A stretch of 48,978 nt of DNA from Jiangella aurantiaca (GTDB taxonomy: Bacteria > Actinomycetota > Actinomycetes > Jiangellales > Jiangellaceae), in NCBI RefSeq assembly GCF_004349105.1, contig NZ_SMLB01000047.1:1-48978 (forward strand), read 5' to 3'. The translations under genes were made by a program, and so were the position numbers. Below the pieces are notes generated by a model that had not been told where the DNA came from, searched no databases, and was given only the letters and a program-made list of their open reading frames with translations. Numbering within the stretch: the stretch's first letter is position 1; each line of letters begins with the position of its first letter. Positions 1 through 48,978 of this stretch are shown one piece after another.

Positions 1-122
1 CCTCCGGGCGGCTCGGCGGGGGGACGGACGCAGCCGGTTTCGGGCGTGAGGATGCCAGAAGATCGTTACCGAACGAATACGGCGGGCCGTGGATCGGCTC
101 ACCGCGATCGATCTGGCCGGGT

Positions 123-187
123 GATTCCCCCTTTCCCATGTGGGACTCGCCACCGTCTGGGACCTCGCGGTCGGCTTTGCAGCTAGC
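123..187 (-). repeat. Dispersed ~60-bp intergenic repeat, family R1, copy A
   Basis: On the minus strand this stretch carries the R1 core GCCGACCGCGAGGTCCC, then GGCGAGTCCCACA and a GGGAAAGGGGGAATC tail. Related copies lie near 13654, 14231, 28466, 39544 and 45751. It ends about 9 bp before the start of the DUF2530 gene. Bases 1-122 hold no gene that I can support. Confidence 0.8.
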
Positions 188-195
188 CTGGGAAT

Positions 196-1368
196 ATGGC
201 GAAGCGTCGACGGCGGTCCCCAGGGGAGCCAGAGGTCGAGGCGGTCGAGCCTGACCAGGTTCAGCCGCTCGACGTCGACGGCGTTCGCACGGTCGCGGTC
301 GTCACCGTTCTGTGGGCGGTCGCGTTCGTCTTGCTGGCCCTGCGCATGGACACGTTGCAGGCCGAGGGGCGCGGCTGGTGGGTCTGGACCTGCCTCGCCG
401 GCGTCGGGCTCGGGCTGCTGGGCCTGGAGTACGCCCGCAAGCGGCGCGACGCGATCGAGTTCGAGCGCGAGGAGGCCGAGGCAGCCCGCGCGGCGGCCGA
501 GTCCGCCGACGGCGAGGTGCTGACCCGCGGCGAGGTGATCGCGCGCGACGAGCCGATGCCGGACGAGCCGCTGCGCGGCGAGGGGCCGCGACGGGCCGAC
601 GGCGCGCCCCCGGCCCGTGGGCCGGCCGGACCGCAGACCGCTCCCGACTCCGTCACCCGGCCGATCGACACCGGCAACCTGCCGCCGGTTCGTCCCGAGA
701 CCTCGCGCACCGATGCCACCCGCGTCGACCTGCCGCCCACACGACCCGGTGCCCGCCCAGACCTGCGCGGCGCCGGTCCCGACACTACGACGCACGGCCG
801 GCCGAGCTGGACCGGCGAGCAGCCCGTCGCGCCGTCGCGCCCGAGCCCCTCGACCGCCGAGCGTCCGGTGGCCGGGCAGCGTCCCGGTCCGGCCGCGCCG
901 CCGCGACCGGCTGCGTCGCCACGACCGGCTCCCGGCGAACGTCCGAGCGCTGCAGCGGATCGTCCGGCGGCACCGTCCCGGCCCGCTCCCGGTGAGCGTC
1001 CGGCGGCGCCGTCGTCGCGACCGGCCGCGTCCGAGCGCCCGGCCGCGGCGCCGCGACCCGGCTCGGGGGATAGCCCGGCCGCACGCCAGCGACCGGCCGC
1101 GGCCGCGCCGCGACCCGGTCCCGACCGCCGCCCGGCGCCGCAGCCGCCCGAGCGGCCGGCCCGGCGCACCTCGCCGCCGGCCTCGGAGCTGTTCGGCGAC
1201 GCGCCCGTTCGCCCCGCCCCGACCCCTCTGGACGACGACGAGCCGCTGCTGGACACCACCTTCGGCGGCCGACGTGCGGAGGACGACGCACCCGCCGCCG
1301 ACGCCGACGACACCCAGGGCGGTAGCCGCTACCGCGGTCGCCGCGCCCGCCGGTCCGACACCGCCTGA
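196..1368 (+). CDS. DUF2530-like membrane protein with long disordered Pro/Arg/Ala tail
   Basis: The first ~85 residues match the DUF2530 type as I recall it: the core motif PLDVDGVRTVAVVTVLWAVA opens one membrane helix, a second helix runs around WWVWTCLAGVGLGLLGLEY, and a basic stop-transfer segment (ARKRRD) follows. The family is usually only about 80-100 residues. Here another ~300 residues follow, first Glu/Ala-rich and then a low-complexity Pro-Arg-Ala tail with recurring RPAPGERP-type units, ending in an acidic patch and an Arg-rich terminus. The tail is predicted to be disordered and cytoplasmic. Function is unknown. It precedes the MarR/MFS pair but ends in its own hairpin. Confidence 0.75.
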   Translation: MAKRRRRSPGEPEVEAVEPDQVQPLDVDGVRTVAVVTVLWAVAFVLLALRMDTLQAEGRGWWVWTCLAGVGLGLLGLEYARKRRDAIEFEREEAEAARAAAESADGEVLTRGEVIARDEPMPDEPLRGEGPRRADGAPPARGPAGPQTAPDSVTRPIDTGNLPPVRPETSRTDATRVDLPPTRPGARPDLRGAGPDTTTHGRPSWTGEQPVAPSRPSPSTAERPVAGQRPGPAAPPRPAASPRPAPGERPSAAADRPAAPSRPAPGERPAAPSSRPAASERPAAAPRPGSGDSPAARQRPAAAAPRPGPDRRPAPQPPERPARRTSPPASELFGDAPVRPAPTPLDDDEPLLDTTFGGRRAEDDAPAADADDTQGGSRYRGRRARRSDTA

Positions 1369-1422
1369 CGCTGGTCCGCACCTGCCCCGTGTCTCGCTAG
1401 ACCTCCAGCGGCGCGAACGGTC

Positions 1423-1450
1423 AGCCGGGTCCCGGCAGAACCCGGCTTTC
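1423..1450 (+). terminator. Terminator-like hairpin after the DUF2530 gene
   Basis: The arms AGCCGGGT and ACCCGGCT form an 8-bp stem with a 9-nt loop, followed by TTTC. It lies 55 bp after the stop codon. The short U tract makes it a weak intrinsic terminator. Confidence 0.45.
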
Positions 1451-1577
1451 TGCTGGAAGGCGGCAGCCGCCGCCGCGCCCATCGTCCGGCATCACCTGAG
1501 TTCGTCGAGCGCGAGCCGTCCCGAGTGCGCCAGCACCAAACCGATGAGACGCCACTGGCCTTTAGCAAAGGTAATGA

Positions 1578-1588
1578 GTTAGACTAAC
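1578..1588. promoter_or_regulatory. MarR operator / core promoter for the 1593 gene
   Basis: GTTAGACTAAC is a perfect 5-1-5 palindrome. It overlaps a plausible -10 (TAGACT, 1580-1585) whose expected transcription start falls on the GTG at 1593. No Shine-Dalgarno sequence precedes that GTG, so the transcript is probably leaderless. A regulator bound here would block its own promoter, consistent with MarR autoregulation. Confidence 0.5.
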
Positions 1589-1592
1589 CAAA

Positions 1593-2084
1593 GTGCCAGC
1601 CGCGAAGATCACCCAGAACACCGCGCCCCAGAGCCAGCCGGCGCGCTCGGGCCCGGCGCAGCCGCGTACCCAGGCCGGACTGGCCAGCTCCCTCCGCATC
1701 GCCGTCGGCCGGTTGAACCGCCGCATCCGCAACCAGCGCGAGGACGACTCCCTGACGCTGAACCAGCTGTCCGCGCTGGGCATCCTCGAACGCAAGGGCC
1801 CGCTGCCGGTCGGCGAACTGGCGGCGTGCGAGCGCATCCGCCCGCCGTCCATGACCCGCATCGTCTCGGGCCTGGAGGAGCTCGGCCTCGCCGTCCGCGA
1901 GCCCGACAAGGTCGACCGCCGGGTCATCAACGTCCGCATCACCGACGCCGGCAAGGCGCGCACCGCCGCCGACCGCAAGCGCCGTGACGCCTGGCTGACG
2001 CACAAGCTGCGCGACCTCACCCCCGATGAGCGCGAGCGGCTGCGCGCTGCGCTGCCCGTGTTCGAGAAACTGGCCGGCCTGTGA
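1593..2084 (+). CDS. MarR family transcriptional regulator
   Basis: The 163-residue protein has the MarR winged-helix layout. The recognition region LGILERKGPLPVGELAA is followed by RPPSMTRIVSGLEELGLAVR and a wing with the typical D-x-R-x (DKVDRRVINVRIT). The first ~35 residues are a Pro/Gln-rich extension. GTG at 1593 is chosen because a -10 element and palindrome lie just upstream with no ribosome site, as in leaderless genes. Its stop overlaps the MFS start (GTGA), so the two are translationally coupled; the likely job is control of that exporter. The ligand is unknown. Confidence 0.9.
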   Translation: MPAAKITQNTAPQSQPARSGPAQPRTQAGLASSLRIAVGRLNRRIRNQREDDSLTLNQLSALGILERKGPLPVGELAACERIRPPSMTRIVSGLEELGLAVREPDKVDRRVINVRITDAGKARTAADRKRRDAWLTHKLRDLTPDERERLRAALPVFEKLAGL

Positions 2085-3388
2085 GTCCTACGTTCCACTC
2101 GCTCCGACACCGCAATTACCGGCTCTTCTGGTCGGGCATGTTCCTGTCCAACGTCGGCACCTGGATGCAGCGCATCGCGCAGGACTGGCTGGTGCTGGTC
2201 GTGCTCGGTGGCGGCGCGCAGGCCGTCGGCATCACCACTGGCCTGCAGTTCCTGCCGTTCCTGCTGGTGGCGCCGTTCGGTGGCCTGCTCGCCGACCGGT
2301 TCGACAAGCGCCGGCTTCTCGTCCTCACGAACTCGTTCCTGGGCCTGGTCGGGCTGACGCTCGGCGTGCTGACGCTCACCGGGCTGGCGGAGATCTGGCA
2401 CGTCTACGTGCTCGCGTTCCTGCTCGGCGTCGGCAGCGCGCTGGACAACCCGGCCCGCCAGGCCTTCGTCTCCGAGCTGGTGGGCAAGGACGACCTCACC
2501 AACGCGGTCGCACTCAACAGCGCGTCGTTCAACGCGGCGCGGCTGATCGGGCCGGGCCTCGCCGGCATCCTCATCGGGCTCATCGGCACCGGCTGGGTGT
2601 TCATCCTCAACGGCGCGTCGTTCGTCTCGCCGATCCTCGCGTTGCTGCTGCTCCGCGGCGTCGGCGGCCGGCCGAAGCGCGACGCCGAGCGCGCGGGCAC
2701 GTTCTCGCAGCTGCGCGAGGGTGTGTCGTATCTGTGGTCGCGGCCGGACCTGCTGATGGTCGTCACGATCATGTTCGGGCTCGGCACGTTCGGCATGAAC
2801 TTCCAGATGACCATGGCGCTGATGGCCACCGACGTCTACGACAAGGGCCCGGGCGAGTACGGCCTGCTCGGCTCGATCATGGCCATCGGGACGCTGTCCG
2901 GCGCGCTGGTCGCGGCCCGGCGGCGGGTGCCGCGACGGCGGCTGATCGTCGGCGGCGCGGTGGTGTTCGGCCTGCTCGAAGTCGCGACTGGGCTGATGCC
3001 GACGTACCTGCTGTTCGCGATCTCGCTGATACCGGTCGGCATCCTCGCCATGACGGTGATGACGGCGGCCAACGCGTACGTGCAGACGACGGTGCCGCAG
3101 TACGTCCGCGGCCGGGTCATGTCGCTCTACATGATGATCTTCATGGGCGGCACGCCGTTCGGCGCGCCGGTCATCGGCTTCGTCGCCGACGCGTTCGGCG
3201 CGCGCTGGTCGCTGCTCGGCGGCGGCATCCTGACGGCAGTGTTCGCCATCGGCGCGCTGCTGATCCTGGCCCCGAGAAGCGGCGTCGTGGTGCGGACGCG
3301 CCTGCGGCCGCGGCCCGGACTGGTCGTCGTGACCACCGCGCCGGCGCCCATGCCTGCGGACGAGCCGGCCCAGGTCCGGGTGGCCTGA
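2081..3388 (+). CDS. MFS transporter (EntS-like exporter type)
   Basis: This 435-residue protein has about 12 hydrophobic segments. It opens with LRHRNYRLFWSGMFLSNVGTWMQRIAQDWLV, residues typical of the MFS_3/DUF894 group that includes enterobactin exporter EntS. The loop 2-3 motif appears as GGLLADRFDKRRLL, and SALDNPARQAF is also characteristic of the group. The C-terminal ~50 residues are soluble. It starts at a GTG overlapping the MarR stop by 4 nt. Export of a small lipophilic compound under MarR control is an inference; the substrate cannot be read from the sequence. It converges on argS, with 3 bp between stops. Confidence 0.88.
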   Translation: MSPTFHSLRHRNYRLFWSGMFLSNVGTWMQRIAQDWLVLVVLGGGAQAVGITTGLQFLPFLLVAPFGGLLADRFDKRRLLVLTNSFLGLVGLTLGVLTLTGLAEIWHVYVLAFLLGVGSALDNPARQAFVSELVGKDDLTNAVALNSASFNAARLIGPGLAGILIGLIGTGWVFILNGASFVSPILALLLLRGVGGRPKRDAERAGTFSQLREGVSYLWSRPDLLMVVTIMFGLGTFGMNFQMTMALMATDVYDKGPGEYGLLGSIMAIGTLSGALVAARRRVPRRRLIVGGAVVFGLLEVATGLMPTYLLFAISLIPVGILAMTVMTAANAYVQTTVPQYVRGRVMSLYMMIFMGGTPFGAPVIGFVADAFGARWSLLGGGILTAVFAIGALLILAPRSGVVVRTRLRPRPGLVVVTTAPAPMPADEPAQVRVA

Positions 3389-3391
3389 CGG

Positions 3392-5140
3392 TCACATCCG
3401 CTCCGGCGCCGCGATGCCCAGCAGCCCCAGGCCCTCCCGCAGCGTCGCCGCCGTCAGCCGGCACAGTGTGAGCCGGTTGCCGCGCTCGGGCTCCGCCGCC
3501 GTCAGCACCGGGCACGCCTCGTAGAAGTCCGTGAACGCCCGCGCGGTGTCGTAGAGGTACGTGCACAGCCGGTGCGGTTCCAGCGTCGCGGCCACGTCGG
3601 CCAGCGTGTCGCCGAACCCGTCCAGCGCCAGGCCCAGCGCCCGCTCGGCCGGGTGCAGGCCCGCCGTCACGTCGACGACGGCGTCCGGCTCGCCCTCGGC
3701 GCGGCGCAGGATCGCGGCGATCCGGGCGTGCGCGTACTGCAGGTAGCCGCCGGTGTTGCCGGCGAACGACACCATGCGGTCGATGTCGAAGGTGTAGTCC
3801 TTGGTCCGCGACGTCGACAGCTCGGCGTACTTCACCGCGCCGATTCCGGTCAGCTCGGCGATCCGGCTCGCCTCGGCCAGGTCGAGCGACGGGTTCTTCT
3901 CGGTGAGCACGGCCCGGGCGCGGCCGACGGCGGCGTCCAGCAGGCTGCCGAGCGTGACGGTGTCGCCGGCGCGGGTCCGGAACGGCCGCCCGTCCGGGCC
4001 GAGCACGGTGCCGAACGAAACGTGCGCCACCTCGACGCCGTCCGGTAGCCAGCCGGCCCGCCGCGCCGTCTCGGCGACCAGCCGGAAGTGCAGCGCCTGC
4101 CGCGCGTCGACGACGTAGAGGATCCGGTCGGCGTGCAGCTCGGACACGCGATGCCGCAGCGTCGCCAGGTCGGTGGTGTCGTACCCGTAGCCGCCGTCGC
4201 GCTTGCGCAGGATCAGCGGCACCGGTGCGCCGTCCGGGCGCTGCTCGTCCGCCGAGAACACCACCACCGCGCCGTCGCTCACCACCGCGACGCCGGCCTT
4301 CGTCAGCTCGTCGACGACCTCGCCCAGCCGGTCGTTGTAGAACGACTCGCCGGCGGAGTCGGACGGGGTCAGCAGCACGTCGAGCCGGTCGTAGAGCTGC
4401 CGGAACGAGGCCTCGGACTCCGCCACGATCTCCTGCCAGACGGCGACGGTCGCGGGGTCGCCGGACTGCAGCGCGACCACCCGAGCCCGGGACCGGTCGG
4501 CGAACGCGGAGTCGGCGTCGAACCGCGCCCGTGCCGCCCGGTAGAGACCGTTCAGCGCGGAGACCGACGAGACGTCGCCGGCGAGCTCACCGTGGCGCCA
4601 AGCCGCCTCGGGATGCTCGTCGAGGTACTGGATGAGCATGCCGAACTGCGTGCCCCAGTCGCCCAGGTGGTTCTGCCGGACGACCTCGGCGCCGAGCCGG
4701 CCGAGCACCCGGGCGAGGCAGTCGCCGATGATCGTCGAGCGCAGGTGGCCGACGTGCATCTCCTTCGCGATGTTGGGCGCCGAGTAGTCGATAACCGTCC
4801 GGCGTCCCGCCTCGCTCGGCGACACCCCGAGGTCGGCCCGCGACGCCCGGCCGGCGACCCGCCGCCACACGGCGTCCGGTGCGACGGTGAGCTCGAGGAA
4901 CCCCGGGCCGGACACTCGCACGTCCGCCAGCGTGCTCGTGCTCACCTCGGCCGCCACTCGGGCCGCGAGCTCGCCCGGCGGCAGGCCGGCTCGTCGGGCC
5001 AGCGCGAGCGCCGCGCCGGACTGGAAGTCCGCACGGTCGCTCGGCCGGACCAGCGGGTCGGCGCCGGTCAGCGCGGGGTCGGCGGCGGCGATGCCGTCCG
5101 CCACGGCCCTGGAGACCTCCATCAGCAACGAGCGCGTCAT
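3392..5140 (-). CDS. argS: Arginyl-tRNA synthetase
   Basis: At 582 residues this matches the size of bacterial ArgRS. It charges tRNA-Arg with arginine in the cytoplasm. The N-terminal add-1 domain is visible (DPLVRPSDRADFQS). The class I HIGH motif is HVGH in KEMHVGHLRSTIIGD, followed by HLGDWGTQFGML. The second signature is the KMSK-less form, seen as FRTRAGDTVTLGSLLDAA. The DALR anticodon-binding domain ends in LLGIAAPERM. The ATG at 5138-5140 begins TRSLLMEVSRAVAD, as expected for the family. It is divergent from thpR with 53 bp between starts. Confidence 0.97.
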   Translation of the reverse strand: MTRSLLMEVSRAVADGIAAADPALTGADPLVRPSDRADFQSGAALALARRAGLPPGELAARVAAEVSTSTLADVRVSGPGFLELTVAPDAVWRRVAGRASRADLGVSPSEAGRRTVIDYSAPNIAKEMHVGHLRSTIIGDCLARVLGRLGAEVVRQNHLGDWGTQFGMLIQYLDEHPEAAWRHGELAGDVSSVSALNGLYRAARARFDADSAFADRSRARVVALQSGDPATVAVWQEIVAESEASFRQLYDRLDVLLTPSDSAGESFYNDRLGEVVDELTKAGVAVVSDGAVVVFSADEQRPDGAPVPLILRKRDGGYGYDTTDLATLRHRVSELHADRILYVVDARQALHFRLVAETARRAGWLPDGVEVAHVSFGTVLGPDGRPFRTRAGDTVTLGSLLDAAVGRARAVLTEKNPSLDLAEASRIAELTGIGAVKYAELSTSRTKDYTFDIDRMVSFAGNTGGYLQYAHARIAAILRRAEGEPDAVVDVTAGLHPAERALGLALDGFGDTLADVAATLEPHRLCTYLYDTARAFTDFYEACPVLTAAEPERGNRLTLCRLTAATLREGLGLLGIAAPERM

Positions 5141-5193
5141 GGTGCGTCATGGTCGCAGTGCCCATGCCGCTGGTGCCATGGAATTGTTGTGGC

Positions 5194-5742
5194 ATGCGCC
5201 TGTTCGCCGCGGTCGAGCCGCCCCGTGACGCGCTGGCGCACCTGGCCGCCGTCGTCGACGGGGTGCGCGACGACGTGCTGCGCTGGTCCGACCGGGCCGG
5301 CTGGCACCTCACGCTGGCGTTCTACGGCGAGGTCGGCGAGGACCGGCTGACCGAGCTGACCGAGCGGCTGGCGCGGGCGGCCCGCCGGCACCCGGCCACC
5401 CAGGCGCGCATCGCGGGCGCCGGGCGGTTCGGCCGGGCGGTGCTCTGGGCCGGGGTCGACGGCGACGGCGTCGCCCTGCGCGCGCTGGCGGGATCGGCAC
5501 GCGCCGCCGGCCGGCGGATCGGCGTCGGGTCCGAGGAGCGGCAGCGGTTCCGGCCGCATGTCACGCTGGCCCGGGCCCGCGGCGCCGCCGACCTGCGGCC
5601 GTACGTCGAGCGGCTCGCGCCGTACGCGGGGCCGGAGTGGACCGCCGACACCGTGACGCTGTTCCGGTCGCGGCCCGGTGGTCCCGGCCACGGCCCGCGG
5701 TACGAGGCGCTGGCCCGCTTCCCGCTGACCGGCCGCCGCTGA
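5194..5742 (+). CDS. thpR: RNA 2',3'-cyclic phosphodiesterase (2H superfamily, LigT type)
   Basis: This 182-residue protein begins MRLFAAVEPP, typical of ThpR/LigT. Both HxT motifs of the 2H phosphoesterase fold are present: HLTLAF near residue 37 and HVTLAR near residue 125. Enzymes of this family hydrolyse 2',3'-cyclic phosphates at RNA ends. An ATG 15 codons upstream (5149) would extend the protein, but that segment (VAVPMPLVPWNCCG) is not family-like, so 5194 is preferred. Confidence 0.92.
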   Translation: MRLFAAVEPPRDALAHLAAVVDGVRDDVLRWSDRAGWHLTLAFYGEVGEDRLTELTERLARAARRHPATQARIAGAGRFGRAVLWAGVDGDGVALRALAGSARAAGRRIGVGSEERQRFRPHVTLARARGAADLRPYVERLAPYAGPEWTADTVTLFRSRPGGPGHGPRYEALARFPLTGRR

Positions 5743-5747
5743 CGCCG

Positions 5748-5831
5748 TCAGAGCAGGGCCGCCACCGCCACCATGAGGACCATGAGGACCAGTGCGGCGG
5801 TCACCAGTTGCCGGGTGGTCTTCGGCCGCAC
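5748..5831 (-). CDS. Single-pass membrane micropeptide (27 aa), putative
   Basis: A GTG start is preceded by a perfect AAGGAGG 8 nt upstream (complement of 5840-5846). The ORF encodes MRPKTTRQ followed by about 19 hydrophobic residues (LVTAALVLMVLMVAVAALL) and stops. A basic N-terminus, one membrane helix and a near-ideal ribosome site argue for a real micropeptide. It ends 5 bp from the thpR stop and converges with it. Function is unknown. Confidence 0.55.
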   Translation of the reverse strand: MRPKTTRQLVTAALVLMVLMVAVAALL

Positions 5832-5943
5832 CGTGGTCGCCTCCTTCGCGGGTCGTCCGGCTCAGACTACGCGCCGCCCTGCAGCGGCCGCCGCGCTGGT
5901 CGGCGCCGCGAATTCACCTGATAGTGACCAACGGCGTGACTAG

Positions 5944-6057
5944 ATGATCAACCTGCGCGGAAACGGTGCCGGCAGGCCCGCTAGCCAGCGCAAATCGGCT
6001 GACTACTACCGTGAAATGCTGACCGCGCGGATGACCGTCAGAGGACCGAACGGATGA
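5944..6057 (+). CDS. Possible 37-aa ORF, weak
   Basis: The ATG reads MINLRGNGAGRPASQRKSAD and then YYREMLTARMTVRGPNG. Its TGA overlaps a second tiny ORF (MIPRMIAEIYG) as ATGA. No strong ribosome site is visible. G/C at third positions is about 70 percent, lower than in neighbouring genes, so this may equally be part of a non-coding transcript ending at the terminator at 6142-6181. Confidence 0.22.
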   Translation: MINLRGNGAGRPASQRKSADYYREMLTARMTVRGPNG

Positions 6058-6091
6058 TCCCCAGGATGATCGCGGAGATCTATGGTTGATT

Positions 6092-6181
6092 AGGAACACG
6101 ACGGGGGAATGAGGTTCCGGAAGTGAACGGAACCAACGACGCGCCCGGCCGCTGACACCAACCGCGGCCGGGCGTTGTTTT
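6092..6181 (+). ncRNA. Putative small structured RNA
   Basis: The segment contains a 7-bp hairpin (GGTTCCG 6113-6119 with CGGAACC 6128-6134, 8-nt loop) followed by a strong intrinsic terminator at 6142-6181. A -10-like TATGGT sits at 6081-6086; I see no good -35. No adequate gene on this strand accounts for the terminator, so a short transcript is the simplest reading. It matches no RNA family I recognise. It could instead be the 3' end of a small mRNA starting near 5944. Confidence 0.4.
6142..6181 (+). terminator. Strong intrinsic terminator
   Basis: CGCCCGGCCGC (6142-6152) pairs perfectly with GCGGCCGGGCG (6164-6174) across an 11-nt loop and is followed by TTGTTTT. The T tract is on the plus-strand side, so it terminates plus-strand transcription, although the only annotated plus-strand gene nearby is thpR, 400 bp upstream. 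Confidence 0.8.
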
Positions 6182-6202
6182 GCGACCGTCCTGGTGACCT
6201 GA

Positions 6203-7479
<1,277 letters not shown>

Positions 7480-7540
7480 TTACGGAAGTGTGACGACACT
7501 GTCAGATAGGCCATTGTGCCGCATGAACGCGGACATGCGA

Positions 7541-7572
7541 GCGCCGGTCCGTCAGCTGACACGGACCGGCGC
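7541..7572 (-). terminator. Hairpin between citrate synthase and serC
   Basis: GCGCCGGTCCGT (7541-7552) and ACGGACCGGCGC (7561-7572) form a perfect 12-bp stem with an 8-nt loop, 24 bp after the citrate synthase stop. There is no T tract, so it is either a factor-assisted terminator or an mRNA 3'-end stabiliser. Confidence 0.5.
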
Positions 7573-7595
7573 GTTGCGGCGTACGTTGGTGCTGG

Positions 7596-8702
7596 TCAGG
7601 CGGCCCAGGCGGGGTCCCAGCCGGGCACCGTGTCGGGGGTGCGGGCGCCCGGGCCCGCGTACATGGCCGACGGGCGGACCAGCCGGCCGGTCTTCCTCTG
7701 CTCGAGGATGTGCGCGCACCAGCCGGCCGTGCGGGCACACGTGAACATCGACGTGAACATGCTCGCCGGGACCTCGGCGAAGTCGAGCACGATGGCGGCC
7801 CAGAACTCGACGTTGGTGGCGAGGACGCGGTCGGGCTTGCGCTCGTGCAGCTCCGAGAGCGCGGCCTTCTCGAACGCCTCGGCGACCTCGTAGCGCGGTG
7901 CGCCCAGCTCGCGGGCGACGCGGCGCAGCGTGCGGGCCCGCGGGTCCTCGGCGCGGTAGACACGGTGGCCGAAGCCCATGAGCCGCTCGCCGCGGTCGAG
8001 GATGCCCTTGACGTAGCTGACAGGGTCGCCGGTGCGCTCGATCTCGTCGATCATGGCCAGCACTCGCGACGGAGCGCCGCCGTGCAGCGGGCCGCTCATC
8101 GCGCCGACGGCGGCGGACAGCGACGCGGCGACGTCGGCGCCGGTGGACGCGACCACCCGGGCGGTGAACGTCGACGCGTTCATGCCGTGCTCGGCGGCCG
8201 ACGTCAGGTACGCGTCGACGGCGGCGCTGTGCCGCGGGTCGGGCTCGCCGCGCCAGCGCACCATGAACTGCTCGACGATGCTGCCGGCCTGCGCCACGAC
8301 GTCGTCCGGCACGGGCGCCTGCCCGGCCGCGTGCCGCGCCGACTGGGCGACGAACGAGAGCGCGGTGGACGCGCTGCGCGCCAGCTGGTCGCGGGCGTCC
8401 TCGTCGCTGGTGTCGAGCAGCGGCTTGAAGCCCCACAACGGGGCCAGCGTGGCGACCGCGCTCTGGACGTCGACCCGGACGTCGCCGGTGCGGACCGGCA
8501 GCTCCAGCGGCTCGGCCGGCGGCAGGCCGGGATCGAACGCGCCGTCGACCAGCAGACCCCACACGTTGCCGAACGGCACCCGGCCGACGAGGTCGTCGAT
8601 GTCGACCCCGCGGTAGCGCAGCGCACCGCCTTCCTTGTCGGGCTCGGCGATCTGGGTCTCGAACGCTACGACACCCTCAAGGCCATGCTTGACCTCGGTC
8701 AT
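7596..8702 (-). CDS. citA: Citrate synthase 2 (CitA-like)
   Basis: This is a citrate synthase family protein of about 368 residues condensing acetyl-CoA (or a related acyl-CoA) with oxaloacetate. Family signatures are LRYRGVDIDDLVG near the start, the histidine-bearing SGPLHGGAPSRVL, the GFGHRVYRAEDPRA segment, and the closing Arg region RTAGWCAHILEQRKTGRLVRPSA. It is of the short actinobacterial citrate synthase 2 type that neighbours serC and pdxH. An ATG at 8714 is in frame, but GGAG lies 6 nt before the ATG at 8702, so I prefer that start. Whether it acts on acetyl- or propionyl-CoA cannot be told. Confidence 0.9.
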   Translation of the reverse strand: MTEVKHGLEGVVAFETQIAEPDKEGGALRYRGVDIDDLVGRVPFGNVWGLLVDGAFDPGLPPAEPLELPVRTGDVRVDVQSAVATLAPLWGFKPLLDTSDEDARDQLARSASTALSFVAQSARHAAGQAPVPDDVVAQAGSIVEQFMVRWRGEPDPRHSAAVDAYLTSAAEHGMNASTFTARVVASTGADVAASLSAAVGAMSGPLHGGAPSRVLAMIDEIERTGDPVSYVKGILDRGERLMGFGHRVYRAEDPRARTLRRVARELGAPRYEVAEAFEKAALSELHERKPDRVLATNVEFWAAIVLDFAEVPASMFTSMFTCARTAGWCAHILEQRKTGRLVRPSAMYAGPGARTPDTVPGWDPAWAA

Positions 8703-8873
8703 TGACATCTCCATTCGTGGTGCGCTCGCGGGCCCCCACGTCCATCATGCCCCGCAACTGGTGGCTCTCCACAAGTTGCGACAATGTGAATGTGCGGTTT
8801 CCCACAGTGGCCTTGGCCACGTCCCTGTGGTGGGCGACGCGGGACGCGCGTTCTGTCTGGAGGTGGTGACAGA

Positions 8874-9521
8874 GTGGAGGGCGTGGAGGAAGGACTGCCG
8901 CGGATGCGCCGGCGCTACACCGCGGGGCGGCTGCTCGAGCGCGACCTCGCGCCCGACCCGTTCGACGAGTTCCGCGCCTGGCTGCACGACGCCGTCACCA
9001 TGGGCATCACCGAGCCGAACGCCATGGTCCTCGGCACCACCGGCCCAGACGGCCAGCCCAGCAGCCGATCCGTGCTGCTCAAGGGCATCGACGACGGCGC
9101 CTTCGTGTTCTTCACCAACACCGGCTCCCGCAAGGCGAAGGAGATCGCCGGCAACCCGCGGGTGTCGCTGTGCTTCCCGTGGATCGCCATGGAGCGGCAG
9201 GTCCTCGTCTGCGGCTCGGCGTCGACGGTGTCCCGGGCGGCCACGCTGGCGTACTGGCGGAGCCGGCCGCGGGAGTCGCAGATCGGTGCCTGGGCCAGCC
9301 GGCAGTCGTCGGTCATCGCGACCCGGGAGGAGCTGGAGGCGGCGGCCGCCGAGATCGCCGAGCGGTATCCCGACGAGGTGCCGCTGCCGGACTTCTGGAG
9401 CGGGTACCGCGTGGTGCCCGAGACGGTGGAGTTCTGGCAGGGCGGGATCGCTCGATTGCACGATCGGTTGCGGTATCGCCGGGACGGCGAGAAGTGGGTG
9501 GTGGAACGGCTGGCTCCCTGA
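8874..9521 (+). CDS. pdxH: Pyridoxamine 5'-phosphate oxidase
   Basis: The FMN-dependent enzyme oxidises pyridoxamine or pyridoxine phosphate to pyridoxal phosphate. The 215-residue product shows MRRRYTAGRLLERDL, NAMVLGTTGPDGQPSSR, SVLLKGIDDGAFVFFTN, SRKAKEIAGNPRVSLCF and the C-terminal FWQGGIARLHDRLRYRR (FMN and dimer motifs). I chose the GTG at 8874 because GGAGG sits 10 nt upstream; GTG at 8883 and ATG at 8904 are alternatives. The longer ORF from 8790 has a non-homologous N-terminus. It is divergent from the citrate synthase; PLP made here serves serC next door. Confidence 0.92.
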   Translation: MEGVEEGLPRMRRRYTAGRLLERDLAPDPFDEFRAWLHDAVTMGITEPNAMVLGTTGPDGQPSSRSVLLKGIDDGAFVFFTNTGSRKAKEIAGNPRVSLCFPWIAMERQVLVCGSASTVSRAATLAYWRSRPRESQIGAWASRQSSVIATREELEAAAAEIAERYPDEVPLPDFWSGYRVVPETVEFWQGGIARLHDRLRYRRDGEKWVVERLAP

Positions 9522-9633
9522 CGTTCGTCGGGCCTGCCGTCGCTGTGGTGACGGGTGGGCTGGCCTCCTCTGGCCCCGGTCTGTGGACAGCCATGATCAT
9601 CAAGGATCGCCTACATCACCAGGATTCCTGCAC

Positions 9634-9661
9634 CATCACCACGATTGCAATCGTGGTGATG
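9634..9661. repeat. 28-bp perfect palindrome
   Basis: CATCACCACGATTG is followed directly by its exact reverse complement, centred between 9647 and 9648. An imperfect copy of the left arm (CATCACCAGGATTCC) starts at 9614. It resembles a REP-like or cruciform-forming unit. Confidence 0.8.
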
Positions 9662-9744
9662 CTCCAGAAAACGTGGTGACGCGCGGAAGGTGTGGCCGGG
9701 GGACGGCCGGCAAATGTGGCGTACGAAAAGGCCCAGAAATGGAA

Positions 9745-9829
9745 CGACCCGTGGGCTACTTCCACGCCTCCGCGACACACGGTCGCGAAACGTGGCCCGG
9801 ACGGACCAGCGCCGGGAGCCCACGGGTCG
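9745..9829. repeat. Nested inverted repeat (three coaxial stems), possible structured element
   Basis: The outer arms are 13 bp and perfect (CGACCCGTGGGCT 9745-9757 with 9817-9829). Inside them CCACG (9762-9766) pairs with CGTGG (9791-9795), and inside that CGCGAC (9771-9776) pairs with GTCGCG (9782-9787). The order of arms makes one long branched-free hairpin with internal loops. Confidence 0.6.
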
Positions 9830-10049
9830 GGTGACTGCTCGGTAGTTGCCAGCAACCAAGCCGGCGAACGCGGGGGTCACCCCCAAGTCCTGCGACGAGC
9901 AGGGCTGCTAGCGAGCAGCCACCTCACGAGTCCGATAGCTATTCATCTACTGGACCACCTCCTCTCCGTGTGCCCACCACGTTATGCCGCCAACGCCCCC
10001 GCGGCAACGCCTTTTCCGCGACGTGAACCAGGGAACAAAACGGAGAGAT

Positions 10050-10733
10050 TCAGGGGATCGCGATCCACGTCGACCGAGCGCGGCCGAGCACGCGGCCGTC
10101 AGCGCCGTAGAGGGTGGAGTCCGTCCAGGTCTTGCGCCCCTCGGTGCCGACGAAGCCGCCCATGACCAGGCACGACTCGCCAGCCGCCGGTACATCAGAC
10201 ACGTGGGCGGTGATGCGGCCGAGCACCATGGGGCGGCCCTCGATCGGCGCCGACCAGCCGCCGGGGCAGTCCAGCGCCGCCCAGACGAACTCCGGCGCGC
10301 CCGCGACGTCGTCGCCGACCGACCACAGGCAGGCGGTCCGGCCGTCGCCGACGCGGCCGGGGAAGAGCCGCAGGCCGTCGCCGGGGGAGCGGGCCGGGCC
10401 GCAGACGAAGCACTCGGGGAACGGGTGGGCCGAGAACCCGGGGTAGCGCGCGGAAATCTCCGCGACTTCGGCGACGGGGACGGGCGGGACGGCGACCAGG
10501 TCACCCTCAGAGCCGGAGGCGCCGGCCACGGCGACCAGCATGTCGCCGTCCGCGAGCTCCAGACCGCCGTCGAGAGAGGAACGCACCGACAGCGGCGTCT
10601 CCAGTGGTGGCGGCGTGCGCAGCGTGACGGTGACCGGCCCGGCGCCGAGCCGCGCGGCCAGCACGCCCGCCACGTAACCGCCGTTGCCCGACGTGGTGGG
10701 ACCGCGGAACCGCGACTGCACCGTCACCGTCAT
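10050..10733 (-). CDS. Hypothetical protein, hotdog/thioesterase-like
   Basis: This 227-residue protein begins TVTVQSRFRGPTTSGNGGYVAG, has a conserved-looking FPECFVCGPARSPGDGLRLF block around residue 110, and shows FVWAALDCPGGW and ARSTWIAI segments suggestive of a double hotdog fold. I recognise the type from actinobacterial genomes but know no assigned function. The ATG at 10731-10733 is the first start giving a family-like N-terminus; no strong ribosome site precedes it. It is divergent from nagA, with repeat R2 copy 2 between them. Confidence 0.7.
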   Translation of the reverse strand: MTVTVQSRFRGPTTSGNGGYVAGVLAARLGAGPVTVTLRTPPPLETPLSVRSSLDGGLELADGDMLVAVAGASGSEGDLVAVPPVPVAEVAEISARYPGFSAHPFPECFVCGPARSPGDGLRLFPGRVGDGRTACLWSVGDDVAGAPEFVWAALDCPGGWSAPIEGRPMVLGRITAHVSDVPAAGESCLVMGGFVGTEGRKTWTDSTLYGADGRVLGRARSTWIAIP

Positions 10734-10743
10734 GCCGACCGAG

Positions 10744-10800
10744 CTTAGGAGGGCCGGGCATACCGGCGACGAGAGGGGCCGGAGGCCCACGCGATACGGT
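10744..10800 (+). repeat. Dispersed repeat, family R2, copy 2 (partial)
   Basis: TTAGGAGGGCCGGGCA, ACCGGCGA and GAGAGGGGCCGGAGGCC match the first half of copy 3 (from 23590). The remaining ~70 bp of the element are absent or diverged. It sits between the divergent hotdog-like gene and nagA. Confidence 0.7.
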
Positions 10801-10836
10801 GCGGACCGACACGGAACGAAGCCGGGAGGAACGCGC

Positions 10837-11964
10837 ATGACGGTGATCGCCGGTGCGGTGATGGTCGCGCCGGACGGCGTAGTGGAGGACGGCTGGCTGG
10901 AGGTCGACGGCGCCCGCATCGCCGCGCTGGGCCTGGGCACGCCGCCACGCCCCGCGGACCGCGACCTCGTGGGACGCTGGCTGGTCCCCGGCTTCGTCGA
11001 CATGCACACGCACGGCGGCGGCGGTGGCACCGTCGTCGGCGCCGACCCGCAGGCCATCAGCACCTTCGTCGCCACGCACCGCCGCCACGGCACCACGTCC
11101 GTCGTCGCGAGCCTGGTCACCGGCGAATACGCCGCGCTGGAGCACGATGTGCGGGCGCTGGCCGAGCTGACCGACGACGGGCTGATCGCGGGCGTCCACC
11201 TGGAGGGACCGTGGATCTCCCCGGCCCGCAAGGGCGCCCACGACGAGCGCGCCCTGCGCACCCCGGAGCCGGCCGCCGTCGAGCGCCTGCTGACCGCCGG
11301 CCGAGGAACCGTCCGCATGGTCACGCTAGCCCCCGAACTGGAGCACGGCCTGGACGCCGTCCGTGCGGTCGTCGCCGCGGGGGCCGTCGCCGCCGTCGGG
11401 CACACCGACGCCGGCTACGACATCACGAAACGCGCCATCGACGCCGGGGCGACGGTCGCGACGCACCTGTTCAACGCTATGGCGCCGGTCCACCACCGCG
11501 ACCCGGGCCCGATCGTCGCGCTCCTGGAGGACGACCGGATCACCGTCGAGCTGATCCTCGACGGCGTCCACCTGCACGCCGCGGTCGCTCGCCTGGTCCG
11601 CAACGCGGCCGGTCCAGAACGCGTGGCCCTGGTCACCGACGCCATGGACGCGACGGACATCGGCGACGGCGAGTACCTGCTCGGCGAGCTCGCCGTGCGG
11701 GTCGAGAACGGGGTCGCCCGGCTGGTCGACGGCGGCTCGATCGCCGGCAGCACCCTGACCATGGACCACGCGTTCCGGTTCGCCGTCGAGCAGGCCGGGT
11801 TCACCGTGCCGGAGGCTGTGCGCGCGACGTCGGCGACGCCGGCCCGGCTGCTGGGCATCGACGGCCGCACCGGCGCGCTCGCCCCGGGCCTCGATGCCGA
11901 CCTCGTCGTGCTCGACGCGGACCTGACGGTGGACGCCGTCATGGCGCGCGGCGAGTGGGTCTGA
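10837..11964 (+). CDS. nagA: N-acetylglucosamine-6-phosphate deacetylase
   Basis: This 375-residue amidohydrolase removes acetate from GlcNAc-6-phosphate in aminosugar use and cell-wall recycling. The metal-binding pattern is present: VPGFVDMHTHGGGG near residue 55, the bridging Glu in GVHLEGPWISPARKGAH, GHTDAGYD and HLFNAMAPVHHRDPG, and the catalytic Asp in ALVTDAMDATD. GSIAGSTLTMDHA is also typical. GGGAGGA lies 6 nt before the ATG at 10837. It is monocistronic; no nagB or PTS gene is adjacent. Confidence 0.95.
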   Translation: MTVIAGAVMVAPDGVVEDGWLEVDGARIAALGLGTPPRPADRDLVGRWLVPGFVDMHTHGGGGGTVVGADPQAISTFVATHRRHGTTSVVASLVTGEYAALEHDVRALAELTDDGLIAGVHLEGPWISPARKGAHDERALRTPEPAAVERLLTAGRGTVRMVTLAPELEHGLDAVRAVVAAGAVAAVGHTDAGYDITKRAIDAGATVATHLFNAMAPVHHRDPGPIVALLEDDRITVELILDGVHLHAAVARLVRNAAGPERVALVTDAMDATDIGDGEYLLGELAVRVENGVARLVDGGSIAGSTLTMDHAFRFAVEQAGFTVPEAVRATSATPARLLGIDGRTGALAPGLDADLVVLDADLTVDAVMARGEWV

Positions 11965-12006
11965 CCGCAGGAATCCGGGCCGGGCACAGCGCCGTTGAGG
12001 ACAGCG

Positions 12007-12825
12007 ATGCAACGCGCACAGCTCGCCGACTTCCTCCGCTCGCGCCGGGCGGCGCTCCGGCCCGACGACGTGGGGCTGCGCCCGGGCGTGGGGCAGCGGC
12101 GCACCCCGGGCCTGCGGCGTGACGAGGTCGCACTGCTCAGCGGCATCTCGACGGACTACTACACGCGGCTGGAGCAGCGCCGGGGACCGGTACCGTCTGG
12201 CCAGGTGCTGGCTTCGATGGCGCGCGCCCTGAGGCTGTCCGACGGCGAGCGCGAGTACCTGTTCGAGCTGGCCGGGCGGGCCGCCCCGCCGCGGACCGAG
12301 AGCCCGGACGAGGTGGCGCCCGGCATGCGCCGGGTCCTCGATCGGCTCGGCGACGTGCCGGCGATGGTGTCGGACCCGGTGGGCCGGACGCTGCTGCAGA
12401 CGCCCGCGGCCCGGGCCCTGCTGGGCGGCGAGTCGCGGTACACCGGCGCCGCGCGCAGCCGTGCCTACCGGTGGTTCACCGACCCGGACGCGCGGCTACG
12501 CACGCCGGCCGCGGACCACGACCGGCACTCCCGGAACCTGGTCACGGGCCTGGCGGCCGCCACCGCGGCGGCCGGGCCCCGGTCGACGGCGGCAGCCTTG
12601 GTGAGCGAGCTGCGCCGCCGCAGCGCCGAGTTCGCCGCAATCTGGGCGACCCACCCGGTCGCCGACGCCGTGTGCCCGCCGATGCGAATCCTCCATCCAG
12701 AGCTGGGCGTCGTCGACGTCCGCGGCGACAACCTCTTCGATCCGGACCGTTCGCAGGTCCTGACGATCTTCACTGTCGAGCCCCGCTCGAACAGCGAGGA
12801 GAAGGTCCGGCTGCTCACCGTCTGA
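12007..12825 (+). CDS. XRE/MmyB-type transcriptional regulator
   Basis: The 272-residue protein has an N-terminal helix-turn-helix (LADFLRSRRAALRP, GLRRDEVALLSGISTDYYTRLEQ) and the C-terminal MmyB-like ligand-binding domain (about residues 100-265). The latter is recognisable from PAMVSDPVGRTLLQTPAARALLG and HPELGVVDVRGDNLFDPDRSQ. The ATG at 12007 has GAGG 8 nt upstream; the TTG at 11995 is less likely. In actinobacteria these regulators usually control an adjacent oxidoreductase gene; here the neighbour is the deleted aldehyde dehydrogenase. Confidence 0.9.
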   Translation: MQRAQLADFLRSRRAALRPDDVGLRPGVGQRRTPGLRRDEVALLSGISTDYYTRLEQRRGPVPSGQVLASMARALRLSDGEREYLFELAGRAAPPRTESPDEVAPGMRRVLDRLGDVPAMVSDPVGRTLLQTPAARALLGGESRYTGAARSRAYRWFTDPDARLRTPAADHDRHSRNLVTGLAAATAAAGPRSTAAALVSELRRRSAEFAAIWATHPVADAVCPPMRILHPELGVVDVRGDNLFDPDRSQVLTIFTVEPRSNSEEKVRLLTV

Positions 12826-12877
12826 GGGGGACAGACAGAGCATGGTTCGCCCGGCGGACCCGCCGCAGGGTGGAAGC

Positions 12878-13651
12878 ATGACCGTCACGCATGACCTCAT
12901 CCCCGCACCGCACGAACTCGACATCGACGGGCACTGGATCGGCGGCGCCCTCAAGCGGGTCGCCCTGGAGCTGGGCGGCAAGACCGCGAACATCGTCCTG
13001 CCCGAGGCCGATATCGACCACGCCGTCGCCGAGACGCTCCGGTACGCCTGGACGAACAGCGGCCAGGCCTGCGGGGCGTGGACGCGCCTGCTGGTGCCGG
13101 CCGACCGGCACCACGAGGTCGTCGCCGAACTGGTCGCCGAGGCGGCCGCCTACACGGTCGGGGACCCGTGGGACGAGAACACCCGCATCGGGCCCCTGGC
13201 GTCGCAGGCCCAGTGGGAGCGGGTCAACGCCTACATCGAGCGGGGCGTCGCCGACGGCCTGGACCTCGTCTACGGCGGACCGGGCCGGGTCACCGGCTTC
13301 GAGCGGGGCGCGTTCGTCCGGCCGACGATCTTCGCGGGGGTCGACCCGCTGTCGGTCGTCGCTCAGGAGGAGATCTTCGGGCCGGTGCTCAGCGTGATTC
13401 CGTACCGCTCGGAGGACGAGGCCGTGGAGATCGCCGACGGGACGATCTACGGCCTCGGCGCCGCCGTCTTCGGCGACCGCGACCACGCCCTCGATGTCGC
13501 CCGGCGGCTCGCGGCCGGGCAGGTCTACGTCAACGGCGCGCCGTTCAACCCACTCGCGCCGTTCGGCGGCTACAAGCAGTCCGGCACGGGCCGCGAGATG
13601 GGCCGGGCGGGTGTCGAGGAGTTCACCGAGCTCAAGGCCATCCAGCTCTGA
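12878..13651 (+). pseudogene. Aldehyde dehydrogenase with large internal in-frame deletion
   Basis: The 257-residue ORF starts like an ALDH (ELDIDGHWIGG) but jumps at about residue 22 to LKRVALELGGKTANIVLPEADI, which normally lies near residue 250 of a ~480-residue enzyme. About 220-230 residues carrying most of the NAD-binding Rossmann domain and the GSTxxG region are missing. The rest is intact: Glu in LELGGK, the catalytic Cys in SGQACGAWTRLLVP, EEIFGPVLSV, and the C-terminal FGGYKQSGTGREMG. No frameshift or stop interrupts it. It is unlikely to be an active NAD-dependent dehydrogenase, though the fragment may be expressed. The junction is near 12945. Confidence 0.8.
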
Positions 13652-13653
13652 GG

Positions 13654-13718
13654 GCTAGCCTCGAGGCCGGCCGCGAGGTCTCAGACGGCGGCGAGTCCTA
13701 CACGGGAAAGGGAGAATC
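13654..13718 (+). repeat. Dispersed ~60-bp repeat, family R1, copy B
   Basis: It begins GGCTAGCC 2 bp after the aldehyde dehydrogenase stop, then carries GGCCGCGAGGTCTCAGACGG, CGGCGAGTCCTACACGGGAA and AGGGAGAATC. The opposite-strand 2H gene ends inside it: the last seven codons (GDSPFPV) and the TAG are repeat sequence. Confidence 0.85.
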
Positions 13719-14204
13719 GCCCAGCCGCCAGCTGGTCAGCACCCGAGATCGGTGCGGCTCGTACCACGCGAGGTCGACGCGGTCAGCCACGCAGCTCACC
13801 GGGACGGTGTCGCCCAGCCGGTCCCGGGTCGACTCCACCGAGACCTCGGCCGAGCGCCAGTCGAGGGTGAGGTGCGGGACGATGTCGGGGAACTGGCCGC
13901 CGTACGGCGGACACTGCGGGAACGCCGCGACGAACCGCTCGGTGAGCGCCCGGAACGGCTCGGCCGGCTCCGGCGGGAGGTAGATGACGCCGTTCGGGAA
14001 CGTCTCCAGCCGGCGCAGCGTGAACGCGACCGGCGCCGTCGCCGCCAGGATGGCCGCCACCGCCTCCAGCGACGCGGCGTCCGGCGTGGGCAGGAACGGC
14101 GCCAGCACGGTGATGTGCGCGTGCGTGAAGGCGGGATCGGCCGAGAGATACGCGCGGTCGTAGTGCTCGAACCGGCCCCGGACGAACGACTCCACGGCCG
14201 GCAC
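13698..14204 (-). CDS. 2'-5' RNA ligase family protein (2H phosphoesterase)
   Basis: This 168-residue protein has the two 2H catalytic motifs, HITVLAPF near residue 30 and HLTLDW near residue 112. It is a paralogue of thpR in fold only; this actinobacterial group is shorter and functionally uncharacterised. The GTG at 14204 is the first standard start. The in-frame sequence just upstream (TVLQIP) looks family-like, and GAGGAAGAGAG from repeat R1 copy C lies about 40 nt upstream, so the true start may be a non-standard codon near 14222. The C-terminus is encoded by repeat copy B. Confidence 0.8.
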   Translation of the reverse strand: MPAVESFVRGRFEHYDRAYLSADPAFTHAHITVLAPFLPTPDAASLEAVAAILAATAPVAFTLRRLETFPNGVIYLPPEPAEPFRALTERFVAAFPQCPPYGGQFPDIVPHLTLDWRSAEVSVESTRDRLGDTVPVSCVADRVDLAWYEPHRSRVLTSWRLGDSPFPV

Positions 14205-14230
14205 GGGGATCTGCAGGACCGTGAATCCCG

Positions 14231-14296
14231 GCCTGGTTCTCTCTTCCTCGTGGGACTCGCCGCCGCTTGGAACCTCGCGGTCGGCTTTGGGGCTAT
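14231..14296 (-). repeat. Dispersed ~60-bp repeat, family R1, copy C
   Basis: On the minus strand it starts with the TAG stop of the 14293-14574 gene (GGATAGCCCC), continues AAAGCCGACCGCGAGGTTCC, GGCGGCGAGTCCCACGAGGA and ends in AGAGAGAACC near the 2H gene start. Confidence 0.85.
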
Positions 14297-14574
14297 CCGT
14301 CGGCCCAGGCGCGCAGCACGTGTGCCGCGGCCTCCTCGGCCGTCCAGCCGTAGGACTCGGCCTTGCGCCGCAGCCGCTTGCGGTCGCGCTTGGACAGCGT
14401 CACCACCAGGTCTGCGTCGTCGCCGGTGTGCGCCTTCTTCTTGTGCTTCTTGACCGCCTTGGCGAGGGCGGCTTCGTCGACGGCCAGCGAGGAGAGGTGC
14501 GGCGCGGCCGGGCGGACGGTGCCGTCGCGGCCGCGGACCAGGGCGGGCCGCGGCGGGGGCAGCGACGAGCTCAT
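14293..14574 (-). CDS. Small basic protein coupled to ParA
   Basis: This 93-residue protein has a Pro-rich N-terminus and a strongly basic centre (KAVKKHKKKAH, LSKRDRKRLRRKAESYGW), ending in a short helix (TAEEAAAHVLRAW). Its ATG overlaps the ParA stop (ATGA), so translation is coupled. A small basic partner directly downstream of a ParA ATPase could be a DNA-binding or ParA-activating protein analogous to ParB/ParG; that is inference, since I recognise no domain. Its stop codon belongs to repeat R1 copy C. Confidence 0.65.
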   Translation of the reverse strand: MSSSLPPPRPALVRGRDGTVRPAAPHLSSLAVDEAALAKAVKKHKKKAHTGDDADLVVTLSKRDRKRLRRKAESYGWTAEEAAAHVLRAWADG

Positions 14575-15368
14575 CGGGAGGCCCCCTTCGAGAACGGGCC
14601 GGCTCCGGTCCTGGCCGTGGTCAGCAGCGTGAGGTAGCCGGCGAAGACGCGGCTGACCTCGCGCGCACCCGGGGACGGCCAGCGCTGGATCGGCACCCCG
14701 GCGCCCTGGGCCCGGGTGACGGCCGAGCGCTCCGGCAGCACGGGGTCGATGACGAGGTCGCGGTAGGCGGCGATCAGCTCGTCGAGCCGGAACCGGTGCT
14801 CGGCGGCGCCGACGCGGAACCGGTTGACGACGATGCCGGCCGGCCGCAGCCGCAGGTTGTGCGCGCTGCGGACAGCGTCGACGGCGTCGAGCGCCTGCTG
14901 GGCGCCGGCCAGCGCGAAGGCCGTCGCCTCGGTGACGATGAGCGCGGTGTCGCTGGCCGCCAGCGCGTTGCGGGTGAGCTCGGCGAGGCTGGGTGGGCAG
15001 TCGATGAGGACGAGGTCGGCGTCGCGGAGGCCGGCGAGCGCGGCGCGCACGTGGTGCCGGCCGGGGTGGCCGTCGGGCGGATGGTTGCGCCGCTCGAGCG
15101 CGGGCTCGCCGGCCAGAACGCGGACCGGCTCGCCCCAGCCGCTGACCGCGAGGGCGTCGCCGATGGCCACCGGCCGGTCGCCGGTGAGGATGTCGTTGGC
15201 GGTGAACTGCACGCCGTCGGGCGCGAGAACCGTCGTGGCGTTGGCCTGCGGGTCGAGGTCGACGACGACGCAGCGCAGCTTCTGTGCGGCGGCCGCGCCT
15301 GCCAGCCCGAGCGTGACGGTCGTCTTCCCGACGCCGCCCTTGAGGCTCAGAACGCTCACCACCGGCAC
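14571..15368 (-). CDS. ParA/Soj family ATPase (orphan)
   Basis: The 265-residue deviant-Walker ATPase shows LSLKGGVGKTTVTLGLAG (both signature lysines), VVVDLDPQANATTVLA, LVLIDCPPSLAELTRNA and GIVVNRF. Family members form ATP-bound dimers on DNA and position cargo. The GTG at 15368 has GGGAG upstream and starts PVVSVLSLKGG, the usual ParA beginning; an ORF open to 15470 adds a non-homologous leader. No parB or origin is adjacent, so this is not the chromosome-partition locus. The cargo is unknown, with the small basic protein downstream the best partner candidate. Confidence 0.85.
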   Translation of the reverse strand: MPVVSVLSLKGGVGKTTVTLGLAGAAAAQKLRCVVVDLDPQANATTVLAPDGVQFTANDILTGDRPVAIGDALAVSGWGEPVRVLAGEPALERRNHPPDGHPGRHHVRAALAGLRDADLVLIDCPPSLAELTRNALAASDTALIVTEATAFALAGAQQALDAVDAVRSAHNLRLRPAGIVVNRFRVGAAEHRFRLDELIAAYRDLVIDPVLPERSAVTRAQGAGVPIQRWPSPGAREVSRVFAGYLTLLTTARTGAGPFSKGASR

Positions 15369-15558
15369 CCGGTGAGTCTCCCACGAGCTGACGCCCGGCG
15401 TCTCGGTCCGGAGCGCCGAGCCCATCGAAACCGGAAACGAGACGCGGTCGCGATAAGCTCGACGTATCAACCCGACCCCGGCGGGTTGTGGGCAACCGAC
15501 GGCACCACGGGCCGGAGGGCCAGCCGAATTTCATGAGTCATGCGAGGAGAGCCGTCGG

Positions 15559-16242
15559 GTGAGCGACCTCATCGATACGACAGAGATGTACCTCAAGACG
15601 ATCTTCGAGCTCGAAGAGGAAGGCATCGTCCCGCTTCGCGCGCGCATCGCCGAGCGTCTGCACCAGTCCGGTCCCACCGTCAGCCAGACCGTCGCCCGCA
15701 TGGAGCGCGACGGCCTGCTGCACGTCGACGAGGATCGTCACCTGGAGCTGTCCGAGAAGGGCCGGCTGCTGGCCATGCGGGTCATGCGCAAGCACCGCCT
15801 GGTCGAGCGGCTGCTGGTCGACGTCATCGGGCTCGACTGGGAGCTGGTGCACAACGAGGCCTGCCGCTGGGAGCACGTCGTCTCGGAGGCGGTCGAGCGC
15901 CGCCTGGTCGACCTCCTGCACGAGCCGGCCGCCGACCCCTACGGCAACCCGATCCCCGGCCTGGCCGAGCTGGGCAGCGCCATCGTCGTCGAGGACTTCC
16001 GCGCCGGCGTCCGGCAGCTGCGCCAGGCCGGCACCGTCAACGGCGCCGAGGTCACCGTCCGGCACATCGGCGAGCCGCTGCAGGTCGACGAGAAGCTGCT
16101 GGCCAGCCTGCGTGAGGCCGAGATCGTCCCCGGCCGCACAGTGCGGGCCACCACCACCGACAACGGCGTGCAGGTGCGCAGCACCGAGACCGTCGAGCTG
16201 TCCGCCGCCGACGCCTCGCACATCTTCGTGAGCGTCCCGTGA
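15559..16242 (+). CDS. DtxR family metal-dependent repressor (IdeR-like)
   Basis: The 227-residue length and three-part layout fit DtxR/IdeR. The N-terminal winged helix is LIDTTEMYLKTIFELEEEG with QSGPTVSQTVARMERDGLL. The metal-binding dimer domain carries HRLVERLLVDVIGLDWELVH, NEACRWEHVVSEAVERRL and NPIPGL. The SH3-like C-terminal domain runs from about residue 145. Metal ligands Cys (NEACRWEH), Glu and His are in place, so it should sense Fe(II) or Mn(II). GTG at 15559 has AGGAGAG upstream. The rhodanese gene overlaps its stop. Confidence 0.92.
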   Translation: MSDLIDTTEMYLKTIFELEEEGIVPLRARIAERLHQSGPTVSQTVARMERDGLLHVDEDRHLELSEKGRLLAMRVMRKHRLVERLLVDVIGLDWELVHNEACRWEHVVSEAVERRLVDLLHEPAADPYGNPIPGLAELGSAIVVEDFRAGVRQLRQAGTVNGAEVTVRHIGEPLQVDEKLLASLREAEIVPGRTVRATTTDNGVQVRSTETVELSAADASHIFVSVP

Positions 16243-16562
16243 GCGCAGCCGAGGTCTCCGTCGACGAACTGGCGGCGCAGTGGAAGGACGGCGGCGCCAC
16301 GATCGTCGACGTCCGTGAGCCGGGCGAGTACGTCGAGGCGCACATCCCCGGCGTCCAGCTGATCCCGATGGGCTCGGTCATCGAGCAGATCGGAGACATC
16401 CCGCGCGACCGCACCGTGTACATCGTGTGCGCGGTCGGCGGGCGCAGCGCGCAGGTGGCCGACTACCTCGACGCGCAGGGTTACGACGTTCGTAACGTCG
16501 CCGGCGGAACGAACGCGTGGATCCGCGCCGGCCACCCGGTCGAGACCGGCCTGCCGGAATAG
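16239..16562 (+). CDS. Rhodanese-like domain protein
   Basis: This is a single rhodanese domain of 107 residues. The CH2A-like region is IVDVREPGEYVEAHIPGVQL, and the active loop is VCAVGGRSAQVADYL with a catalytic Cys at about residue 67. Such proteins transfer sulfane sulfur to acceptors such as cyanide or thiols. Its GTG overlaps the DtxR stop (GTGA), implying translational coupling and a shared transcript, so a role in sulfur or iron-sulfur supply under metal control is plausible but unproven. Confidence 0.92.
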   Translation: MSAAEVSVDELAAQWKDGGATIVDVREPGEYVEAHIPGVQLIPMGSVIEQIGDIPRDRTVYIVCAVGGRSAQVADYLDAQGYDVRNVAGGTNAWIRAGHPVETGLPE

Positions 16563-16581
16563 ACGAGAGACGTCACAGCAA

Positions 16582-16603
16582 CGGGCGGCCGGTTGGCCGC
16601 CCG
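16582..16603. terminator. Bidirectional hairpin between convergent genes
   Basis: CGGGCGGCC (16582-16590) and GGCCGCCCG (16595-16603) form a perfect 9-bp stem with a GGTT loop, 20 bp after the rhodanese stop and 16 bp after the stop of the opposite gene. It has no T tract. Confidence 0.6.
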
Positions 16604-16618
16604 CTCTCTCAGGGACGG

Positions 16619-16885
16619 TCAGAGCCGGCGGACGTGCCGCACCAGCATCGCCGGGGTCTCGCGGGCCCCTCGACCCTGCGGGGCCACGACGCCGGTGATC
16701 TCGACGTCGTCGCCCAGCTCGGCGGCGCTGTCGAACGGGCCGAGCAGCTCGAACCGCTCACCGGCGGCGTCGAGCTCGAGGAACCCCTCGCGCTGGGCGA
16801 GCACGAGCTTGCCCCGGCGGGTGACAGCGGTGAGCGGGTCGGCGAAGCCCGCCATGGTCTCGAACTGACTCCTCGTCATGAGCAC
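16619..16885 (-). CDS. Hypothetical 88-aa protein
   Basis: The predicted product is mostly short beta strands (AVTRRGKLVLAQ, FLELDAAGERFELLG, DDVEITGVVAP) ending in a basic stretch (LVRHVRRL), a composition compatible with an OB-like or small barrel fold. I do not recognise a family. GTG 16885 or ATG 16879 may be the start; neither has a clear ribosome site. It is the last gene on this strand before the DtxR operon and lies 75 bp after the PRPP synthetase. Confidence 0.55.
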   Translation of the reverse strand: MLMTRSQFETMAGFADPLTAVTRRGKLVLAQREGFLELDAAGERFELLGPFDSAAELGDDVEITGVVAPQGRGARETPAMLVRHVRRL

Positions 16886-16960
16886 TGAGTATGGAGGGCG
16901 GGTTCGGCCGCCGTCTGGGAAATGCCCGGATTGGTACCGGTGCTGGGGGTGAGCTGCCTC

Positions 16961-17905
16961 TCACGTGTCGTGGAACAGCGCGCTGACCGACTCGCCGTTG
17001 TGGATCCGGCGGATCGCCTCGGCCAGCAGCGGGGCCACCGACAGCACCGTCAGCTTCGGGTGGCCGGTGCCGTCGGCGAGTGGAACGGTGTTGGTGCAGA
17101 CGATCTCCTCGACGTCGGGCTGGTCGCCGAGCCGCCGCAGAGCGTCGCCGGCGAACAGGCCGTGCGTGCAGGCGATGCGGATGGAGCGGGCGTCGCGTTC
17201 GCGCAGCCGGTCCATCAGCTCGATCAGCGTGCTGCCCTTCGCGATCTCGTCGTCGAGCACGATGATGTCGCGGCCCTCGACCTCGCCGATGATCGCGGTG
17301 ATCGTCACCTTGTCGTCGGCGAAGCGCTGCTTGGCGCCGGCCGCGACGGGGACGCCGAGCATGCGGGCGAACGCCGACGCCGGCTTGGCGTTGCCGAGGT
17401 CGGGCGAGACGACGACGGTGTTGGAGAGGTCGCGCCCATGGAAGTGGGCGGCCAGCTCGCGCAGCGCGTGCAGCTGGTCGACCGGCACGCTGAAGAACCC
17501 GTGCACCTGCGGCGAGTGCAGCGTCATCGCCAGCACGCGGTTCGCGCCGGCCGTGACCAGCAGGTCCGCCATCAGCCGGCCGCCGATGGAGATGCGCGGA
17601 GCGTCCTTCTTGTCCGACCGCGCGTAGGCATAGTGCGGCATGACGACGGTGATCCGCGCGGCCGAGGCGCCCCGGGCGGCGTCGAGCATGAGCAACAGTT
17701 CGACCAGGTGCTCCTGCACAGGCGGGACGATCGGCTGGATCAGGAACACGTCGTGCTCGCGGCAGTTCGCCTGCAACTGCACCTCGAGGCAGTCGTTGGC
17801 GAAGCGCTGGATGCGGACCGGGTTGAGGGCGGCGCCGAGCTGGGCGCAGATCTCGGTGGCGAGTTCCGGGTGGGCGCTGCCACTGAACACGGCGATGTCT
17901 CGCAT
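16961..17905 (-). CDS. Ribose-phosphate diphosphokinase, divergent paralogue
   Basis: The 314-residue length and domain order match PRPP synthetase: an N-terminal half with FSGSAHPELATEI, MPHYAYARSDKKDAPR (ATP flexible loop) and LHSPQVHGFF, then VVVSPDLGNAKPASAFA and a C-terminal PRPP loop. Two canonical sites differ. The usual F(A/S)(D/N)GE motif reads FANDCLEVQL, and the PRPP loop reads DDEIAKGSTL where housekeeping enzymes have DDMIDTGGT. It is thus probably a secondary enzyme rather than the essential Prs, whose gene normally lies beside glmU. It stands alone on its strand. Confidence 0.85.
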   Translation of the reverse strand: MRDIAVFSGSAHPELATEICAQLGAALNPVRIQRFANDCLEVQLQANCREHDVFLIQPIVPPVQEHLVELLLMLDAARGASAARITVVMPHYAYARSDKKDAPRISIGGRLMADLLVTAGANRVLAMTLHSPQVHGFFSVPVDQLHALRELAAHFHGRDLSNTVVVSPDLGNAKPASAFARMLGVPVAAGAKQRFADDKVTITAIIGEVEGRDIIVLDDEIAKGSTLIELMDRLRERDARSIRIACTHGLFAGDALRRLGDQPDVEEIVCTNTVPLADGTGHPKLTVLSVAPLLAEAIRRIHNGESVSALFHDT

Positions 17906-17986
17906 GGTCGGTGCCCTCTCTCGCGTCGAGTCGGCGTGGTTCGGGGGCGTCGTCGGCCGGCTGTGGCTGCCGCCGTCGTGAGCATC

Positions 17987-18457
17987 TCACACGTGCGGGA
18001 CCCGGCCGTTGTGCGGAGCGACGATCGCCGCGACGATCTCACCGAGCTGCTCGACCTGCTCCGGGGTGAGCGGGTCGAACAGGATGCTGCGGACCTCGTC
18101 GACGTGGCCGGGCGCGGCCGCTGCCAGGACGGCGAAGCCGTCATCGGTGAGCGAGGCGACCGTGGTGCGGCCGTCGGTGTCGTGCTTGCGGCGGCGCACC
18201 CAGCCGGTCTGCTCCAGCCGTGACACGGCGTGCGACAGGCGGCTCGGCGACGAGCCGACCATGCGGGCCAGCTGCGACATCGTCAGCTCGCGGTTCGGCG
18301 CCTCGGAGAGCATGGCCAGGATCATGTAATAGGCGTGCGGCATGCCGGCGTCGCGCTGCAACTGCCGGTCCAGGGCCGCCCACAGCAGCTGGTTGGCCAG
18401 CAGGTAGGTCCGCCACACCTTCTGTTCGTCGTCACTCAGCCACCGCGTCGACTTCAC
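17987..18457 (-). CDS. MarR family transcriptional regulator
   Basis: The 156-residue regulator shows the MarR core MPHAYYMILAMLSEAPNREL, MSQLARMVGSSPSRLSHAVSRLEQ and the wing VRRRKHDTDGRTTVASLT. The ORF is open to an ATG at 18469, but that ATG is part of a TATGCT -10-like element lying 7 nt before the GTG at 18457. No ribosome site is seen, so a leaderless GTG start is preferred. It is divergent from the VOC gene, with an inverted repeat between them that could be its operator. Confidence 0.88.
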   Translation of the reverse strand: MKSTRWLSDDEQKVWRTYLLANQLLWAALDRQLQRDAGMPHAYYMILAMLSEAPNRELTMSQLARMVGSSPSRLSHAVSRLEQTGWVRRRKHDTDGRTTVASLTDDGFAVLAAAAPGHVDEVRSILFDPLTPEQVEQLGEIVAAIVAPHNGRVPHV

Positions 18458-18478
18458 GACGCACAGCATACGATGATG

Positions 18479-18492
18479 GTTGAGCGTTCAAC
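18479..18492. promoter_or_regulatory. Putative MarR operator in divergent promoter
   Basis: GTTGA-GCGT-TCAAC is an inverted repeat between the MarR gene and the VOC gene. On the minus strand it overlaps a -35-like TTGAAC 15 bp before TATGCT. This position suits autorepression together with control of the VOC gene. Confidence 0.45.
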
Positions 18493-18530
18493 TTTCCGCC
18501 CGGACGGGCGGCCGGCGAGGAGGAGAGACC

Positions 18531-19007
18531 GTGGAGGTCAGGGAGCTCGGGCACATCGTGCTGTACGTGCGGGACATCCAGCGCTCGGTCGCGTTCTACC
18601 GCGACGTGCTCGGCTGGCGGCAGGTGCTCCCGAAGCCCGGCGGTGACGGCGCCGGCCCGCTGCCGATGCCGTTCGCCATGTTCAACGCGCCGTCCGGCCG
18701 TACCCACCACGAGCTGTTGCTCATCGAGGTGGGTCCGGCCGCGGCGGCGCTGCCGGTCGGGCGCCGGGTCGGGCTGTACCACTTCGGGCTGAAGATCGGC
18801 ACGTCCGACGACGAGCTGCGAGAAGCGCTGCGGACGCTGCAGGAGGCCGGCACGACGGTGCTCGGCGCGACCGACCACGTCGTCACGCACAGCCTCTACA
18901 TCGCCGACCCGGACGGCAATGAGATCGAGCTGTACGTCGACGTGCCGGGCATGGACTGGGAGGACGCGGAGCTCCTGGCGTCGCCGCCCCGAGCGCTGCA
19001 GCTCTAG
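18531..19007 (+). CDS. VOC family (glyoxalase/extradiol dioxygenase-like) protein
   Basis: The 158-residue protein has two beta-alpha-beta-beta-beta units. LGHIVLYVRDIQRSVAFYRD carries the first metal His, HHELLLIEV and YHFGLKIG lie centrally, and YIADPDGNEIELYVDVPG carries the last Glu. This resembles catechol 2,3-dioxygenase-type single-domain VOC proteins. GGAGGAGAGACC precedes the GTG at 18531. It is probably regulated by the divergent MarR. It ends tail-to-tail with the SRPBCC gene; the two stop codons overlap within CTAG at 19004-19007. Confidence 0.85.
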   Translation: MEVRELGHIVLYVRDIQRSVAFYRDVLGWRQVLPKPGGDGAGPLPMPFAMFNAPSGRTHHELLLIEVGPAAAALPVGRRVGLYHFGLKIGTSDDELREALRTLQEAGTTVLGATDHVVTHSLYIADPDGNEIELYVDVPGMDWEDAELLASPPRALQL

Positions 19008-19450
19008 TGCCAGTTGCTGATCTGGACGTCGGCCGGCGCCGGCTTGCCGGTGCCGGTCTCGACCAGCTCCTTGAGGCTCATCAGGAACGTGGCCCACTTC
19101 GTGCTGCAGTGGTACATGAACTCGACCGGCTCCTTCCAGCCCTCGTGCCGGAACAGCACGATCGTGTAGTCGTCCTCCTGCTTGAGGTCGAACCGGACGT
19201 GTGTCCCGATCCACTCCTCGGGGCCGGCGACGACCTCCCAGTGCACGAGCTTCCCGGGCACGGTCTCGAGGACCTTCATGTCGAAGCCGTCCTCACCCTG
19301 CGGCAAGTCGAACCGGAACCGGATCACGTCGTCGCTGGCGTCGCTCGTCTTCTCCGTCCACCAGCCGACCAGCCCGTCGATCGTGGTCAGGGCCGTATAG
19401 ACGGCGTCGGGCGACGCCGTCGCGCCGACGCGGTGCAGGATGTCCACCAT
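19004..19450 (-). CDS. SRPBCC (AHSA1-like) domain protein
   Basis: The 148-residue protein has the START-like helix-grip pattern: VDILHRVGATASPDAVYTAL, LVGWWTEKTSD, then VHWEVV, DDYTIVLFRHEGW and a long C-terminal helix (WATFLMSLKELVETG). AHSA1-like proteins bind small hydrophobic ligands. GGAAGAGG lies upstream of the ATG at 19450. It follows the ArsR and SRPBCC genes on the same strand and may belong to their operon. Confidence 0.85.
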   Translation of the reverse strand: MVDILHRVGATASPDAVYTALTTIDGLVGWWTEKTSDASDDVIRFRFDLPQGEDGFDMKVLETVPGKLVHWEVVAGPEEWIGTHVRFDLKQEDDYTIVLFRHEGWKEPVEFMYHCSTKWATFLMSLKELVETGTGKPAPADVQISNWH

Positions 19451-19542
19451 CTCGATACCTCTTCCTTCGTGGGCGCCCGCGTTTCGGGCGCGGTTGGGTG
19501 GCGCCGCCACGGTCGTGACGGCGTGTGGTCGGTCTGTCGAGG

Positions 19543-19881
19543 TCAGCCCTGACGGCGGCGCTGGATCGCCTCGGAGATCCGCTTGATGCGATCGAGCCTG
19601 GCGTCCCAGGTGGCGCCGACGGACGTCAGCTGTGCGACCGCGCGGGCCAGTTGGGCCTCGTCGACGTCGTAGCGGCGCTCGCGGCCGGACGGGGTGCCAT
19701 GCACCAGGCCGACCCGGTCGAGGACGCCGAGGTGCTTGGCGACCGCCTGCCGGGTGACCGGCAGCCGATCGCTCAGCGTCGTCGCCGTGCCGCCGCCGCC
19801 GGCCAGCAGCAGGTCGAGGATCCGTCGCCGGGTCGGGTCGCCGACCGCCGACCAGAGCTCGTCGTCGATCGCCTCGGTCAC
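19543..19881 (-). CDS. ArsR family transcriptional regulator
   Basis: The 112-residue winged-helix protein (LWSAVGDPTRRRILDLLL, TATTLSDRLPVTRQAVAKHLGVL, SGRERRYDVD) is of the metal-independent ArsR type paired with SRPBCC proteins; no Cys metal-binding pair is present. Its GTG overlaps the upstream SRPBCC stop (GTGA). Two identical palindromes upstream of the operon are its likely operators. Confidence 0.92.
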   Translation of the reverse strand: MTEAIDDELWSAVGDPTRRRILDLLLAGGGGTATTLSDRLPVTRQAVAKHLGVLDRVGLVHGTPSGRERRYDVDEAQLARAVAQLTSVGATWDARLDRIKRISEAIQRRRQG

Positions 19882-20342
19882 GGCGCAGACACCAGTCGGT
19901 CGATGTAGCCGACGAGGCGGGGCAGGAAGTAGTCCCAGCCGGTCAGGTGCTCGCGGTACCTCTCCTCGAGCACGGCACCCTCCCAGCCGCGCTCGCGGTA
20001 CCCCGACTCGGTGAACCGCAGCAGCGTGCCCGCGCCGGACGGGACCAGGTCGAACGTCACCAGGAGCGAGTTGCCCGGCGCGGCGGCCACGTTCTCGTCA
20101 TAGGCCCACCGGAAGGCGAACCGCCGCGGCGGTTCGGCCTCGACGACGGTGAGCGGCTGGACCTTGGCGTCCGGAGCGGACGGATCGCCGAACGTCACCG
20201 TCCCGGTGGCGCCGGCCACCGGCTCGAGCTTCGCCTCGTCGGGCCACCACTCCCGCAGGTGCTCGGGCGTGCTGATGACCTCGTAGACGATCTCGGGCGT
20301 GGCCTCGATGTGGATCTCCCGCTCGATGCTGCCGTATTCCAT
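19878..20342 (-). CDS. SRPBCC (AHSA1-like) domain protein
   Basis: The 154-residue first gene of the operon has the signature EREIHIEATPEIVYEVISTP, LREWWPDEAKLEP, RFAFRWAYD, SLLVTFDLVPSGAGTLLRFTESGY and a C-terminal helix HLTGWDYFLPRLVGYID. This is the common ArsR-linked SRPBCC arrangement. The ATG at 20342 is the only start close to the fold boundary. A promoter with twin operators lies directly upstream. Confidence 0.9.
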   Translation of the reverse strand: MEYGSIEREIHIEATPEIVYEVISTPEHLREWWPDEAKLEPVAGATGTVTFGDPSAPDAKVQPLTVVEAEPPRRFAFRWAYDENVAAAPGNSLLVTFDLVPSGAGTLLRFTESGYRERGWEGAVLEERYREHLTGWDYFLPRLVGYIDRLVSAP

Positions 20343-20360
20343 CGTGCTGTCCCGTTCTCT

Positions 20361-20423
20361 CGCAACCCTTGGTTGCGTATGACTGTAGGCCAAGTCGGAA
20401 GAGATGCGCAACCCTTGGTTGCG
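20361..20423 (-). promoter_or_regulatory. Operon promoter with two identical 17-bp operators
   Basis: CGCAACCCTTGGTTGCG occurs twice, at 20361-20377 and 20407-20423, 46 bp apart; each is an inverted repeat CGCAACC-N3-GGTTGCG. On the minus strand TTGCGC (in the upstream copy) and TACAGT, 18 bp apart, make a plausible -35/-10, so one operator covers the -35 and the other the transcription start. The ArsR protein of the operon is the obvious candidate to bind. Confidence 0.75.
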
Positions 20424-20568
20424 GTACGGCTTCGGCGGCTCGCTCACCACGACGCATGTGAGGCGCGTGGGATCTCGCTCGGCGGGTAAGCACCCCGGGT
20501 GCCGGTAGGGCATGGGACCGGCCGCCGAAGGGCGGCGGGCCGGCCGAGCCCGGAAGGATGTGAGCCGG

Positions 20569-21432
20569 ATGGACATCACGCAATCGTGGAACGACGCGCT
20601 CGACGCCGTGATCACGTTCCTGCCGAGGTTCGCCGCGTTCCTGGTGATCCTCCTCATCGGCTGGCTCGTGGCGAAGGGGCTGCGCAAGCTGGTCGACGTC
20701 GTGCTCGAGCGGGTGGGCTTCGACCGCGCCGTGGAGCGCGGCGGTGTCAGAAGGGCTCTGGCGCAGTCGAAGTACGACGCCAGCGGCCTGATCGCGACGC
20801 TGGTCTACTACGCGGTGCTCCTGCTGGCGCTGCAGATGGCCTTCGGCGTCTTCGGGCCCAACCCGGTGAGCGACCTGCTGTCCGACATCGTGGCCTGGCT
20901 GCCGCAGGCGGTCGTCGCGGTCGTGATCGTCGTGGTGGCGACGGCGGTCGCCAGCGCCCTCGGCGACCTCGTCGGCAGCGCGCTGAGCTCGCTGAGCTAC
21001 GGCCGGCTGGTCGCGAAGATCGTGCAGGTCTTCGTCATCGCCCTCGGTGTGATCGCCGCCTTGAACCAGGTCGGAGTCGCCACGACCGTGACCACTCCGG
21101 TGCTGATCGCCGTGCTGGCCGCGGTTGCCGGCGTCATCATCGTCGGTGTCGGTGGCGGAATGCTGCGGCCGATGGAGCAGCGCTGGGAGCGCTGGCTCAG
21201 CCGTGCGGAACGGGAGATCCCCGAGGCGCGGTCCCGCAGTGAGGCCTACCAGCGAGGCCGTGAGGACGCGCTGCGTGCGCACGAGACGCCGGCCGGCGTA
21301 CCGCCGTCCGAGATGCCGCCCAGCGGGACGCCGTCGACGACGAGCGCGCCTCCGGCCGGCACCGGCCGGCCCACCGGCATGGAACCGGACACCGGCCGGT
21401 ACCCGGGCGCGCCGCCGCGCGACTACCCGTAA
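20569..21432 (+). CDS. TM-helix-repeat membrane protein (CmpX-like, mechanosensitive-channel related)
   Basis: The 287-residue protein has four or five membrane helices containing the conserved TM-helix repeat: LPRFAAFLVILLIGWLVAKG near residue 20, DASGLIATLVYYAVLLLAL near 65, WLPQAVVAVVIVVVATAVAS near 108, and two more to about 205. A Gly-Ala pattern and VGVGGGM follow. The last ~80 residues are Pro/Thr/Gly-rich and probably cytoplasmic. The pore domain of true MscS channels is not present. AAGGA lies 10 nt before the ATG at 20569. Confidence 0.82.
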   Translation: MDITQSWNDALDAVITFLPRFAAFLVILLIGWLVAKGLRKLVDVVLERVGFDRAVERGGVRRALAQSKYDASGLIATLVYYAVLLLALQMAFGVFGPNPVSDLLSDIVAWLPQAVVAVVIVVVATAVASALGDLVGSALSSLSYGRLVAKIVQVFVIALGVIAALNQVGVATTVTTPVLIAVLAAVAGVIIVGVGGGMLRPMEQRWERWLSRAEREIPEARSRSEAYQRGREDALRAHETPAGVPPSEMPPSGTPSTTSAPPAGTGRPTGMEPDTGRYPGAPPRDYP

Positions 21433-21450
21433 GACCGGTGACGGCGCTGC

Positions 21451-21798
21451 TCAGGAGAGCGCGGCGTCGCCGTCCGAGATGCTGGCCATGACCCCGTCGG
21501 TCATGGCCAGCAGGCACACCCCGGCCAGTCGCAGGGTCACCCAGTCGTGGCCACCGGGCCGCCACCCGCGGTCGCGGGCGACGTCCTCGACGCCGCGTGC
21601 GTAATCGGCCAGTTCCACCGGGCCCAGCCCGTGGTCGCCGAGGATCAGGATGTCGCGGACGGCGGCGGCGTGCTGGTCGACCTCGGCGAGCAGTCCCGGC
21701 GCCCACTGCGACCTGGTCTCCATGCCGACCAGTGCAGCGAGCGACGAGAGCTCCCGCTGAGCGATGAGCCTTCTCCGCCGAGGCGCCAACCAGTTCAT
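21451..21798 (-). CDS. Hypothetical protein, DUF6401-like
   Basis: The 115-residue protein has a basic N-terminus (NWLAPRRRRLIAQREL) and a conserved-looking core EVDQHAAAVRDILI, LADYARGVEDVARDRGW, LRLAGVCLLA. The core recalls the actinobacterial DUF6401 family; the assignment is from memory and uncertain. The ATG at 21798 lies 8 nt after a TACCCT -10-like element, suggesting a leaderless mRNA; a GTG at 21819 is possible. Confidence 0.6.
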   Translation of the reverse strand: MNWLAPRRRRLIAQRELSSLAALVGMETRSQWAPGLLAEVDQHAAAVRDILILGDHGLGPVELADYARGVEDVARDRGWRPGGHDWVTLRLAGVCLLAMTDGVMASISDGDAALS

Positions 21799-21847
21799 GG
21801 CTGCCCAGGGTACGAACACCGGTCCGCCGCCGAACGCCCGGGGCGGC

Positions 21848-22396
21848 TCAGGCGCCGATCGACAGGCTCGCGCGGCGAACCGGCGCCTCGCCGGAGGCGC
21901 TGACGCGGTTTCCGGACGGCTCGGCCGGCGGGCCGATGGTGAAGCCCAGCGCGCGCAGGAATGCCTGCCCGGTCGGCCAGGTGTCGTGCGCCGACGCCGT
22001 GACGGTGTCGAGGCCGCCCTCGCGGGCCTCGGTGAGCAGGACGTTCGCGACTGCGGTGCCGAGTCCGCGGCGGCGGTGCGACGGCGCGATCAGGAACAGG
22101 CCGACCGCGGCCGCGCCGCGGTGCGGGAACCCCAGCACGGCGTCGATCAGCCCGACGATCTTGTCGCCGTCGCGGATCGTGAACAGCCGCTTGTCCTCGA
22201 ACGACGCTCCCTCGGGCAGCGCGTAGAACAGACTCTGCACGTCGCCGGGGGCCGACGGCGTGCCGTTGACGGCTTCGAACCAGTCGTCGCAGGCGGCGAA
22301 GAGCTCCAGGATCCCGGGCTCGTCGTCGGGCTCGATCTGCTCCCGGACGACGATGGGTCCGGCGTCGGTGGAGACGGTCCAGATCACGCCCTTCAC
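21848..22396 (-). CDS. GNAT family N-acetyltransferase
   Basis: The protein of about 182 residues has the acetyl-CoA-binding signature HRRRGLGTAVANVLL (R/Q-x-x-G-x-G/A) in motif A, preceded by GAAAVGLFLIAPS, and a C-terminal QAFLRALGF motif B. The substrate is unknown. The GTG at 22396 follows a TATGTC element at leaderless spacing; the GTG at 22387 with AAGGG upstream is the alternative. The gene ends 29 bp from the next upstream-strand start. Confidence 0.82.
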   Translation of the reverse strand: MKGVIWTVSTDAGPIVVREQIEPDDEPGILELFAACDDWFEAVNGTPSAPGDVQSLFYALPEGASFEDKRLFTIRDGDKIVGLIDAVLGFPHRGAAAVGLFLIAPSHRRRGLGTAVANVLLTEAREGGLDTVTASAHDTWPTGQAFLRALGFTIGPPAEPSGNRVSASGEAPVRRASLSIGA

Positions 22397-22475
22397 CCTA
22401 GGACATAGGGCACTCCTGGGGCGGCGGCCGCGGCGGACCGCGGAACCGCCGCCGAGCGCCGGACGTCTGATCATC

Positions 22476-22961
22476 GTGAGGGAGAACCGGGTGCTGACAG
22501 CCGCCGCGCTGACGGCGATCCTGCTGCTGGCGGGGTGCGGCGACGACGTTCCGGCGACCGGCGGCGACGACCCGACGTCGTCGTCCACGCCGACCGGCGA
22601 ACCCAGCGCCACGCCGACGCTGCCCACCGGCGAGCCGACCCTGCCGACGGACGACCCCACGGACCCGCCGACCAGCGTCCCCACCGATCCGGGGACGACG
22701 CCGCAGCCGACCCCGTCCGACACCCCGGTCCCTCAGCCCACGACGACGCCGGGCGTCACCCAGCTGACCGGATTCCCGGTGCCGGGTGTGGAGTCCGGCT
22801 GCTGGCTGCTCGACGGCTACCTGCTCCTGGGCGGCGACCAGGAGCTCATCGCGTCCGGCCGCGAGGTGCAGGTCACCGGCGCGGTCGAGGAGGGCGTCAT
22901 GACCACGTGCCAGCAGGGCACGCCGTTCCGCGTCGACTCCGTCGTCGCCATCGAGCCCTGA
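22476..22961 (+). CDS. Secreted lipoprotein with Thr/Pro-rich linker
   Basis: A signal peptide (RENRVLTAAALTAILLLAGC) ends in the lipobox LAGC, so Cys21 would be lipidated and the protein anchored outside the membrane. A 70-residue Thr/Pro/Ser/Asp linker with repeated TPTLPTGEPT-like units follows, then a compact ~65-residue domain with two Cys (ESGCWLLDG, TTCQQGTPF) that resembles a small OB/beta barrel. Function is unknown. The GTG at 22476 is preferred because it gives a charged n-region; the GTG at 22491 has GGGAG upstream and is an alternative. Confidence 0.75.
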   Translation: MRENRVLTAAALTAILLLAGCGDDVPATGGDDPTSSSTPTGEPSATPTLPTGEPTLPTDDPTDPPTSVPTDPGTTPQPTPSDTPVPQPTTTPGVTQLTGFPVPGVESGCWLLDGYLLLGGDQELIASGREVQVTGAVEEGVMTTCQQGTPFRVDSVVAIEP

Positions 22962-22996
22962 CGCAGGCCGCGCCCCGCCGGGACCCGGGGACGCGA

Positions 22997-23034
22997 AACG
23001 GCCGGGGCGGTCCGTGTGGACCACCCCGGCCGTT
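22997..23034. terminator. Bidirectional terminator hairpin
   Basis: AACGGCCGGGGCGGTCC (22997-23013) pairs with 23018-23034 with one C-A mismatch and a GTGT loop. It lies between the convergent lipoprotein and hsp20 genes. T residues flank only weakly. Confidence 0.7.
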
Positions 23035-23055
23035 GCCGTGTGTTCGCCGCTGTGG

Positions 23056-23481
23056 TCAGGCGGCGCGCTGCACCTCGATACGGGTGGGCGAGGTGCCCGC
23101 GTACACACCGGACACCGTCACGGTCAGGACGCCGGCGTCGTAGCCGGCGCCGACGGCGCTCGGGTCGGCCGCGACCGGCAGTGCGACCGTACGGCGGAAG
23201 CTGCCGTACCGGACCTCACGGAACCGGCGGCCGTTGCCGTTCTCGTCGCGGACGTCCTTCCGCTCGCCGCGTACGACGAGCCGGCGCCCCTCGACCTCGA
23301 CGGTGACGTCGTTCTCCGGGTCGAGGCCCGGGAGGTCGAAGCGGGCCACCAGGTCGTCGCCCTCACGAGCGACGTCGGCGGCGGGAGCGAAGCCCTTGAC
23401 GGAGCCGGCGGGGACGGGCGCGTCCCAGAAGCTGCGGAACAGCCGGTCGACGTCGGCGAACGGTACGAGTGTGGTGCTCAT
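23056..23481 (-). CDS. Hsp20/alpha-crystallin family small heat-shock protein
   Basis: The 141-residue protein has a short N-terminal arm (DVDRLFRSFWDAP), the alpha-crystallin domain from about residue 30 (AADVAREGDDLVARFDLPGL, RRLVVRGERKD, YGSFRRTVALP) and a short C-terminal extension. Members hold unfolded proteins for refolding. GGAGAG precedes the ATG at 23481. A HAIR operator upstream places it under HspR control, as in other actinobacteria. Confidence 0.95.
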   Translation of the reverse strand: MSTTLVPFADVDRLFRSFWDAPVPAGSVKGFAPAADVAREGDDLVARFDLPGLDPENDVTVEVEGRRLVVRGERKDVRDENGNGRRFREVRYGSFRRTVALPVAADPSAVGAGYDAGVLTVTVSGVYAGTSPTRIEVQRAA

Positions 23482-23535
23482 GGCGACTCTCCTTCGTGGT
23501 CAAGTACCTGGGATCACCAGGTCTGACACCTATAA

Positions 23536-23556
23536 CTTGAGTCGACCACACTCAAT
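23536..23556 (-). promoter_or_regulatory. HAIR operator (HspR site) at the hsp20 promoter
   Basis: CTTGAGT-N7-ACTCAAT matches the HspR inverted repeat CTTGAGT-N7-ACTCAAG at 13 of 14 positions. On the minus strand it contains TTGAGT and abuts TATAGG, so HspR would occlude RNA polymerase. A second inverted repeat, ACCTGG-N5-CCAGGT (23506-23522), lies in the 5' leader. Confidence 0.85.
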
Positions 23557-23589
23557 TCCCGCCGTTCGCCGTGGGCGATGCGGACCAGC

Positions 23590-23715
23590 CTAGGAGGGCC
23601 GGGTAGGCCGGCGATGAGAGGGGGCCGGAGGCCTCCTCGATATCGTCGGCGCTAGGCGCCGAGCCAGGGCGACCGTACCTACGGACATGCCCGGCCCGAC
23701 GACATCCGAGGGACT
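23590..23715 (+). repeat. Dispersed ~120-bp repeat, family R2, copy 3
   Basis: It is the reverse complement of copy 1 with a few substitutions. The element contains an internal 7-bp hairpin (TCGGCGC-TAG-GCGCCGA). One end touches the TAG stop of the methyltransferase gene at 23714-23716; the other lies about 35 bp beyond the HAIR site. Confidence 0.85.
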
Positions 23716-24595
23716 AGACGGCGGCGCGGTGCCCGATGTGCACGCTGCGCGCGCTGAGCGAGTACACGTCGTCGCGGCGGCCGAGCCAGGCGTCGTCGCC
23801 GGGGTCGAGCAGGCGGTCCCAGGCCGCCTTGTCCGCCGGCCGCAGCTCACCGTCGGCGTGGGCGCGGTCGACGCGGTGGCGGAGGCTGAGCAGCACCGAG
23901 CGGAGGTCCGCCTCGCACAGCGGCACGGGCCGCTCGAGCGGGAACGTCTTGGTGGTGACGTCGACGAGGCCGGCGCGGCGCAGTGCGGTGAGCCAGCCGT
24001 ATGGCATCGGGACGCTGCCCGGGACGCTGGCGCGCATGCGGGCGAACCAGCGGTCCTCGGCGGCGGCCAGGCGCACCTCCAGTCCGGGCTCGCCGACGCC
24101 GACGTCCCACGGCAGGTGCCGCGCGGGCAGGCCGCCCTCGGCCAGCGCCAGCCGGCCGCCGGGCGCCAGCAGCGCGGCCAGCGCGTCGATGGCCGCCTGC
24201 TGGTCGGCGAGGTGGTGGATCGACGACGACGCCCAGATGATGTCCGCGCCCCGGGCGACCACGGGCAGGACGGCGAGGTCGGTGTCGAGGTCGGCACGCA
24301 GCAGCCGGATGTGACCGTCGTCCACACCGGCCTCGACGATCCGCCGGCGCGCGGCGTCGAGCACGTCGCCGTCGCCGTCGACCCCGACGACGAACGCGGC
24401 CGGCGGCAGCGCGGCACCCAGCGCGACGGCCATGCCCGCGCCGCCGCAGCCGATGTCGACGGCCAGCCGGTCGCTCGGCCGGGCCAGCTCGCGGGCCACG
24501 GACGCGTACCAGGCGGCGTCGTCGGCCACGGCGGCACACAGCCACTCGGCCTCGTCGGCCCAGTTGATGACGATGGTGCTCTCACGGACGTTCAT
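23714..24595 (-). CDS. Class I SAM-dependent methyltransferase, probably zinc-regulated
   Basis: The 293-residue protein has motif I LAVDIGCGGAGMAVALG near residue 45, motif II around VVGVDGDGDVLDAARRR, and IWASSSIHHLADQQAAIDAL with LLAPGGRLALAEGG as motifs III and post-III. No substrate signature is visible. Its ATG overlaps the stop of a 38-codon ORF (ATGA) and has AGGGGGG 7 nt upstream. The pair lies downstream of a Zur-like box. Methylation of a metallophore, tRNA or protein under zinc starvation is speculative. Confidence 0.85.
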   Translation of the reverse strand: MNVRESTIVINWADEAEWLCAAVADDAAWYASVARELARPSDRLAVDIGCGGAGMAVALGAALPPAAFVVGVDGDGDVLDAARRRIVEAGVDDGHIRLLRADLDTDLAVLPVVARGADIIWASSSIHHLADQQAAIDALAALLAPGGRLALAEGGLPARHLPWDVGVGEPGLEVRLAAAEDRWFARMRASVPGSVPMPYGWLTALRRAGLVDVTTKTFPLERPVPLCEADLRSVLLSLRHRVDRAHADGELRPADKAAWDRLLDPGDDAWLGRRDDVYSLSARSVHIGHRAAV

Positions 24596-24708
24596 TGCTC
24601 GGCCCCCCTTGACGAGGCGCCGGTCGGCCGCGTGCTCAGCCGAGGTCCGACGCCGTTGTCAGCCTTGACCCATTGTGCGCCGCCCGGGCGCGGTCGGGAA
24701 GCCGTCAT
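24592..24708 (-). CDS. 38-aa ORF translationally coupled to the methyltransferase
   Basis: The ATG at 24708 has GAGG 5 nt upstream. The product is a Pro/Gly/Arg/Ser-rich peptide (TASRPRPGGAQWVKADNGV, then GPRLSTRPTGASSRGAEQ). Its TGA overlaps the methyltransferase ATG. It may be a regulatory leader peptide, a small partner, or a peptide substrate of the methyltransferase; the sequence alone does not decide. I recognise no family. Confidence 0.5.
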   Translation of the reverse strand: MTASRPRPGGAQWVKADNGVGPRLSTRPTGASSRGAEQ

Positions 24709-24731
24709 GGTTACCTCGCGTGCTTCGAGTC

Positions 24732-24746
24732 TGAGAATCAATCTCA
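24732..24746 (-). promoter_or_regulatory. Zur-like operator upstream of small ORF and methyltransferase
   Basis: On the minus strand the site reads TGAGATTGATTCTCA. It matches the actinobacterial Zur consensus as I recall it (TGAAAATGATTTTCA) at 12 of 15 positions and is near-palindromic (CTGAGA-N5-TCTCAG). It lies 24 bp upstream of the small ORF. Confidence 0.6.
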
Positions 24747-24807
24747 GTTAAGCACGTACGGCGATGCCGGGGAAGGGGGTTTCGCGAGGAGGCGGGGCCG
24801 GGCGGGC

Positions 24808-25017
24808 TCAGCCGCAGCCGCAGGCACCGCCGCAGCAGCCCGTGCCGCCACCCGACGGTGCGGCGTCGGCCCTGCCGGCCAGGCCCACGGTGGTGAGCAG
24901 CTTCACGGTGTCGTCGTGCCCCGCCGGGCACGGTGCCGCGGCGCCTGAGTCGGCCATGGGCCGGACGACGTCGAAGGTGGAGCCGCAGGCGCGGCAGCGG
25001 AACTCGTAGGTCGGCAC
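24808..25017 (-). CDS. FmdB family zinc ribbon protein
   Basis: The 69-residue protein begins [17 protein letters not shown], the FmdB regulatory-protein signature, with CxxC in CRAC and a second ligand pair in CPAGH. Its C-terminus is Gly/Cys-rich (GTGCCGGACGCG). The GTG at 25017 opens directly on the conserved motif; the longer ORF to 25089 has an unrelated leader. It is divergent from the zinc-free L31 gene (88 bp), with a Zur-like box between them. Confidence 0.85.
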
Positions 25018-25077
25018 GTCATCGAGGATACCGGCCGGCGGCGCGGGCGGGAATGTCCCGGCCTCGTGGCGCGTTGT

Positions 25078-25092
25078 TGAGAACGACAATCA
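25078..25092 (+). promoter_or_regulatory. Zur-like box at the rpmE2 promoter
   Basis: TGAGAACGACAATCA keeps the outer TGA/TCA and central GA of a Zur box (10 of 15 to the recalled consensus) and overlaps a GACAAT -10-like element. AGAAGGAGG follows just before the GTG at 25106. Zur control of type B L31 genes is established in streptomycetes and mycobacteria. Confidence 0.5.
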
Positions 25093-25105
25093 GAAGGAGG
25101 CTGTC

Positions 25106-25363
25106 GTGAAGAACCACATCCACCCCGACTACCGCCCGGTGGTCTACCGCGACGCCGACGCCGGCATGGCGTTCCTGACCCGCTCGACCGCCCGCACCGA
25201 GCAGACCGTCGTGTGGCAGGACGGGAACACCTACCCGGTCGTCGATGTGGAGATCTCGTCCGCGAGCCACCCGTTCTACACGGGCAAGACGCGGATCCTG
25301 GACTCCGCGGGCCAGGTGGAGAAGTTCCGCCGGCGCTACCGCGCGAGCTCGGCTGCCAGCTGA
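25106..25363 (+). CDS. rpmE2: Type B 50S ribosomal protein L31
   Basis: The 85-residue protein begins [19 protein letters not shown] and has [27 protein letters not shown], typical of the C-minus L31 form. The four zinc-binding cysteines of type A L31 are absent. This paralogue replaces zinc-loaded L31 during zinc starvation and so frees zinc. AAGGAGG is 5 nt before the GTG. Confidence 0.95.
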
Positions 25364-25420
25364 GCGGCGGGGGATGCCGTCCCCGCCCGCCTCGCTCGTT
25401 CCTCGCTCGGACGCCCGAGC

Positions 25421-26677
25421 CTACCCCTGCCGGCATCCCCTGCCGCCCAGCTCGGCCGCCTGAGTCAGCAGGTAGGACCGCTCCACTTCGTTGGCGGTCA
25501 ACGCGGCGGCCTCCTCGTAGGAGGCCGCCGCTTCCGCATTCCGGCCCAGCCGCCGCAGCAGGTCGGCCCGGAGCGCCGGCACCCCGTAGTACTCGCCCAG
25601 CCGCGGGTCGGCGGCCAGCGCCGTCACCTCGTCCAGCGCCGCCGCCGGCCCCGTGACGTGCGACCGCGCGGCCGCCCGGGCCAACTCCGTCACCGGTGAC
25701 GGCGCCGTCGCCAGCAGCAGGTCGTAGAGCGCGACGATCTGCGCCCAGTCGGTCGCCTCGTACGTCGGTGCCTCCGAGTGCACCGCCGCGATCGCCGCGT
25801 GCAGCGCGTACGGGCCGGCACGCCCCGGCATCGACCGCCGCATCGCCCGTGCGGCAAGCTCACAGCCCTGCTCGATCAGCCCGCGGTCCCACGCCGACCG
25901 GTCCTGGTCCGCCAGCAGAACCAGCCCGCCGCCGTCCAGCCGGGCCGCGCTCCGGGCCGCCGCCAGCCGCACCGTCGCCAGCAGGCCCAGCACCTCGGCC
26001 TCGTCCGGCATCAGGTCGGCCAGCACCTCGGCCAGCTCCGTCGCCGTCCGGACCAGCTCCGGCCGGCCGAGCGACTCGCCGCGCGACGCCGTGTGGCCCT
26101 CGGTGAGCAGCAGCGACACCACGGCCAGCACGGCCGGCAGCCGGTCCGGCAGCTCGTGCGCCGCCGGGACCTTGTACGGGATGCCGGCGGCCTGGATCTT
26201 CTTCTTCGCCCGGGTCAGCCGGGCCGCCATCGTCGGCTGCGACACCAGGAACAGCCGGGCGACGTCCGGCGTCGGCACGCCGCAGACCAGCCGCAGGGTC
26301 AGCGCGACCCGGGCCGGCAGCGACAGCGCCGGATGGCAGCAGGTGAAGACCAGCCGCAGCCGCTCGTCCTCGATCGGCTCGATGTCCATCGGTGCGTCCT
26401 CGCCGGGCACGATGAGCAGCGGCAGCTTGCGGGCCAGCGTCCGCTCGCGCCGCCGCGCGTCGAGGGCGCGGTTGCGGGCGACGGTCGTCAGCCAGGCGGT
26501 CGTGTCGTCCGGCACGCCCTGGACCGGCCAGAGCTCGACGGCCGCGGCGAACGCCTCCTGGACAGCGTCCTCCGCGGCGTCGAGGTCGCGCGTGACGCGC
26601 ACCACCGTGGCCAGGACCCTCGCCCAGCCACGGCGGTGCGCGTCGGCGACCGCGTCGGTCAGTTCGTCGCGTCCCAC
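25421..26677 (-). CDS. ECF sigma factor, ECF42-like
   Basis: The 418-residue protein has sigma region 2 (DLDAAEDAVQEAFAAAVELW), region 4 (PARVALTLRLVCGVPTPDVA, SQPTMAARLTRAKKKI) and a ~230-residue C-terminal extension of TPR-like helices (DUF6596 type). The extension is characteristic of ECF42 and is needed for its activity. FTCCHPALS is a family mark. Its GTG overlaps the end of the YciI/DGPF gene by 19 bp. This pairing defines the group; no anti-sigma factor is present. Confidence 0.92.
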   Translation of the reverse strand: MGRDELTDAVADAHRRGWARVLATVVRVTRDLDAAEDAVQEAFAAAVELWPVQGVPDDTTAWLTTVARNRALDARRRERTLARKLPLLIVPGEDAPMDIEPIEDERLRLVFTCCHPALSLPARVALTLRLVCGVPTPDVARLFLVSQPTMAARLTRAKKKIQAAGIPYKVPAAHELPDRLPAVLAVVSLLLTEGHTASRGESLGRPELVRTATELAEVLADLMPDEAEVLGLLATVRLAAARSAARLDGGGLVLLADQDRSAWDRGLIEQGCELAARAMRRSMPGRAGPYALHAAIAAVHSEAPTYEATDWAQIVALYDLLLATAPSPVTELARAAARSHVTGPAAALDEVTALAADPRLGEYYGVPALRADLLRRLGRNAEAAASYEEAAALTANEVERSYLLTQAAELGGRGCRQG

Positions 26678-27012
26678 AGCGGCCGGATCTCCGTGCCGGT
26701 GCCGGTCGGGCAGCGCCGGGCGATCTCGACGGCGTCGTCGAGATCGGCGGCCTCGACGACGTAGAAGCCGGCGAGGTTCTCCTTCAGTTCGACGTACGGG
26801 CCGTCCGTCACCAGCATGTCCTGATCAGGGCCGGCCGGCCGCAAGGTGGTGGCCGTCGTCGACGGCCGCAGCGCCGCGCCGGAGTGCTCGATGCCGCGGC
26901 TGTCCAGGTAGGCGATGAACGCCGCGTGCTCGTCCAGGGCCGCCGTGCGCTCGGCTTCCGGAACCGCGTCCCAGTCGGTGTCCGGCTCGAACAGCATGAG
27001 CATGTACTTCAT
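26659..27012 (-). CDS. YciI/DGPF-domain protein, ECF42 partner
   Basis: The 117-residue ferredoxin-like protein begins KYMLMLFEPDTDWD and carries the motif MLVTDGPYVELKENLAGFYV, the DGPF signature with Y in place of F. DGPF proteins are encoded with ECF42 sigma factors and are thought to act in the same circuit or be its targets. It is the first gene of the pair, starting at ATG 27012. Confidence 0.92.
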   Translation of the reverse strand: MKYMLMLFEPDTDWDAVPEAERTAALDEHAAFIAYLDSRGIEHSGAALRPSTTATTLRPAGPDQDMLVTDGPYVELKENLAGFYVVEAADLDDAVEIARRCPTGTGTEIRPLWDATN

Positions 27013-27109
27013 GACGCCTCGTCCTTCCGTCTCGGTGGCTGTCTATCACCGTTGACGAACGAGGCGCCCCGGAATCGACATAGGCTCGGCGGCAACGACT
27101 GGAGGTGTG

Positions 27110-28468
27110 ATGAGCGAGCAGGTCGATGTGGTCGTACTCGGGCTCGGCGTCGGTGGCGAGCAGGTCGCCGGATCGCTCGCCGAGGCGGGTCTGAACGTGG
27201 TCGGCATCGAGGGTCACCTGGTCGGTGGCGAGTGCCCCTACTACGGCTGCGTCCCGACCAAGATGATGATCCGAGCGGCCGATCTGCTGGCCGAGGCGCG
27301 GCGGGTCGACGGCATGTCTGGCCACGCCGACGTCAGGCCGGACTGGGGCCCGGTGGCCGCGCGGATCCGCGACGAGGCCACCGACGACTGGAACGACCAG
27401 GTCGCCGTCGATCGCCTCACCGGCAAGGGCGGCCTGTTCGTGCGCGGCTGGGGCCGGCTCTCCGGTCCGGGCCGGGTCGAGGTCGGGGGGACGGTGTACG
27501 ACGCGAGCCGCGGGGTCGTCATCGGCACTGGCACGGCGCCGACGGTGCCGCCCATCGACGGTCTGGCGGAGACGCCGTACTGGACCAACCGCGACGCCGT
27601 CCAGGCCAAGGAGCTGCCGGCCTCGCTGCTGGTGCTCGGCGGCGGCGCCATCGGGCTCGAGTTCGCGCAGGCGCTGGTCCGGTTCGGCGTGCGGGTCACG
27701 GTCATCGAGATGGCCGACCGGCTGGTCTCCATCGAGGAGCCGGAGTCCTCCGAGCTGGCCGCCCGCGTGCTGGCCGCCGACGGCGTCGACGTCCGGGTAG
27801 GCGCCGGGGCGCGGGGGGTGCGGCACGACGGCGAGGAGTTCACCGTCACGCTCGACGACGGCACCGAGCTGAGCGGCGAGAAGCTGCTGGTCGCGGTCGG
27901 GCGCCACAGCGACCTGTCGGTTCTCGGCGTCGATACCGTCGGGCTGGACCCGTCGGCCCGGTTCCTCCAGGTCGACGACCACCTCCGGGCCGGCGAGAAG
28001 CTGTGGGGCGTCGGGGATGTCACGGGGCACGGCGCGTTCACGCACCTGGCCACGTACCAGGCCGACATCGTCACCCGCGACATCCTCGGTCAGGACGGCC
28101 CGCCGGCCGACTACCGCGCGCTGCCCCGGGTGACCTTCATGGACCCCGAGATCGGCGCCGTCGGCCTCACCGAGGCGCAGGCGCGCGACCAGGGACTCGA
28201 CGTACGGACCGGCAGCACGCAGGTCCCGTCGACGTCACGCGGCTGGATCCACAAGGCCGGCAACGACGGCTTCATCAAGCTGGTCGCCGACGCCGGCGAG
28301 GGTGTCCTTGTGGGCGCCACGTCGGCCGGGCCGACCGGCGGTGAGGTGCTGGGCGCGCTGGCGGTCGCGGTGCACGGCAGAGTGCCGGTCGAGCGGCTGC
28401 GGCACATGATCTACGCGTACCCGACCATCCACCGCGGTATCCAAGACGCCCTGCGCGAGCTGGGCTAG
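27110..28468 (+). CDS. Pyridine nucleotide-disulfide oxidoreductase (mercuric-reductase-like)
   Basis: The 452-residue flavoprotein has FAD motif VVVLGLGVGGEQVAGSLAEAG, the redox-active pair in GGECPYYGCVPTK (CxxxxC), NAD(P) motif LLVLGGGAIGLEFAQALVRFG, a second FAD stretch KLWGVGDVTGHGAFTHLA, and the dimerisation end MIYAYPTIHRGIQDAL. It lacks the HMA domain of true MerA and the lipoamide-linked context of Lpd, so the disulfide substrate is open. GGAGG precedes the ATG at 27110. Its TAG stop begins repeat R1 copy D. Confidence 0.88.
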   Translation: MSEQVDVVVLGLGVGGEQVAGSLAEAGLNVVGIEGHLVGGECPYYGCVPTKMMIRAADLLAEARRVDGMSGHADVRPDWGPVAARIRDEATDDWNDQVAVDRLTGKGGLFVRGWGRLSGPGRVEVGGTVYDASRGVVIGTGTAPTVPPIDGLAETPYWTNRDAVQAKELPASLLVLGGGAIGLEFAQALVRFGVRVTVIEMADRLVSIEEPESSELAARVLAADGVDVRVGAGARGVRHDGEEFTVTLDDGTELSGEKLLVAVGRHSDLSVLGVDTVGLDPSARFLQVDDHLRAGEKLWGVGDVTGHGAFTHLATYQADIVTRDILGQDGPPADYRALPRVTFMDPEIGAVGLTEAQARDQGLDVRTGSTQVPSTSRGWIHKAGNDGFIKLVADAGEGVLVGATSAGPTGGEVLGALAVAVHGRVPVERLRHMIYAYPTIHRGIQDALRELG

Positions 28469-28535
28469 CGGGGTTCCGCCGACCGCGAGGTCCCAACGCG
28501 GCGGCGAGTCCCGGAAGGGAAAGGGGAATCGCCGC
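28466..28535 (+). repeat. Dispersed ~60-bp repeat, family R1, copy D
   Basis: It starts with the TAG stop of the oxidoreductase, then CGGGGTTCCGCCGACCGCGA, GGTCCCAACGCGGCGGCGAG, TCCCGGAAGGGAAAGGGGAA and TC. It fills almost the entire gap to the convergent M23 gene. Confidence 0.85.
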
Positions 28536-28541
28536 CGGTGG

Positions 28542-29702
28542 TCAGGACAGCCACGCCATCGGGTCGGTGAACTCGCCGTTCACCAGCACCTCGAAGTGCA
28601 GGTGACAGCCGGTCGACGACCCGGTGGTGCCGACCCGGCCGATGAGGTCGCCGGCCGCCACGGTCTGCCCCGGGCTGGAGCTGAACGCCGACAGGTGGTT
28701 GTACGTCGTCGTGACGTCCATGCCGTCGATCTCGCCGTGCGCGATCTCGATGCGGTTGCCGTAGGCGCCCTCGTAACCGGTCGACTCGACGGTGCCGGGA
28801 TAGGCCGCGTACACCGGAGAGCCGCACGACGCCCCGAAGTCGGTGCCGCTGTGCAGCTTGTACACACCGGTCAGCGGGTGCACCCGCATGCCGTACGGCG
28901 ACGTGACGCTGCCGCTCGACGGGCGCTGGAAGACGCCGTCGCCGCTAGGTGGAGGTGCCTCGGTGGAGCCTTCGTCGCGGTCGCCGCGGTCGGGCTGGTT
29001 CTCGGCCTCCTCGCGCTCCTGGGCCGCGCGCTCAGCCTCGGCGTGCATCTCGCGCATCTGCTGCAGCTGCTCGCTGGCTGCGGCGGTCGCCGCCGACGCA
29101 TCGTCGAGAGCGGCGGTGGCCTGCTCGGCCAGCTCGGTGGCGGCGGCGGCGGACTCCGCCGCTGCGGCCGCGTGGCCGTCGGCCCGGCTGGCGGCGTCGG
29201 TGGCGTTGGCACGCGACTCCGCCGCCTGCGCGAGCACGCCGTCCTGGACCCGCATGAGCTCCGACACGCCGGTCGACCGGGCCTGGAACTCGTCAGGGTC
29301 GGCGATGCCGAGCTGCATGAGGCCGGTGAGCTCGGAGTTGTTCATGTACGCGTGCGCGGCCAGCCGGCCCAGCGTCTCGCGGGCGTTCTCAGCCGCCGCG
29401 GCGGCGGCGGTGCTCTCGCCACGCGCCCGCTCAGCACGGGCGGCCGACTGCTCGGCAACGGTCCGGGCGTTGGCGGCGGCCTGGCTGGCCTGCTCGGCGC
29501 GTTGCTGGGCGGCCTGCTCGGCCTGCTGCGCCTCGGTGAACGCCGCCTGCGCGGCCTCGAGGTCGGCCTGAGCCTCCTCGACCGAGGGAACGGTGGACGC
29601 TGCTCGGAGATCGGGCGCTGCCGTCGAGGACGTCATTCCCCAGGTGAGACATCCGGCGGTGACAGCTGCGGCCACGATCGGCCCCAGAGATCGTCTCCTC
29701 AC
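28542..29702 (-). CDS. Secreted M23 family peptidase with coiled-coil region
   Basis: The 386-residue protein has a signal peptide (RRRSLGPIVAAAVTAG to about residue 40), a long Ala/Glu/Gln coiled coil (about residues 45-250, rich in AEQAAQ-type heptads) and a C-terminal LytM/M23 domain. Zinc ligands are visible: HSGTDFG (His, Asp) and HLHFEVLV (second HxH). Such proteins are wall hydrolases or activators of them (RipA/EnvC-like logic). GTG 29702 has AGGAAGG 7 nt upstream; the longer ORF is not signal-like. Confidence 0.9.
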   Translation of the reverse strand: MRRRSLGPIVAAAVTAGCLTWGMTSSTAAPDLRAASTVPSVEEAQADLEAAQAAFTEAQQAEQAAQQRAEQASQAAANARTVAEQSAARAERARGESTAAAAAAENARETLGRLAAHAYMNNSELTGLMQLGIADPDEFQARSTGVSELMRVQDGVLAQAAESRANATDAASRADGHAAAAAESAAAATELAEQATAALDDASAATAAASEQLQQMREMHAEAERAAQEREEAENQPDRGDRDEGSTEAPPPSGDGVFQRPSSGSVTSPYGMRVHPLTGVYKLHSGTDFGASCGSPVYAAYPGTVESTGYEGAYGNRIEIAHGEIDGMDVTTTYNHLSAFSSSPGQTVAAGDLIGRVGTTGSSTGCHLHFEVLVNGEFTDPMAWLS

Positions 29703-29793
29703 TCGGGGCCCTTCCTGTCTGCGGTCATCGGCGGCTACTGTAAGCGGGCTTTGCCCGATATACAACCAATGGCTGTAGTGGCAGGAGGCACAC

Positions 29794-30369
29794 ATGCTCG
29801 ACGCCGGAGCCGAGTTGGAGACCGCTCTGCGCCCTCTGACCTGGCCCGATGCCGAGCTCGTCGCCGGTGGCGGCAACTACCTGCGCACCGCTGGAACCTG
29901 GGTCTACACGGCCACCAGGAGGCCGGTCCCGGGAGCCGAGGACGTGACGTTCGGCCGCCGCTACGCAGGCGCCCCGCGGGTCACCCGGGACGACGGCGAG
30001 TTCGTCCTGCTGGACCGCGACTGGCTGGAGGGTCCCGACGCGCGCCCGGAGCTGCGCTGGTGTATCCCGCTGGGAACGCTCGACGCCGCGTCGCCCACAG
30101 TGGGCGTGCCGGTGGACGAGATCCTGGCCCGCTCCACGGTCGTCGTGGGTCTCTGGGCGCCGGAGCTCGATCCGGCGGCCCTCCTGACGGCATCGACGAT
30201 CGCCCGCGTGCTCGGCGTCACCCGCAGCACCGTCAACGCCTACCACGCCCGCCACCAGATGCCGCCGCCCGTCGTGACGCTGAACCAGCGGGTGCCGCTG
30301 TGGACCCGGCCGGTCATCGATCACTGGGCCGCCCGCCAGACCAGGCGCCGCCGGCCGCTCGTCCCCTGA
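29794..30369 (+). CDS. Hypothetical protein with C-terminal helix-turn-helix
   Basis: Residues 1-120 of this 191-residue protein form an unrecognised alpha/beta region (VAGGGNYLRTAGTWVYTATR, WCIPLGTLDAASPTVG). The C-terminal ~65 residues resemble a MerR/AlpA-like DNA-binding unit: LLTASTIARVLGVTRSTVNA followed by a wing-like VPLWTRPVIDHWAARQ and an Arg-rich tail. GGAGG lies 6 nt before the ATG. A promoter (TTGCCC, 17 bp, TGTAGT) is visible at 29752-29780. It is divergent from the M23 gene and lies 300 bp upstream of the caspase-helicase fusion on the same strand, so it may regulate it. Confidence 0.7.
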   Translation: MLDAGAELETALRPLTWPDAELVAGGGNYLRTAGTWVYTATRRPVPGAEDVTFGRRYAGAPRVTRDDGEFVLLDRDWLEGPDARPELRWCIPLGTLDAASPTVGVPVDEILARSTVVVGLWAPELDPAALLTASTIARVLGVTRSTVNAYHARHQMPPPVVTLNQRVPLWTRPVIDHWAARQTRRRRPLVP

Positions 30370-30672
30370 TCGACGGGTCCGATGGCCGTCGGGCTAGGCG
30401 TGTTCGCGGTTACGAGCAATGCATGCCTGGTGAAGCGAACACCCGTGCTTGACGTGATCAACTCGCGGCCGGAGAAGATGATCGAATAAGTCGACGGGCT
30501 TATACGCGATTGTTTTCTAGATCACCACGATCCTCTCGTCCGAGTACTCCATCGGGTGTTCGGACCATATTGCTCCAAGATCCGACATACGTCGCGATGC
30601 GTACCTAGTCTGCGAGAGAACCGCTGGTGAACGGGGTGTTCGCCGCCGGCAGGCCAGACGCGAGGGAGCCTG
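30370..30672. other. 303-bp A/T-enriched upstream region, no gene supported
   Basis: This stretch has visibly more A/T than its surroundings (for example TTATACGCGATTGTTTTCTA near 30499) and contains a TTGACG (-35-like) at 30451. It most likely carries the promoter of the 30673 gene. A tiny ORF ending at 30489 (about 20 codons) has no ribosome site. Confidence 0.5.
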
Positions 30673-33600
30673 ATGAACGAGCCGTCGATGCATGTGCGGA
30701 CCGAGCCCGCCCGAAACCGATTCGTGGCCGTCCGTCCGGCCACGGTGACGCTTCCGGCGCCGCCGCGGCGTACGCCGGAGGCGTCATTGCGCTTCCCGTC
30801 TGCCCTGGAGCCGGCCGCCACTCCGGCCATGCCGGACCGCCGCCGGCTGCCCGCCGGCGACCGTGCCGCTCTGCTGATCGGCACGGCCGTCCACGACCAC
30901 GCCGGCTATCCGCTGCTGCCGACGGCGGCGGCCGGGCTGCGGCAGTTGCGGCAGGTCCTTGAGCGTGCCGACGTGGGCATGGTCGACACGTGCGAGGTGG
31001 TCGCCGACGGCAGCCGCGGCGAGATCATGCGGGCGGTCGAGACGTTCCTCGACGAGCGCGCGCTGGCCGACACCGTGCTGGTGTACCTGACCGGCTACGC
31101 GCAGGTGTCGGGCGCCGACGGACGGCTCTATCTCGCCGCCGCCGACACCGATCCCGCGGACCTCGAGCGCACCGCCGTCCCGGCCGACTTCCTTCGCGAC
31201 CAGCTGCAGGAGTGCCGGGCGGCCAGCAAGGTCGTGCTGCTCGACGCGTGCCTGCCGGGCCCGGAGACCGACCGGTTCGCCGTCCAGCGCCGGCAGGTCA
31301 TGCTCGAGCCGGCCGGCGTCTACGTCATCTCGGCATCGCCGGCCCCGCAGCCCGCGGCCGCCATGGCCGAGCCGATCCCGCAGCTGGGCACGTCCCGGTT
31401 CACCGGCGAGATCGTCGAGGGCCTGCGCACCGGCCGGGTGAAGGACGGCCTGGGTCCGTGGGTCACGGCCGACGACCTCGCCATGTACCTGACCGCGAAG
31501 CTCACCGCGCAGGGCGTGCCGGCCGAGCAGCTGCCGGCCACGTCGACGCTGGCCGTCACCGGCAACCACGTCATCGCCCGGTCGGCGGTGCGGGCGCTCA
31601 GCCTGCTCGACGGCACCGGCCGGCGCGAGAGCCGTGACGGCCGCGGCACGCCGGCCGGCGAGGGCGGGGCCGTCGCCGTCGCCACGCCAGGGACCGCGGA
31701 CGCGGCCGGCGGCGCCGGTGCGCCGGGCGGCGACCACGGTGACCAGGTCGCCGACCCCGGCTGGCGCGAGGTCATCGCCTACTACCGCGCCTGCCTGGCC
31801 GAGGCGCCGTCGCCTGAGGCGCTGCCGGTGCGCGGCGCTGAGTCCATCGACTGGTTTCCGATGACCGACGGCGCCGAGGTGCTGATCAGCGGCGCCGAGG
31901 CGACGACGCTCGCGCCGGCCGGCGTCGACACGTTCGACTGGAAGGAGCGTGACGTCTGGTACGGGTACCCGGTCGTCACGCTCGCCGGCGCCGGCCGCCG
32001 GAACTCGGGCGACCCGCTGGCGCAGTCCACGGTCGCGCCGCTGCTGGTCCGCCGGGCCGAGGTCACCGTCGACGCCCGCGGTGCCGCCGCACTGCGTCCG
32101 ATCGGGCCGGTGCTCCCGCACACCGGCATCCTGCAGGCCTGCCTGGACGACCAGGAGGCGGCCAGCGTTCTGGCGGCCTGGCGGCAGAGCTGGAAGCCCG
32201 GCGACCGCGACCAGCTGCTGGTGGCGATCCGGCAGCTGCTGAAGCGGCTGGGCCTGGAGGAGCTGAGCCGGCTCGACCCGGCGGTGCTCGGCGCCGTCGA
32301 CCAGAAGACCGCCAACCGCACCGGCGTGCACAACACTGCCTGCGTCCTGTACGTGGAGTCCGAGCGCGCCGCGCAGCAGGCCGTCTCCGCCGAGCTCGCC
32401 GAGCTGGGGGAGCGGCTGCCCGACGTGCCCGGCACTGCGCTGGAGTTCCTCGGCAAGCCGGTCGGCTGGCGGACGACGACCCGCACCGCCGTCGCGCCCG
32501 TGCTGCCGGTCGAGCTGAACGAGAGCCAGGAGGCCGTGCTGACGGCGGCCATGTCGCGGCCGCTCACCGTCGTCACGGCGCCGCCGGGGACCGGCAAGGA
32601 CGACCTGCTCGTGGATGTCGTCGCCACCGCGGTCGCCGCCGGGCAGAAGGTGCTGGTCGCCTCGGCCGACGACGCCGCGCTGCAGCGGCTGGCCGACCGG
32701 TGCGGCACGCTCGCCACCGGCCTGCTGATCAAGACCGGCGACGCGCAGGCTCGGGCCGAGGAGAAGCAGATCGTCCGCGAGCTGCTCCGCTCGACCAAGG
32801 ACGAGTCGCGCGGCCGCATCCGCGGCGCCGTCGCCGCCGAGCTCGCTGCCGCCCAGGCGCAGGTCCGGGCCTGGCGCGACCGGTTGGTCGAGCGGAACGA
32901 CCTCGAGACGCTGCTGCGCAAGACCACCGCCGCGCGGACCACCGCGGCCGAGCGGCTGGGGGTGCCGGTCGACGTGCTGGCCGCCGCCTGGCGCGGCGAC
33001 GACGCCGGGCTGGCCGACTGGATCGAACGGGCGCGGACGCTCACCGAGACCCACCTGATGGGCGGGCTGCGCCGGCGCAACCTGGTGCTTGCCTTCCTGC
33101 GCGCCATCGCCGACGCCGGTACGGACGCCGACGCCGCCCGCGAGCCGCTGCTCGACCCGGTCGCCTTCGACTCGCTGCTGCTGTTCGCGCGGGCCGAGGA
33201 GCGGCTGCGCGAGGACCGGCGCGAGGTGCTCGCCGTCAGCGACGACGCCCTGGACCTCGAGGGCCGCGAGCTGTCCGCACGGGTGGCCGAGCTGTCCACG
33301 GAGCTGCTCACCGTCGTCGTCGCGGAGCAGGCCGGCACCGCCCGCGAGCGGCTCGAGGCGCGTCGCATCGCGCTGGAGCCTGGCGGGCGGAACCGCCAGG
33401 TCAGCCACCGCGAGCTGCTCAGCCACCTCGGCGGCTGGGCCGTCACGCCGCAGGACGCCGGGCAGCTGGCCCTGGAGCCAGGCATGTTCGACCTGGTGGT
33501 CATCGACGACGCGCACCACTGCCCGGTCTCCGCCGCGCTGCCGCTACTGTTCCGCGCCCGTCGCGCGCTGGTCGTCGGCGACCCGCGGCAGCGGTTGCGC

Positions 33601-34680
33601 GCACCCGCGCTCAGCGACCACCGGCTGCGCCGCGCCCGCCGCGGCGCTGGGCTCAGCGCCGGCTTCCTCGCCGAGCGGCGGCTGTCGTTCCGCGGCGACT
33701 CCGTCTTCGATGCCGCGCTGCCCAACGTCGAGGAGCCGCTGCTGCTCGACGAGCACAACGGCGCGCACCCGGGCATCGCCCGCATCATCGATGAGCACTT
33801 CTACGAGGGCCGGCTGACGGTCGTCACCGACGTCGGCGCGCTGCCGCGGGCGCATGACGCCGAGACCGGCGACGCGACGCTGCTGCTCTGGGAGGACGTC
33901 ACCGGCACGCCCGAACGCGGCACCAACGGCGGGTCCTGGCGCAACCAGGCCGAGATCGACCGCGTCGTGTGGGCGGTCAAGGAGCTGCGCGACCAGCTCC
34001 CGGACGACGCCACGGTCGCCGTCGTCACCCCGTTCCGGGCGCAGGCCGAGGAGCTGCGATCGCTGTTCCGGTTCGAGCCGGTGCCGGTGTCTTGCGTGGC
34101 CGACGGCGACCCGGTCGACTGCGACGCCGTCGTGCTGTCGCTGGTCGCCGGTGAGGGGATGCCGGAGCAGACGGTCCGCTGGGCGCAGGGCCAGGCGGAG
34201 CTGTGGAGCGCGGCGCTCGGCCGCACCCGTGCGCACGTCGTCACCGTAGGGCAGCATGGGTTCTGGTCGCGGCAGGCCGGGCTGCCGGCGCTGCTGGCCC
34301 GGATGTCCGCCGTTCGGTCCTTCCACGTCCGCCCCAACCCGGCGGCGCCGCTGGAGTCGGCCGTCTTCACCGACCCGCTGGTCGAGCTGCTGTGCCAGCG
34401 GCTGGCCGCGGCCGGGCACACCGAGGCCGAGCCGAACGCCGTCGTCGACGGCTACCGCGTCGATGTGCTGGTGCGGACCCCGTCGAGCAGCACCGCCGTG
34501 CTGCTCGACCGCGGCTGGCCGGGCGAGGACGCCGCCCGGCACTTGCGGCTGCTGCTGCGCCGGCGCCGGCTGCTGACCGGGCTGGTGCCGGAGTCGGGGC
34601 TGCCGCCGGTGACCCGGGTGCTGCGGGTGCCGACGTGGCAGGTTCGCTCCGGGGAGCCGATCGACGGGTTGCTCGACTGA
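30673..34680 (+). CDS. Caspase-like / SF1 helicase / nuclease-like fusion with degenerate active sites
   Basis: A 1335-residue protein. Residues 1-60 are disordered. Residues 62-310 form a caspase-like (C14) domain: RAALLIGTA, LVYLTGYAQ, RLYLAAADTDPADL, VVLLDACLPG. Cys193 is kept (QACxG position) but the catalytic His (SGHG) is Tyr142. Residues 315-360 are a Gly/Ala linker. Residues 365-1220 form an SF1 (UPF1/DNA2-like) helicase: Q-motif Gln619, Walker A APPGTGKD (Lys642 kept, Thr/Ser now Asp643), Walker B IDDAHH (945-949), motif III GDPRQ (969), motif IV HNGAHP (usual YR lost), TPFRAQ (1119), QG of motif V replaced by DP, motif VI TRA kept. Residues 1230-1335 resemble the DUF559/Vsr-like nuclease that ends many such helicases (GYRVDVLV), with ExD/ECDG reduced to LLD. 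GGGAG precedes the ATG. Probably a conflict-system protein turned sensor or scaffold (inference). Confidence 0.8.
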   Translation: MNEPSMHVRTEPARNRFVAVRPATVTLPAPPRRTPEASLRFPSALEPAATPAMPDRRRLPAGDRAALLIGTAVHDHAGYPLLPTAAAGLRQLRQVLERADVGMVDTCEVVADGSRGEIMRAVETFLDERALADTVLVYLTGYAQVSGADGRLYLAAADTDPADLERTAVPADFLRDQLQECRAASKVVLLDACLPGPETDRFAVQRRQVMLEPAGVYVISASPAPQPAAAMAEPIPQLGTSRFTGEIVEGLRTGRVKDGLGPWVTADDLAMYLTAKLTAQGVPAEQLPATSTLAVTGNHVIARSAVRALSLLDGTGRRESRDGRGTPAGEGGAVAVATPGTADAAGGAGAPGGDHGDQVADPGWREVIAYYRACLAEAPSPEALPVRGAESIDWFPMTDGAEVLISGAEATTLAPAGVDTFDWKERDVWYGYPVVTLAGAGRRNSGDPLAQSTVAPLLVRRAEVTVDARGAAALRPIGPVLPHTGILQACLDDQEAASVLAAWRQSWKPGDRDQLLVAIRQLLKRLGLEELSRLDPAVLGAVDQKTANRTGVHNTACVLYVESERAAQQAVSAELAELGERLPDVPGTALEFLGKPVGWRTTTRTAVAPVLPVELNESQEAVLTAAMSRPLTVVTAPPGTGKDDLLVDVVATAVAAGQKVLVASADDAALQRLADRCGTLATGLLIKTGDAQARAEEKQIVRELLRSTKDESRGRIRGAVAAELAAAQAQVRAWRDRLVERNDLETLLRKTTAARTTAAERLGVPVDVLAAAWRGDDAGLADWIERARTLTETHLMGGLRRRNLVLAFLRAIADAGTDADAAREPLLDPVAFDSLLLFARAEERLREDRREVLAVSDDALDLEGRELSARVAELSTELLTVVVAEQAGTARERLEARRIALEPGGRNRQVSHRELLSHLGGWAVTPQDAGQLALEPGMFDLVVIDDAHHCPVSAALPLLFRARRALVVGDPRQRLRAPALSDHRLRRARRGAGLSAGFLAERRLSFRGDSVFDAALPNVEEPLLLDEHNGAHPGIARIIDEHFYEGRLTVVTDVGALPRAHDAETGDATLLLWEDVTGTPERGTNGGSWRNQAEIDRVVWAVKELRDQLPDDATVAVVTPFRAQAEELRSLFRFEPVPVSCVADGDPVDCDAVVLSLVAGEGMPEQTVRWAQGQAELWSAALGRTRAHVVTVGQHGFWSRQAGLPALLARMSAVRSFHVRPNPAAPLESAVFTDPLVELLCQRLAAAGHTEAEPNAVVDGYRVDVLVRTPSSSTAVLLDRGWPGEDAARHLRLLLRRRRLLTGLVPESGLPPVTRVLRVPTWQVRSGEPIDGLLD

Positions 34681-34725
34681 CCGTTTGCGGCAGGTTTGTC
34701 TAGAAGTCATCAGAGGCGGGAAAGC

Positions 34726-34750
34726 TCGACGTCACGCGCCGTGACGTCGA
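34726..34750. promoter_or_regulatory. 10-bp perfect inverted repeat in the EEP gene leader
   Basis: TCGACGTCAC (34726-34735) and GTGACGTCGA (34741-34750) flank a 5-nt spacer, 12 bp before the ATG at 34763. It may be an operator or an mRNA hairpin that masks translation initiation. Confidence 0.5.
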
Positions 34751-34762
34751 AGGGACCCCACC

Positions 34763-35614
34763 ATGCGCATTCTCCGCACCGCCCTGCCCGCCACTCTGGC
34801 AGTCTTGGGACTGATGGCCGGGACCGCTCTGCCCGCTTCGTCGGCCGACCCGTCGCCCCGCGACCGGCCGCTCACCGTCATGAGCTTCAACATCCACCAC
34901 GGTGTCGGCACGGACAATCTGCTGAACCTGCAGCGGGTCGCCGACGTCATCAAGACCGAGGGCGTCGACGTCGTCGGCCTGCAGGAGGTCGACCGGCACT
35001 GGGGGGAGCGCAGCGACTTCGTCGACCAGGCCGCCTGGCTCGCCGAGGAGCTGGACATGCACGTCGTCTACGGCGCCAACCTCGACCAGGATCCGCTGCA
35101 GCCGGGACAGCCGCGCCGCCAGTACGGCACCGCGATCCTGAGCGAGCGGCCGATCCGCGAATGGGACAACACGTTCCTGCCCAGGTACGAGGGGCACGAG
35201 CAGCGCGGCCTGCTGCGCGCCCGCATCAACGTGCGCGGCGTGTGGGTGACGGTCTACAACACCCACCTACAGCACAACGACGCCAACGAGCGCCTGGAAC
35301 AGGTCGCGGCGATCGAGCAGCTGATGGGCGAGCCGGACGAGTCGGTCGTGCTGCTCGGCGACCTCAACGCGCGGCCGGAGGCGCCGGAGATCCAGGCGCT
35401 GGTCGACGAGCTCGTCGACACCTGGGAGGCCGCTGGCGTCGGCGACGGCAACACCTACCCGGCCGAGGACCCGAACGCCCGCATCGACTACGTCCTCACG
35501 TCCGACGACGTGATCGTGCGGACCGCCGCCGTGGTGTCGACGGACGCGTCGGACCACCTGCCGGCCAAGGCGGATGTCCTCCTGCCCGGTTCCCACGTCG
35601 GCCTGGGGAATTGA
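34763..35614 (+). CDS. Secreted endonuclease/exonuclease/phosphatase family protein
   Basis: The 283-residue protein starts with a signal peptide (RILRTALPATLAVLGLMAGT, cleavage likely near ASSADP). EEP catalytic motifs follow: MSFNIHHG, GLQEVDRHW (metal Glu), TVYNTHLQHND, LLGDLNARPEAPEI (Asp/Asn), RIDYVLTSDD and the final DHLPAKADV His. Extracellular members are nucleases or sphingomyelinase/phosphoinositide phosphatase-like; I cannot tell which. It follows the caspase-helicase gene by 82 bp but has its own inverted repeat and so probably its own promoter. Confidence 0.9.
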   Translation: MRILRTALPATLAVLGLMAGTALPASSADPSPRDRPLTVMSFNIHHGVGTDNLLNLQRVADVIKTEGVDVVGLQEVDRHWGERSDFVDQAAWLAEELDMHVVYGANLDQDPLQPGQPRRQYGTAILSERPIREWDNTFLPRYEGHEQRGLLRARINVRGVWVTVYNTHLQHNDANERLEQVAAIEQLMGEPDESVVLLGDLNARPEAPEIQALVDELVDTWEAAGVGDGNTYPAEDPNARIDYVLTSDDVIVRTAAVVSTDASDHLPAKADVLLPGSHVGLGN

Positions 35615-35641
35615 TCGGTAGGGCAAGTTCCTGAGCCGCGG

Positions 35642-35673
35642 ATCCGCCGGTTCGGGCAACCGGGCCGGCGGAT
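35642..35673 (+). terminator. Hairpin after the EEP gene
   Basis: ATCCGCCGG (35642-35650) and CCGGCGGAT (35665-35673) form a perfect 9-bp stem, 28 bp after the stop. It lacks a T tract. Confidence 0.5.
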
Positions 35674-35716
35674 TCGGGCAAGTGCGTGAGGGTGTCGATC
35701 TGCGTATCGTGGCGGT

Positions 35717-35986
35717 ATGACTCGCTCTGAGGTCTTGCCTGTGGTGGAGATCGTCTCGCCAGGGTCACGTCGTGCTGACCGGGTCATGAAGCTGTCCGAG
35801 TATCAGGACGCGGGTATCCCGGCGTACTGGATCATCGATCCGGCAGCCGAGGACGACGGCCGGTTCGTCGCCTACAAGTTGGTCGGTGGCGCGTACAAGG
35901 AGGTCGCGCGCGGGTCCGGCGTCGTCGCCGTCGAGCACCCGGTCCCGTTGAGCGTCGACGTCGGCGCGTTGCTGTCGCTCGACTGA
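35717..35986 (+). pseudogene. Uma2-family nuclease-like remnant (C-terminal half)
   Basis: The 89-residue ORF corresponds only to the second half of Uma2/DUF820 proteins (about 180-190 residues): [36 protein letters not shown] and a beta-rich end. The K of the catalytic core (KLSEY) and the E (VVEIVSP) remain, but the N-terminal half and its conserved residues are missing. The ATG at 35717 lacks a ribosome site. It is most simply a truncated gene; expression as a leaderless short protein is possible. Confidence 0.65.
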
Positions 35987-35991
35987 CGGCG

Positions 35992-36996
35992 ATGCGCGCC
36001 TGGCGGGTGACGTCGCCCGGCCCGATGGCGACCCGGCCGCTGACCCTCGTCGACGACCCGATCCCCGTCCCCGGCCCCGGCGAACTCCTGGTCCGTGTCC
36101 TGGCCTGTGGCGTCTGCCGCACCGACCTGCACGTCGCCGAGGGCGACCTGCCGGTGCACCGTCCGCACATCGTCCCCGGTCACGAGGTCGTCGGCGAGGT
36201 CGTGACGGCGCCCGGCGCCGGCGAGTTCGGGCCGGGCGACCGCGTCGGTATCGCCTGGCTGCGCGGCACCGACGGCACCTGCGCCTTCTGCCTGCGGGAT
36301 GCGGAGAATCTCTGCCCGAACTCCGTCTACACCGGCTGGGACGCCGACGGCGGGTACGCCGAGTACGCCACCGTCCCGGCCGCCTACGCGCTGCCGCTGC
36401 CGTCAGGCTACGACGACGTCGAGCTGGCGCCGTTGCTGTGCGCCGGCATCATCGGCTACCGCGCGCTGCTCCGCGCCGATCTCCCACCCGGCGGCCGGCT
36501 CGGGGTGTACGGGTTCGGCGCCAGTGCCCACCTCGCCGCCCAGGTCGCCCTGGCCCAGGGCGCCACTGTGCACGTCTTCACCCGCAGCCCGGCGGCGCAG
36601 CGGCTGGCGCTCGAGCTGGGCGCGACCTCGGCCGGCAGCGCGGCCGACCCGCCGCCGGAGCCGCTCGACGCCGCGATCCTGTTCGCGCCGGTCGGCGGTC
36701 TCGTGCCGGCCGCGCTGGCCGCGCTCGACCGCGGCGGCACGCTCGCCGTCGCCGGCATCCACCTCACCGACGTGCCGCCGCTGAACTATCAGCTACACCT
36801 GTTCCAGGAGCGGCAGCTGCGCAGCGTCACCGCCAACACCCGCGACGACGCGCGGGCGTTCCTGCGCTTCGCCGGCGAGCACCGGCTGCGGGTCACCACT
36901 ACGCCGTACCCGCTCGGCCACGCCGACCAGGCGCTGAGCGACCTCGCCACCGGCGCCGTCAAGGGAGCGGCGGTACTGCTTCCCGCCCTCGGCTGA
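35992..36996 (+). CDS. Zinc-dependent alcohol dehydrogenase family protein
   Basis: The 334-residue MDR enzyme has catalytic zinc ligands in [10 protein letters not shown] and [10 protein letters not shown], the cofactor motif [17 protein letters not shown], and the AdhA-type [11 protein letters not shown] segment. It oxidises or reduces an alcohol/aldehyde with NAD(P). The structural-zinc loop reads [15 protein letters not shown]: three of four cysteines are kept, and Asp sits where the first Cys is expected. The ATG is 6 bp after the Uma2 remnant. Its 3' end overlaps the convergent antiporter gene by 38 bp. Confidence 0.9.
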
Positions 36997-38161
36997 GCGC
37001 CCGCTGCCGCAGCGCGGCCCGGAACCGCGCACTGTCGGTCACCCGGGCGAGCAGCGGCCCGCTCACGACCGTGATGAGCACGTACGTCGTCACCAGCGGC
37101 GCCAGCGTCGGTTCGATGCCGGCGCTCACGGCCAGGCCGGCGATGACCACGGCGAACTCGCCGCGCGGCACCAGCGCCAGCCCGGCACGCCACCGTCCGG
37201 GCTCGGCGATCCCGACCCGCCGGGCCGCGAGGTAACCCGTGAGCACCTTCGTCGCCGTCGTGACGACGGCGAGCGCCAGGGCCGGCAGCAGGACGGGGCC
37301 GATGTCGGCCGGGTCGGTGGTCAGCCCGAAGAACACGAAGAACACCGCCGCGAAGACGTCACGCAGCGGCGTCAGCAGCTCGGACGCGTGCTCGGCCACC
37401 GGACCGGAGATCGCGATGCCGACCAGGAACGCCCCGACGGCCGCCGACACGTTCACCTGCTCGGCCAGTCCGGCGACCAGCATGGTCAGCCCGAGCACGC
37501 CCAGGAGCAGGGCCTCACGCTGCCGTGGCGAGAACAACGTCGAGATGATCCGGCCGTATCGCAGGGCGACGTAGAGGATGACCACCGCCGCGGCCACCGC
37601 GATGGCCAGCGTCCGGGCCCCCTCGGCCAGCCCGGCGCCGATCACCAGCGCGGACAGCACCGGCAAGTAGAACGCCATCGCGAGGTCCTCGATGACCAGG
37701 ATCGACAACACCACCGGGGTCTCGCGGTTGTTCAGCCGGCCCAGGTCGCGCAGCACCTTCGCGATGACGCCCGACGACGACACCCAGGTGACGCCGGCCA
37801 GGGCCACGGCGGCCACCGGACCCCAGCCCAGCAACAGCGCGAACGCCGCACCGGGCAGCGCGTTGAGCAAGGCGTCGAACACCCCGGCCAGCGCCGACCT
37901 GCGGATGCTCGTCAGCAGCTCACCGGCCGAGTACTCCAGGCCCAGCATGACCAGCAGCAGGATCACGCCGACCTCGGAGCCCACCTCGAAGAACTCTTCG
38001 CTGGCCGACAAGGGCAGCAGCCCGCCCTGCCCGAAGGCCAGCCCGGCCAGCAGGTACAGCGGGATCGGCGACAGCCCCAAACGGCCGGCCACCCGGCCGA
38101 GCAACCCCATGGCCAGCAGCAGCGCGCCGATCTCGATCAGCAGCGTGGTGGTCTCCGCCAT
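36959..38161 (-). CDS. CPA2-family cation/proton antiporter (KhtU-like)
   Basis: The 400-residue membrane protein has about 12-13 helices. Typical residues include [52 protein letters not shown] and [10 protein letters not shown] with [13 protein letters not shown]. It should exchange K+ (or Na+) for H+. It has no C-terminal TrkA domain of its own; that function is supplied by the gene 13 bp upstream, the KhtTU arrangement known from Bacillus. The ATG at 38161 starts at the first helix. Confidence 0.93.
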
Positions 38162-38174
38162 CAGGGGGCGGAGG

Positions 38175-38660
38175 TCAGTTCGCGCCGTCGGCGATGAGCC
38201 GGGTGAGCGCGTCCAGGCCGGTGCGGGTGCCGACCGCGACCACGTTGTCGCCGGCCTGGAGCGGGGTCTCGGGGCCCGGCGACGGGATGACGCTGCCGTC
38301 CCGCAGCAGCGCCACGATGGACGCGCCGGTGCGGGTGCGCGCACGGGTGTCGCCGAGCGGCCGGTCGACGAACGGCGAATCGGCCGCGATGACGATCTGC
38401 TCGGTGTACACGCCGGCGGCGTCGCGCAGCGCCGAGAGCTGGCCGAGCATCACCGACGCGCCGAGCAGTTCGGCCAGCGCCTCGGCTTCGTCGTCGGTGA
38501 GCGTGATCGGGTCGCGGCAGGAGTCGGGGTCATCGACGTCGAACACGGCCAGCGTGCGCTCGCCGGAGCGTTGCGTCAGGACGCTGACCCGTCGGCCGGA
38601 CTCCGTCAGCACGTCGTGCCGCACCCCGATGCCCGGCAGATCGACCTGCTCGATACGCAC
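38175..38660 (-). CDS. Antiporter regulatory subunit with TrkA-C domain (KhtT-like)
   Basis: The protein of about 161 residues has an N-terminal domain (RIEQVDLPGIGVRHDVLTES, GRRVSVLTQRSGERTLAVFD) and a C-terminal RCK_C/TrkA-C domain (EQIVIAADSPFVDRPLGD, VALLRDGSVIPSPGPETPLQ, GDNVVAVGTRTGL). In Bacillus, KhtT gates KhtU and senses nucleotides and methylglyoxal stress. GAGGG lies 7 nt before the GTG at 38660; a GTG two codons upstream is too close to that site. Confidence 0.92.
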   Translation of the reverse strand: MRIEQVDLPGIGVRHDVLTESGRRVSVLTQRSGERTLAVFDVDDPDSCRDPITLTDDEAEALAELLGASVMLGQLSALRDAAGVYTEQIVIAADSPFVDRPLGDTRARTRTGASIVALLRDGSVIPSPGPETPLQAGDNVVAVGTRTGLDALTRLIADGAN

Positions 38661-38698
38661 TGCCACGCCCTCGACATTACCTCTGGCGCGGCGCCGGC

Positions 38699-39076
38699 TC
38701 AGCGAGCGTCCAGCGCCTTGAGCATCCGCTGCAGCGCGACCTGCCGGTACGAGCCGTCCAGCAGCTCGCTGACCTCGGCCCAGTCGACGTCGGCGGCGGT
38801 GAAGTCGAGGGCCAGCCAGCCGCTGGGGCCGTAATACGCGGGCACGTAGAAGCGCCGGTCCTGCAGCAATGCCGGGCGGTCCGCCGGGTCGGGCTTGAAG
38901 ATCAGCCCGAACGGGTGCGCGTCGTTGCCCTCGAAGACGGCGAACATCTTCTTCCCAGCACGGAAGGTCGGCCGGCCCCACGCCTCGACCTCGACCGCCT
39001 CGGGAAATCGGAGGCAGGCCGCGCGCAGCTCGGCGAGGTACGGGTCGTCGTCGCTGTACATCCGCGGGTGCGCCAC
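38699..39076 (-). CDS. MmcQ/YjbR family protein
   Basis: The 125-residue double-wing DNA-binding-like fold protein has the signature RFPEAVEVEAWGRPTFRAGK, KMFAVF, and a C-terminal DFTAADVDWAEVSELLDGSY. Function is unknown. A TACGCT element 7 nt before the GTG at 39076 and the absence of a ribosome site suggest a leaderless transcript. Confidence 0.85.
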   Translation of the reverse strand: MAHPRMYSDDDPYLAELRAACLRFPEAVEVEAWGRPTFRAGKKMFAVFEGNDAHPFGLIFKPDPADRPALLQDRRFYVPAYYGPSGWLALDFTAADVDWAEVSELLDGSYRQVALQRMLKALDAR

Positions 39077-39144
39077 AGCCGTCAGCGTAGCGGCGTCCGA
39101 TTCCTTCAAGACGGCGACGAGCGGCGGCCCGTAACGTCGAGGGC

Positions 39145-39543
39145 ATGACACAGCCACGTTTCACCGCCATCGGGTTCGCGGTCGCCGACATGACCCGCTC
39201 GGTGGAGTTCTACCGGTCCCTCGGTCTCGAGGTGCCCGACGGCGCCGAGGCCCAGCCGCACGTCGAGATCCCGCTCGCGCCGGGCGTGAGGCTGCTGCTC
39301 GACACCCACGAGACCATCGCCTCGTTCGATTCGGGCTTCACCCCGACCACGGGCGGTCATGGCAGTCTCGCCTTCGACTGCGGCGACCCGGCGAGCGTCG
39401 ACGCCGCCTACGAGCGTATGATCGCCGCCGGCGCCAAGGGCCACCTGGAGCCGTGGGACGCGTTCTGGGGCCAGCGCTACGCCGTCGTGCACGACCCCGA
39501 CGGCAACGGCGTCGACTTCTACGCCGCCCTGCCGGGCGGCTAG
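39145..39543 (+). CDS. VOC family (glyoxalase-like) protein
   Basis: The 132-residue protein has the VOC halves FTAIGFAVADMTRSVEFYRSLG and HGSLAFDCGDPASVDAAYERM, ending in QRYAVVHDPDGNGVDFYAALP. It resembles the glyoxalase/bleomycin-resistance subgroup of unknown substrate. GAGGGC is upstream of the ATG. It is followed at once by repeat R1 copy E. Confidence 0.88.
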   Translation: MTQPRFTAIGFAVADMTRSVEFYRSLGLEVPDGAEAQPHVEIPLAPGVRLLLDTHETIASFDSGFTPTTGGHGSLAFDCGDPASVDAAYERMIAAGAKGHLEPWDAFWGQRYAVVHDPDGNGVDFYAALPGG

Positions 39544-39601
39544 GCTCCTCACCCCTTGTGGGACTCGCCGCCGCCTGGAACCTCGCGGCCGGCCTGGGCT
39601 A
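39544..39601 (-). repeat. Dispersed ~60-bp repeat, family R1, copy E
   Basis: On the minus strand it begins with the TAG stop of the AraC gene (GCCTAGCCCAGG), then CCGGCCGCGAGGTTCCAGGC, GGCGGCGAGTCCCACAAGGG and a diverged tail (GTGAGGAGCC). It fills the entire gap between two convergent genes. Confidence 0.85.
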
Positions 39602-40282
39602 GGCGACCAGCGCCATGAGCGTGACGCCGGTCAGCGAGCGCACCTCGCGGGACAGGTGCGCCTGATCGGCGAACCCGGCCGCATACGCGGCGTCGGCCGC
39701 CGGCGTGCCGGACCGGCCCAGCTCGAGCGCGCGGTTCAGCCGCAGGATCCGGGCCAGCGTCTTCGGCCCGTATCCGAACGCGTCGAGGCTGCGCCGGTGC
39801 AGCTGCCGCGCGCTCAGCCCGACCTCGCGGGCGACGGCGCCGACGGTGGCGCCCTGCCCCAGCCGCGATGCCACCCGCTCCACGACGGGGTCGGCCGGCG
39901 GCGCGTCGTCGAGACGGGCCACGGCGACCTCTTCCAGCAGCGCGCCCGGGTCGGCCGCGTCGGCGAGCCGTTCGGCCAACCGGCGCGCCTCGGCGCCGGA
40001 CCACAGCGCGTCGAGCGGGACCCGCTGATCGCGCAGCTCATGCGCCGGCAGGCCGAGCAGCCGCGGGCCGACCCCGGAGCCGAGCCGCAGCCCGACGAAC
40101 GGCGTGCCGGGCCGCCACGACGCGAAGTGCGCGACGGTGTCGGGCCCGGCCACCATCAGCCGGCCACCGGACCACAGCAGGTCGAGACAGCCGTCGGGCA
40201 GCACCCGGTGCTCCTCGGCCGTCGCCACGGTCGAGGACCAGACCACCGCGTGCGCGATGGTGGACGGTCGCTCGCGGTACAT
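39599..40282 (-). CDS. AraC family regulator with DUF6597-like N-terminal domain
   Basis: The 227-residue protein has an N-terminal domain marked by VLPDGCLDLLWSGGRLMVAG and FVGLRLGSGVGPRLLG, and a C-terminal AraC-type double helix-turn-helix (TVGAVAREVGLSARQLHRRS, AADAAYAAGFADQAHLSREV). The ATG at 40282 has GGAGG only 1 nt away, so initiation may be inefficient or start slightly downstream. The target is unknown. Confidence 0.88.
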   Translation of the reverse strand: MYRERPSTIAHAVVWSSTVATAEEHRVLPDGCLDLLWSGGRLMVAGPDTVAHFASWRPGTPFVGLRLGSGVGPRLLGLPAHELRDQRVPLDALWSGAEARRLAERLADAADPGALLEEVAVARLDDAPPADPVVERVASRLGQGATVGAVAREVGLSARQLHRRSLDAFGYGPKTLARILRLNRALELGRSGTPAADAAYAAGFADQAHLSREVRSLTGVTLMALVA

Positions 40283-40320
40283 ACCTCCACTGTGCCATCC
40301 GGCACCGACACGCGCCGCCG

Positions 40321-41157
40321 TCAGCCGAAGCGGGCGCGGTACTCGCGCGGCGTCATCGCCTTGAGCTCGCGGAAGCGCCGGTTGAAGTTCGAGAGGTTGC
40401 CGAACCCGCAGAACGCGGCGATGTCCGCGACGGCGCGGTCGCTCTCGGTGAGCAGCCGGCAGGCGGCGCCGATGCGGAGCTCGGTGAGGTAAGCGGTGAA
40501 CGTGCGGCCGGTCGCGCGGCGGAAGAACCGGCTGAACGCGGCCGGCGACAGGTGGGCGACGGCGGCGACGTCGCCGAGGGCGATCGGCTCGCCGTAGCGG
40601 GCGTGCAGGAACCCGAACACGTCGTCCATCCGGCGGCGGCCGTCCGGACGGTCCGGCGAGCGGTAGCCGGGACTGGCCAGCGACCGTCCTGGCCCGCCGT
40701 CGGCCAGCCCGACCAGTACGTCCAGCAGACCGAGCGTGCCGTCGGCGCCGGTCCGCCCGGTCAGCGCGACGAGCCGGTGGATCGTCGGCTCCGGTGCCGG
40801 CAGCTCCAGTCCGTACCCGGCGGCGGCAAGCAGCGCACCGACCGCCTCGAACTCCGGCACGTCGAACAGCCGCGGGCCGAGGAAGTCCGGCCGGAAGTGG
40901 ATCACCACCGCCTCGTGGCGTCCCGGCGCCGCGGACACGAACGCGTGCGGCACGCCGGCACCGAGCAGGGTGAGCTGGCCGGGGTCGTACGGCTCGATCC
41001 TGTCGCCCGCGTACCGCGTCCCCGAGCCCGCGGTGATCAGCGTCAGCTCGATCTCCGGGTGGAAGTGCCAGCTGAACCGGAACGCAGACGTGCGGTAGAG
41101 GTGCCGCTTCCAGGACAGGCCGCCCGTGGTGCCGACGTGCTCCAGAGCGGGACGCAT
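40321..41157 (-). CDS. AraC family transcriptional regulator (cupin sensor)
   Basis: The 278-residue protein has an N-terminal cupin (FSWHFHPEIELTLITAGSGT, YDPGQLTLLGAGVPHAFVS) and a C-terminal AraC domain (IALGDVAAVAHLSPAAFSRF, FRRATGRTFTAYLTELRIG, AFCGFGNLSNFNRRF). This layout is common for regulators of sugar or phytanoyl-like catabolic genes. The ORF is open to an ATG at 41235, but that leader is Gly/Ser-rich and unlike the family, so ATG 41157 is preferred. It is divergent from the PhyH gene, its probable target. Confidence 0.85.
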   Translation of the reverse strand: MRPALEHVGTTGGLSWKRHLYRTSAFRFSWHFHPEIELTLITAGSGTRYAGDRIEPYDPGQLTLLGAGVPHAFVSAAPGRHEAVVIHFRPDFLGPRLFDVPEFEAVGALLAAAGYGLELPAPEPTIHRLVALTGRTGADGTLGLLDVLVGLADGGPGRSLASPGYRSPDRPDGRRRMDDVFGFLHARYGEPIALGDVAAVAHLSPAAFSRFFRRATGRTFTAYLTELRIGAACRLLTESDRAVADIAAFCGFGNLSNFNRRFRELKAMTPREYRARFG

Positions 41158-41315
41158 GGGCTCGACGATACGGTGCGAGCGCCTTACGGCGATCCCGCCG
41201 CCCGAACCGAGCGTGAGAGTACCGGAAGTCGTCATCGGTGACGTGGTGTGGCCGGGCGCGGGCCCGGAGCATGGACGTGGGCCCAGCCGAGACCGTACCG
41301 CTCCCTGGAGGACCG

Positions 41316-42134
41316 ATGACCACCACGTCGCCGACCGCCCTCGACACCCCCTACGACCTCGCGCCGGACCGGATCGCCGCGTTCGAGCGGGACGGCTTCG
41401 TCCACCTGCCCGGCGTGTTCGACCCCGACGTCGTCCGGCACTTCGAGCCGGAGATCACCGCGAAGGTGATCGAACTGAACACCATGCACCTGCCGATGGC
41501 CGAGCGATCGACGTACGACAAGGCGTTCCTGCAGGTGGGTAACCTGTGGCGGCACAGCGACCTGGTGCGAGAGCTGGTGTACTCGCGCCGGCTGGCCCGG
41601 ATCGCCGCCGACCTCCTCGGCGTCGAGGGCGTGCGGCTCTACCACGACCAGGCGCTGTACAAGGAGCCCGGCGGCGGGATCACGCCCTGGCACGCCGACC
41701 AGTACTACTGGCCGTTGTCGACCGACCGGTGCGGCACGATCTGGCTGCCGCTGCAGGACACCCCGCTGGAGCTGGGGCCGCTGTCGTTCGCCGCCGGCAG
41801 CCATCGGTTCGAGTTCGGCCGCGACCTGCCGATCAGCGACGAGTCAGAGGCGGCCATGCAGGTGGCGCTGGCCGAGCAGGACCTGCCCGTGGTCAACGAG
41901 CCGTTCGCCCCGGGCGACGCCAGCTTCCACCTGGGCTGGACGTTCCACCACGCCGGCCCCAACGTCGCCGCCGACCCGCGCCGCGTGATGACCATCATCT
42001 ACATCGACGCCGACATGGTGGTCGCCGAGCCGGTCAACGAGAACCAGGCAGGCGACCTCGCGGCGTCGTTCCCGGGACTGAAGCCGGGTGACCTAGCGGC
42101 CAGCCCGCTCAACCCGGAGCTCTACCGGCGCTGA
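41316..42134 (+). CDS. Phytanoyl-CoA dioxygenase (PhyH) family protein
   Basis: The 272-residue Fe(II)/2-oxoglutarate oxygenase has the HxD metal pair in TPWHADQYYWP, the distal His in FHHAGPN and a 2-oxoglutarate-binding Arg (DPRRVM). Family members hydroxylate diverse small molecules; the substrate is unknown. GGAGG precedes the ATG at 41316. The divergent AraC regulator probably controls it. Confidence 0.92.
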   Translation: MTTTSPTALDTPYDLAPDRIAAFERDGFVHLPGVFDPDVVRHFEPEITAKVIELNTMHLPMAERSTYDKAFLQVGNLWRHSDLVRELVYSRRLARIAADLLGVEGVRLYHDQALYKEPGGGITPWHADQYYWPLSTDRCGTIWLPLQDTPLELGPLSFAAGSHRFEFGRDLPISDESEAAMQVALAEQDLPVVNEPFAPGDASFHLGWTFHHAGPNVAADPRRVMTIIYIDADMVVAEPVNENQAGDLAASFPGLKPGDLAASPLNPELYRR

Positions 42135-42632
42135 ACAGGGCTCCCGTGCGCGCCACCCTTCACTAGGCGTTCTCCCGCTCCCCCGCCCCGTTCGTTGATC
42201 TTGGAGTTGTTCGGCCATCTATCGGACATATCGCCCCACGATGGCCGAACAACTCCAAGATCAACGGGGGAGAGACTGTCGGTGGTTGGCGCTGGGGGCG
42301 ACGTACGCCGGCCCGTTCCGGCGTGACAGACGCCCACGAATCCGAGCCCACTCCGCGCGCGGCCAAGAGAATGGGCAGCAGGGGACGGCCAAGGGAACGA
42401 ACCTCCCAGGCCAACGCGGCGAGCCACCCGGCGAACCGGCAACGTGTCACGCGCTCTGTAGAAGGCGAGACCGGCAACACCGCGTCACCGACAGCACCGA
42501 ACAGCCCACGACACTGGCACGGTCACGTCACCAACGCCGCGACGCCTCGACCGTCGTCATCCACCGCAGCCGCTCACAGGTGAGATGACCCACGGATCGG
42601 TCGGAGAGCCCTGAATGATCGACCCGCCGGTC
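42135..42632. other. 498-bp intergenic region with a long hairpin, no gene supported
   Basis: Between the PhyH gene and the convergent lyase gene lies the 74-bp inverted repeat at 42193-42266, then about 360 bp in which I see no ribosome site, conserved motif or further repeat. Plus-strand ORFs there are short and have no coding-like codon pattern. Confidence 0.6.
42193..42266. repeat. 27-bp perfect inverted repeat (74-bp hairpin element)
   Basis: The left arm 42193-42219 begins CGTTGATCTTGGAGTTGTTC; the right arm 42240-42266 is its exact reverse complement and ends CAAGATCAACG. The 20-nt loop contains a smaller near-palindrome (CGGACATATCG). It resembles the abundant TTGATC...GATCAA hairpins of actinobacterial intergenic regions and may also terminate transcription between convergent genes. 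Confidence 0.9.
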
Positions 42633-43460
42633 TCACGACATCAGTGCGTTCAGCTCTCCGTAGGCGAGCCCGCCCTCCAGTGAGGTGTACGTGCCGTCTG
42701 CGAACAGTTCCCGCGCGGCCCGCTGGGCGACCGCGTACGCCGCCGAGGCGACGGACGAGCCGAGGCTGATGCGGGCCACTCCGGCGGCCGCGAGCTCGGC
42801 GACCGGCGGAGCGCTCGGGCCGGCGAGCACGTTGAGCGGACCGTCGATCTCTGCGGCCAGCCGGGTTACCGTCGGCAGGTCGACGACGCCGGGGACGAAG
42901 ATGCCGGAGGCACCGGCCGCCAGATAGGCCCGCGCCCGCGCGACGGTGTCGGCGAACCGATCGGCCGGGTCGCCCACGGACCGCAAATAGGTGTCGATCC
43001 GGGCGTTGACGAAGAACGGCACGCCGGCGGCGTCGGCGGCCGCACGGGCGGCGGCCAGCCGTTCGGCCTGCGCGCGTGGGTCGCGCAGCGCGCTCGGGTC
43101 GTCGGGGTGGACGTCCTCGATGTTGACGCCGACGGCGCCGGCGGCAAGGACGCCGTCGACGGTGACGCTGACCTCGTCGGGGTTGGCGCCGAACCCGCTC
43201 TCGACGTCGGCGGTGACGGGGACGCTCACCGCCGCCACGATGCGGCGGGTCAGCGCCAGCACGCTGTCGCGGTCGATGTGGTCGCCGTCGGCCGTGCCGA
43301 GGGCCCACGCAACCCCGGCGCTGGTGGTGGCCACCGCGGACGCACCGGCGGCCTCCACCAGCCGGGCACTGAGTGGGTCCCAGGCGTTCGGCAGCAGCAA
43401 CGGCGACCCGGGGCGATGCAGCGACCCGAACAGCTCAGCGGTGTCTGGAAGAGTCGTCAT
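42633..43460 (-). CDS. Isocitrate lyase/PEP mutase family protein
   Basis: The 275-residue TIM-barrel enzyme begins LHRPGSPLLLPNAWDPLSARLVE and has the Mg-binding region TADVESGFG, then GVNIEDVHPDD and NARIDTYLRS. Loss of the isocitrate lyase KKCGH loop places it with oxaloacetate decarboxylase / methylisocitrate-lyase-like members; the substrate is uncertain. The ATG at 43460 starts TTLPDTAELF. Confidence 0.88.
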   Translation of the reverse strand: MTTLPDTAELFGSLHRPGSPLLLPNAWDPLSARLVEAAGASAVATTSAGVAWALGTADGDHIDRDSVLALTRRIVAAVSVPVTADVESGFGANPDEVSVTVDGVLAAGAVGVNIEDVHPDDPSALRDPRAQAERLAAARAAADAAGVPFFVNARIDTYLRSVGDPADRFADTVARARAYLAAGASGIFVPGVVDLPTVTRLAAEIDGPLNVLAGPSAPPVAELAAAGVARISLGSSVASAAYAVAQRAARELFADGTYTSLEGGLAYGELNALMS

Positions 43461-43516
43461 GACCGCAGTGAATCAGCCGGGTCCGACAATGTCCGGCGGG
43501 TTTCCGTCGTCGACGC

Positions 43517-43942
43517 TCACCCGGCCGCGGCCCGCTGCCGCTCCAGCGCGGCCGCCAGCCGAGCCGTGTCCTCCAGCACGTAGTCGTCGACCATGCGGCC
43601 CCAGCGGATCCGGACCCACTGCACGCCCTCGTTGGTGTACGCGCTGCAGTCGGCCAGTGTCGCGCTGACCGCGAGCCGCACCACCACGGTGGTGTTCCAC
43701 GGCCAGCCCTTGACGACGATCTCGGTCGGTCGCAGCCGCAGGCCGGGCAGCGTCTCGGCCGCCTGGGCGAACCAGCGGGCGAACTCGTCGCGCCCACGCA
43801 GGTCCGCGCCGAACGAGGAGTCGCCGACGAAGCGGAACCGCACGTCCGGCGCCGCCTGCGCGACGGCGAGCCGGTAGTCCCCGGTCTCGGCGATGCGGGC
43901 CCAGAGCCGGCGCACCTTGGCCCGGACGATCGTGTGGTACAC
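43517..43942 (-). CDS. SnoaL/NTF2-like protein
   Basis: The 141-residue protein of the cone-shaped NTF2 fold has YHTIVRAKVRRLWARIAETG, VRFRFVGDSSFGADLRGRDE, FARWFAQAAETLPGLRL and EGVQWVRIRWGRMVDDYVLED. These are typical of SnoaL-like polyketide cyclase-related proteins of unknown function. GAGGAGG lies 6 nt before the GTG at 43942. It is divergent from the HxlR regulator and shares its operator region. Confidence 0.85.
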   Translation of the reverse strand: MYHTIVRAKVRRLWARIAETGDYRLAVAQAAPDVRFRFVGDSSFGADLRGRDEFARWFAQAAETLPGLRLRPTEIVVKGWPWNTTVVVRLAVSATLADCSAYTNEGVQWVRIRWGRMVDDYVLEDTARLAAALERQRAAAG

Positions 43943-43956
43943 CGGGAACCTCCTCG

Positions 43957-44006
43957 CTTGCGAATTGCAAGCCACCCTAGAAGTCATCACTTGCGAACCG
44001 CAAGTG
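43957..44006. promoter_or_regulatory. Twin operators between SnoaL-like and HxlR genes
   Basis: CTTGCGAATTGCAAG (43957-43971) and CACTTGCGAACCGCAAGTG (43988-44006) share the inverted half-site CTTGC/GCAAG, with centres 33 bp apart, about three helical turns. They lie in the divergent promoter and are the probable binding sites of the HxlR protein. Confidence 0.7.
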
Positions 44007-44020
44007 ACTAGGCTCGAGCC

Positions 44021-44524
44021 GTGGACAGAGAACGGTTCGCCTCCGTCGCCTGCTCGATCGCCCGCACCTCGGGCGTCGTCGGCGATCCATGGGCGCTGCT
44101 CGTGCTGCGCGACCTCTTCCTCGGCCTCACCCGCTACGACGAGCTGCGCCGCGACCTCGGCGTCGCCACGAACGTGCTGGCCGACCGCCTGGACCGGCTG
44201 GTCGACGCCGGGCTGGTCGTCCGTGAGGTCTACCAGCGGGCGCCGGTGCGGCACGATTACCACCTCACCGACGCCGGCCGCGACCTCTACGGCGTCGTCC
44301 TGGCGCTGATGGCGTGGGGCGACCGGCACCTCGCCCCGGACGGCCCGCCGATGCTCCTGGTGCACGACACCTGCGGCCACCGGACCACCCCGGTGGTCGC
44401 CTGCGACCGGTGCGGAGGCGAGCTGACCGACGACGCCGTCACCGTCCGGCCGGGACCGGGCGGCCGACATGCTCCGGGAACCGCCGTCCTGGCCGAGCGG
44501 TTGACCGGTAGCGTGGCGGGGTGA
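44021..44524 (+). CDS. HxlR family transcriptional regulator
   Basis: The 167-residue protein has the HxlR winged helix (VGDPWALLVLRDLFLGLTRY, DELRRDLGVATNVLADRLDR, REVYQRAPVRHDYHLTDAG) and a C-terminal zinc-ribbon-like stretch (HDTCGHRTTPVVACDRCGG). TAGGCT lies 6 nt before the GTG and no ribosome site is seen, so it is probably leaderless. Its stop overlaps the FAD reductase start (GTGA). Confidence 0.92.
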   Translation: MDRERFASVACSIARTSGVVGDPWALLVLRDLFLGLTRYDELRRDLGVATNVLADRLDRLVDAGLVVREVYQRAPVRHDYHLTDAGRDLYGVVLALMAWGDRHLAPDGPPMLLVHDTCGHRTTPVVACDRCGGELTDDAVTVRPGPGGRHAPGTAVLAERLTGSVAG

Positions 44525-45753
44525 CCGAGCAGCCATTCGTCATCGTCGGCGGCGGACTCGCCGGGGCCAAGGGCGCCGAGGCGCTGCGCGAACAGGGCTA
44601 CGACGGCCCGCTCGTGCTCATCGGCGACGAGCCTGACCGCCCCTACGAGCGCCCACCGCTGTCCAAGGGCTACCTCCTCGGCAACGACGAACGCGACAGT
44701 GCGTTCGTCCACGACGAGGGCTGGTACGCCCGGCACGACGTCGACCTGCGGCTCGGGACCACGGTGGTCGAGATCGATCCCCGCACCCACACCGTCGTCC
44801 AGGACGACGGCGGCACCGTGCGCTATGCGAAGCTGCTGCTGGCCACCGGTTCCAGCCCGCGCCGCCTGAGCATCCCCGGCGCCGACGCCGCCGGCGTGTA
44901 CTACCTGCGCAGGCTGCCCGACTCCGACGCCATCAAGGCGGCCGTCGGGTCGGTGCGGCGGCTGCTCGTGGTGGGCGGCGGCTGGATCGGCCTCGAGGTC
45001 ACCGCGGCCGCCCGCACGGCCGGCGTCGAGGTCACCATCGTCGAGGCGCAGGAGCTGCCGCTGCTCGGCCCGCTGGGCCCGGAGCTGGCCCGCGTCTTCG
45101 CCGACCTGCACACCGCGCATGGCGTCACGCTGCGGACCGGCGTCGGCATCGAGCGGTTCACCGTCGACGGCGACGGCGTCAGCGGCGCGGTCCTCGCCGA
45201 CGGCGGCCGCCTCGAGGCCGACGCCGTCGTCGTCGGGGTCGGCGCCGTTCCGAACCTGCAGCTGGCCGCCGCGGCCGGGCTGCGCGTGCGCTCGGGGGTC
45301 GTCGTCGACGCCCGCCTGCAGAGCAGCGACCCGGACATCGTCGCCGCTGGCGACATCGCCGAGGCCGACCACCCGCTGCTCGGGGCGGGCATCCGGGTCG
45401 AGCACTGGGCCAACGCGCTCAACCAGCCGGCGGTCGCGGCGTCGACGATGCTCGGCGGCGACGCCGTCTACGACGAGCTGCCGTACTTCTACACCGACCA
45501 GTACGACCTCGGCATGGAGTTCCACGGCCTGGTCACGCCGGACAACTACGACGAGGTCGCCTACCGCGGCGACGTCGCAGCGCGCGAGTTCGTCTCGTTC
45601 TGGCTGCGTGAGGGCCGGGTCGTCGCGGGTATGAACGTCAACGTGTGGGACGTCGGTGAGCCGATCAAGGCGCTGATCCGGTCCGGGAACCCGGTCGACG
45701 AGGTCAAGCTCGCCAACCCCGCCGTGCCGCTCGACGAGGTCTACGACACCTAG
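44521..45753 (+). CDS. FAD-dependent ferredoxin reductase-type oxidoreductase
   Basis: The 410-residue protein has FVIVGGGLAGAKGAEALREQG (FAD), RPYERPPLSKGYLLG, LLLATGSSPRRL, LLVVGGGWIGLEVTAAART (NAD), VVAAGDIAE and a C-terminal reductase domain. It resembles the NADH:ferredoxin/rubredoxin reductases that feed cytochrome P450s and dioxygenases; no P450 or ferredoxin gene is in view. It is coupled to HxlR by a 4-nt overlap. Its TAG stop begins repeat R1 copy F. Confidence 0.93.
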   Translation: MTEQPFVIVGGGLAGAKGAEALREQGYDGPLVLIGDEPDRPYERPPLSKGYLLGNDERDSAFVHDEGWYARHDVDLRLGTTVVEIDPRTHTVVQDDGGTVRYAKLLLATGSSPRRLSIPGADAAGVYYLRRLPDSDAIKAAVGSVRRLLVVGGGWIGLEVTAAARTAGVEVTIVEAQELPLLGPLGPELARVFADLHTAHGVTLRTGVGIERFTVDGDGVSGAVLADGGRLEADAVVVGVGAVPNLQLAAAAGLRVRSGVVVDARLQSSDPDIVAAGDIAEADHPLLGAGIRVEHWANALNQPAVAASTMLGGDAVYDELPYFYTDQYDLGMEFHGLVTPDNYDEVAYRGDVAAREFVSFWLREGRVVAGMNVNVWDVGEPIKALIRSGNPVDEVKLANPAVPLDEVYDT

Positions 45754-45810
45754 CCGAAGCCGACCGCGAGGTCCCGGACGGCGGCGAGGCCCACGAGGGA
45801 AGGGATACAG
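45751..45810 (+). repeat. Dispersed ~60-bp repeat, family R1, copy F
   Basis: It starts at the TAG stop of the reductase, then CCGAAGCCGACCGCGAGGTC, CCGGACGGCGGCGAGGCCCA, CGAGGGAAGGGATACAGCC. The GAGGGAAGGG tail is the only visible ribosome-binding sequence of the next gene. Confidence 0.85.
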
Positions 45811-45812
45811 CC

Positions 45813-46244
45813 GTGCGCGACGTGACCGCCCGGCGACTGTCCCGGCTGCACATCTGGCTGTACCGGGCGACCCGCGGCGTGCTGGGCCGGCGCCTCGTCC
45901 ACAACGACATGCTGCTGCTCACCACGACCGGCTCACGGACCGAGCGGCCGCACACCGTCCCGCTGCTCTACCTGCACGACGACGAGCACCTGGTGGTCAT
46001 CGCGTCATGGGGCGGCCGGCCACAGCATCCGCAGTGGTACACGAATCTCGTCGCGCACCCCGACGTCACCGTGCAGGTGCGCGGCCGGCGGTGGCCGGCC
46101 CGGGCCCGGACGGCGACGCCGCAGGAGCGGGCGGTCTGGTGGCCGCGGGTGCTCGCCGCCTACAAGGGCTACCGGCTCTACGAATCCAACACCGACCGCG
46201 TCATCCCCGTGGTCTTCCTGGAGCCACCGGCGCCGCCGTCCTGA
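45813..46244 (+). CDS. Nitroreductase/deazaflavin-dependent (Ddn-like) family protein
   Basis: The 143-residue split-barrel protein has the Ddn-type signature LLLTTTGSRTERPHTVPLLY, LVVIASWGGRPQHPQWYTNL and PDVTVQVRGRRWPARARTAT. The family binds F420 and reduces diverse small molecules. The GTG at 45813 uses a ribosome site within repeat R1 copy F. Its 3' end overlaps the convergent MFS gene by 67 bp. Confidence 0.9.
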   Translation: MRDVTARRLSRLHIWLYRATRGVLGRRLVHNDMLLLTTTGSRTERPHTVPLLYLHDDEHLVVIASWGGRPQHPQWYTNLVAHPDVTVQVRGRRWPARARTATPQERAVWWPRVLAAYKGYRLYESNTDRVIPVVFLEPPAPPS

Positions 46245-47602
46245 CCGTCGCGCAGGGTCAGCGCGAGCAGCCCGGCCACCGCGAGCGTCGCCGCGGCGCC
46301 CCCGTAGCCGACCACCGGTTCGACCAGCGCGCCGCCGGACGCCGCGGCCGCGGCCAGCGCGCCCAAGGTCGCCAGCCCGGCCGCCGACCCGATCTCCTGC
46401 GCGGTGTTGACCAGCCCGGACGCGCGGCCGTGCTGCTCCGCGGGTACGGCAGTGGCCAGCGCGAACGTCGGCGCGTACGACAGGCCGCTGCCGATCGCGA
46501 GCAGAGCCAGCCCGGGGAGCACGCCGGTCCAGTAGTCGTCGGCGACACCCGCGCCCGCCGCGAGCACCACCGTCCCCGCGACGCCGAGCGCCGCGCCGGC
46601 GACCAGCAGCCGCGGCGCTCCGAAGCGTTCGATCAGGGCTCCGGCCTGCGGTGACACCAGCAGCACGATGACGGTGATCGGCGCGAACCCGAGCCCAGTG
46701 TGCAGCGGCCCGTAGCCCATCGACGTCTGCATCACCACCGACGCGACGTACAAGGTGGCGCCCAGCGCGCCGGCGCTGAGCAGCAGTGATGCGTTCGCCA
46801 CCAGGACCGGCCGGGCACGGAGCAGGAACCCGGGAACGACAGGATCCGGGTGCCGCCGCTCGGTGCGGACCAGGGCGACGACGGCGGCCGCGAGCACGAC
46901 GGCGACGGCGGCGAGGCCCGCGGCCGGCAGCTCGACGACGTCGGCCAGGAGCAGGCTCACGCCGCCGAGCACCACGGTCAGCAGTGCCGCGCCGGTGACG
47001 TCCAGCCGTCGCCGTGCGCCGCCGGAGGCGGCCGCCGTCGCCGGCACCACCCGCAGCATCAGCACGATCGCCGCCGCCCCGATCGGCAGGTTGACGAGGA
47101 AGATGCCGCGCCAGCCCACCGCCTCTGTGATCACTCCGCCGAGCAGCTGCCCGGCGACCGCGCCGGCGGACGCGACGGCCGCCCACACCCCGAGCGCCCG
47201 GTGGCGCTCGCGGTCGTCGTGGTAGCTGCCGACCAGCAGCGCCAGCGCGTTCGGCGACACCAACGCGGCGCCCACGCCTTGCGCGGCCCGGGCGGCGAAC
47301 AGCTGCCAGCCGTCCGCCGCCAGAGCGCAGGCCAGGGACGCGACCGTGAACACGGTGAGCCCGGTGACCAGCGGCCGGCGCCGGCCGAACAGGTCGCCGA
47401 GGCGGCCGGCCAGGATCAGCAGGCTGCCGAACGTCACGGTGTACGCGACGCCGGTCAGCTGCAGCGACCGCGCCGGGATGCCGAGATCGGCCTGGATGGC
47501 GGGGATCGCGACGTTGACGATGACGACGTCGATGATCAGCACGAACTGCGCCGCGCAGAGCACGGCGAGGAGCAACGTGTTCCGTCTCGTTTCCGAATTC
47601 AC
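46178..47602 (-). CDS. MFS transporter, DHA2/EmrB-type drug exporter
   Basis: The protein of about 474 residues has 14 predicted helices. Motif A appears as ILAGRLGDLFGRRRPL, motif C-like as GPVAGQLLGG-type Gly/Ala segment near residue 150, and VVIVNVAIPAIQADLG marks the DHA2 family. A TACTAT -10 with TTGAAT 18 bp upstream places the transcript start at the GTG at 47602, so the mRNA is probably leaderless; the TTG at 47638 is within the promoter. The divergent TetR gene is the likely repressor. Confidence 0.9.
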   Translation of the reverse strand: MNSETRRNTLLLAVLCAAQFVLIIDVVIVNVAIPAIQADLGIPARSLQLTGVAYTVTFGSLLILAGRLGDLFGRRRPLVTGLTVFTVASLACALAADGWQLFAARAAQGVGAALVSPNALALLVGSYHDDRERHRALGVWAAVASAGAVAGQLLGGVITEAVGWRGIFLVNLPIGAAAIVLMLRVVPATAAASGGARRRLDVTGAALLTVVLGGVSLLLADVVELPAAGLAAVAVVLAAAVVALVRTERRHPDPVVPGFLLRARPVLVANASLLLSAGALGATLYVASVVMQTSMGYGPLHTGLGFAPITVIVLLVSPQAGALIERFGAPRLLVAGAALGVAGTVVLAAGAGVADDYWTGVLPGLALLAIGSGLSYAPTFALATAVPAEQHGRASGLVNTAQEIGSAAGLATLGALAAAAASGGALVEPVVGYGGAAATLAVAGLLALTLRDGQDGGAGGSRKTTGMTRSVLDS

Positions 47603-47627
47603 ATTCGGATAGTAGCTCGTTTCCGAA
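47586..47627. promoter_or_regulatory. TTCGGA operator cluster in the MFS/TetR divergent promoter
   Basis: On the minus strand TTCGGAAACGAG occurs at 47627-47616 and again at 47597-47586, exactly 30 bp apart, with an inverted TCCGAA between them at 47609-47604. The boxes flank the TACTAT -10 (47614-47609) and run into the first codons of the MFS gene. They are the likely TetR-family operator. Confidence 0.65.
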
Positions 47628-47646
47628 CTGTGATTCAATAACGGTC

Positions 47647-48237
47647 GTGGGACGGCCGCGCAAAGTCACCGACGAGCAGCTGATGGCCGCCTGCGGCCGG
47701 GCCATCGGGCGGCACGGCCCGCGGTTCACTCTCGCCCAGGTGGCGCAGGAGGCGGGGGTCGCGACGGCCACTGTCGCCGAGCGGTTCGGGTCCAAGCAGC
47801 GGCTGCTCGAAACCATGCTGGCCACGGAGAACGCCGGTCTGGCCGGCCGGATGCGGGCGGCCGGCGCCGCGGCGGCCCGCGCGGGGGCCGGACCGGTCGA
47901 AGTGCTGCGCGCAGCCGCACTCGTGGGCACCGAGCAGGTCGCCGACGCCGCGACCGCCGCCAACCATCTGGCTCAGCTCGGTGCCGATCTCGCCGACCCG
48001 GCGCTGCGTGCCGGTGTCGCCGAGCAGCGGGACCTGGTCCGCGGCGTGCTCGCCGACCTGGCGGCGGAGGCCGTCGGCGCGGGTGGCCTTGCTGGAGCGC
48101 CGCCGGCCGACGTGGTCGCCCGCGTGCTGGCGGCGCTGGTCCACGGCACTCAGGTCGACTGGGCGATGCGTCCGGACGGGTCACTGGTCGATCGGCTGCG
48201 TGCCGATGTCGACGCGGTGCTGGCGGGCTGGCGGTGA
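47647..48237 (+). CDS. TetR family transcriptional regulator
   Basis: The 196-residue protein has an N-terminal HTH (GRPRKVTDEQLMAACGRAIG, FTLAQVAQEAGVATATVAER, FGSKQRLLETML) and an all-helical ligand domain. The GTG at 47647 is 44 bp from the divergent MFS start, so one operator can serve both. No ribosome site is seen; it may be leaderless. Confidence 0.9.
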   Translation: MGRPRKVTDEQLMAACGRAIGRHGPRFTLAQVAQEAGVATATVAERFGSKQRLLETMLATENAGLAGRMRAAGAAAARAGAGPVEVLRAAALVGTEQVADAATAANHLAQLGADLADPALRAGVAEQRDLVRGVLADLAAEAVGAGGLAGAPPADVVARVLAALVHGTQVDWAMRPDGSLVDRLRADVDAVLAGWR

Positions 48238-48323
48238 GCCGCCGGGGCGGGTGATCGCGCGGCTACCGCTGTGGTCGCGGCGGGTGAGCCGTGACCGTCG
48301 GGCCCTCGTGGCAGGGTGGACGC

Positions 48324-48978
48324 ATGGACCGCTCGTATGTGGTGACCGGCGGCGGCCGCGGCGTGGGCCGGGCCGTCGTGGAACGGCTGCTCGAGACCGG
48401 CGGCACGGTCGTGGCGCTCGACCTCGACCCGACGGCGCTCGGCTGGCTGCGCGACCACCCGGCCGGCCCCCGGGCGCTGGCGGTCGCCGGCAGCGCGTCC
48501 GACGAGGGCGTCGCCTGGCACGCCGCCGACCTCGCGGAGTCGGCCGCGCCGCTGGCCGGCTGGGTGAACAACGCGGCGGTGTTCCGCGACGCGTCGGTCC
48601 ACTCGACGGGTGCGGCCGAGACGTCGCGGCTCATCGCGCTCAACCTCGACCCCGTGGTGGTCGGCTGCACCACGGCGGTGCGCCGCTTCCTCGCCCACGG
48701 GCAGGGGGGCGCCATCGTCAACGTGTCGTCGCACCAGGCGCAGCGAGCGGTCCCCGGCTCGCTGCCGTACGCCACGGCCAAGGCGGCCGTTGAAGGGCTG
48801 ACCCGCGCGCTGGCGGTGGAGTACGGCGGCCGCGGCATCCGCGCCAACGCCGTCGCGCTGGGGTCCATCGCCACCGAGCGCTACGACGCCTACCTCGCCG
48901 GACTGTCGCCGTCGGCGGCCGCCGAGGTCGAGGCGCAGCTGCGGCAGCTGCACCCCGTCGGGCGGGTCGGGCGGGTTG
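48324..48978 (+). CDS. Short-chain dehydrogenase/reductase, cut by window end
   Basis: The first 218 residues are in the window and the 3' end is missing. The cofactor motif is VVTGGGRGVGRAVVERLL, with VNNAAVF, the catalytic Ser region IVNVSSHQAQ and the YATAK active-site Tyr/Lys. The Asp after beta-2 (VALDLDP) suggests NAD preference. The substrate is unknown. The ATG at 48324 has GGGTGG upstream. Confidence 0.9.
   Translation, partial: MDRSYVVTGGGRGVGRAVVERLLETGGTVVALDLDPTALGWLRDHPAGPRALAVAGSASDEGVAWHAADLAESAAPLAGWVNNAAVFRDASVHSTGAAETSRLIALNLDPVVVGCTTAVRRFLAHGQGGAIVNVSSHQAQRAVPGSLPYATAKAAVEGLTRALAVEYGGRGIRANAVALGSIATERYDAYLAGLSPSAAAEVEAQLRQLHPVGRVGRV

Follow-up and report, generated by a model that had tools for sequence, protein, structure and literature searches.

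A caspase-like, helicase-like and REase-like protein conserved in Jiangella appears to be a disarmed EACC1-caspase conflict protein

The EACC1-caspase two-gene conflict system was described as System 4 by Kaur et al. (2020, eLife; PMC7159879), and decoy or dominant-negative types of role were proposed there for inactive effectors of related systems. Pseudo-orthocaspases, in which Tyr replaces the catalytic His, occur in cyanobacteria and alphaproteobacteria, and some cells have the pseudo-variant only; the same survey counted 3 pseudo-variants among 636 actinobacterial sequences (PMC6426788). The inactive NTPase modules iSTAND and iSTAND2 were proposed to be nucleic-acid receptors (PMC8195603).

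The window analysed here, the whole stretch of 48,978 nucleotides from a contig of Jiangella aurantiaca, contained a gene for a protein composed, in order, of a caspase-like module, a low-complexity linker, a middle domain, a UPF1-like helicase core and a putative REase-fold tail (Table 1). The protein resembled System 4 (PMC7159879) in its N-terminal caspase of the NF047832 subfamily, its long variable C-terminal part and its occurrence in actinobacteria, with the middle, helicase and REase-fold domains standing in the place of the variable domain C-terminal to the caspase. On the other hand, it differed in its broken dyad, its lost helicase motifs, the lack of an EACC1-like gene nearby and its core rather than sporadic distribution. 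It shared the His-to-Tyr replacement with the pseudo-orthocaspases, although those named in the accessible part of PMC6426788 were of the YS or YN types, unlike the Jiangella protein, and no helicase fusion is mentioned there. A dead NTPase core retained in a conflict-system architecture is also a feature of iSTAND and iSTAND2, but these are STAND ATPases, whereas the Jiangella protein contains an SF1 helicase (PMC8195603). The first-pass annotation had considered the fusion perhaps undescribed; the class of EACC1-caspases is already published, as are inactive effector modules of related systems (PMC7159879). Searches of one open-access library yielded no paper on a caspase-helicase-REase fusion, its disarmed form or its fixation as a core gene.

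Table 1. Coordinates of the gene, its modules and motifs, and its flanking features in the window.
Feature	Position	Strand	Remark
Upstream block	30515..30672	+	nearly invariant in Jiangella
Inverted repeat GTCCGA/TCGGAC	30538-30565		in upstream block
Putative -35 CCGACA, 18 nt, -10 TAGTCT	30582-30587, 30606-30611	+	found by eye
Pseudo-caspase/pseudo-helicase/REase-fold gene	30673..34680	+	1335 aa; Jiangella contig
Caspase-like module, aa 59-312	30847..31608	+	NF047832 match aa 65-279
Tyr142, catalytic His position	31096..31098	+	His in 3/3 intact relatives, Tyr in 13/13 Jiangellaceae
Cys193, catalytic Cys position	31249..31251	+	retained in 12/13; Gly in L034
Low-complexity linker, aa 313-361	31609..31755	+	weakly constrained, mean dN/dS 0.59
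Middle domain, aa 362-610	31756..32502	+	common to motif-intact relatives
SF1 UPF1/IGHMBP2-like helicase core, aa 611-1215	32503..34317	+	sequence matches
Motif I, Lys642-Asp643	32596..32601	+	Ser in intact relatives; Ser/Thr in 0/13 Jiangellaceae
Motif II, Asp945-Asp946	33505..33510	+	intact relatives have DE; of 13 Jiangellaceae, L033 alone has Glu
Motif IV, Gly1030 for Arg	33760..33762	+	13/13 Jiangellaceae
Motif V, aa 1146-1149, DPVD vs QGGE	34108..34119	+	QG absent in 13/13
Putative REase-like fold, aa 1230-1335	34360..34677	+	retains Asp1264 and Asp1279 but lacks a canonical (D/E)xK
Endonuclease/exonuclease/phosphatase-family (EEP) gene	34763..35614	+	next downstream in all 14 genomes with an orthologue

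Motifs were compared between 13 Jiangellaceae sequences and three full-length relatives from outside the family, in which the protease and helicase motifs were intact. This comparison confirmed the degraded caspase and helicase sites that the first-pass annotation had claimed: the caspase His, the Ser/Thr of motif I, the Glu of motif II, the Arg of motif IV and the QG of motif V were replaced in the Jiangella protein. Its individual readings, namely Tyr142 in place of the His beside a remaining Cys193, a Walker A motif ending in GKD instead of GKT/S, a Walker B motif of DD instead of DE, and a replaced QG in motif V, also held at the frequencies listed in Table 1. The N-terminal domain matched NF047832, the EACC1-associated subfamily of the caspase superfamily, at 139.2 bits (cut-off, 140) and at 143.3 bits in the genome search. 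Pfam Peptidase_C14 had no match in the Jiangella protein at E 1, whereas it scored 58-89 bits in the three motif-intact relatives; the combination of a His-Cys dyad and a Peptidase_C14 match expected of an active caspase was therefore absent. Judged from its sequence, the module is of the pseudo-orthocaspase type, with a predicted caspase fold and one dyad residue replaced. The predicted structure of the caspase and middle part had a pLDDT of 36.8 and gave no usable fold.

The full set of GKT/S, DE, Arg and QG expected of an active SF1 or Mokosh helicase was likewise lacking. The best PADLOC match of the Jiangella helicase was MkoA at 84 bits, as against 168-209 bits in the three motif-intact relatives; MkoA and MkoC are Mokosh-type SF1 helicases. 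Unlike Mokosh, the Jiangella protein has lost its ATPase motifs and carries a caspase and a REase-fold tail on the same chain, and no Mokosh partner was recognized in the two neighbouring genes scanned against PADLOC. Lys642 of motif I was retained in 11 of the 13 Jiangellaceae sequences (Ala in L028 and L029), and thus ATP binding is possibly retained in most species; Asp945 was retained in 12 of 13, and L028 lacked both residues. Motif Ia, which contacts nucleic acid, was also altered from TNN to ADD, so nucleic-acid binding may be gone. The proposed coordinated loss of residues was not upheld in the helicase: among residues invariant in the three intact relatives, catalytic ones were lost in 16 of 30 cases and others in 53 of 130, which is not a significant excess (Fisher p 0.23).

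The site expected to carry the (D/E)xK motif of the REase-like (PD-(D/E)xK) superfamily read LLDRG, VLDPG or IVDRA across the Jiangella protein and the motif-intact relatives, and the catalytic motif itself was absent. The earlier interpretation of a nuclease Glu changed to Leu as a loss was not supported, and the C-terminal site is not part of the disarming, because the motif-intact relatives have the same atypical site; the claim that active sites were lost in all three modules accordingly stands for the caspase and the helicase only. No family match to the middle domain (aa 362-610) was obtained in a profile search. It contained conserved stretches, such as VDTFDWKERDVWYGYP (aa 418-433), that were alike across the 13 Jiangellaceae copies and unlike the intact relatives, and these lineage-specific stretches suggest, from the alignment, that new constraints have arisen.

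In the three closest full-length relatives outside the family, a single protein carried an EACC1-type caspase, an SF1 helicase resembling UPF1 and Mokosh, and a putative REase-fold tail. An EACC1-like gene was located immediately 5' of each of these three genes. A fourth copy, which was frame-broken and was checked for helicase motifs only, also had an EACC1-like gene directly upstream. In contrast, the EACC1 gene found directly 5' in System 4 was missing from the Jiangellaceae loci, and a self-built profile detected no EACC1-like ORF of at least 50 aa in the stretches around the gene. Since the intact outside relatives have an upstream EACC1-like gene and the Jiangella copies have none nearby, the Jiangella gene appears to be a System 4 EACC1-caspase conflict protein that was disarmed and turned into a core gene. 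The proposed descent of a pseudo-enzyme from a conflict-system lineage was thus supported by these relatives and by the NF047832 match.

Orthologues were present in 12/12 Jiangella genomes and in 2/2 genomes of a sister genus, and the gene was single-copy and syntenic. Thirteen of the 14 orthologues were full-length, with open reading frames down to 61% identity, and the remaining one (J. rhizosphaerae) was split at contig ends. The mean dN/dS was 0.25 (nine species, 36 pairs), and within the main clade no module had a lower mean value than the caspase (0.15). Four species compared with the window copy gave 0.16-0.25 (neighbouring genes, 0.15-0.34), and two relatives whose helicase motifs are intact gave 0.255 when compared with each other. 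Against J. asiatica the value was 0.416, about twice those of two neighbours in the same pair (0.21 and 0.22), which indicates weaker constraint on that deeper comparison. The upstream block was conserved far above synonymous sites, with 141 of 160 columns invariant in nine species as compared with 264 of 653 four-fold sites. In five species, 139 of 152 columns were invariant. The regions upstream of two neighbouring genes gave 57 of 82 in one case and 65 of 105 in the other, and the second of these regions is mostly the end of another gene. A consensus promoter scan of the block found no promoter. The EEP gene was directly downstream in 16/16 loci of 13 genomes, the window not being counted.

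The best overall explanation, at a probability of roughly 60%, is that the Jiangella protein is a domesticated pseudo-enzyme. That it acts by binding, as a scaffold, has somewhat less than an even chance: nucleic acid or nucleoprotein would be bound by the helicase core together with the REase-fold tail, with no ATP turnover, the pseudo-caspase, as the most constrained module, would be the surface on which a peptide or partner docks, and the whole would serve as a sensor, adaptor or scaffold under transcriptional control. The first-pass annotation had feared that intact homologues would reveal a simply decaying copy. Such relatives do exist, and random loss of an inherited conflict gene would also agree with the similar frequency of loss in catalytic and in other conserved residues, with the loss of the motif I Lys in two species, with the J. 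asiatica value and with the fast-evolving linker. However, the gene is open in every full-length orthologue, syntenic and present in 14/14 genomes of two genera, its main-clade dN/dS resembles that of neighbouring enzyme genes, pairwise values already point well under 1, and its upstream block is conserved. Decay is thus most improbable, the claim that this is not a mere decaying copy was borne out, and the gene is very probably maintained by selection as a conserved pseudo-enzyme. Enzymatic activity through unusual chemistry, with Cys193 working without His and ATP turned over by Lys642 and Asp945, would suit the frequent retention of these three residues; it is highly unlikely given that 13/13 sequences lack the Ser/Thr of motif I, the Arg of motif IV and the QG of motif V, that L028 shows the double loss and that L034 has Gly at the Cys193 position.

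An immune decoy or dominant-negative protein, whose inactive helicase or caspase would serve as bait for a phage inhibitor or would poison the active versions that mobile elements bring in, is unlikely, although such roles have been proposed for related inactive effectors (Kaur et al., 2020; PMC7159879) and one genome (G057) harbored an intact copy (L065) together with a disarmed, caspase-less one (L087). NF047832 matched once per genome in 12/12 Jiangella genomes, which therefore have no second caspase of that class at E 0.001, and a decoy is expected to be variable and patchy, which does not match a constrained and syntenic gene that every species examined possesses. A housekeeping scaffold of DNA or RNA metabolism with no part in defence, such as a regulator of complexes for repair or decay, is a rather doubtful but credible alternative that would fit the core-gene behaviour and fixed neighbourhood. 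It would also fit an Fpg/Nei-type DNA glycosylase gene downstream of a second family of disarmed helicases in 5/5 loci (directly in four, with one gene between in L092). However, the Jiangella neighbours (an M23 peptidase, the EEP enzyme and a dehydrogenase) include no repair genes, and a neighbourhood by itself does not prove a link.

This second actinobacterial family (f17; L084-L087 and L049) comprises disarmed versions of the same helicase with an origin separate from that of the Jiangellaceae (AU test p = 0.0007), and has lost the motif I Lys and the motif II DE in 5/5 members. Its middle, helicase and C-terminal domains belong to one family with those of Jiangella, and it also has a recurrent neighbourhood; it differs in that the caspase is missing or a remnant and that a PucR-type regulator and the glycosylase are encoded nearby. 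A tentative generalization, less probable than not, is that multicellular actinobacteria repeatedly stripped the protease and the motor from an EACC1-caspase-helicase conflict gene and fixed the rest as a non-enzymatic core regulator under tight control, with at least two origins (Jiangellaceae and f17). If true, this repeated disarming would be a bacterial parallel to the dead caspases and helicase-type receptors of animal immunity.

The intact relatives with an EACC1-like gene and the disarmed clade of 14 genomes with none nearby form a natural series, in which it can be asked what persists once a conflict protein loses catalysis yet keeps its value. These results suggest that family names such as "caspase" or "AAA helicase" would be misleading as annotations of the Jiangella protein, and that bacterial immune-type enzymes can become core regulators, more than once.

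The caspase-like module, the UPF1-type helicase and the nuclease-like domain proposed by the first-pass annotation to be fused in one protein were all found in the ORF (see table). The window spans an entire contig from a Jiangella-type actinomycete. A 911-aa antisense open frame opposite the gene was taken as a high-GC shadow frame. A class-level search of 197 genomes, evenly sampled from a larger group, yielded three full-length relatives outside the family, namely L063 (genome G058), L064 (G122), and L065 (G057), the last being one frame that was matched in two pieces. At the caspase site these relatives contained SGHG and LDCC or IDSC; their helicase motifs were PGTGKS, DEASQ, GDxxQL, H(Y/F)RCHP, FQGGE, and NVA(I/V)TRAR. 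All 13 full-length Jiangellaceae proteins had GYA at the caspase His site, and 12/13 retained Cys193. The Ser/Thr of motif I, the Arg of motif IV, and the QG of motif V were absent in 13/13, and the Lys of motif I was also absent in two. Motif II was DD or HD, with DE in L033 as the sole exception, and motif VI erosion differed among the 13 proteins. Since the three relatives carry canonical motifs there, alignment places the replaced caspase and helicase residues at catalytic positions, as had been claimed. The claimed loss in a third module did not hold: the C-terminal site reads LLDRG in the window protein and LLDRG, VLDPG, or IVDRA in motif-intact relatives, and because these are equally atypical, the odd site predates the catalytic loss.

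Features of the caspase-helicase gene, its surroundings and its disarmed relatives
Feature	Location	Coordinates	Remark
Caspase-helicase ORF	window	30673-34680 (+)	1335 aa
Caspase-like module	protein	aa 59-312	linker follows
Middle domain	protein	aa 362-610	
UPF1/IGHMBP2-like SF1 helicase core	protein	aa 611-1215	
C-terminal domain	protein	aa 1230-1335	REase-like predicted fold
Antisense open frame	window	30784-33519 (-)	911 aa
Upstream block with inverted repeat	window	30515-30672	GTCCGA/TCGGAC
EEP gene	window	34763-35614	
EEP gene, sister-genus MAG	L067	1177-1980	
Uma2 gene	window	35717-35986	profile positions 98-165 of 172
Uma2 gene, J. endophytica	L094	3977-4585	profile positions 2-165
Disarmed f17 helicase relative	L089	7360-10491	
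Disarmed f17 helicase relative	L090	6979-10116	
Disarmed f17 helicase relative	L091	7530-10505	
Disarmed f17 helicase relative	L092	6625-10341	
Disarmed f17 helicase relative	L093	6913-9813	

Losses were scored at positions invariant in the three intact relatives, a residue being kept when present in ≥80% of the 13 Jiangellaceae rows. No significant excess of catalytic losses was detected in the helicase (16/30 vs. 53/130 other residues, p = 0.23) or the caspase (2/4 vs. 18/46, p = 1.0). A targeted loss is thus not borne out, and the catalytic loss is notable only because active enzymes are not expected to tolerate such changes.

The Jiangella gene is not decaying. Intact homologues could have marked it as simply a decaying copy, yet its orthologues are open, syntenic, and constrained. 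Over 36 pairs, dN/dS averaged 0.25; along the protein it ranged from 0.15 in the caspase module to 0.59 in the linker. Orthologues occurred in 12/12 Jiangella and 2/2 genomes of one sister genus; 13 are full-length and open, and the J. rhizosphaerae copy is interrupted by contig ends. Identities were 94% for J. rhizosphaerae (two pieces), 92% for J. endophytica, 90% for J. muralis, 89% for J. anatolica, 86% for J. ureilytica, and 69% for J. asiatica. A full-length match was absent from the remaining eight genomes of the family, two of which are <90% complete and two of which gave weak helicase-only matches. The endonuclease/exonuclease/phosphatase-family (EEP) gene lay next downstream in 16/16 loci (13 genomes, window not counted), and a gene presumed to encode a dehydrogenase lay farther downstream in 11/16; of the remaining five stretches, four end before that point. 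By eye, the EEP protein has a signal-peptide-like start in Jiangella; in the MAG of the sister genus, with the gene start as called, it has none. The Uma2 gene of the window is cut to its C-terminal part, and that at the equivalent place in J. endophytica is longer.

Against the window copy, dN/dS was 0.16-0.25 in four species, and the neighbors gave 0.15-0.29 (EEP), 0.20-0.23 (dehydrogenase), and 0.26-0.34 (a third gene, measured in 2/5 species). The J. asiatica value was 0.42 vs. 0.21 and 0.22 for the two neighbors measured, and the gene is clearly less constrained than its neighbors in that comparison. Two relatives whose helicase motifs are intact gave 0.255 when compared with each other. 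Some stretches common to the 13 Jiangellaceae proteins differ from the intact relatives, e.g., VDTFDWKERDVWYGYP (window spelling), with 14/16 columns invariant among the 13.

The region upstream of the start is conserved and is a putative control region. In nine species, 141/160 alignment columns were invariant, compared with 264/653 four-fold degenerate codon sites; in a five-species set, 139/152 were invariant vs. 57/82 and 65/105 upstream of two neighboring genes, the latter control falling mostly inside the end of another reading frame. Its core, CCATCGGGTGTTCGG, is retained in the sister genus. A promoter-like pair is readable by eye, and a consensus scan of the region found no promoter. 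An inverted repeat also lies within the block.

A second actinobacterial family (f17) contained five caspase-less or caspase-remnant relatives (the remnant is N-terminal in L093), all without the Lys of motif I and the DE of motif II. In 5/5 loci a gene for an Fpg/Nei-type DNA glycosylase, identified by Pfam in L089 and by 71-87% identity elsewhere, lay downstream, directly in four and after one intervening gene in L092; a PucR-type regulator lay upstream in 4/5, directly in three. In trees computed after removing motif columns, Jiangellaceae (100/100 in both) and f17 (100/100 and 100/99) formed separate clades, f17 grouping with the intact L065 (97/94, 99/98), although long branches call for caution. 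A single inactive clade was rejected (p-AU 0.00074). With the same caution, the phylogeny indicates that f17 was disarmed independently of the Jiangellaceae. Genome G057 carries both the motif-intact L065 and a disarmed caspase-less paralogue (L087).

Motif-intact copies are sporadic (2/35 genomes in the order of G058 and 1/121 in the family of G122, both at E 1e-60). The many-contig draft genome G208 has a caspase-helicase relative whose helicase motifs are intact but which is broken into two frames (L072, L073), either by sequencing error or by a real break. A small protein of common type was encoded directly upstream of the three intact copies and of a fourth, frame-broken copy checked for helicase motifs only. 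In place and rough layout it matches EACC1, encoded directly 5' of the caspase in the two-gene conflict System 4, as outlined by Kaur et al. (2020; PMC7159879), although only 1/3 of the small upstream proteins is strongly hydrophobic. A profile from three of them found a gene near 5/9 other caspase loci (L052, L053, L055, L057, and L060; downstream, not upstream, in L052) and had no match in any Jiangellaceae stretch examined around the gene.

The conflict-system class and the inactive-effector idea are already published; a search of one open-access library found no paper on the caspase-helicase-REase fusion, genus-wide inactivation, or double origin. Caspases of this class numbered one per genome in 12/12 Jiangella, and therefore there is no intact same-class copy for the pseudo-enzyme to regulate. 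A decoy role is less likely, since the gene is constrained, single-copy, and present in every Jiangella genome examined. The preferred reading is instead a protein that acts without catalysis, as a binder or scaffold, and whose transcription is tightly controlled. Inactive NTPase receptors (PMC8195603) and dead caspases such as cFLIP (PMC6426788) offer the analogy: the helicase/REase side would bind nucleic acid or nucleoprotein, and the pseudo-caspase side would bind a peptide or a partner. Because motif Ia is altered too, binding of nucleic acid is not certain. Because an EACC1-like gene accompanies the intact copies and none was found in the Jiangellaceae stretches examined, the Jiangella gene is read as derived from System 4, its partner and its activities having been lost while the gene itself was retained for another use.
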